NCBI GenBank assembly: GCA_013151415.1
Contig: JAADII010000170.1
Span: 1-33,832, forward strand
DNA from: Chloroflexota bacterium
GTDB taxonomy: Bacteria; Chloroflexota; Anaerolineae; J102
Reading direction: 5' to 3'
DNA length: 33,832 nt
Of the stretch, positions 1 through 33,832 are shown one piece after another. Position 1 is the stretch's first letter. Each line of letters opens with the position of its first letter. The position numbers were made by a program, and so were the translations under genes. The notes below the pieces were generated by a model that made no database searches, had not been told where the DNA came from, and saw only the letters and a list, made by a program, of their open reading frames with translations.

Positions 1-1223
1 CCAGCAAGCGCCGGCCCAACCAGGCCGCGATGATGAAATCGACCACGGCAATGACCGCGGACAGCGCGCTCACGCCCACGATGCCGCGCCAAAGAATGGC
101 CGGATAGAGCAAAATCAGCATGGTGAGAAAACGCCATAAGGCCAGCTGGGTCAGCCAGTCGGGCCGACCCAGCGCGCGGTAGATGTTGCCCATGTTCGCG
201 GCGATGGAACGCATCAGACCGTAGATCACCAACCACTGCATGGCCGTGATCGCGCCATCCCATTTACCCAGATAATAATTGTGGACGAAATTCGGTCCCA
301 AGGTCATGGTTCCCGCGGCGATGGGAATGGTCACCAGGCCCACCGCATGCACGGTCTGAAAATAGCCGCGGCGCACGCGCTCGCGCTCGTGCTGGATTTT
401 GCTGAAGGCAGGGAACATGACGCTATTGATGAGCCGCGTCACATGGGTGGCGGGCACATTGCTCAGACGATAGGCGAAGGTGTAAAAACCGAACTGGGTC
501 GGCGCCCAGAAAACGAGCCACGAATGCATCATCGATGTTGGTGATGCCGAAGATCAGCGCGCGACTTCCCACAATGTGGCGTCCATAATCGAACATCTCG
601 CGCCACACCTCGCGGTCGAAGCGGAAGCGGGGCCGCCAGGAGCTGAACGCCCAGACCAAGCTGCTGCGGGTGAGCGCGTCGGCCAGATAGCCGCCCACCA
701 AAGCCCACACGCCGAATCCGGTCAGCGCCATGGTGCTGGCCACGGTCGCGTTGACCACGCCGGCGATGATTTCGGGGATGGCCTTGTTGCGAAATTGCAG
801 ATCTTTGGCCAGGAGGGTGTAGGGAACCTGGCCGACGCCGTTGATGATCATGGTCAGGGCCAGCACCCGCAACACAGGCGCGACGCCGGCCACGTTCTGG
901 AACAGGGCTTCGATCCAGGGCGCGGTGATGAAGATGACGAGATAGATGAAGACCGAACTGACGTTGAGCGCGATGAAGGCCACGTCTGCGGCCAGACCGT
1001 CGTCATCCTTTTGGCGATAGACCAGGGCCGAGGCGATGCCCAGCTCTCGCAGAAAGTCCAACGCATTGATGGCCAGCCAGGCCACGCCCACCAGACCGAA
1101 ATCGGCCGGCTCAAGCACGCGCGCGAGCACCAGGGTGATGGTCGCAAACGACAGGATCTTGATGATCACGGTCGAGAGACCCACCCAAGCGGCGCTACCG
1201 GCGACTCGCGAGCGGAAGGACAT
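1..1223 (-). CDS. Polysaccharide flippase (Wzx/MATE-like), frameshifted and cut by the left window edge
   Basis: Multi-pass membrane protein of the polysaccharide-export flippase family (MVF/MATE-like fold), expected to move lipid-linked glycans across the membrane. It starts at the ATG read from 1223. The N-terminus has the family look: a VIIKILSFATITLVLARVL helix, then the LEPADFGLVGVAWL motif typical of Wzx/WzxC proteins. The reading frame continues to about position 505 and then leaves the family pattern. One base removed near 501-506 restores it: the product then reads FLGATQFGFYTFAYRLSN and continues as hydrophobic helices to the window edge. In the shifted frame the protein ends at 423 (266 aa). 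This is either a real frameshift or a one-base assembly error in a GC-rich run. The gene lies 24 bp downstream of the methyltransferase stop, so the two are probably co-transcribed. The family is certain enough; the transported sugar is unknown. Confidence 0.8.
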
Positions 1224-1247
1224 GGGGGTTATTGCGTAGTGCGCACC

Positions 1248-1961
1248 CTATTTGTTGCGTCTCTCCTCTTTCTTGCGTCCGATCACGATCAGGTCGCGGG
1301 CGAAGAGGGTGGGGAAACGCCGCGCCAGCCAGGTGTAGAGCCGGCGAAAAGGAGGTCGGCGCAGCCAGCCGGGATAGAAACCCTCGCGCACCCACAGCGA
1401 GGCCGAACCGTCCACATGGACGATGTCGATATCGCGTTCGGCCAGCCATTGTCGGATTTCGTTCAGGGTGAAGAAGCGAAGATGCGTGAAATCGGTGGGC
1501 GTCGCGCGCACATAAGGAAATCGCCCGCGCAAAAGCCACCAGCGGCACCGCCAATGCGCGATGTTGGGCAGGCAAAGCACAAATGTCCCACCCGGCTTGA
1601 GGATGCGGGCCAGTTCATCGAAAGAGCGCGCGGGATCGAAATGGTGCTCGATGGCCGAATCGGAGACCACCGCGTCGAAACTGGCGTCGGGATAGGGGAT
1701 GTCTTGCTCGGCGATGTAAAGTCGGCTGGCGTTCAGGCCCTTGGCTTGCGCGCGGCGCGTGGCTTCTTCGGTGAGATCGGTCATCACCACCTGAGCGCCG
1801 CGCTCGTTGACCATGCGCTCGGCCAACATGCCCGGTCCGCCGTCCAACTGAAACACGCGTTGACCGGGTTGGATGTAGGGCAGCATGAGGTCGAGACGAC
1901 TGTGATCGACATTGTCGTCCTTCGCGGCCCAATAGGCCTCATACCAGGCGACGAGGTTCAT
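1248..1961 (-). CDS. Class I SAM-dependent methyltransferase
   Basis: A 237-residue cytoplasmic methyltransferase of the Methyltransf_11/23 type. Visible motifs are the SAM-binding motif I (VFQLDGGPG, residues 36-44, with GG in place of the more usual GCG), the SDSAIEHH stretch at about 100-107 that corresponds to motif III, and LKPGG at 121-125 followed by the strand FVLCLPN. The frame stays open upstream to 2039, but that extension would be a Ser/Thr/Pro-rich leader. The chosen start (MNLVAWYEAYW) begins where family-like sequence begins, and it clears the preceding gene by 70 bp. No Shine-Dalgarno site is visible; the DNA just before the start is a run of C-rich direct repeats. Because it sits directly upstream of a glycan flippase, a role in methylating a sugar or lipid-linked saccharide is plausible, but the substrate cannot be read from the sequence. 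Confidence 0.85.
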   Translation of the reverse strand: MNLVAWYEAYWAAKDDNVDHSRLDLMLPYIQPGQRVFQLDGGPGMLAERMVNERGAQVVMTDLTEEATRRAQAKGLNASRLYIAEQDIPYPDASFDAVVSDSAIEHHFDPARSFDELARILKPGGTFVLCLPNIAHWRCRWWLLRGRFPYVRATPTDFTHLRFFTLNEIRQWLAERDIDIVHVDGSASLWVREGFYPGWLRRPPFRRLYTWLARRFPTLFARDLIVIGRKKEERRNK

Positions 1962-1967
1962 GGGGGT

Positions 1968-1997
1968 TGGGATTGAGGTTAAGGTTGAGGTTGAGGA
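1968..1997. repeat. Short GGTTGAG/GGTTAAG direct repeats before the methyltransferase start
   Basis: Four near-identical 6-7 bp units (GGATTGAG, GGTTAAG, GGTTGAG, GGTTGAG) lie head to tail in the 70-bp gap between the hydrolase stop and the methyltransferase start. On the transcribed strand this is a C/A-rich, probably unstructured leader that takes the place of a Shine-Dalgarno site. It may be simple sequence drift or an unstructured translation-initiation region. Confidence 0.5.
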
Positions 1998-2031
1998 GAA
2001 TGAGCGAGCGGGGAGGGGAGGAGATCGGAGC

Positions 2032-4632
2032 CTACCCACCCATTTTTAAGAGCGTGGGCATAAAGGCGCGATGGGGGAAGGGTTCGGGGCGGTGGCCGAA
2101 GTTGAATTGGAAATCTTCGCCTGCGGTCAAAAGAAGGTTAATTCGGTCGGTGGGCGTGGCCGTAAAGTAGCCTACGGGCGCGACCTCTAGCAGTTCATAC
2201 GCGCCCACAGGCACGGACTCGAAACGATAAAGCCCGTCCGCGGCCGTGGTTTGCTGACGCACCATCGCGCCGTTCCGTTGCAAACGCACCACCGCGCCGG
2301 CCAGAGTGGGCTCGCCGGGCTGATACGACCCGTCGCCATTCGCATCTTCATACACCACCCCGCGCACGGTTCCGGTTTCGGGCGTGGGTGTGGGCGTCAC
2401 GGTCGGGGTGGGCGTGGCGGTGGGGGTTGGGGTGGCCGTGGGTGTGGGCGTTGGGGTTTGGGGGATAGGTTGGTAGAAAATTTCCAGGCGGGGAACGGTG
2501 TTCGGGTCCCAATATTCGCTGCTGCGCATGGTGCGGGCGCTGTTGTAGGTCGCGGCGGCCGGGATCAAGACCAATCCGAAGTTGGAATCGGGGTTTGCGG
2601 CCCAGTCGCGCACGGCCCCAAGCACGTTCGCGGTTCTCACCCCCGCGTCCCCATCCAGGCTGATGCTGGCCTCGGGCAGGTTCTCCCAATCCACGCCCGG
2701 TTCGCCGCCCGGCCGGCCCCACGCCGCGCCCGCGCCCGGCTGATTATAAGTGACCGCGTTTTCATCCCAGGGGCGCGTCAGGCGGTGAAGATTGACGCTC
2801 ATATCCGGGCCGCCGGCCTCGAAATAGAGATTGAGGTTCGCGGCCGTGATCTCCACATTGTCCGGCAGCAGGTCGGTTAGATCAAAGCGGATCAAACCCT
2901 TGGCCACGTCGTTGGGATAGAGCTTGAGGGTGCTGAGCGAGCCGAAGTTCTGATCCGGCTTCCAGGCGTCGATGTAGCTATCGATCAAACCCGCGTAGCC
3001 GGGGATGTCGTCGGGCAGGGTCAGGCGTCCGGGCGCGTTGCCGCGATTGGGGTAAAACTCGAAGCGGGTCACGCCCGCGGGCACGCGCCGCGCCAGCTTG
3101 CTCTGATAGGGCAAGACCACGGCGAAATCGGTCTTCTGGTTCACCGTCCATGAAAAAACGTAGGAGGAATTCACATCCAGGCCCATGCGCGCGAGATCGA
3201 AGGTCAGGTCCACATCCTGCACATCGGTGACCACGCCCGAAACGCGCTCATTGGCCACATCCACGCGGGCTTCGACATCGGTGAAGCGGTTCTGGCTGCG
3301 CTTGCCGATCTCCAACCAATAGAACGACATGGACTCATCCGCTCGGGCGTAGACCTCGGCGGGATTGTCCACCCGCGTGTAGTTTTCCATGAAATCCGCG
3401 GCCCATTCACCGCCATAAGGGGTCGGCTCATCCGCGTGGTCGCCATGATACCATTGCAATTCCACATGACGCGGGTTGACGTCCAGGGTGGCGCTGTAAA
3501 AATCCGTAGCTTGGTGGGGCAACACGGTCGTATCCACATCGCCGTGCACAATGGCCAGGGGCAGGTTTTTGAAATTGCGGGCGAAGCTTTCGGGGCTGCG
3601 CCGCGCGTATTCGAAAGGAACCTCGGCCGGCGTTCCGCCCGTTTCGGTGATGATGCGAGACTGACGGTATTCGTATTGTTCGTAGTACCAGTCGCTGAGA
3701 CTGGTGATGGCCTTGTGGGTCACCGCGGCCGCGAAGATGTCGGGATAGCGGCCGGCCAGGGTTCCGGCCATCATGCCGCCCATGCTAAACCCGCCCACAT
3801 AGATGCGGTCCGCGTCAATGGGATATTGGCTCTTCATGTAATCGATGAGCGCGATGGCGTCGTGCTGGCTTCGCAACGAGGCCAACGGCTGACCGCCCGG
3901 CCCCAAGGCATTGTGCCCGCGTTGCTCGGGCGAGACCACGAACCAATCGCGCTGCACCGCGGCCAGGGTGTATTCGGTGAGGAAGGGATCGATGGGTCGG
4001 CCATTCCAACCGTGGAACAAAAGCAACAGCGGTCGCGGCTCATTGGCCTGGGGCGGCTCGAGCACGGTGGCGTCCACCAGCGCGCCGCCCTCCCCAGGGA
4101 ATTGGATATCTACAAATTTGCCGCCACTGATATCGGTGCCCCGCACGCGCAAAGCAATGTAACGGGCATGCCACACGTCGCTTGTGCCCTCGGTTGTGAG
4201 AACGATTTGATTGACGCCCGGCTTGATGATGGTCGGCGTGATGGGGTATTCGTCGATGGGTCCGGGTTCGCAGCCCGAACGACCCGACGGGTTCACATAG
4301 CCAACGACCTGGCCGTTGATGCGAATGGGATGGGGATTGTTGGGATCATCCCGCACATTGTTCGATCCCAAAAGCAGCGTCGCTTCTTCGATGGTCCCCG
4401 TGTAGGGCAAAGCGAGATCGAGATAAAGCGTGGTGAAATGGGTGGGCGCTTCGGGATCGGGCCAGGGCGTAATGGTGTAGCAAGTGTCGTCGATATTGGA
4501 CAACACTTCGATGGATTGTGCGTCGGCGGCCAGCGCGTTGGGCGCCAGCAAGAGCGCAAGAGCGACAAACAAAGAGGACGCCGTGATCAAGGCGCCCAGG
4601 ATGAAATGAGAACGGAGGGGAAGGTTGGGCAT
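2032..4632 (-). CDS. Exported modular esterase: alpha/beta-hydrolase + DNRLRE domain + PT linker + SdrD-like module
   Basis: An 866-residue secreted protein with a signal peptide (hydrophobic ILGALITASSLFVALALLLA, ending in an ALA-A type site). A beta-sandwich-like region follows to about residue 165. Next comes an alpha/beta-hydrolase domain resembling PHB-depolymerase/feruloyl-esterase or S9 enzymes: oxyanion-region HGWNG near 207, nucleophile in GFSMGG (Ser283), acid in HGDVD (Asp367), and histidine in WYHGDHADE (His396 or His399). A DNRLRE-type domain follows (about 549-720), then a PTPTPT linker, an SdrD/Cna-B-like module starting GTVRGVVYEDANGDGSYQPGE, and the tail FMPTLLKMGG. The start read from 4632 is preferred because the signal peptide then begins normally; the frame extends ten codons further up. 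It probably cleaves an ester or peptide bond in an extracellular polymer, but the substrate is unknown. A -10 box TATAAT lies 34 bp upstream. Confidence 0.85.
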   Translation of the reverse strand: MPNLPLRSHFILGALITASSLFVALALLLAPNALAADAQSIEVLSNIDDTCYTITPWPDPEAPTHFTTLYLDLALPYTGTIEEATLLLGSNNVRDDPNNPHPIRINGQVVGYVNPSGRSGCEPGPIDEYPITPTIIKPGVNQIVLTTEGTSDVWHARYIALRVRGTDISGGKFVDIQFPGEGGALVDATVLEPPQANEPRPLLLLFHGWNGRPIDPFLTEYTLAAVQRDWFVVSPEQRGHNALGPGGQPLASLRSQHDAIALIDYMKSQYPIDADRIYVGGFSMGGMMAGTLAGRYPDIFAAAVTHKAITSLSDWYYEQYEYRQSRIITETGGTPAEVPFEYARRSPESFARNFKNLPLAIVHGDVDTTVLPHQATDFYSATLDVNPRHVELQWYHGDHADEPTPYGGEWAADFMENYTRVDNPAEVYARADESMSFYWLEIGKRSQNRFTDVEARVDVANERVSGVVTDVQDVDLTFDLARMGLDVNSSYVFSWTVNQKTDFAVVLPYQSKLARRVPAGVTRFEFYPNRGNAPGRLTLPDDIPGYAGLIDSYIDAWKPDQNFGSLSTLKLYPNDVAKGLIRFDLTDLLPDNVEITAANLNLYFEAGGPDMSVNLHRLTRPWDENAVTYNQPGAGAAWGRPGGEPGVDWENLPEASISLDGDAGVRTANVLGAVRDWAANPDSNFGLVLIPAAATYNSARTMRSSEYWDPNTVPRLEIFYQPIPQTPTPTPTATPTPTATPTPTVTPTPTPETGTVRGVVYEDANGDGSYQPGEPTLAGAVVRLQRNGAMVRQQTTAADGLYRFESVPVGAYELLEVAPVGYFTATPTDRINLLLTAGEDFQFNFGHRPEPFPHRAFMPTLLKMGG
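2385..2462. repeat. GT-rich minisatellite encoding the PT linker of the esterase
   Basis: The plus strand carries repeats of the pattern GTGGG(C/G)GT(T/G)GGG. Read on the minus strand, these encode alternating Thr-Pro/Ala-Thr-Pro. Several runs of three or more G with short spacers satisfy the simple G-quadruplex rule on the template strand (for example GGGGG-TT-GGGG-N7-GGG-TGT-GGG). Such arrays are prone to copy-number change. Confidence 0.8.
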
Positions 4633-4665
4633 AGAGTCTCTCTCGAAGAATCGAATGGGCAAGAC

Positions 4666-4703
4666 ATTATACCCGTGATCCGGCTATCGGGCGAACTTGT
4701 CAA
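4666..4703 (-). promoter_or_regulatory. Candidate promoter of the modular esterase
   Basis: On the minus strand there is a perfect TATAAT (4666-4671) about 34 bp before the esterase start codon, and a perfect TTGACA at 4698-4703. The gap between them is 26 bp, too long for an ordinary sigma-70 promoter. So the TATAAT probably acts with a poor -35, or the two boxes belong to different signals. The esterase therefore probably has its own start of transcription despite being downstream of the glycosidase-like gene. Confidence 0.45.
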
Positions 4704-4774
4704 GGGAGTTAGAGATGTGATGAATGCAGCCGCTTCATCCCCGTTTGGTGATGCACAATGTGATTTACGAAAGC

Positions 4775-7700
4775 TCACTTCCATATTTGCGGCATGAAGA
4801 GTTTCGCGTCCGCGGTCTCGTAGTCGCCGAACATAAGAGGAAGCTCGCCGCCCACGGAAATGGCCGCAAACAATTCGTTGGGCGTGCTCGAGGCCATGCC
4901 GGGCGGATCCAACTCCTCCACCCGATAGGTCGCGGGAGCGGGCAGGGGATCGAACAGCACATAACCATCGCCCCCGGTTTGCGAGCGACCCCATTCCTGA
5001 TTGCCGGGCCAGGAGCGCACGATCACCGTCACGCCGGCCAGGGGCGGCTCGCCCGGCTGGAATGCCTGATCCTTATTGAGGTCGTTCCACACGAAGACGC
5101 GGATCCCGCCCGAGGGGAAGGAGGTGGGCGTCGGCGTGGGCGTGGCCACGGGAACGATGCCGAAATGGCTCTCCAGTTGGCCGGTTCCGGGCGCAAGCCA
5201 CACGCTGGTGGGCGTGGTGGCCTCCCAGTTCGCGGGCGTAATCAGCAACAATTGGTAGGTCTCGGCTGCAAGCCCAATGAAACGATATTCACCGTCCGCG
5301 TTGGTCGTGGTTTCGGCCACCAACGAGCCGTTCACTCGCTTCAATTGCAGGGTTACGTCCGCGACGGGGGCCTCGCCGTCATCGCGCACCTGATTTCTGT
5401 TTGCATCATGCCAGACCACGCCGATGATGCGACCGCCAGTAGGGGTTGGCGTGGGGATGATGGTGGGGGTGTTGGTCGGGGTGGGGGTGATGGTGGGAGT
5501 GGGCGTAAGCGTAGGGGTGGGGGTGTCCACCGGCTGGGCCAGGAAATCGATGTCGGTGGTCTCTTGCCCCGCGCTCACCGTAACCCATCGTTCGATGGTG
5601 AGCATTTGCCAGCCCGAGGGCGGGGTGGGACGCACGCGGTAGAGTCCCGCGGCCAGGCCGGTCATGCGATAGAAGCCGTTGTTGTCGGTGACCACATTGA
5701 GGATGGGCGACCCGCTTTGGCTGTAAAGGGTGACAAGCACGCCGGGGATGCCGTCGCCGGTGGTGTTGGAGCGCACATGGCCGGAGATGGCGCCGCCGGA
5801 CGTGGCGGGCGTGGCCGTGGGCGTGGGGGTGGGCGTGAAAGTTGGGGCGCCCGTGGGCGTGGGGGTTTGCGAAGTGGGGGTGGAGGTCGGCGTGATCTGG
5901 GGAACGTCGCTCAGCTTCTGCACATCAACATGGTGAATGTATTCGTCGCCGTCGTTGATATTGGCGTCGCTGCGGCTATCGATGTAGAAATCCGCGCCGC
6001 CGGGCAAGCGATTGCCAAAATAGCCGTCTTCGATAAGGAAAGTGACCACTTTCCAGCGCTTGCTGTTGGTCTTTTGCACATAATAGAGCGGCGGATCGAT
6101 AATTCCGTCGCCAGGCAGGCCGCCGCTCACGGCCAGGCCTCGCGACACGGTCCAATCGTTGACCGCGTAGGCGCGCGCGGCCTTTGGCCCCCCGGTCGAA
6201 TCGTACATGAGCTTGAAGCGGTCGTTCCCCACATCCAGATAGGTCACGGTGATGGCCACCTCGTGGGGCTGAGCGGGGTTGGCGGGCGGCGAGAGATAGC
6301 GGTCGTCGGCATCGAAGAAGAATCCGTAATTGCCCCCGGCCTGGTCGCTGCGCCGCGCCACCCAACCGGGATCGACCTCGATCTGCACAGGATTGATCGC
6401 GCCTGGATCGATGTTATAGAGTCCGGCGTCGTTGAGGATCTGCGAATAAGGATTGGGGTTGTAATGATAGGGTTTATCCAGCACGTTGGATTCGGGCGCG
6501 TCCCAGCCGGTGATGCCGCCGTTGCTCAAGAAGCGTTCATCGTCGGTGATGGGGATGGTCACGCCGTTGGGCGCGGTGTGAAGCTGATAGAGATAGAATT
6601 CATAATTGCCGTTGGTGGGCCAATCGTGCCACTGGTTTTTGGCCAGAAATGCGTAGCTGAGATAAGTGGGGTTTTTGTGCTCGCGCATCCGCGACCAGAT
6701 GCTGGGCGGCGTGGGTTGGGCCGGCTGAAAACCCTTGCCCAGATATTTGGCGGCCCATTGCGCGGTGACGCGATTGTCGGGCGCGTCTTGCGTGTTCCAG
6801 AAATGGGAAAGGCGAATGAAATCCGCGTGCACGTCCAGGGCGCGAGCCATGGACCAATAGAACTCATTGGGCGTTCCCATCATATAATCGTAGCTTTCCA
6901 GGCCAATGGGAATCTGTTCGCCATGCAAACGGGCCTGGTCGTAGAGACCGGCGCAATTGCGCGAGGAGTTGCTGCTCCCACAGGCCTCGATGAAGATGAA
7001 GTCGGAGGCGATGCCGTTGATGGAGACGCCAATGCCCAACGACGCGGCCCAATCGGCCAAGTCGCGCCGCTCCCACGGGTATTTATGGAAAGGCGCGTTT
7101 TGCATGAGCACCTGCACCTGGGGCCGGCCATCGTTGCTGAGAAACGCGTTTTTGTAGGCCGTGAGAATGCGCTGCACCACCTGAATCCATTTGGCCGAGT
7201 CCATGCCCGCGTCGATGAGATCGTTGCGGTCGTAATAATTTACGCCCCCGCGCGAGAAGTAGTCCGCGGGCTTGTTTTCGCCATCTTTGCCCGTGCCCGC
7301 GGCCACCCAGGCGATGTGCTGGGCGTATGGCCCGGAGCGCAGATGATCGCCCAGCGCGGCGATGAAGGTCTCGTATTGGCTGAGATAGTAATCGTCCTGG
7401 TAATCGATAAGGGGCCAGGGGCGATTGTCGGGATCGCCGTCGCCGTCGCAGTCGCGGGTGTCGGGCGTGCTCGCGTAGACAATGGGATCGTCGGCATTGC
7501 CGGGGATGCCGTCCGGGCCATTGCGCACCCATTGGGGCGTGAGCTCAGCGCCCTGGATGGGGCAGGCCACGAAACGGCCGGTGTATGTCATGACCGCGAC
7601 GCCGATTTTGCTATAGCCCGCGTCCAACTGAGCCTGGATCCAGCCATCCAATCTGCCAAAGTCATAAACCCCGGGCGAGGGGTTGAGGCTCTTCCAATCC

Positions 7701-7918
7701 CAAAAACGAAACGATCCGGTGGCCGAAATGGGGTCGGGATCGATGGGCGTTTGGTTATATCCATTTTCGATATAGAAACCCGCGCCGGGGCCGGCCACAT
7801 ATTGGGGCGCGGCCAACGCGGCCGAGACCGGCTGCATTTGCGCCAAAACATAGGGACTGACAACGGGCAGGAAGAATAGGGTCGCGGCCAGTGCAAGCCA
7901 GGTGATCCGTTTATGCAT
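4775..7918 (-). CDS. Exported glycosidase-like TIM-barrel protein with three PT-linked beta-sandwich modules
   Basis: A 1047-residue exported protein. A Sec signal peptide (about 1-26) is followed by a region to about 480 that reads like a glycoside-hydrolase TIM barrel: RFWDWKSLNPSPGVYDFGRL and later segments with aromatic and acidic residues. Candidate catalytic acids are Glu214 (KDGENKP) and Glu341 (GLESYDY), but I cannot name a GH family. A DxDGDGDxD calcium-type loop lies at about 156-165. A beta-rich domain follows at about 510-670, then three Cna-B/SdrD-like modules (about 708-795, 828-922, 938-1033), each preceded by a Thr/Pro linker. The last ends in LFMPQIWK. The start is supported by GGAG six bases upstream. 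The promoter lies far upstream, with a structured leader between. It is probably an extracellular enzyme acting on polysaccharide; the adjacent esterase shares its architecture, suggesting joint function or a shared surface location. Confidence 0.8.
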   Translation of the reverse strand: MHKRITWLALAATLFFLPVVSPYVLAQMQPVSAALAAPQYVAGPGAGFYIENGYNQTPIDPDPISATGSFRFWDWKSLNPSPGVYDFGRLDGWIQAQLDAGYSKIGVAVMTYTGRFVACPIQGAELTPQWVRNGPDGIPGNADDPIVYASTPDTRDCDGDGDPDNRPWPLIDYQDDYYLSQYETFIAALGDHLRSGPYAQHIAWVAAGTGKDGENKPADYFSRGGVNYYDRNDLIDAGMDSAKWIQVVQRILTAYKNAFLSNDGRPQVQVLMQNAPFHKYPWERRDLADWAASLGIGVSINGIASDFIFIEACGSSNSSRNCAGLYDQARLHGEQIPIGLESYDYMMGTPNEFYWSMARALDVHADFIRLSHFWNTQDAPDNRVTAQWAAKYLGKGFQPAQPTPPSIWSRMREHKNPTYLSYAFLAKNQWHDWPTNGNYEFYLYQLHTAPNGVTIPITDDERFLSNGGITGWDAPESNVLDKPYHYNPNPYSQILNDAGLYNIDPGAINPVQIEVDPGWVARRSDQAGGNYGFFFDADDRYLSPPANPAQPHEVAITVTYLDVGNDRFKLMYDSTGGPKAARAYAVNDWTVSRGLAVSGGLPGDGIIDPPLYYVQKTNSKRWKVVTFLIEDGYFGNRLPGGADFYIDSRSDANINDGDEYIHHVDVQKLSDVPQITPTSTPTSQTPTPTGAPTFTPTPTPTATPATSGGAISGHVRSNTTGDGIPGVLVTLYSQSGSPILNVVTDNNGFYRMTGLAAGLYRVRPTPPSGWQMLTIERWVTVSAGQETTDIDFLAQPVDTPTPTLTPTPTITPTPTNTPTIIPTPTPTGGRIIGVVWHDANRNQVRDDGEAPVADVTLQLKRVNGSLVAETTTNADGEYRFIGLAAETYQLLLITPANWEATTPTSVWLAPGTGQLESHFGIVPVATPTPTPTSFPSGGIRVFVWNDLNKDQAFQPGEPPLAGVTVIVRSWPGNQEWGRSQTGGDGYVLFDPLPAPATYRVEELDPPGMASSTPNELFAAISVGGELPLMFGDYETADAKLFMPQIWK
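5437..5526. repeat. GT-rich minisatellite encoding the second PT linker
   Basis: Imperfect tandem repeats of GTGGGGGT/GTCGGGGT units on the plus strand encode the Thr-Pro linker between the first and second modules of the glycosidase-like protein. Shorter arrays of the same type occur at about 5125-5155 (third linker) and 5805-5890 (first linker). G-runs of three to five with short loops make this a potential G-quadruplex in the template strand. Confidence 0.8.
5805..5892. repeat. GT-rich minisatellite encoding the first PT linker
   Basis: The same GTGGGCGTGGGG-type repetition as in the other linkers is found here, translating on the minus strand to Thr-Pro-rich sequence between the catalytic half and the first beta-sandwich module. 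The linkers vary in length between modules, as expected for slippage-prone DNA. Confidence 0.75.
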
Positions 7919-7950
7919 AAGAGGCTCCGAAAGAACAGGTAATGCGTGTT

Positions 7951-7981
7951 GCGCATTGCGTCAGATATCGACGTAATGCGC
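7951..7981 (-). promoter_or_regulatory. Stem-loop in the leader of the glycosidase-like gene
   Basis: An inverted repeat with 12-base arms (7951-7962 and 7970-7981, one mismatch) encloses a 7-base loop. It lies 33 bp upstream of the glycosidase-like start codon, inside its probable 5' leader. On the plus strand it is followed by five T, so it would resemble a terminator in that direction, but there is no plus-strand gene to end. It could be an operator or a leader hairpin. Confidence 0.5.
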
Positions 7982-7999
7982 CTGTTTTTCATGATCGGC

Positions 8000-8068
8000 G
8001 ACGGGGACGGTCTGAAGCAGTCTCCCCTCGGTGAATCAGGCCACCTCTGCTCCGGAGCCGTCCCCGTC
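8000..8068. repeat. 69-bp palindromic intergenic element (REP-like)
   Basis: Perfect 11-bp terminal inverted arms GACGGGGACGG / CCGTCCCCGTC flank 47 bases. The interior can itself fold: an arm pair GAGCAG/CTGCTTC with one bulge, and GGTG/CACC around the apex. As RNA or single-stranded DNA it would make one long rod. The shape and the GGGGACGG core resemble repetitive extragenic palindromes, but only one copy is present in this window, so mobility is only inferred. If the promoter at 8084-8112 is used, the element lies in the 5' leader of the glycosidase-like gene. Confidence 0.6.
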
Positions 8069-8083
8069 ATTCAGCACCACTTT

Positions 8084-8112
8084 ATCATAGCAAGATGAAT
8101 TTGCCATGAAAA
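8084..8112 (-). promoter_or_regulatory. Candidate promoter of the glycosidase-like gene
   Basis: On the minus strand: TTTTCA (8107-8112), 17-bp spacer, TATGAT (8084-8089). It would give a leader of about 160 nt containing the 69-bp palindrome and the stem-loop at 7951-7981. It lies just downstream of the kinase-like gene stop, in the only AT-rich part of the 269-bp gap at 7919-8187. Confidence 0.4.
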
Positions 8113-8187
8113 TGGGGGAGTCGCCCGCGTGAAAGTTTTGTAAGGTTTAGCCTCTCAAAATAGCCCCAGACATATGCGCTCGCCCCT

Positions 8188-8922
8188 TTACGAATGCAAG
8201 CGGGCGTAGATCGTCCACAGTCGCGCCAAAGTTTCTTCAAGACGCTCACCCAACTCAGGCCCCCGAGCCGTGGTCACATCATCTTCATTCTCAAACACCA
8301 CATACGGGATGCGCACCCCTTTGACCGTGACGAATTCAGAATCGCCAGCGCAAAACGCCTCCCAGTCCACTTCTTTATACAAACGCTCCAATTTTTCGTC
8401 GGGCAAGCCATGCTCCAGAATGCTATCGGGTCGCTGAGGATTGAAACGCCGCCGATTTTTGCGTAGTGACTCCTCCCAAGAGACATTAATGTAAAGAATC
8501 GCGCCGCGAGTCAGTGTGTCGCGCGAAAAGTGAGGAAACGCGGCGCGAAAACCGCCATGCTCGCGACCTCGGGCAAACTCGATGATGGTGGTGCGCGTCA
8601 GGTGGTAATCGGGATAGTCGCGCAACAGCTTGTGATATTCGAGATCAAGGCGTTCGATAAGCACATGCCAGAGATAATCATACTTGAAATATCCCTGTTC
8701 ATCCGTATGCAATCGGGGCTTCCCCATGCGCTCCAAGATGGCATCCTCCTCGAACCAGGTCCATAACATGGGAAAATCGTCCAACTCATCGAACGCGGCG
8801 ATATGAAAACGACGTTTACGCTCCGCTTCATCTGCGCGCTTGAGATAATCGATGATTTCGCTTTTGCCCGCGGCCGGTCGGGCGATGAGGAACAAAACGT
8901 CAAACGTGTCTGACTTCAACAT
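8188..8922 (-). CDS. P-loop kinase-like protein, function unknown
   Basis: A 244-residue soluble protein that begins with a P-loop after a hydrophobic strand (FDVLFLIARPAAGKSEIIDYL). The Walker A-like motif ARPAAGKS (14-21) lacks the first glycine of GxxxxGKS. Further features are an acidic segment AAFDELDDF (42-50), a Walker-B-like strand TTIIEFARG (111-119), and an Arg-rich stretch SLRKNRRRFNPQRP that could be a lid, as in nucleoside and nucleotide kinases. The start read from 8922 has GGAGG seven bases upstream, a strong Shine-Dalgarno site; the frame is open 18 codons further, but those encode an unlikely Cys/Phe-rich leader. It lies 129 bp downstream of the SARP-STAND gene on the same strand and could be co-transcribed. 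I do not recognise the exact family; a small-molecule or nucleotide kinase is the best reading. Confidence 0.75.
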   Translation of the reverse strand: MLKSDTFDVLFLIARPAAGKSEIIDYLKRADEAERKRRFHIAAFDELDDFPMLWTWFEEDAILERMGKPRLHTDEQGYFKYDYLWHVLIERLDLEYHKLLRDYPDYHLTRTTIIEFARGREHGGFRAAFPHFSRDTLTRGAILYINVSWEESLRKNRRRFNPQRPDSILEHGLPDEKLERLYKEVDWEAFCAGDSEFVTVKGVRIPYVVFENEDDVTTARGPELGERLEETLARLWTIYARLHS

Positions 8923-8977
8923 GGAACGCCTCCGAACAAAGGGAAAACAACAAGAAACACAGAAAGAACATGGCATG

Positions 8978-9001
8978 AGGGGCGAAATGCGCCTCGCCCC
9001 T
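8978..9001 (-). terminator. Hairpin downstream of the SARP-STAND gene
   Basis: Perfect 8-bp arms AGGGGCGA/TCGCCCCT around an 8-base loop, 50 bp after the regulator's stop codon. Read on the minus strand it is followed, after a short spacer, by a T-rich tract rather than an immediate U-run. It may be a weak or Rho-assisted terminator, or an attenuator between the regulator and the kinase-like gene. Confidence 0.4.
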
Positions 9002-9051
9002 GACGCATGACTATCTTATTGGGCTCAGCGTCGATTCTCAAAACCGGCCAA

Positions 9052-12000
9052 CTACCCATCGCCAGCTGGCGAGCATGCAGGATCATAGGATTCTGCACCC
9101 ACATACTTTCGCCATTCCTTCTCGTTCAGCGCGCGATTGGCTATGGCGCAGGCCACCTGCTCCCATGATTTGGGCTGCACGCGCCATATCAGCGCTTTAT
9201 TATCAAAGCTGCCCAAATAAAGCCGCTTTCCGTCTGGGCTAACGGCCATGGATTCGGTTTCTCGTCCTGTGTGCAACGCCGGACCAATGGGCGAGCGGGC
9301 GCTCATATCCCACCATATCACGCCGCCATCGCTCCCCAATGTAACCAGTGTGCGCGCGCCATCTGGGGGCCAGAAAAGCGCCTGCCACACTTGCGCATCA
9401 TGTCCGAGCAGAGGCTCGCCCACCTCACGCCCCGATCCGACATCCCAAAAGCGCACTGTGCGATCACTGCTGGTCGAGATCAACGTGCGACCGTCCGGGC
9501 TAAACAACAACGAAGTGACCCAATTCTCGTGTCCAACCAGCGGCTCCCGGATGGGCGTCAACGTGTCGGCGTCCCAAAAACGAATGAGATTGTCTGTGCC
9601 GCCCGAAGCCAAAATGCGACCGTCGGGACTAAAAGCCAGACTGAGCGCCCAGCCATCATGCCCATCGACCGGCGACGCGAGCAGTTCGCCGCTGACCACA
9701 TCTCGCACAGCAATGACGCCATCGAAATCTCCGGAAGCCAAGCGTCTTCCATCCGGGCTATAAGCCAGGCTGATGAGCACATTGCCGTGGGTGGAGAATC
9801 GAGGATGCAGCGGACGTCTCTCATTCGCATCCCACAGGATCACGCCTCCGCTCACATCGCCGCTGGCGAATGTATCGCCGGCTGGGCTATAAGCGGCCTG
9901 CAAGATGGCGTCGCCGTGCTCCAGGACGCCGCCGTCCAGAAGCTCCCCGGTAACCGCATCGCGCAACATGATCTTGCCATCAAAACTGCTCGTCAGCAAA
10001 ACGCCGCCATCCGGGCTGAGCGCCACACTGCGCACGCGCCCTTCATGCCCCTTGAGAAAAACGCGATCCGTCAAGTTCCAACGCAAGATGCGCCCATCCG
10101 CATCGCCGCTAAACAACAGCTCGCCATTGGCCGAAAATCGTACGGCGCGCACCCAATTGGAATGACCCATAAGCGGCGGCGCGATCATTTCACCCGATTC
10201 CAAATCCCATAGGATCAGACGATTATCGGTGCCGCCCGTGGCCAGCAAACGGCCATCCGGACTGAAAGCCGCGCTCAACACGCGCCCTTCGTGTCCCTGC
10301 AAGGGCGAAAAAACCGGCTCGCCCGTACGCGTATCCCACACCCAAGCCGTTTCATCAAAACTGGCCGCGGCCACATAGCGTCCATCCGCGCTAAAGACCA
10401 GATCATGCACAGTGGCCGTGGGGCCAAGAAGCCGCGAGGTGATCTCGACCCCCCGTCGCCAATCAAAGAGACGGATCGCCATACCCTCGGCCGTGTTGGA
10501 GGCCACCGCCAAGATCGCGCCGTCGGGCGAGAGGGCCAGATTAATATCCGAGCCAAGCGCATCGGCCGCGATGGTCGCGGCTTGCAGTTCATCGGCGTCC
10601 ACATCCCAAGAATAGACATGACCCGCCGTGTCCACCAATATCAACATGCGTTCGTCGAGAAACGCGGCCGTGTCGATGCGCATGGCGTCGGGCAAACGCA
10701 ACAAACGCGCGGCTCCGGGCTGCTCCACATCATAGACGCTAAGCTGGTCCACGCGAATCACGCCATATCGGCCGCCTTTTGGGCTAAGAAGATATTCATC
10801 GCCCGGTTCGGTGAGCAAATCCGCTCCCAGAGGACGATTTTCGCTCAAGCGCCAACGCTTTACGGTTCCTTGTAAGCTGAGCGCGGTCAACACATCGTTA
10901 TCACCGTCGATGACCAAGGAGACGACGCCCTCCAGCTTGCCCGGCGTCGCACCCAAATAGAGAAAGTTCGAGAGCAAAGGCGGCAGCTCCAACCGAGTCA
11001 GCAGCTCTCGGCGAGAGGCGGCCTCGTCGGAAAAACGCAACGATTCCAGGCTGAGCAAAATCGCCAGATCAAGGCGTTCATCGGCCAACTCGACGGCCTG
11101 GGCGCTGAGTTGGCGGGCTTTGGCCTGCCGCGCGGCCTCTTCGGCCTGAAGTCGGGCGGCCTGGGCGGTCGAGCGAGCTTTCTGCGCTTCATTGGCCTTC
11201 AACTCGGCCTCGCTGCGCGCGTTTCGCGCATCCAAGGCCGCCAAAATGGCCAGGAAGGCCAAAACAGCCAAACCAAACGCCAGCCAGCGCAAGCGCCGCC
11301 GCGCGCGCGCGGCGATCTCGGCCCGACGCCGCTCGGCCTCGGCCAGGGCCTTGGCCTGCGCCACCTCGCGTTCACGCCTCGCCTCAGCCTCACTCTGCTC
11401 CTTTTCGTGCAAAGCGATGCTCGCCTGAATGAACCGCTGTTCCTGCGCACTAAGGTCTTGAGAGCGGCGCTGAAGCCAGGCGCTGGCCTCTTCGAGTGGA
11501 GCGCCGCGTAACAACGCGCCGGAATCGCGGTTGCTAATCTCCCATTGTTCAAGCGCCGCATGCAATCGCGCATGCCATAGGCGAAATCGTCGGTCTGCTT
11601 CCAACCATTCGCGCAGGCGCTTCCAGTTTCGTATCAATGCTTCATGCGCGACCTCGGCCGTTTCTTCACCGGTAGGCGTGCGATCGGTGACCACCAATCG
11701 GGCGTCGGCCAGCTTCTCCACCACCAGCCAGTCCTCATCGCCCAGTTCGGCTCGAGTCACCACGCGTCGCGCGTCGGGGGCGTTTTCGCCAGGATGAATC
11801 ATGCGCAGCAACACGCGCTGAGCGCGCGTTTGTTCATGCGGCGCAAGCCGGAAAAATATCCGGTCTGCATAACTGGCCAGGGCGCCGGCCACGCCGCCGA
11901 TTTCGTCATAAGCCGCATGAGTCAACAACCCGTCGCGGCGTTGCTCCCATAACAACGTAAGTGCAAATTCGAGAAGCGGCAAATGGCCCGGTTGATCGCC

Positions 12001-13560
12001 AACGTCATCGAGCAATCTTTCCACCAATCCCGGTTCGAAACGAGCGCCCCGCGCTCGCGCAGGCTCCTCAATGACTTGACGCAACTCCTCGCGATTCATG
12101 GGGCCAAGCACCAACGCGCCCTGCTGAATGGCGTCGGCCAACGGACGGTAGGAAAGCGCCTCGCCCATAAAAGCCGCGCGCAACGAAAAGAGCGTGACGC
12201 ACTTGCCCATGAAAGGGGACGATTCATCGGCCAGGGTGAGAAGCGCGTCCAGAAAGCGACGACGCAGCGCCATATCCTGGCAAAGCGTGTATAGTTCTTC
12301 AAATTGATCGACAATGACCAACAAATTCAGCGTCGAACCTTCAACATCCATCATGCGTTGAGCGTTCAAGGCAGCAAACACTCGACATAGCGACCCCTCT
12401 CCGGCGCGCCAGCTCTCGGCCGCGAGCTCGCTCGCCTCGACCGGAAAACCGAGATCGTTTAGGGCCTCGATCAGAGAACGAATCGGATTGGCCCCGGGCC
12501 GAAACTGAACGATCAACCACTCTTTATCCATCGCAGACGCGTATGACGTCCGGGAGCGCGCGAGATCTTCAAACCGAATCGAACGTAAACGGGGGAGAAG
12601 CCCCGCCTGTATGAGCGACGTCTTGCCACTGCCCGAGGCGCCGATGAGCCCGATCACGCGTTCGCGCTCCACAAGCTGGAGCAGTTGCTGGATAAAACGT
12701 TCGCGACCATAAAAGTCGGCGACGTCTTGGGCCGCGAACGCGTGCAACCCTTTATAGGGCGCGCCGGCGTCAGGGGCTTGCAAGGCCAATTCGCCCCGCC
12801 GGATGCGCCGGAGCAAAGAGCGGGCCGCGGCCGAGGGTTCGGCCGCCATCTCTTCTCTCAACGTTTCTCGCAACACCTCGAACTGACGCAGCGCGGCCGC
12901 GTGCTGGCCGTCCAGGGCGAGCACGCGCATCAGACCAATGTGAGCCGGCTCATGCCAGGCCGCGATCTCGATCTGGCGTCGCCGATAATCGGCCGCTTGC
13001 TTGTATTCGCGACGCCGCTCATGATGCAATGCAAGCGCATCCAAGACGCGCAACGCCTGTGAGCCGAGTTCAATGCGCTGGAATTGAACCCACTCTTCGA
13101 AACTTTCGGCATCGGGCAATGAAAACCCCGCCAGAAACTCGCCCTGATACAGTTCGATGGCCTCTCGCAAACGTTGGATGCATGGAGCGCAGGTTTCCAC
13201 CTGCCGATGCGGATGCACTTCACTGGCGTGAAGCAACATTCGAAATGACCACACATCCAACCAGTAAGGCGATGTGGGATTGAACTGGACTGTCTGGCGG
13301 GTGGTGAGAAAATAGGAGGCGTTCTGGCCAGGATCCAACGCCTGTCGGAGATTGTACAATGCCTGCCGTAGATTCTGACGCCCCTTTGCCGGGAGCTCGT
13401 CGGGCCAAAACATGGTGGCCAACGCCTCGCGCGTGTGCGTCTTACCGGCTTCCACTGCGAGAAAAGCCAATAGCGCGCGCCCCTTATTCGACTCGATGCC
13501 GGTGATGGGCGCGGCGTCGCGCATCACCTGGAAAGTTCCCAAGAGGAAGATGCGAAGCAT
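9052..13560 (-). CDS. Giant regulator: SARP wHTH-BTAD + nSTAND NTPase + membrane helix + WD40 propellers
   Basis: A 1502-residue signalling regulator. Residues 1-95 form an OmpR-like winged helix typical of SARP proteins (MLRIFLLGTFQV, then FWPDELPAKGRQNLRQALYNLR); 98-255 are the BTAD helical repeats. The STAND-type NTPase starts at about 268 (YKGLHAFAAQDVADFYGRE), with Walker A GASGSGKTS at 307-315 and Walker B LLVIVDQFEE at 413-422. A charged coiled coil (about 715-757) leads into a single membrane helix (about 758-776), then a second Ala/Glu/Gln-rich coil. From about 870 to 1460 I count about 14 WD40 blades, 11 clear and three degenerate, which would make two seven-bladed propellers. STAND proteins act as switches that oligomerise on sensing a ligand; the helix would put the propellers outside and the DNA-binding part inside. 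No Shine-Dalgarno site is visible. The target genes are unknown. Confidence 0.9.
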   Translation of the reverse strand: MLRIFLLGTFQVMRDAAPITGIESNKGRALLAFLAVEAGKTHTREALATMFWPDELPAKGRQNLRQALYNLRQALDPGQNASYFLTTRQTVQFNPTSPYWLDVWSFRMLLHASEVHPHRQVETCAPCIQRLREAIELYQGEFLAGFSLPDAESFEEWVQFQRIELGSQALRVLDALALHHERRREYKQAADYRRRQIEIAAWHEPAHIGLMRVLALDGQHAAALRQFEVLRETLREEMAAEPSAAARSLLRRIRRGELALQAPDAGAPYKGLHAFAAQDVADFYGRERFIQQLLQLVERERVIGLIGASGSGKTSLIQAGLLPRLRSIRFEDLARSRTSYASAMDKEWLIVQFRPGANPIRSLIEALNDLGFPVEASELAAESWRAGEGSLCRVFAALNAQRMMDVEGSTLNLLVIVDQFEELYTLCQDMALRRRFLDALLTLADESSPFMGKCVTLFSLRAAFMGEALSYRPLADAIQQGALVLGPMNREELRQVIEEPARARGARFEPGLVERLLDDVGDQPGHLPLLEFALTLLWEQRRDGLLTHAAYDEIGGVAGALASYADRIFFRLAPHEQTRAQRVLLRMIHPGENAPDARRVVTRAELGDEDWLVVEKLADARLVVTDRTPTGEETAEVAHEALIRNWKRLREWLEADRRFRLWHARLHAALEQWEISNRDSGALLRGAPLEEASAWLQRRSQDLSAQEQRFIQASIALHEKEQSEAEARREREVAQAKALAEAERRRAEIAARARRRLRWLAFGLAVLAFLAILAALDARNARSEAELKANEAQKARSTAQAARLQAEEAARQAKARQLSAQAVELADERLDLAILLSLESLRFSDEAASRRELLTRLELPPLLSNFLYLGATPGKLEGVVSLVIDGDNDVLTALSLQGTVKRWRLSENRPLGADLLTEPGDEYLLSPKGGRYGVIRVDQLSVYDVEQPGAARLLRLPDAMRIDTAAFLDERMLILVDTAGHVYSWDVDADELQAATIAADALGSDINLALSPDGAILAVASNTAEGMAIRLFDWRRGVEITSRLLGPTATVHDLVFSADGRYVAAASFDETAWVWDTRTGEPVFSPLQGHEGRVLSAAFSPDGRLLATGGTDNRLILWDLESGEMIAPPLMGHSNWVRAVRFSANGELLFSGDADGRILRWNLTDRVFLKGHEGRVRSVALSPDGGVLLTSSFDGKIMLRDAVTGELLDGGVLEHGDAILQAAYSPAGDTFASGDVSGGVILWDANERRPLHPRFSTHGNVLISLAYSPDGRRLASGDFDGVIAVRDVVSGELLASPVDGHDGWALSLAFSPDGRILASGGTDNLIRFWDADTLTPIREPLVGHENWVTSLLFSPDGRTLISTSSDRTVRFWDVGSGREVGEPLLGHDAQVWQALFWPPDGARTLVTLGSDGGVIWWDMSARSPIGPALHTGRETESMAVSPDGKRLYLGSFDNKALIWRVQPKSWEQVACAIANRALNEKEWRKYVGAESYDPACSPAGDG

Positions 13561-13597
13561 AAAAAGGAAGACGAGAAGCGAGACGAGAGATGAGAAA

Positions 13598-13613
13598 GGC
13601 TGATTTTTCAGCC
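13598..13613 (-). promoter_or_regulatory. Small hairpin in the 5' leader of the SARP-STAND gene
   Basis: GGCTGA/TCAGCC arms around a 4-base loop, about 38 bp before the regulator's start codon and inside its predicted leader. The same GGCTGA...TCAGCC stem recurs in the divergent structured RNA at 13738-13769, so the two transcripts could pair with each other. Confidence 0.45.
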
Positions 13614-13633
13614 CGCGACGAGAAACTCGGTTT

Positions 13634-13662
13634 AGTGTACTCTATCGTCCCCATTTCTCCAA
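13634..13662 (-). promoter_or_regulatory. Candidate promoter of the SARP-STAND gene
   Basis: On the minus strand: TTGGAG (13657-13662), exactly 17 bp, TACACT (13634-13639). Transcription would start near 13627, leaving a leader of about 65 nt. The -10 sequence is identical to that of the proposed aroC promoter on the other side of the region. Confidence 0.55.
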
Positions 13663-13682
13663 CATCCATCCACACATGCATG

Positions 13683-13704
13683 TTTCCTGACGATTTCCTG
13701 ACGA
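13683..13704 (+). promoter_or_regulatory. Two perfect 11-bp direct repeats, SARP-operator-like
   Basis: TTTCCTGACGA occurs twice in immediate succession, giving an exact 11-bp period. SARP regulators are known to bind direct repeats with 11-bp (one helical turn) spacing, with the last repeat about 8 bp before a -10 box. Here TATCAT (13713-13718) begins 8 bp after the second repeat. The site lies 20 bp upstream of the SARP gene's own -35 box on the other strand. A perfect 10-bp palindrome ACATGCATGT (13674-13683) touches its left edge. It is a candidate autoregulatory and sRNA-activating operator; only two copies are visible. Confidence 0.5.
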
Positions 13705-13724
13705 TCCGTGGCTATCATCTAAAA

Positions 13725-13862
13725 TGAGAATTTGTGAGGCTGATTGTGTGAATTGGCCACACCTCAGCCGCCGTGACGGGTTTTGTCGGCTTTCGGGAGC
13801 GAGAGGGCGGAAGCCGACAATAGGCGTCGGTCCCCTGGCGAGAGACCGACGCCTATTTTTAT
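13725..13862 (+). ncRNA. Candidate structured small RNA (or long leader of aroC) with terminal terminator
   Basis: Three consecutive strong stem-loops lie on the plus strand with no credible protein gene. SL1 is 13738-13769 (GGCTGA/TCAGCC, then GTGTG/CACAC above an internal loop). SL2 is 13783-13820 (perfect 10-bp arms TTGTCGGCTT/AAGCCGACAA). SL3 is 13821-13855 (perfect 12-bp arms TAGGCGTCGGTC/GACCGACGCCTA), followed by TTTTTATT, the form of an intrinsic terminator. A possible -10 (TATCAT 13713-13718) and the 11-bp direct repeats lie just upstream, so the RNA would be about 135 nt. Because aroC starts 134 bp further on with its own good promoter, a free-standing RNA is a little more likely than an attenuator. 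The 5' end is an estimate. Confidence 0.45.
13821..13862 (+). terminator. Intrinsic terminator between the SARP regulator region and aroC
   Basis: Perfect 12-bp stem (13821-13832 with 13844-13855), 11-base loop, then five T and ATT. It is preceded without a gap by another perfect 10-bp stem-loop (13783-13820). It faces plus-strand transcription; no protein gene lies upstream on that strand, which is why an RNA gene is proposed. Confidence 0.75.
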
Positions 13863-13915
13863 TGCCTTACGTTGGCCGATGCCGAGGGGATAACGCATCG
13901 AAGGATGGCCGGCTT

Positions 13916-13944
13916 TTGCAACAGCATCCCGAACAAGGTACACT
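13916..13944 (+). promoter_or_regulatory. Candidate aroC promoter
   Basis: TTGCAA (13916-13921), exactly 17 bp, TACACT (13939-13944). The start of transcription would be near 13951, 45 bp before the aroC ATG and clear of the upstream terminator. Confidence 0.6.
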
Positions 13945-13995
13945 TTATTCAGCACACGCCTGTTTTCCACATTCAGATTCCCGGTTTTCCCTTCC

Positions 13996-15171
13996 ATGCT
14001 TCGTTTTCTCACTGCGGGCGAATCGCACGGCCCGCAACTCACAGCCATACTCGAAGGCATGCCGGCCGGCTTGCGCCTCGATATGAACGCCATTGGCCAA
14101 GAGATGGCCCGTCGCCAGAAAGCCTACGGCGCGGGCGGTCGCATGAAGATCGAGCAAGACGTCGCTCGCATCACCGCGGGCGTGATGAATGGTCGCACCA
14201 CCGGCGCACCCATCGCCCTCACCATTATCAATAAGGATTGGAAGCATTGGGCCGAACGCGATATTCCGCCCATGACCACGCCCCGTCCCGGCCATGCGGA
14301 CCTGACCGCGGCCGTGAAATACGGCTATCGCGAGTTGCGGCTGGCCTTGGAGCGGGCCAGTGCGCGCGAAACCGCGGCGCGGGTCGCTGTGGGTGCGATT
14401 TGCAAGCAATATCTGGCCGAGTTCGGCATTCGCGTGCAGGGTTATGTGCTCAGCATTGGCCCGGTGCGGGCCAGCATCCCCGAAGATATGCCCTACGAGC
14501 AGCGTTTCGAGTTGGCCGAGAACAATGATTTGCGCTGCCCCGATCTCGAAGCGGTCGAGCGGATGCGCGAGCATGTATGGGCCTGTATGCAGGCCAAAGA
14601 TACGGTGGGCGGCGTGTTCGAGGTGGTGGGGTTGGGTTTGCCGGTGGGGTTGGGCAGCCATGTGCATTGGGATCGACGGCTGACCGCTCGTCTGATGGCC
14701 GCGGTGGGGTCGATTCACGCCATCAAGGGGGTGGAGATCGGCCCGGCCTTCGAAAACGCGGCCAAATTCGGCTCGGAAGTGCACGACGAGATTTTCCGCG
14801 ACGAGGCCGGCAATCTGGTGCGAAAGACGAATCGCGCCGGCGGATTGGAGGGCGGCGTCACCACCGGGCAACCGCTGATCATTCGCGCGGCCATGAAACC
14901 CATCAGCACAGTGCTCAACCCAAGACGCTCGGTGAATCTGGCCACGGGCGAGCCGGCCCCGACCACATACGAACGCTCCGATTTCAACGCGGTTCCGCGC
15001 GCGGTGGTGGTGGGCGAGGCCATGGTCGCGTTTGTGCTGGCCGACGCGCTCATGGAGAAGCTGGGCGGCGATTCATTGGCCGAGCAGCAGCCCCGCTTTC
15101 GAGCTCTGCGCCGCGCACATCTCGATGACCTGCCCATGGACAACGAGCCGTGGCGATTCGGATATGAATGA
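13996..15171 (+). CDS. aroC: Chorismate synthase
   Basis: Chorismate synthase (391 aa) catalyses the last step of the shikimate pathway, converting 5-enolpyruvylshikimate-3-phosphate to chorismate with reduced FMN. Signature stretches are clear: FLTAGESHGPQL at the N-terminus, RPGHADL at 97-103, the ERASARETAARV helix at about 119-130, the GLGSHVHWDRRL segment, and the family's GGLEGGVTTGQPL...MKPI block in the C-terminal half. Length is normal for the family and the first Met fits the conserved N-terminus exactly. No Shine-Dalgarno site is visible before the ATG; the promoter lies at 13916-13944. Downstream, after 143 bp, is the aroK-aroB fusion, so three shikimate-pathway activities are grouped here. 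Confidence 0.97.
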   Translation: MLRFLTAGESHGPQLTAILEGMPAGLRLDMNAIGQEMARRQKAYGAGGRMKIEQDVARITAGVMNGRTTGAPIALTIINKDWKHWAERDIPPMTTPRPGHADLTAAVKYGYRELRLALERASARETAARVAVGAICKQYLAEFGIRVQGYVLSIGPVRASIPEDMPYEQRFELAENNDLRCPDLEAVERMREHVWACMQAKDTVGGVFEVVGLGLPVGLGSHVHWDRRLTARLMAAVGSIHAIKGVEIGPAFENAAKFGSEVHDEIFRDEAGNLVRKTNRAGGLEGGVTTGQPLIIRAAMKPISTVLNPRRSVNLATGEPAPTTYERSDFNAVPRAVVVGEAMVAFVLADALMEKLGGDSLAEQQPRFRALRRAHLDDLPMDNEPWRFGYE

Positions 15172-15296
15172 GCGACAGCCCATCGCAATTTCAGCATTTC
15201 ACCAATTTTATCTATTTTGCAAAAGTGCGTGTCCCCTCGCTATCACGCGCTATATCCGGCGGATAATATGTAATAACACCCAATTATCGACGCATG

Positions 15297-15316
15297 TACA
15301 ATAATTAATCAATTAT
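15297..15316 (+). promoter_or_regulatory. Candidate -10 box and inverted repeat at the aroKB start
   Basis: The 143-bp gap after aroC turns AT-rich. TACAAT (15297-15302) lies 12 bp before the aroKB ATG, so the transcript would be nearly leaderless; the -35 region is poor. ATAATT-AATC-AATTAT (15301-15316) is a perfect inverted repeat reaching into the start codon and could be an operator. No terminator is seen after aroC. Confidence 0.35.
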
Positions 15317-16898
15317 GCCAAATCCCAACATTGTTCTCACCGGCTTCATGGGCGTGGGCAAAACGGCCGTGGGCCGCGAAGTGGCCCGGCGTTTGGGTCG
15401 AACCTTCGTGGACATGGACGATCTCATTGTTTTGGAAGCCGGCATGAGCATTCCCGAAATTTTCGAAACGCGCGGCGAGGCCTATTTCCGCGAGTTGGAG
15501 TCGGCCGTGCTGCGCCAATTGGCCGCGCAAAACGATCTGGTCATCGCCACGGGCGGAGGCGCGCTGGTGGACCCGGCCAACCGCGAATTGATGACGCGCA
15601 CCTCACTGGTCATTTGTCTTTCGGCCAGCGTCAGCGCCATCGAGGAGCGTCTATCTGGCGATGAAACGCGCCCTTTGTTGGCTGCGGCCGACCGTCGCCA
15701 ACGCATCGTCGATCTCATCAATCAACGGGCCGCGGCCTATGCTGAGATTCCCTACCGCATTGACACCACAAATCGCGCGATCGGGGAGGTGGCCGATGAG
15801 GTCATAGCACTGGCCCAACGGGGATTAGGCGGCGTGCTCAAGTTGCCGGTGTCTACGCCTGGGGGCGGCGGATATGACATTTTGGTGGGACGAAGCCTGT
15901 TACGCGAGACGCCGGCGCTGTTGGCCGAACGCGGCCTGGCGGGCATGGTGGCCGTGGTCAGCGATGAAAATGTGACGGCGCATTGGGCCGACCCTTTGCT
16001 CGAAGCCCTGGCCCAAGGCGGCTATCACACCCATCTCATCACCTTGCCAGCGGGCGAACAATATAAGAATCTGGCCAGCATTGGTCGCATTTATGATGAA
16101 CTGGTGGCCGCCGGCATGGATCGACAGGGCGTGATCGCGGCGTTGGGCGGCGGCGTGGTGGGCGATATGGCCGGTTTTGCCGCCGCAACGTATTTGCGCG
16201 GGGTTCACTTCGTGCAGATACCCACCTCGCTGCTGGCCATGGTCGACGCGTCGGTGGGTGGCAAAACCGGGGTCGATCTACCCCAGGGCAAAAACCTCGT
16301 GGGCGCGTTCAAATGGCCCGATTTGGTCATCGTGGATCCCGATTTGCTCAACACGCTTCCGGCCGAGGAATTTCGCAACGGGCTGGCCGAGGTGGTCAAA
16401 CATGGCATTCTCGGCGATCGCGAGCTGTTTGGCCAACTTTATGGCGAAGGGCCCGAATCGTTGGAGTCGATGCTGGCGCGGGCTTTGCGGGTGAAGATAC
16501 GCGTGGTCGAAAACGATCCCTACGAACAAGGCGAACGCGCGCACCTTAATTTGGGTCACACTTTCGCTCACGCCATCGAGCAAGTCAGCGGCTATGCCGT
16601 TCCTCACGGTCAGGCGGTGGGCCTGGGGTTGATCGCGGCGGCCGAGCTGGCGGCTGCGCGCGAAGATTGTTCGCCCGAAACCGCGCGTTTGGTGCGCGCG
16701 GTGGTGGAGCGACTGGGTCTGCCCACCCATATCGCGAACCTCGATGCTGATGCAATCTACGCGGCCATGAGCGCGGATAAGAAACGTCGCGGCAAACGTC
16801 TGCGCTTTGTGCTTCCTCACGAAATCGGCCGCGTCGCGGTGCACGATGACGTCACTCGCGAGGAGGCGATTGAGGCGATTAAAACAATCCTCCAATAA
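15315..16898 (+). CDS. aroKB: Bifunctional shikimate kinase / 3-dehydroquinate synthase
   Basis: A 527-residue fusion of two shikimate-pathway enzymes. Residues 1 to about 170 are shikimate kinase: Walker A GFMGVGKT (10-17), DMDD (33-36), substrate-binding arginines in ETRGEAYFRELE, and TGGGALVD (79-86). From about 175 on it is 3-dehydroquinate synthase, which makes 3-dehydroquinate from DAHP using NAD and a metal: GEQYKN, GGGVVGDMAGFAAATYLRG, PTSLLAMVDASVGGKTGVDL, the metal-ligand glutamate in LAEVVKHG, and histidines in NLGHTFAHAIE and VPHGQAVGLG. Both halves keep their key residues and appear active. AroK-AroB fusions are known but uncommon; fusion couples steps that are not consecutive in the pathway (second and fifth). 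No Shine-Dalgarno site; see the -10 box just upstream. Confidence 0.95.
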   Translation: MPNPNIVLTGFMGVGKTAVGREVARRLGRTFVDMDDLIVLEAGMSIPEIFETRGEAYFRELESAVLRQLAAQNDLVIATGGGALVDPANRELMTRTSLVICLSASVSAIEERLSGDETRPLLAAADRRQRIVDLINQRAAAYAEIPYRIDTTNRAIGEVADEVIALAQRGLGGVLKLPVSTPGGGGYDILVGRSLLRETPALLAERGLAGMVAVVSDENVTAHWADPLLEALAQGGYHTHLITLPAGEQYKNLASIGRIYDELVAAGMDRQGVIAALGGGVVGDMAGFAAATYLRGVHFVQIPTSLLAMVDASVGGKTGVDLPQGKNLVGAFKWPDLVIVDPDLLNTLPAEEFRNGLAEVVKHGILGDRELFGQLYGEGPESLESMLARALRVKIRVVENDPYEQGERAHLNLGHTFAHAIEQVSGYAVPHGQAVGLGLIAAAELAAAREDCSPETARLVRAVVERLGLPTHIANLDADAIYAAMSADKKRRGKRLRFVLPHEIGRVAVHDDVTREEAIEAIKTILQ

Positions 16899-16937
16899 TA
16901 CGCATCTCGCGTCATCCCGATTGTTCAGGGCTTCTTT

Positions 16938-17939
16938 ATGAAAACAAAACGACATCTTCGTCTTCTCCTGGTCGCCCCGGCCATCTTGACCATCGTCCTT
17001 AGTCTGATGGGGATTCTGGGTTCATGGTATGCGGCGCGCGCGGTCACCGACATCACGCTGAAGGCGTTCTCTGTTGTGGAAACAGGCGCGGCCATTGCTG
17101 AAACCGGCGTTCAGCGCGTTCATGCGCTGGTGCTGGATGGACGCCAGGAGATCGCCCAAACCGAGCAAACGTTGCGAGATATCGGGGAGAATATGGCCCA
17201 AAACAGCCCGGCGCTCACCGCGCTCAACAATCGCCTGGACAGGCGTCTCGCACCTACAGTAGAGAAGATCGACGCGGCCATCGCTCCGGTCCGCGAGGGG
17301 TTGGTCGCCATCGACGCCATCGTCCAATTCGCCAACGACATTCCATTCGTTCAGGAAAACGCGCCCAATCTCGGCGAAGTGGAGGAAGTGTTGCAAGACC
17401 TCACGCTATTGAACGCGGATATCCAACAATTGAACGACACGCTCGACGCCTCGGTGGTGGAAGGCAAAACGCAATGGACTCAGGAACTGGGAAACGTTCT
17501 CTTGGGCGTCACCGGTCGCATCGACGAAAGGTTGGCCGCTATCCAACAGAACATCGAAACGCTTCTGGCCGACATCGACCAATGGCGAAGCGCCATTCAA
17601 AGATACAAATCCCGTTTGCTCTTTAGCTATAATCTTTCGGCCGCGCTCAGCACATTGCTATTTTTGTGGATCATGTATTCTCAAGTGGTGATAATCCGGC
17701 TGGAATGGACGAAATTTCGGGGCGAGAAGACCTCAATCGTAAACGCGGTTGAAATCGCTAGACCAGCGCACGATAAGGATAAGAGAAATGCCGATGCCCA
17801 GGGTGAGTTGGGGGCCGCGAACGCCGAGCAAGTAAAGAATGAAAGGGATAAAGGCCGTGAGGAGCATCACAGTGCGAGCCTGATGGCGGACGAAACGCTG
17901 GATGAGGAAATAAAGCGCGAGAAAGATGGGGATGAGTAA
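16938..17939 (+). CDS. Membrane-anchored coiled-coil protein of unknown function
   Basis: A 333-residue protein not recognised as a named family. After a basic start (MKTKRHLR) there is a membrane helix (about 8-34). A long, mostly helical segment with heptad-like patterns follows (about 35-225; AETGVQRVHALVLDGRQEI, LTALNNRLDRRL, LAAIQQNIETLLADIDQW), then a second membrane helix (about 228-254). The arrangement suggests an extracytoplasmic coiled-coil hairpin anchored at both ends. From residue 266 on (17733-17939) the sequence is a charged, low-complexity tail that lies entirely antisense to the end of the plsY-like gene. That tail may be an accidental read-through of a lost stop: stops exist in the other frames at 17740 and 17749. 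It starts 39 bp after aroKB without a clear Shine-Dalgarno site, so it may be co-transcribed with it. Confidence 0.6.
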   Translation: MKTKRHLRLLLVAPAILTIVLSLMGILGSWYAARAVTDITLKAFSVVETGAAIAETGVQRVHALVLDGRQEIAQTEQTLRDIGENMAQNSPALTALNNRLDRRLAPTVEKIDAAIAPVREGLVAIDAIVQFANDIPFVQENAPNLGEVEEVLQDLTLLNADIQQLNDTLDASVVEGKTQWTQELGNVLLGVTGRIDERLAAIQQNIETLLADIDQWRSAIQRYKSRLLFSYNLSAALSTLLFLWIMYSQVVIIRLEWTKFRGEKTSIVNAVEIARPAHDKDKRNADAQGELGAANAEQVKNERDKGREEHHSASLMADETLDEEIKREKDGDE

Positions 17940-18320
17940 GGGAAAGAACCAAAGGGCCAATCCCCCCGCGGTGGCAATGCCCATCCCGCCCCGAAACTGG
18001 GTGAAAACCGGCCAACAATGGCCAGCCACAGCCGCCATGCCGGCAAGCGGGATCATCCAGGGATTGGGGACGATTTGCAACACCAGCCATACGGCCAGCG
18101 CGCCTTTGCCCAGGTCTATGAGGCCAGTGACAACGCCGGCCAACCGGTTGACATTGCGAAAGACATTGGTTGCTCCGGTGTGCGTGCTGCCCAATGTGCG
18201 AGGATCGGGGCCGCCAAACAGCCGCGCCATAGCCACCCCGCTGGGGAACGAACCCAACAGATAGCCCACGCTCAATCCCAGCAAGACATTCCAGATGGTG
18301 AGACCATGAAGCAAACTCAT
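17733..18320 (-). CDS. plsY: PlsY-family glycerol-3-phosphate acyltransferase, divergent
   Basis: A 195-residue polytopic membrane protein of the PlsY/YgiH family, which acylates glycerol-3-phosphate from acyl-phosphate. The fold signature is visible: GYLLGSFPSGVAMARLFGGPDPR, then GSTHTGATNVFRN, IDLGKGALAVWL, GHCWPVFTQFRGGMGIATAGG and several hydrophobic helices. Two usually conserved motifs are altered: GSGNxGATN reads GSTHTGATN (45-47), and GGKGVAT reads GGMGIAT (Met113). It may therefore be a paralogue with a changed substrate or weak activity. The start is fixed by an ATGA overlap with the upstream lipid kinase stop (18317-18320). The frame is open 34 codons further up, but that is the kinase gene's territory. 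Its 3' end overlaps the coiled-coil gene on the other strand by 207 bp. Confidence 0.85.
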   Translation of the reverse strand: MSLLHGLTIWNVLLGLSVGYLLGSFPSGVAMARLFGGPDPRTLGSTHTGATNVFRNVNRLAGVVTGLIDLGKGALAVWLVLQIVPNPWMIPLAGMAAVAGHCWPVFTQFRGGMGIATAGGLALWFFPLLIPIFLALYFLIQRFVRHQARTVMLLTAFIPFILYLLGVRGPQLTLGIGISLILIVRWSSDFNRVYD

Positions 18321-19225
18321 ACCACCACCTTCAACCGCTTGGGAATCAAACTCACTTTCATGCGATAAATTTCCTCGCCCACCATCTCGCCATCGGCTTC
18401 CGAGGGAAAACCTTCGGCGCATTCGAAGATCACCTCGGGCGCGCGAGCCATGATCACTTTAGGATGGGTTGTGTGCTCTCCCTTCATCAATTTGGGGATG
18501 ACAGGAAGCGCCTCGAAACGTCCAATGTCTGTCACCAGACAAAGATCGAAGAGGCCATCGTCTTGAGCGGCCTCGGGCGCGGCCAAAAAACCCCCGCCCA
18601 ACCGCGGTCCATTGGCCACCAACCCCATAAACAACGGGATCTCCAACACGCTGCCATTGAAATGCAGCTGAGTGCGCGGGGTGCGATGATAAATGGAGAG
18701 CGTCTTGAGCACCGCGGCCAAATAGATGGCGAATCCGCGCAGACGTTTGATCTTGTGCGCTTCGATATTCACGCGAGCATCGAAGCCTGCGCCTACAATA
18801 TTGACGAAATAACGCGATGGAGCCGTGTCCGGCTCGATGTAGCCCACGTCGATGACGCGAGTTTGGCCGCGACGCAGTTTGGCTATGGCCGCGTCGAGCG
18901 TGGAGCCAATGCCCACGCCCCAACTAAAATCATTGCCGCTGCCAATGGGCAACACGGCGAGAGCGCTGGCAATGGTTCCTTCAACGCCTTCGGCCGCGCG
19001 CAAAAGACCGTTGGCCACCTCGTGCACTGTGCCATCGCCGCCCGCGGCCGCGACCACAGAAACGCCGTCGCGATAGGCCTGTGCAGCCAATTCCGTGGCA
19101 TGGCCTCGATACTCGGTCAATTTGATCTCGTAATCGAGGCCGCTTTGCGATAACTTTTGCAGGGCCAGATCAATTTGGTGCTTGCTGTCCCCGCGATTGG
19201 CGTAAGGATTGATAATGATAAGCAT
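18317..19225 (-). CDS. Diacylglycerol/sphingosine kinase-family lipid kinase
   Basis: A 302-residue soluble lipid kinase of the DAGK/YegS/DgkB family, transferring phosphate from ATP to diacylglycerol or a related lipid. Motifs: the opening strand MLIIINPYANRG, AAGGDGTVHEVANGLL with the catalytic GGDGT (62-66), and PIGSGNDFSWGVG with GSGNDF at 95-100; SRYFVNIVGAGFDARV belongs to the second domain. The start read from 19225 matches the family N-terminus and has GGAG five bases upstream; the frame runs 37 codons further but without family similarity. It is translationally coupled (ATGA) to the plsY-like gene, a sensible pairing in phosphatidic-acid metabolism: recycling of diacylglycerol plus de novo acylation. 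It is transcribed divergently from the DUF2079 gene. Confidence 0.92.
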   Translation of the reverse strand: MLIIINPYANRGDSKHQIDLALQKLSQSGLDYEIKLTEYRGHATELAAQAYRDGVSVVAAAGGDGTVHEVANGLLRAAEGVEGTIASALAVLPIGSGNDFSWGVGIGSTLDAAIAKLRRGQTRVIDVGYIEPDTAPSRYFVNIVGAGFDARVNIEAHKIKRLRGFAIYLAAVLKTLSIYHRTPRTQLHFNGSVLEIPLFMGLVANGPRLGGGFLAAPEAAQDDGLFDLCLVTDIGRFEALPVIPKLMKGEHTTHPKVIMARAPEVIFECAEGFPSEADGEMVGEEIYRMKVSLIPKRLKVVV

Positions 19226-19335
19226 TTTTGCTCCGCCGGACGCATGGTGTGGAAAGCGATGGGTTCGTTCTATCGTTTTTTCATCCATCACCGGCGTGCA
19301 GCCGGTCGCGGCCTGTGACATGCTGCCGCCTGGCA

Positions 19336-19361
19336 ATTGTACACCGATCAGGGCTTAGAGA
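19336..19361 (-). promoter_or_regulatory. Candidate dagK-plsY promoter
   Basis: On the minus strand TACAAT (19336-19341) stands about 110 bp upstream of the kinase start. It is preceded at 18 bp by a weak -35-like TTACTC. It overlaps the region that would hold the -35 of the divergent DUF2079 promoter, so the two may interfere. Confidence 0.35.
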
Positions 19362-19384
19362 GTAAACAGAGTCTGTAGTATACT
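19355..19384 (+). promoter_or_regulatory. Candidate promoter of the DUF2079 gene (leaderless)
   Basis: TATACT (19379-19384) ends 10 bp before the ATG at 19395, with TTAGAG 18 bp upstream as a weak -35. Transcription would begin only a few bases before the start codon. No Shine-Dalgarno site exists there. Confidence 0.45.
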
Positions 19385-19394
19385 TCGAGGCCGT

Positions 19395-21911
19395 ATGAAT
19401 GCTCAACACGCGCCCGAGCGCTCCGCACCCCGATCGCTCGCCTCCCATCTTTGCGCTCGAGAAAGGTGTCATCGCCTCCTTTTACTCGCGCTTATGCTGG
19501 CCTTCATCGCGGTTTTCGCGAAGATGGCCTTCGATCTTCACGCGGGCATGCGCACGCATCAATCCGACCTGGGGCAAATCGACCAAGCCATCTGGAACAC
19601 CAGTCGGGGAAGATTGTTGGAATTTACAAAGGAGAACGGGCAGTCGGTGCGTTTCACCGACCACGTAGAGCCGATTTTCGCGCTCATTAGCCCGCTGTTT
19701 TGGCTATGGGATGACGTGAGAGCACTGTTGCTCTTGCAGGTTGTTCTGGTCGCCTTGGGAGCATGGCCTTTGTTCGAGCTGGCGCGACGCAAGCTCGGTT
19801 CGAGATTGGCGCTGGCCCTTGCAGCGGCCTATTTGCTCAACGCACAACTTCAATCGGCTGTGCTGACTGAATTTCATGCCATACCGTTGGCGGTTCCACT
19901 GATTCTGTGGGCGTTTTGGGCGGTGGAAGAAAAGCGCTGGGGGCAATTTGCGCTCGCCGCCCTGTTGGTGGCCGCGGTGAAAGAGGAGGCCGCGCTGCTG
20001 GCCGCGGGGCTGGGCCTGTGGGCTGCCTGGCGCGCCTGGCGGGCCGGACGCGAGCAAAAATTAGGAACCGCGGACCAAAGGGGCGTGGCGGTCGGCGCGA
20101 TCCTATTGACCGCGGCGCTGATCTGGTTCTATGTGGCCACCTTTGTCATTGTGCCTGCATATGCGGCCGAGGCCTACGGCGTCGAACAGTCCACCTATTT
20201 CAATCGCTACGGCGCGCTGGGCGATTCGCCGCTAGACATCGTGCGCAGCATGCTCACGCGGCCAGGGCTCGTGTGGCAAATCGCCACAGAGCCGGCCCGA
20301 CTGCGCTATGTGTTCATCCTGTTGGCCGGATTTGGGTTCTTGAGCCTGTTGGGGCTGGATGTGTTGGCGCTGGCGCTGCCGGTGCTGTTGGCCAATCTGC
20401 TCAGCGCTTTTCCCGCCCAATATTATGGCGAATTTCACTATTCCGCGCCTCTGACGCCCTACTTTGCCGTGGCCGCGACCTATGGCATGGCGCGCTTGTT
20501 GGCCGCGGGACGCCGATGGCGGAGGGGGCAACGCTCCATACAGCGCTATTTGCCGACGTTATTGGCCATCTGGTTGCTCGCCTGGGCCGGCGCAAGCTAT
20601 GTGCGTTTGGGGCGCGGGCCGCTAGGCGGTCGCTATGATCCTGCAACCATCACCGCGCATCATCGATTGCTCGAACGCTTCACCGCGCAAATTCCCCAAG
20701 ATGCAGCCGTAAGCGCGACGGCGGCCATCCATCCTCACATAAGTCACCGCCGCTTCGCGTACAAATTCCCGGCCGGTCTCGAAGCCGACCCCCCAGCCCA
20801 ATGGGCGCTTATCGACGTAACAGGCAATACTGATATGGCTCCCGGCGACCTACGCGAAACAGTGATGGCCATGTTAGCGGGGGATTGGGGCGTGGAGGAC
20901 GGGGCCGATGGCTATCTTCTGCTGCGTCGCGGCTCGCCAAACAAAGCCATACCCGACGCCTTTTACGATTTTGTCCGCGCGCGCGGCGAGGCTCCGACAG
21001 AGCGGCCCCTGACATTTCTTGGTCTCGATGTCATCGATTGGCCCGCATGGCGGCAAACCCGCGTGCTCACACGTTGGTTGGTGGGGGAAAACTTCGCGCC
21101 CGAGACAGTGCGCCCCTGGTTGGAGCTGCGCGCGCCCAACGGTGAATTGCTCTACACCTTTGACGATATGGCGCCCCCCGCCCTCATTTGGCATCCTCCC
21201 AACCGCTGGCGACCCGGCGATGTGATCAGCATCGAAACCATGGGGCTATTCCTGCCGGCGGTGTGGGGAGCGGCCGTGGGCGTGGTTCATGGCCCCAATC
21301 CCTTCGAACCCGCGTCGCGGCTGCCCATCGATCTGGTCATGACCGAATCGCCTTGGCTTGTTTCGTCCGACAACACCTTGGCCCTGGTCGGCGCTTACCG
21401 ACGCATCGATGAACGTCTGCGCCCTCTGAAGTTGGCCCCTGACAACGACCCCGCTCTGCGCCGCACGCGCGCGACCTTCCTTGCCCCCAATGGTCAAGCG
21501 CTTAGCATCGATATTTGGACCCCCAACAAACCTGTGGCGGCCGGGCGTCGATTCGATGTATATTTGCGCTGGTCAGATGCGCTTCCCGAGAAATACGCGC
21601 TGTTTGTGCATCTGCGCGATGGCGAACAGTTGATCTCGCAAAGCGACGGCCCGCCTCGCGTTTTCATCCAAACCGAAAACGCCCAGCCCATCCGAGACTG
21701 GCGACAATTATCGGTCCCCAACGACTCTCCCGCGGGCAAACGCCTTTCGCTTGTGTTTGGCCTTTACGATTATGAAAGCGGCGCTCGTTTGCCATGGGTG
21801 GATGCATCCGGCCAGATCCAAGGCGATGAGTTTCCCCTCGGCGCTATTGTCGTCGCTCCGCCCCCCATTCCCGACCAGGCCTGCGCGCTCGCGCCGCAAA
21901 CATGCGATTAA
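19395..21911 (+). CDS. DUF2079 multi-pass membrane protein
   Basis: An 838-residue membrane protein. The first 400 or so residues match the DUF2079 pattern, related to GT-C-fold glycosyltransferase-like proteins: a basic N-terminus, a first helix (LLLLALMLAFIAVFAKMAF), then the conserved extracytoplasmic stretch HQSDLGQIDQAIWNTSRGR...FTDHVEPIFALISPLFWLW, and at least eight further helices up to about residue 400 (ending LLAIWLLAWAGASYVRL). The C-terminal half is soluble, with beta-rich segments that I do not recognise, probably outside the membrane. Function is unproven; the GT-C-like topology and the neighbouring glycan genes suggest transfer of a lipid-linked sugar or assembly of surface glycan. 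It ends shortly before a clean intrinsic terminator, so it is probably a monocistronic unit. Confidence 0.85.
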   Translation: MNAQHAPERSAPRSLASHLCARERCHRLLLLALMLAFIAVFAKMAFDLHAGMRTHQSDLGQIDQAIWNTSRGRLLEFTKENGQSVRFTDHVEPIFALISPLFWLWDDVRALLLLQVVLVALGAWPLFELARRKLGSRLALALAAAYLLNAQLQSAVLTEFHAIPLAVPLILWAFWAVEEKRWGQFALAALLVAAVKEEAALLAAGLGLWAAWRAWRAGREQKLGTADQRGVAVGAILLTAALIWFYVATFVIVPAYAAEAYGVEQSTYFNRYGALGDSPLDIVRSMLTRPGLVWQIATEPARLRYVFILLAGFGFLSLLGLDVLALALPVLLANLLSAFPAQYYGEFHYSAPLTPYFAVAATYGMARLLAAGRRWRRGQRSIQRYLPTLLAIWLLAWAGASYVRLGRGPLGGRYDPATITAHHRLLERFTAQIPQDAAVSATAAIHPHISHRRFAYKFPAGLEADPPAQWALIDVTGNTDMAPGDLRETVMAMLAGDWGVEDGADGYLLLRRGSPNKAIPDAFYDFVRARGEAPTERPLTFLGLDVIDWPAWRQTRVLTRWLVGENFAPETVRPWLELRAPNGELLYTFDDMAPPALIWHPPNRWRPGDVISIETMGLFLPAVWGAAVGVVHGPNPFEPASRLPIDLVMTESPWLVSSDNTLALVGAYRRIDERLRPLKLAPDNDPALRRTRATFLAPNGQALSIDIWTPNKPVAAGRRFDVYLRWSDALPEKYALFVHLRDGEQLISQSDGPPRVFIQTENAQPIRDWRQLSVPNDSPAGKRLSLVFGLYDYESGARLPWVDASGQIQGDEFPLGAIVVAPPPIPDQACALAPQTCD

Positions 21912-21925
21912 ACCCCATCGGCTCA

Positions 21926-21949
21926 CCGTAAACGATGTTTACGGTTTTT
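21926..21949 (+). terminator. Intrinsic terminator of the DUF2079 gene
   Basis: Perfect 8-bp stem CCGTAAAC/GTTTACGG with a 3-base loop, followed by five T; it begins 15 bp after the stop codon. The rest of the gap to 22045 holds TTGACC (22012-22017) with TACGGA 17 bp later (22035-22040), a possible near-leaderless promoter for the epimerase. Confidence 0.88.
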
Positions 21950-22045
21950 CCGCCCAGCAAAGATCGGCCGCCGCGAATGCGCACCGATTCGAGGCCAGAT
22001 ACACCGTTTTTTTGACCGGCTGTTGACTTCTAACTACGGATATCC

Positions 22046-23002
22046 ATGAGCACAGTTCTCGTCACCGGCGGCTGCGGTTTCATCGGCGGCCACCTGGTGA
22101 ATCATCTGAGCAAACTCGGCCACAATGTGTTGGTTTTCGACCGCCAGCCGCCTCCGCCCTGGCTAAGCGATTTACCGCGCATCCGTTTCGAACGCGGCGA
22201 CCTGCTGAAACTGCTGGCCAAAGACGAACTATTGGAAGGGGTGGACGCGATTTATCATTTGGCCTGGGCGCACATTCCCGAATCAGCGACCCAACACCCG
22301 GTCAACGATATTCAGACAAATCTCATCACCACGGTGCGATTGCTGCAAGCGGCCAGCGAGCGCGGGGTGCGACGCATTCTTTTTCCCTCGACCGGCGGCG
22401 CGATCTACGGGCTGGTGACTCGTCTACCCGTATCGGAAGACCATCCCAAAGAACCGATTTCGGCCTATGGCGTCACCAAACTCGCTGCCGAGAAATACAT
22501 CGAGCTCTACCATCGGCTGCATGGACTGGAATATGCGATCCTGCGCCCTTCCGCGCCCTACGGCCCCTGGCAAGACCCGCTCGGGCGTCAAGGCGCGGTG
22601 GCCGTGTTCATGGGCCGCATCCTCACCGGACGCCCCATCACCATTTGGGGTGATGGCGACGCGATCATCCGCGACTTTTTCCATATCTCCGATCTGGTGC
22701 GAGCGTTCTTGCTGGCGGCGCACCATCCGGCGGAAACGGCCATCTACAACATTGGCGGCGGCCAACCCATCAGCCTGAATCAGCTATTGGCCGAGATCAT
22801 GCGCATCGCCGGCCCGCAACACAAAGTCATCATTCATCACAGACCTCCGCGCCCTTTTGATGTGCCGCGACTGGTGCTCGATATCACGCGCGCGCGCGAA
22901 ACTCTGGGCTGGACGCCCCAGACGCGGCTAAGCGAGGGGCTGGCGTCCACCTGGGCCTGGTGTCGCGATGTATGGTTGCCGCGCGTCAGAGAACGCGGCT
23001 AA
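22046..23002 (+). CDS. NAD-dependent nucleotide-sugar epimerase/dehydratase
   Basis: A 318-residue extended short-chain dehydrogenase (GalE/RmlB-like superfamily) that interconverts or dehydrates nucleotide sugars in the cytoplasm. The NAD-binding motif TGGCGFIGGH (7-16) is followed by DAIYHLAWAHIP, the active-site serine/threonine region in FPSTGG (113-118) and the catalytic Tyr141-xxx-Lys145 in SAYGVTKLAAEKY. The C-terminal part has the typical RDFFHISDLVRAFLLA and YNIGGG segments. All catalytic residues are present. Which sugar it acts on cannot be told; a UDP-glucose-4-epimerase-like role is the default. Placed before the Wzy/WaaL and WecA-like genes, it probably supplies a sugar donor for the surface polysaccharide. 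Confidence 0.92.
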   Translation: MSTVLVTGGCGFIGGHLVNHLSKLGHNVLVFDRQPPPPWLSDLPRIRFERGDLLKLLAKDELLEGVDAIYHLAWAHIPESATQHPVNDIQTNLITTVRLLQAASERGVRRILFPSTGGAIYGLVTRLPVSEDHPKEPISAYGVTKLAAEKYIELYHRLHGLEYAILRPSAPYGPWQDPLGRQGAVAVFMGRILTGRPITIWGDGDAIIRDFFHISDLVRAFLLAAHHPAETAIYNIGGGQPISLNQLLAEIMRIAGPQHKVIIHHRPPRPFDVPRLVLDITRARETLGWTPQTRLSEGLASTWAWCRDVWLPRVRERG

Positions 23003-23167
23003 AATGAAAAAGTCGCATTCCATCAGCTTCCGCCTTCATCCGCGGCGGCGCCGCGCCGCTCCCCTTGCTCCACCCGCCTTGCCTGCAATGCCATGCTGAT
23101 GTACCATCAGAATGATTTGATTTGAAAGGGTTTTTTTCGTTTCACTACAAACTCAACCGCAGCCGCT
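23003..23167 (+). promoter_or_regulatory. Epimerase-Wzy intergenic region with candidate promoter
   Basis: The gap contains TTGAAA (23122-23127), 18 bp, TACAAA (23146-23151), which ends 16 bp before the Wzy/WaaL start codon, implying a leader of about 10 nt and no Shine-Dalgarno site. Upstream are a GC-rich self-complementary stretch (GCGGCGGCGCCGCGCCGC, about 23042-23059) that could end the epimerase transcript, and a small CTGATG/CATCAG inverted repeat. Confidence 0.4.
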
Positions 23168-26100
23168 ATGAAATCACGCCTGGAAGCCATTTGTGACGCC
23201 ATTATCGAGGCGAGCTGGTTGGCCGCCTTGGTCGTCATTCCTCTTTTTTTCAACGTCTATTCACAGCGCGTATTCGAACCGGACAAGATCAGCATTTTGC
23301 GTTCGTTGGCGCTCATCGCCATCAGCGCCTGGGTCGCGAAAAAAGTGGCGAATTGGGGGCGGGAGCAGGGTGAACGAAGCGGCGAAGAGCGCCCCCTATG
23401 GCGCAAGCCATTGGTTCCCATGGTGCTGGCCCTGGCCGCGGCTTATTTGCTCAGCACCGCGCTTTCGGTCACGCCGCGACAAAGCTTTTGGGGATCATAT
23501 CAGCGCTTGCAAGGCGCTTTCACCATGCTGAGCTACATGGCCTTTTTCCTGGTGACGCTAGATGGGTTGCGCACGCGCGAACAATGGCAACGATTGCAAT
23601 ATGCAATCATTCTCACCAGCCTGCCCATCGCCCTTTACGGAATTTTGCAGCGGGTGGGTCTGGACCCGTTGCCCTGGGGCGGAGACACCGTGAAACGCGT
23701 GCCCGGCAACATGGGCAACGCCATTTTTCTGGCGGCCTATCTCATTATGGCCGTTCCCTTGACCATCGAGCGACTCATTGCGGCTGTGCGGCGCATGTTG
23801 CTGGATGAAGAGGGCAACTCGGCCGATGCGCTGGCCGCGGGCGCGCTTTTATTCATTCTCGTCCTTCAGTTGGTGACGATCATTCTCACTCAAAGCCGCG
23901 GGCCTTGGTTAGGGTTGGCTGCGGGCGGCTATGTCTTTTTGTTGCTCGTGTTCACCGAGCTCCGACAACTCGCGCCCGAAAAAGGCCCTCTGCGCGTCAA
24001 AGAGATCGGGACAGGCGCGCTCATGGGCGCGCTTGGCTTGCTTGCGCTGGGCGCTGGCCTAATGGCGCTGCTGCGCTTGCCGGGCATAGTGGGCGGCCTC
24101 GCCCTCTTACTGGGCATGATGGTTGCGGCCGCGCTCTATCTCATTCCGTTATTCACCCGGCGCGGTTGGCGCTGGCTTTGGCTGAGCGTAGTCACGCAGG
24201 CGGCCATGGTAGCCGCCTTGTTGGTGGCGCTCAATGTGGGCGCGGGTCCGTTGGCGGAGTTCAAAAACATTCCTTATGTGGGGCGTCTGGCCCAATTGAC
24301 AGACATCAACCAGGGCACAGGTCGCGTGCGCGTGCTTATATGGCAAGGCGTGGTGGACATGATCACCCCTCATCCGCCTCTGGAGTTTCCCGATGGCCGC
24401 GTCGACGCGCTCAACCCCATTCGCCCCTTAATCGGCTATGGCCCCGAATCCATGTGGGTGGCCTACAACCGCTTCTATGTGCCCGAATTAGGCGGGTTGG
24501 AACGTCGCAACGCCTCGCCCGATCGGTCGCACAATGAAACCTTCGACAGTCTTGTGATCACGGGCGTTTTCGGGTTTTTGGCCTATATTTTGCTTTTCGC
24601 TTCGGTGTTTTACTACGCGCTCAAATGGCTGGGTTTCATTCGCCAGCCGCGAGATCGCCTGCTCTTCGGCGGACTGCTGACATTTTTCGCCGCCGCCGGC
24701 GTGCTCATCCCCATCTTGATGGGCGTCCCCTATTTTGCAGGCGTGACATTGGCCCTGGGCTTCATCCTCGGCGTGCTTCTCTATATCACCATCGCCGCGC
24801 TGCGCGGCTCGGAGGGCGCGCACGCAATGGGGCGGCGTCAGATGTTGATCATCGCCCTATTGGCCACGGTGATCGCACACTTCGTAGAGATCCACTTTGG
24901 CATCGCCATTGCGGCCACGCGCACTTATTTCTTTATCTTCATCGCGGCCCTGGTTGCTTTGGGCTTGAAGCAGACGCAGGTGCAACCTCATCCTGAGCCG
25001 GCAACGCCATCGCCCCCTCAACTCACCCGGCGAAAACGAGGTCGTCGCGGGAGAACGCGCTCGCAACGAGCGGTCGCGCCGCCCATGCACGCGCCGTTGT
25101 GGCGACGCCTTTTGCCCTACGCCTTTATCACCGCGCTGATTTTCCTGGTTTTGGATTGGGATTACATCTCGAATCAAACCGGTCTAAACAGCGCATTCAC
25201 TGTATTCTGGCGCGCCTGGACGACTCATCTGGTCGATGGCCGTTCTACAGCCGGACCGGGCGTATTGTGGATTGTGCTTTTCACCTTTGTGGTCGCCATA
25301 ATTCTGGCCATTGGTGAAACCTGGTCGGCTCGCGACGCCGCGGCCGATGTGGCGCGAGGGCTGGCCATGTTTGCAGGGTTGGTGTTGACCGTATGGCTGG
25401 TTTACGGTCTGGTGCAGGCGCAGCGTCTGCTGCCCATGCCTTCTTCCATGCCGGTGGAGATGCGGGCCACCCATGTGGCCGATCACATCGTCAACTTCTA
25501 TCTCTGGTTGGGCATCCTCCTAACGCTCATGGCCGCAACATTGTATCTGGTGAATGAGCGTCCATCCGCCGCCTGGGGCCAACGCGCCGGGCTGGCGGCT
25601 CTGGTAGGAAGCGCGTTGTTGGTGGGAGCGCTATTTCTTATTGTGCGAGTGAACATCAACCTGGTTCGGGCCGATGTCTATTTCAAGCTGGGACAAAACA
25701 CCGATGCAAGGCGCAATTGGAGCGCCTCGCTGCTATTTTACGATATGGCTGCAAGGTTGGCGCCTCAGGAAGATCATTATCAACTTTTCCGCGGACGGGC
25801 GTTGTTGGAAAGCGCCCGCACAAGCGCGGATCCAACGCAACGTCAGACATTTTTGGACCGGGCCGAACAGGTGCTAAAGCGCGCGCGAGAATTGAACCCA
25901 CTAAACACAGACCACAGCGCCAATCTCGCGCGCTATCATGCCGCGCGAGCATCCACGCTCACCGATCCGGCGGCTCAGCGAGAAGAGCTGCTCAAGGCCA
26001 GTGAGGCGTATGCACAGGCCACCAGCCTCAGCCCCAACGCCGCGCATCTTTGGAATGAATGGGGAAGCGTGTATCAGCAGTTGGGCGAGATCGAAAAGGC

Positions 26101-26512
26101 GCGCGAGGTTTTCCAACACTCGCTCGAACTCGATCCCAACTATTTCGACACCTATCTTCGCATTGGTCAGTTAGAAAGCCAGCAGCAAAACTGGGAGGCC
26201 GCATTGGCGGCCTATGATCGCGCGGCCGAACTGCGACCAAGAGATGTGCGAGCCCATAGTGCACGCGGCTATGTTTTGGCGCAATTAGGACGCATCGACG
26301 AAGCCATTGCAGCCAATGAACAAGCCCTAACCCTTGCACCCAACGACATCAGCACATTGCAAAACCTTGCTCTGCTTCATCAACAAAAGGGGGAGTTTGA
26401 ACGAGCGTTGGCCTATGCGCGACGCGCTCGCGAATTGGTTTCTGAAGGAGCCCAAGCCCAAGGCCTGGACGCATTGATCCAGCAGCTCGAACAAGCGCTA
26501 GGCGAAGGATGA
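23168..26512 (+). CDS. O-antigen ligase/polymerase-like membrane protein with C-terminal TPRs
   Basis: A 1114-residue membrane protein of the Wzy/WaaL (Wzy_C) family, which polymerises or ligates lipid-linked glycan on the outer face of the membrane. Helices start at residue 15. The family signature is present: ILTQSRGPWLGLAAGG (238-253), then after more helices the loop GRVRVLIWQGVVDMI...LIGYGPESMW...DRSHNETFDSLVITG with the histidine at about 455. Extra helices follow to about 830. From about 840 to 1100 there are five to six tetratricopeptide repeats (for example AHLWNEWGSVYQQLGEIEKAREVFQHSLELDPN). TPR-tailed ligases are recurrent in Chloroflexota and some other phyla; the TPRs may bind partner enzymes or acceptor proteins. 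It is followed by the WecA/TagO-like gene three bases after its stop, so the two form an operon. Confidence 0.9.
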   Translation: MKSRLEAICDAIIEASWLAALVVIPLFFNVYSQRVFEPDKISILRSLALIAISAWVAKKVANWGREQGERSGEERPLWRKPLVPMVLALAAAYLLSTALSVTPRQSFWGSYQRLQGAFTMLSYMAFFLVTLDGLRTREQWQRLQYAIILTSLPIALYGILQRVGLDPLPWGGDTVKRVPGNMGNAIFLAAYLIMAVPLTIERLIAAVRRMLLDEEGNSADALAAGALLFILVLQLVTIILTQSRGPWLGLAAGGYVFLLLVFTELRQLAPEKGPLRVKEIGTGALMGALGLLALGAGLMALLRLPGIVGGLALLLGMMVAAALYLIPLFTRRGWRWLWLSVVTQAAMVAALLVALNVGAGPLAEFKNIPYVGRLAQLTDINQGTGRVRVLIWQGVVDMITPHPPLEFPDGRVDALNPIRPLIGYGPESMWVAYNRFYVPELGGLERRNASPDRSHNETFDSLVITGVFGFLAYILLFASVFYYALKWLGFIRQPRDRLLFGGLLTFFAAAGVLIPILMGVPYFAGVTLALGFILGVLLYITIAALRGSEGAHAMGRRQMLIIALLATVIAHFVEIHFGIAIAATRTYFFIFIAALVALGLKQTQVQPHPEPATPSPPQLTRRKRGRRGRTRSQRAVAPPMHAPLWRRLLPYAFITALIFLVLDWDYISNQTGLNSAFTVFWRAWTTHLVDGRSTAGPGVLWIVLFTFVVAIILAIGETWSARDAAADVARGLAMFAGLVLTVWLVYGLVQAQRLLPMPSSMPVEMRATHVADHIVNFYLWLGILLTLMAATLYLVNERPSAAWGQRAGLAALVGSALLVGALFLIVRVNINLVRADVYFKLGQNTDARRNWSASLLFYDMAARLAPQEDHYQLFRGRALLESARTSADPTQRQTFLDRAEQVLKRARELNPLNTDHSANLARYHAARASTLTDPAAQREELLKASEAYAQATSLSPNAAHLWNEWGSVYQQLGEIEKAREVFQHSLELDPNYFDTYLRIGQLESQQQNWEAALAAYDRAAELRPRDVRAHSARGYVLAQLGRIDEAIAANEQALTLAPNDISTLQNLALLHQQKGEFERALAYARRARELVSEGAQAQGLDALIQQLEQALGEG

Positions 26513-26515
26513 AAC

Positions 26516-27529
26516 ATGATTAGCCAACTCATCGTCATCTTTGGCGCGGCGCTGGTGTTGGCGTTGGCCGCCACGCCAATGGCGCGGCGCCTGGCTTTCC
26601 GGGCCGACATGGTGGACCGGCCTTCGGTTCGCAAGCTGCACGTCGCGCCCACGCCTTTGCTGGGAGGGTTGGCCATTTATGCAGCCGTCATCGTGGCCCT
26701 GTTTCTCTTTGGCGATCGTTTCTATGTGCATCAAGTCGCGGGCATCTTTGTGGGCGCGTCGCTCATCTCGTTTCTGGGCTTCTGGGATGATCGTCTCACG
26801 CTACCCGCCTGGGCCAAACTACTGGGCCAAACCATTCCTGTATTGATTCTCATCTTCACCGGCGTGCAGGTGGCGTTGTTCAAACAGCCCCTTCTCAACA
26901 TCGTCCTTACGCTGGTGTGGGTGCTTTTCATCACCAACGCGGTCAATTTTCTAGACAATATGGATGGACTTTCCGCGGGGGTGGCGGCGGTGGCCAGCGC
27001 CTATTTTGTGCTGTTGGCCGCGCTTTCAGATCAATATCTCGTTGGGGCGCTCGCGGCCGCTGTAATGGGGGCTTGTTTTGGTTTTTTGGTTTACAATTTC
27101 AATCCGGCCAGCATTTTTATGGGAGATACGGGCAGCTTGTTTCTGGGATTCTTGTTGGCCGCGGTGGGCATCAAACTTCGCTTTCCCACGAATACGCCCT
27201 TGGTGACATGGATGATTCCGCCATTGGTGTTGGGCGTTCCCATCCTAGACACCACACTGGTCATCATCTCGCGCTTGCGTCGCGGTCGCAATCCCTTCAC
27301 CTCGCCGGGCAAAGATCATCTTTCGCATCGCCTGGTCTATCGGGGAGCCACGCGACGCGAAGCCGTGCTCATGCTCTATCTTCTCAGCAGCGCGTTTGGC
27401 ATGGTGGCCATTTTTATCTCACAAGCCACAATTCTGGAGAGCTTATTCGTGGCCAGCATCGTCGTTGCGGCCTGTCTGGCTCTCATCTGGTGGTTAGAGC
27501 GGGTCTTGGCGACCCGGGGCGATGGTTAA
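26516..27529 (+). CDS. Undecaprenyl-phosphate sugar-1-phosphate transferase (WecA/TagO/MraY family)
   Basis: A 337-residue polytopic membrane enzyme that starts lipid-linked glycan synthesis by moving a sugar-1-phosphate (typically GlcNAc-1-P) from UDP-sugar to undecaprenyl phosphate. Family motifs are intact: [18 protein letters not shown] (34-51), [11 protein letters not shown] with Asp91-Asp92, [15 protein letters not shown] (141-155), [12 protein letters not shown] (201-212) and the cytoplasmic GKDHLSHRL (265-273). The DHLSHRLV form is typical of the WecA/TagO/RgpG branch rather than MraY proper. The start has GAAGGA seven bases upstream inside the end of the preceding gene, and only three bases separate the two genes. 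It is the initiating step for the polysaccharide that the neighbouring ligase, flippase and tailoring genes would complete. Confidence 0.93.
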
Positions 27530-27597
27530 GAGCATCCAAGTGAACGGCGCGCTCTTCGGGACGCATCTCCGCAAAAACTCGCGCGCATCGTGCATGG

Positions 27598-27651
27598 CAA
27601 GGGGTCTATAAGCGGGTTCGCATTGGGGCAATGCCCAAAAGCAACCCCTTG
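27598..27651 (+). other. Folded intergenic segment after the WecA-like gene
   Basis: CAAGGGG (27598-27604) can pair with CCCCTTG (27645-27651), and inside lies GGGC-AAT-GCCC (27626-27636). It stands about 70 bp after the WecA-like stop and has no U-tract of note, so it is a weak terminator or a structured 3' end. The rest of 27530-27690 shows nothing else. Confidence 0.35.
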
Positions 27652-27689
27652 TTTCAGCCTCTTTTCCTCTGCCATCTCAAGAGGGCTGT

Positions 27690-27697
27690 GTTATAAT
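27690..27697 (+). promoter_or_regulatory. Extended -10 promoter of the cyclophilin operon
   Basis: TG-T-TATAAT: a perfect -10 (27692-27697) with the TGn extension, which can substitute for the poor -35 region here. The start of transcription would be near 27704, giving a leader of about 160 nt before the TTG start. The leader contains a GCGCGCC/GGTGCGC stem-loop (27738-27755) and a 30-codon ORF. Confidence 0.7.
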
Positions 27698-27763
27698 GAG
27701 CCATACGTAACGTTCACTTTCATTGTTTTTGCAACCAGCGCGCCCCAGGGTGCGCGAACAAAC

Positions 27764-27856
27764 ATGAAAGCCATCCAAATTCCATCTTTTACGACGGTGG
27801 CTCATCCGCGTGAAACGCGCTTGCGCCATCGTTTGTCATCACACTCAACTCAATAA
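27764..27856 (+). CDS. Possible 30-codon leader ORF before the cyclophilin lipoprotein
   Basis: An ATG at 27764 opens a short frame ([20 protein letters not shown]...) ending at the TAA 27854-27856. This stop overlaps the AAGGA Shine-Dalgarno site (27855-27859) of the lipoprotein gene. It has no Shine-Dalgarno site of its own and no recognised family. If translated, ribosomes stopping there would sit on the downstream ribosome-binding site, so it could regulate it. It may equally be chance. Confidence 0.25.
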
Positions 27857-27866
27857 GGATGTCATC

Positions 27867-29774
27867 TTGAACAAACGACCACTTCAAATTCTTTTCCTGC
27901 TCCTCGCGGTCGCCTTGGTTTTGGCCGCGTGCAACGCCGCGCCCGCGGACGCGCCGGCGGAAAATGCCGCTCCGACCGAACAGGTTGCGGACTCGGAAAG
28001 CGCGGACGCGCCTCAACCTGATAAAGCAGACGAAACGCCGCCGACTGAGTTCATGTCTTGGCCCGAACCGCCGGCCATGAGCATCGACCCCAACAAAATC
28101 TATATCGCCACCATCAAAACCGAACGCGGGGATATTGTGGTCGAATTGTACGCCGACAAAGCGCCCCAAACCGTGAACAATTTCATCTTTCTCGCGGAAC
28201 AGGGCTTTTACGACAATACGACCTTTCATCGCGTCATCAACGACTTCATGGCCCAGGCCGGAGATCCCACCGGCACGGGAACCGGCGGTCCTGGCTACAC
28301 CTTTCCCGATGAAATCGACCCCGACCTGAGTTTCGACCGGCCCGGTCTGCTGGCCATGGCCAATGCGGGGCCCGACACCAACGGCAGCCAGTTTTTCATC
28401 ACCTTCGCGCCCACGCCCTGGCTCGATGGCCGGCACACCATCTTCGGCGAAGTCATCGAGGGCATGGAGGTGTTGGACAAGCTCACGCGTCGCGATCCCG
28501 AGAGCGGAGCCGACAACCCTGGCGACGCCATCTACACCATCGAAATCAGCGAGGCCGAGACTTCGCGTCGGCCCACACCCACGCCCAAACCCACACCCTT
28601 CGCGCCTGACCCCACGGCCGACGACCATTTCATGGCCGCAATGGCGCCTGAAGAGCGGGTGGGCTATTGGAATACGCCGCCCGAAAACATCCTCGAACCG
28701 GGAACCATTTACCTGGCCACATTCCGCACCGAGGTGGGCGACATGGTTGTCGAATTAACGCCCGATCTCGCGCCCAACAACGTCAACAATTTCATCGCCC
28801 TGGCCCGAGCCGGCTATTACGACGGCACCCATTTCTGGCAAGTTATCGAGGACCTGGTGGCGGTGGGCGGCGATCCTTTGGAAAATGGCGACGGCAATCC
28901 AGGTTATTTTGTGGACGATGAATTGACCACAGCCGCTTTTGACGACGCAGGATGGCTGGGCAGCGCGCAATCCGCGCCCAATCGCAACGGCGGCCAGTTT
29001 TTCTTTACGCTGGGACCCGCGCCCTGGTTGGCGGAGCGCTTCACGCCTTTGGGACGAGTGATTGAAGGGTTGGAGGTGTTGAGCCAGATCGAGATTCGCG
29101 ATCCCGCTCAGAACCCTGAATCGCCCGGAACGCTGCTGCAAAGCGTGGACATCTCCACGGCCGAGACCTCACGGCTGCCCACCCCCACCCCGCCTCCACC
29201 GCCTCTCGCTCCCACCATGCCGCCCGAAGGCGAACGCCCTTTGAGCGATCTTGAGCCCGAAGCGCGCAACGGCTATTACAACACCGCGCCCGAGATGGAG
29301 ATCGATCCCAACAAAGACTACGTCGCGATCATCCGCACTGAAGTGGGCGACATCACCGTCGATCTATACGAGGATAAGACGCCCATCACCGTGAACAACT
29401 TCGTTTTACTGGCGCTCAATGGCTTTTACGATGGCGTGACCTTCCATCGCGTCATCGAGGGCTTCATGGCTCAGAGCGGCGATCCCACAGGCTCTGGCGC
29501 GGGCGGCCCGGGATATATGTTCGAAGACGAGATCATTCCCGAATTGCGCCACGATCGCGCCGGCATCCTTAGCATGGCCAATGCCGGCCCCAACACCAAT
29601 GGAAGTCAGTTCTTCATCACCTTCGCGCCAGCGCCCTGGCTGGACAGCAACCATACTATCTTTGGCGAGGTCATCGAGGGCATGGACGTGTTGGAGAAGA
29701 TCGAACTGCGCGATCCTCAAACCGCTACAGAACCAGGAACAACCATCGAACGCATCGATATCGAGGTGAAGTAG
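27867..29774 (+). CDS. Lipoprotein with three cyclophilin-type PPIase domains
   Basis: A 635-residue exported lipoprotein. The start is the TTG at 27867: AAGGA lies seven bases upstream, and translation from it gives a short basic N-terminus, a hydrophobic core ([13 protein letters not shown]) and a lipobox LAAC with Cys22. Upstream ATG readings would spoil the signal. Three cyclophilin domains follow (about 78-230, 280-415, 482-635), separated by Thr/Pro-rich linkers. Domains 1 and 3 keep the active site, including FHRV (Arg122, Arg528), the Q in MAQ(A/S)[12 protein letters not shown] and the late HTIFGE histidine. In domain 2 the same places read FWQV (Gln325), AVGGDP and RFTPLG, so it is probably inactive. 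The protein would assist folding of secreted proteins outside the membrane. Two further genes follow in the same direction. Confidence 0.9.
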
Positions 29775-29790
29775 CATCTGACCAGAGATG

Positions 29791-29838
29791 ATGGGCGATA
29801 GGACGATGAGGCGCCATCGTCTCATCGTCCATCGCTCA
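29791..29838 (+). terminator. Long imperfect hairpin between the two cyclophilin genes
   Basis: Arms of about 18-20 bases (29791-29810 and 29821-29838; GGACGATGAG pairs with CTCATCGTCC perfectly, the outer part with a bulge and mismatches) enclose a 10-base loop; T-rich sequence (TTCTTCTTT) follows. It may be a terminator or partial attenuator after the lipoprotein gene, leaving the downstream cyclophilin at lower or separate expression. Confidence 0.55.
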
Positions 29839-29859
29839 TTCTTCTTTACAGGAGCATAC

Positions 29860-30351
29860 GTGATTATGGCCCGATACGCCTCCCCTCCTCCCATGCAAAT
29901 CGACCCCGCCAAGAAATACGTCGCCACCATAAAAACCGACAGGGGCGATATGACGCTAGAATTGTTTGCGGACAAAGCGCCGCAGACGGTCAACAACTTC
30001 GTTTTTCTGGCTCGCGAAGGCTTTTACGACGGCGTGACCTTTCATCGCGTGATCAAGGATTTCATGATCCAAAGCGGCGACCCCACAGGAACCGGCCGCG
30101 GGGGGCCGGGTTATCGTTTTCCCGACGAATTTCACCCTGACCTCAAACACGACGGACCCGGCGTGCTTAGTATGGCCAACGCAGGGCCAAACACCAATGG
30201 AAGCCAGTTTTTCATCACACATGTGGCCACGCCCTGGCTGGATGGCAAACATAGCGTGTTCGGCCGCCTGATCGATGGGGAAGAAGTGCTCTTTTCCATT
30301 GAGCAAGGCGATTTTATCAACACCATCATCATTGAAGAACAGACTTCATGA
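29860..30351 (+). CDS. Single-domain cyclophilin-type peptidyl-prolyl isomerase
   Basis: A 163-residue cytoplasmic cyclophilin that catalyses cis-trans isomerisation of prolyl bonds. All the active-site positions are in place: [15 protein letters not shown] (catalytic Arg, Phe and Gln), [10 protein letters not shown] and [10 protein letters not shown]. There is no signal peptide, unlike the neighbouring lipoprotein. The GTG at 29860 is preferred as start because AGGAG lies five bases upstream; the next in-frame ATG is two codons on. The sequence is close to domains 1 and 3 of the preceding protein (the GDPTGTGxGGPGY stretch is shared), so it looks like a tandem duplicate. It overlaps the VTT gene by ATGA. 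Confidence 0.93.
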
Positions 30352-30911
30352 ATCGCGCCTGGGTGGCCAAGTACAAACCCATCATATTGCGCATCGTCGC
30401 GGTGGCGGCCATGCTGGGCCTATCCGCGCTCATTGTGCTGAATGCACAACGCATTCATGATCTGGGACGGTACGGCTACCTGGGCATTTTCGTGCTGAGT
30501 TTTGCAGCCAACGCGACCATCATCTTTCCCGCGCCCGGCTGGCTCATTCCCATCGCGGCTGGCGGCGCGCTCAACCCGCTGGCCGTGGGGCTGGCCGTGG
30601 GCGCGGGACAGGCGTTGGGCGAACTCACGGGCTATCTGGCCGGCTCCACGGGTCAATTCGTATTGTCTGATCATCATGAGCGCTACGAGCACCTGGCCGA
30701 CCTGACCCGACAATACGGTCTCTGGCTCTTCATCTTTCTCAGCTTCATTCCCAACCCCCTTTTCGATCTGGCCGGCATTGTGGCCGGCGTGCTCAAGTTT
30801 CCCATGTTCTCCTTTCTGGCCGCGACCTTTGTGGGCAAAACGCTGCGCGCCATCCTTTTGGCTTACGGGGGCTACGGCATGTTTGGAAACTGGTGGACGC
30901 CGTCGAATTGA
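30348..30911 (+). CDS. VTT-domain membrane protein (SNARE-associated/DedA-like)
   Basis: A 187-residue membrane protein of the VTT (DedA/TVP38/TMEM64) superfamily. It shows the family layout: an N-terminal helix ([16 protein letters not shown]), then a [24 protein letters not shown] segment, the small-residue-rich hairpin [31 protein letters not shown] with the G-E/Y pattern, and [23 protein letters not shown], where the Pro and Asp correspond to the conserved R/N-P-x-x-D-x-x-x region. Members are thought to scramble or flip lipids such as undecaprenyl phosphate or phosphatidylethanolamine; the substrate here is not known. Its ATG overlaps the cyclophilin stop (ATGA), so the two are translated together. 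A lipid-carrier recycling role would fit the surrounding glycan genes. Confidence 0.88.
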
Positions 30912-30974
30912 GAGGTCGCGTAGTCGCGTAGTCATTTGGTCGCGTGCTCGGCAGGAGAATCGGATGACGTTGGC
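30912..30974 (+). promoter_or_regulatory. Wzx leader: GTCGCGTA repeats and a 4-codon minicistron with Shine-Dalgarno
   Basis: GTCGCGTA occurs twice in tandem, with a third GTCGCGTG copy after an interval. AGGAG (30953-30957) is followed at good spacing by ATG (30964) of a tiny frame, Met-Thr-Leu-Ala-stop, whose TGA (30976-30978) overlaps the Wzx start ATG (30975) as ATGA. Thus the ribosome-binding site may serve the minicistron and couple into Wzx. It could also be chance. Confidence 0.3.
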
Positions 30975-32429
30975 ATGAGAGCACCGCCGCGCGGCAGCTT
31001 TGCCCTGGACGCATTGAAATTGATGTCGGGTTCCACCCTGGCGCAGGTCATCACCATTTTGGCCGCGCCGATTCTAACCCGGCTCTATGGCCCCGCCGCT
31101 TTTGGCGTCTTGGGTCTTTTTATCGCGGTCACCCGAATCCTGACTCAGGTGGTGGGCTTGCGCTATGAATTGGCCATCATGCTGCCCAAGGAGGAAAAGG
31201 AGGCCATCAATGTAACGGGGTTGGCTTTGAGCATCGTGCTGATCATCAGCGCGTCGCTCATTCCTATCACCATGACGGTGGGCCCCCCGCTGGCCCGCTG
31301 GGCCCGAGCGGATGAACTCATTCCTTACCTCTGGCTGGCGCCCATCTCCATCTTCTTTGGCGGCGAACTGGCGGTGTTGAACTTCTGGCATTCTCGCCAG
31401 CGTCACTTCGGGCGACTTTCAGCCACGCGCGTGGCCCAATCGAGCGCCTCGGTGGGTGTGCAATTGGGCGCGGGACTAACAGGACATGTCTCGGGCGGAG
31501 GACTGATCGCCGGCATTCTCGCGGGCCAAGTGGTGGCGACGACAACATTGGCGCTCAGCGGCTGGCGGCGCATGATAAAGCTTGCGCGAGATCATCTCAC
31601 CTGCGCCGGCATGTTGGCCGCGCTCAAGCGCTATCGCAAATTCCCCAAATACAATGTATGGGCCGCGCTGATGAACTCGGTGTCCTGGCAACTGCCCACC
31701 TTTTTCCTGGCCTACTTTCTCTCTCCTATTGAAGTGGGTTTCCTCGCCCTGGGGAACCGCGTCGTTGAACTACCCATGCGCATCGTCGGCGCATCCATTG
31801 CCCAGGTCTTCTTTCAGCGGGCTTCTCGGGCCAAACACGAAGGCTCCCTCGCCCAAGTGGTGGCCTCGACCTTTCGCTATCTGGTCACGCTCAGCTTCTT
31901 TCCCCTGATGTTGCTCATCTTCATCGCGCCTGAATTGTTCAGCGTTGCTTTTGGCGCTCGTTGGCATGAAGCCGGCGTGTACACGCAAATTCTTGCGCCC
32001 TGGATATTCTTTTGGTTTATTTCATCGCCCATGAGCACGCTATTCAGTGTTTTGGAACGCCAGGAATGGGGCTTTCGTCTCAACGCGGCCATCCTTGCCT
32101 CTCGCTTTTTTGCCTTGGGCCTGGGAGGTTATCTGGGCAGCGCTCGCTTAATGCTGGCTTTGTTTGCCCTTTCCGGCGTCTTGCTGTACGGTTTTCTTAG
32201 CATCTTTATTATGAAAGTCACAGGCGTGGCGCTGCGCGACATTGCCGGCATTTTGTGGCAAAAAGGCTGGCCTTTGGCGCCCGCGGGCGCGTTGTTGTTC
32301 CTGCTCGATCGTTTTCAGGCGTCTCCGTGGCTTACATTGTTGACCGCGTTGCTTGCGCTCACATTATATTTCATCCATCAGTGGCGTTCAGAACCTCAAT
32401 TGCGCTCTCTGTTCACGAGCGGCTCATGA
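30975..32429 (+). CDS. Polysaccharide flippase (Wzx/MVF family)
   Basis: A 484-residue membrane protein with about 12-14 helices of the oligosaccharide flippase family. The N-terminus LMSGSTLAQVITILAAPILTRLYGPAAFGVLGLF is the standard signature (polytopic helix 1, then TRLYGPAAFGV). Further typical parts are VGLRYELAIMLPKEEKEA and the central YRKFPKYNVWAALMNSVSWQLP motif. It would flip the lipid-linked repeat unit to the outer face. The chosen ATG starts a normal N-terminus; the frame extends 13 codons to a TTG without support. The stop overlaps the next gene's ATG (ATGA), and that gene overlaps the third in the same way. A second, frameshifted flippase gene lies at the other end of the window. 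Confidence 0.92.
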   Translation: MRAPPRGSFALDALKLMSGSTLAQVITILAAPILTRLYGPAAFGVLGLFIAVTRILTQVVGLRYELAIMLPKEEKEAINVTGLALSIVLIISASLIPITMTVGPPLARWARADELIPYLWLAPISIFFGGELAVLNFWHSRQRHFGRLSATRVAQSSASVGVQLGAGLTGHVSGGGLIAGILAGQVVATTTLALSGWRRMIKLARDHLTCAGMLAALKRYRKFPKYNVWAALMNSVSWQLPTFFLAYFLSPIEVGFLALGNRVVELPMRIVGASIAQVFFQRASRAKHEGSLAQVVASTFRYLVTLSFFPLMLLIFIAPELFSVAFGARWHEAGVYTQILAPWIFFWFISSPMSTLFSVLERQEWGFRLNAAILASRFFALGLGGYLGSARLMLALFALSGVLLYGFLSIFIMKVTGVALRDIAGILWQKGWPLAPAGALLFLLDRFQASPWLTLLTALLALTLYFIHQWRSEPQLRSLFTSGS

Positions 32430-32995
32430 TGAACTTGCGCGCCCTTGTCCATAAACTTGTTCTGCGCTTCCTCGGCATGTTTGGGTCCGGCTTCGCCAAC
32501 CCACAATTTCCCCCGCGCTTGCTGCTCAAGCACGTCATCTTGCAGAAAGTTCTTCGCATCAACGCGCATGTGCCTTGGCCGGTTCACTGGACGACTCATG
32601 TCATCGCTCCGGAAAACATTCAGCGGGGCACGCGAGCGCCGGGCCTCTCTCACGGTTGTCATCTCGATGCGCGTAATGGCATTATCTTCGGAAAAAACGT
32701 CTGGGTTGGGCCGCGGGTCTCCATCATCAGCATGAATCACGATATCTGCAACTATCATCGTTATCAACCCGCGCAGCCCATTGTCATCGGCGACAACTGC
32801 TGGCTGGGAGCCAACGCGATCATCCTGCCCGGCGTTCGGCTGGGCAATCATGTGGTCGTGGCCGCCGGCGCGGTGGTCACCCATAGTTTTACCGAAGATG
32901 ACATTCTGCTGGCCGGCATCCCCGCGCGCATCATCAAGCGCTTGCCGCCCTATGAAGAAAACGCCGACGATGAACCCACTTCCCCCCCGCCATGA
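32426..32995 (+). CDS. Hexapeptide-repeat (LbH) O-acyltransferase
   Basis: A 189-residue acyltransferase with a left-handed beta-helix, similar to the WcaF/NodL/maltose-acetyltransferase branch. The hexapeptide repeats are visible: RNGIIFGKNVWVGPRVSII, then HD in SMNHDICNYH (the conserved histidine), QPIVIGDNCWLGANAIILPGVRLGNHVVVAAGAVV and the family end LLAGIPARIIKRL. It probably transfers an acetyl group from acetyl-CoA to a sugar hydroxyl of the surface polysaccharide in the cytoplasm before export. The start is the first of two adjacent ATGs at 32426; it overlaps the flippase stop by four bases. The frame extends further upstream only inside the flippase gene. It overlaps the sulfotransferase start by ATGA, making a tightly coupled three-gene operon. 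Confidence 0.92.
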   Translation: MMNLRALVHKLVLRFLGMFGSGFANPQFPPRLLLKHVILQKVLRINAHVPWPVHWTTHVIAPENIQRGTRAPGLSHGCHLDARNGIIFGKNVWVGPRVSIISMNHDICNYHRYQPAQPIVIGDNCWLGANAIILPGVRLGNHVVVAAGAVVTHSFTEDDILLAGIPARIIKRLPPYEENADDEPTSPPP

Positions 32996-33832
32996 TCTTG
33001 CCCTCGCGTCTCTCGCGCCTCTTTTGGCGCGGTCTCAACACCGGTCTTCATCATCTGGAAACTACGCAACTGCGCGCGATCCAGGCTCCCCTTCCGCAAA
33101 CGCCCATCTTCATTCTGGGCGCGCCCCGGTGCGGAAGCACGCTGTTCTACCAGGTTTTGGTGCAGGCGTTTGATGTCGCCTATCTCAGCAACCTGCATTG
33201 TCGTTTTTTCTGCGCGCCCTCTCTGGTGGAGCGCTGGCTTTTCCCCCTGATCCCTCGCTCGGAATGGAGCTATCGCTCGTTTCATGGCCAGACCCACGGC
33301 AAAACCGCGCCCAGCGAATGCGCGCCATTTTGGTATCGTTTCTTCCCGCGCGATCCCCAGGCGATTCGCGAACTGGATGAAGCCAACCAAAAGGCGTTTC
33401 GCCTCGCCATACGCCGGTTTGGTCAGGCCGCGCAACGCCCGCTGTTGTTCAAAAACCTCATGAATGCGCTGCGCCTGCTTCCATTGGCTCAGGCATTGCC
33501 CGAAGCCTTGTTTCTCGTGCTCCACCGGCGACCGCTGCCCCTGGCTCGATCATTGCTTCACGCGCGCAAACGCACCTTTGGCCATTACGATACGTGGTGG
33601 TCGGCCCGCCCCCCTCGCGTGGATGAACTCCTCTCTTTGCCTCCCCACGAACAGGTCGTCGAGCAAATCATCGCCATCTATGAAGGCGTCGACCAGGCCC
33701 GCGCCATTATCGGCCCCCACCGGTTTTTGGATATGACTTATGAAGCATTTTGCGAAGACGTGCATGGCGGGCTCGAGACCGTCGAAGCGTTCCTGTCAGA
33801 CCGCGGCGTCAATGTCAGGCGTCGAGAAGAAC
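32992..33832 (+). CDS. Sulfotransferase family protein (cut by right window edge)
   Basis: An open frame of at least 280 residues runs off the window. The N-terminal strand TPIFILGAPRCGSTLFYQVL (38-56) is the PAPS-binding 5'-phosphosulfate loop of sulfotransferases (GxPRxGST). Later LFLVLHRRPLPLARSLLHAR matches the 3'-phosphate-binding region (RDPxDVxxS), with some change from the usual R-D pair to R-R. An MTYEAFCED stretch, where the family usually has YEDL, is near the right end. It would move sulfate from PAPS to a hydroxyl of a carbohydrate or lipid. The start overlaps the acyltransferase stop (ATGA). Being coupled to a flippase and an acyltransferase, it suggests a sulfated, acylated surface polysaccharide; the acceptor is not known. 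Confidence 0.88.
   Translation, partial: MILPSRLSRLFWRGLNTGLHHLETTQLRAIQAPLPQTPIFILGAPRCGSTLFYQVLVQAFDVAYLSNLHCRFFCAPSLVERWLFPLIPRSEWSYRSFHGQTHGKTAPSECAPFWYRFFPRDPQAIRELDEANQKAFRLAIRRFGQAAQRPLLFKNLMNALRLLPLAQALPEALFLVLHRRPLPLARSLLHARKRTFGHYDTWWSARPPRVDELLSLPPHEQVVEQIIAIYEGVDQARAIIGPHRFLDMTYEAFCEDVHGGLETVEAFLSDRGVNVRRREE

Follow-up and report, generated by a model that had tools for sequence, protein, structure and literature searches.

The stretch of DNA analysed here (hereafter the window; 33,832 nt from a Chloroflexota bacterium) carries a large regulator gene separated from aroC by a gap of 435 bp, which holds the segment described below. The regulator (9052-13560, minus strand; 1502 aa) combines a SARP-type N-terminus containing a BTAD domain with an nSTAND1 NTPase and a WD40 propeller, as identified by Pfam (BTAD, 3.7e-16; nSTAND1, 3.4e-118; WD40, 3.3e-71), and the Trans_reg_C winged helix was detected in its orthologues. 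None of the regulators tested had a match at 1e-5 among the PADLOC models of known anti-phage defence systems. A candidate -10 element of the regulator gene, TACACT, was identified at 13634-13639 on the minus strand, with TTGGAG 17 nt upstream, and the pyrimidine-rich leader of the regulator mRNA (13570-13594, minus strand) includes CUCUCGUC. On the other side of the gap, aroC (chorismate synthase; 13996-15171, plus strand; PF01264, 7e-114) is followed on the same strand by an aroK-aroB fusion encoding shikimate kinase-dehydroquinate synthase. aroC has a candidate promoter of its own (TTGCAA-17-TACACT, 13916-13944, plus strand) and was considered a downstream neighbour outside the module. Elsewhere in the window, opposite strands of 4724-7918 each carry an ORF exceeding 1040 aa (4724-7879, plus; 4775-7918, minus); the two overlap, and only one of them can be a real gene.

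Within the gap, a small RNA of ~140 nt is predicted on the plus strand at 13725-13863 from promoter geometry and the position of a terminator. Folding revealed hairpin 1 (HP1) at 13738-13769, hairpin 2 (HP2; 11 bp) at 13785-13818 with GCGAGAG in its loop at 13799-13805, and hairpin 3 (HP3; 14 perfect bp) at 13819-13857 with GGCGAGAG in its loop at 13837-13844, followed by UUUUUAUU, the U-run of an intrinsic terminator (13856-13863). The first-pass annotation had proposed three adjacent stem-loops ending in an intrinsic terminator, with no protein gene upstream on that strand; all of these are present (13738-13863), and the stems are indeed strong, with lengths of 11 and 14 bp instead of the 10 and 12 bp originally counted. 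The HP1-HP3 segment has a minimum free energy of -64.6 kcal/mol and a fold z-score of -4.4, with none of 200 dinucleotide shuffles as stable, while a repeat of this test gave a z-score of -4.8 and one shuffle in 200 as stable. At the gathering score of Rfam 15, the window and its relatives yielded no match except a neighbouring tRNA, and near-hits to MIR1319 and weev_FSE obtained at a relaxed threshold were rejected as palindrome artefacts. No other nucleotide copy of the segment was found in its own genome, on which ground a dispersed repeat or MITE was rejected. In the openly accessible papers searched, neither an RNA of this type nor a STAND gene paired with an sRNA was described.

The predicted transcript start near 13725, and hence the length of ~140 nt, follows from a -10 element, TATCAT, located at 13713-13718. 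This element lies 8 bp past the second copy of a tandem 11-bp direct repeat (TTTCCTGACGA twice; 13683-13704, plus strand; core CTGACGATTTCCTGACG at 13687-13703), the two copies of which (13683-13693 and 13694-13704) are identical and spaced by 11 bp. SARP activators bind direct repeats spaced by 11 or 22 bp, the 3' copy of which is 8 bp away from the -10 element, and the large SARP AfsR uses such repeats to activate the small gene afsS (PMC10936776). The repeat at which a possible promoter had been suggested is exact and, with its 8-bp distance to TATCAT, matches the SARP-box geometry. Together with the adjacent SARP-domain gene (winged helix and BTAD), the tandem repeats and their ~8-bp distance to the -10 element constitute a SARP-type promoter, and 13683-13704 is, as judged from its sequence, a textbook SARP box and the predicted operator. 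The pattern CTGACGATNYCCTGACG, allowing up to one mismatch, has a single site in the 4.5-Mb genome, namely this box. Across 396 genomes of the class the same search found the pattern to be far commoner than its reversed control; in distant genomes, many of the sites lay away from any SARP gene, and inspection of these genomes yielded no GGCGAGAG hairpin.

A box of the same kind was found at the orthologous regulator loci, and in relatives the distance from the core CTGACG to the -10 element is a constant 9-10 bp. Regulator homologues mostly carry repeats with an 11-bp period that point away from the regulator, with the -10 element at a constant distance, and in many cases the repeats are followed by a gene for a small or a secreted protein; large SARPs of the class thus appear to share this arrangement in general. 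Outward 11-bp direct repeats ~9 bp before a -10 element were seen class-wide at large SARP-STAND genes (upstream of the BTAD-STAND genes at L099, L101, L108-L110, L112, L172, L174-L176, L179, and L181). A small protein of ~70 aa (YRSFLLRLWR...LLEDPLTGERVGF), which has no Pfam or NCBIfam match, often stands behind SARP-STAND repeats, and at another locus (L168) tandem repeats of ~120 bp (GGGGAACTGGCGTTCCCCTCGGAGCAAGCATGATAAG...) follow a CTGACGATTTCCTGACG site.

A nucleotide search of 40 relatives, whose genomes are mostly fragmented, returned no homologue of the whole RNA; the conserved parts of the locus are HP3, the loop motif, and the promoter only. Orthologous loci were located by searching with the regulator protein, independently of the RNA. 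In four such genomes (G007, G003, G001, and G010), divergent direct repeats and a -10 element are followed 90-200 nt downstream by a strong hairpin with a GGCGAGAG loop, so that all five loci with an orthologous regulator, the window included, share the repeats, the -10 element, and the hairpin with its invariant loop. In 603 kb of DNA, GGCGAGAG occurred as a loop sequence closed by a stem of at least 9 bp only at the four orthologous loci, in the window, and at L074; the last was at one point considered a chance occurrence, given congeners without the RNA, a view rejected in favour of a family member at a syntenic locus. In a phylogenetic tree, the five RNA-paired regulators form one clade (100/100) together with that of G038, where a box of 11-bp repeats is likewise present but the segment, though it ends in a terminator, lacks the loop motif.

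The stem sequence of HP3 differs at every orthologous locus. Across six HP3 sequences, 94.7% of the cells pair, compensatory changes occur at 10 of the 13 pairs, and GGCGAGAG is invariant; none of 500 shuffles matched this pairing and compensation. Restricting the alignment to the five protein-retrieved loci left 60 of 64 cells paired and the same 10 of 13 HP3 pairs compensatory, and HP3 therefore passes the covariation test that the first-pass annotation had called for, while HP1 and HP2 are not alignable across species. A predicted promoter of its own, a terminator, the absence of a conserved ORF, and a compensatory HP3 structure together mark the segment as a probable small RNA. The compensatory changes, the invariant loop, and the lack of an Rfam family support the original proposal, which was that of a so far undescribed small RNA with the regulator gene divergent from it; the SARP box, the conserved loop, the sibling RNAs, and the pairing with STAND regulators go beyond that proposal. 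In G001, a hairpin unit of 37 nt (GTTCCATGAAGCGATTGGCGAATTTTTCTCATGGAAC) occurs two times in the RNA (L103:960-1180), again with GGCGA in the loop.

Covariance searches extended this set. Class-wide matches to a single-sequence model (R1) proved to be unrelated terminators and were rejected; in genus g19 they included T-box-like leaders carrying GGGTGGCACCACGGG. Four leaders of that type from one genus (L084, L086, L087, and L094), in which GGGTGGCACCACGGG precedes a strong terminator, score below the Rfam gathering score. A model built from the six HP3 sequences (R2) and searched in the 396 genomes recovered its own seed sequences with scores of 50-58 bits. Below them came a second tier that consisted for the most part of ordinary terminators, but those of its matches that were from the same bacterial family again displayed (G)GCGAGAG loops. 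A model of 15 sequences (R3) run on the 40 relatives revealed two further RNAs in the window's own genome (G000). The first (at C121, 24.9-25.1 kb) has 11-bp TGAGAC repeats, TATAAT, an HP2 loop ATGGCGAGAG, an HP3 loop TTGGCGAGAG, and a T-run (z -4.7), and the second (at C68, 27.7-27.9 kb) has TAGAAT, several hairpins, and a T-run, again with TTGGCGAGAG as the HP3 loop (z -6.8); the architecture of both is that of the window RNA. In total, the covariance searches identified 21 such RNAs in the bacterial family, three of them in the window's genome, counts that lean towards the structure model because it served to retrieve the members after the first five. A further CGAGAG within 90 nt upstream of HP3, counted independently of the region covered by the model, was present in 12 of the 21 members and in 2 of 31 control terminators (p 8e-5); at the orthologous loci of G007, G003, and G001 there is none. 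These RNAs most likely represent a previously undescribed family sharing the same hairpin loop within one group of Chloroflexota.

Family members usually lie back-to-back with regulator genes. In 11 of the 21, the divergent neighbour is a STAND NTPase gene (of the SARP-nSTAND or HTH-NB-ARC type) and in three a response regulator gene, whereas none of 36 look-alike control terminators has either kind of gene in this position; this contrast, rather than the E-values, is the evidence, because member loci had supplied some of the query proteins. HTH-NB-ARC proteins are encoded divergently from the RNAs at C121, C68, G007:C29, G002, G006:C362, and G006:C494, all of which were detected by the model alone. 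At a separate syntenic locus adjoining a convergent PA14/NHL protein, the RNA was found in seven genomes (G001, G004, G008, G010, G011, G016, and G017), in three of which a response regulator is divergent from it. Six loci on this PA14/NHL side (L239, L242, L249, L250, L230, and L283) carry a conserved palindrome-like ATAGGGGAAATTCCCCTA before the promoter.

These findings suggest that 13725-13863 is probably a small non-coding RNA activated by the STAND regulator, whose conserved loops would contact a common partner. In such a mechanism, the WD40/nSTAND part of the divergent regulator would sense a signal, upon which, as the SARP-box geometry implies, the SARP domain would bind the 11-bp repeats by the -10 element and recruit RNA polymerase. 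Transcription would then stop ~140 nt on, at HP3, which has the form of a canonical terminator. The resulting RNA would display GGCGAGAG in the HP3 loop and GCGAGAG in the HP2 loop, both of which may contact the same trans-acting partner, either an RNA-binding protein or mRNAs. A common partner is the most likely explanation, because the loops are conserved across RNAs with unrelated stems and differing regulators.

A more specific version of this mechanism, which we consider doubtful, is a STAND-sRNA feedback module in which CUCUCGYC in the regulators' own mRNA leaders would base-pair with the GGCGAGAG loops common to the RNAs. STAND regulators of several architectures would each drive a divergent sRNA, and the sRNA siblings would limit and cross-connect the STAND sensors. 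The CUCUCGUC element in the window's regulator leader is complementary to the GGCGAGAG loop and is thus a possible feedback site. Of 11 paired regulators, four (those of the window, G000:C68, G002, and G006:C362, the last read from the sequence) have an exact CUCUCGYC shortly before the start codon, against a background of one per 13 kb. Compared with dinucleotide-shuffled pyrimidine-rich leaders, the match was not significant, except weakly in two (p 0.52, 0.21, 0.03, and 0.04), and full-length duplex energies between sRNAs and regulator leaders were uninformative.

Alternatively, HP1-HP3 might purely terminate, with transcription from the SARP promoter being aborted at an insulating terminator. 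HP3 and its U-run are canonical, and the class-wide covariance matches proved to be ordinary terminators. Yet termination does not require an invariant 8-nt loop, and this loop is retained in G001 and G010, where no U-run follows HP3. The second CGAGAG upstream, and the fact that loop-bearing siblings adjoin regulators while control terminators do not, likewise argue against this explanation, which we regard as improbable.

The position of the segment before aroC and the aroK-aroB fusion on the same strand also raised the option of an attenuator or riboswitch leader, with HP3 as a regulated terminator and either HP2 or an extended CCGUGACG/CGUCGGU pairing as the antiterminator; in prefix folding, the 5' arm of HP3 was indeed transiently sequestered by another pairing. 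A similar structure is, however, absent upstream of aroC in all 15 relatives inspected, on which basis this very improbable option was rejected. At the orthologous regulators, the RNA is instead followed by an alpha-L-rhamnosidase gene (G003) or by a convergent gene read, from its C-terminus, as valS (G007, G001, and G010). Since the downstream neighbour varies between aroC, valS, and rhamnosidase, the RNA goes with the regulator and does not represent an aroC leader. Neither an aromatic leader peptide nor an Rfam or T-box match was found, and the promoter-like site of aroC lies beyond the terminator. Least probable of all is a coding role, with the short transcript specifying a small peptide. 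Precedents are the small gene afsS, which is under the control of the large SARP AfsR (PMC10936776), and other SARP-STAND loci of the class, which carry a divergent ~70-aa protein behind the same type of SARP box; the six compared segments, however, share no ORF, those present being short and unrelated, with no conserved ribosome site seen.

If the reading of a STAND-activated small RNA holds, a non-coding RNA becomes a candidate output or brake of STAND sensors. STAND NTPases (NB-ARC, nSTAND) are bacterial relatives of NOD-like immune sensors, and to our knowledge many of them have no known output. The grounds for such a role are the back-to-back placement of the RNA with STAND genes, its dedicated operator, and the occurrence of the same loop under different STAND architectures. 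The locus offers a regulator-operator-RNA triple, and the RNAs would form an sRNA family in Chloroflexota, a group in which our searches found no described sRNA of such kind.

Several known systems share parts of this arrangement. As in T-box and aro/trp leader attenuators, hairpins precede a terminator and an amino-acid gene lies downstream; unlike in those systems, there is no T-box sequence, the downstream gene is not conserved, and the aroC genes of relatives lack the RNA. The segment resembles Rho-independent sRNAs in being intergenic and structured, with its own (here predicted) promoter and a 3' terminator, but differs from them in general by its linkage to STAND NTPase regulators and by having no Rfam family. 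CsrB/RsmZ-type sRNAs occur as several unlinked copies per genome, with unrelated stems, the same loop motif, and a regulator for each. The unlinked siblings described here likewise repeat one loop motif on unrelated stems, each putatively under its own regulator, whereas the motif is GGCGAGAG and not ANGGA and is present in one or two copies per RNA only; repeated ANGGA loop motifs, as expected of a Csr/Rsm decoy, were not found, and the conserved HP3 loop contains no GGA. The closest parallel in regulator and promoter is AfsR-afsS of Streptomyces, in which a large SARP with a STAND/NOD domain acts on a small adjacent target unit through two 11-bp direct repeats, the 3' repeat lying 8 bp from the -10 element (PMC10936776). 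In the present system, the sensor is a WD40 propeller and not TPR, the host belongs to Chloroflexota and not to Actinomycetota, and the target is divergent and apparently non-coding.
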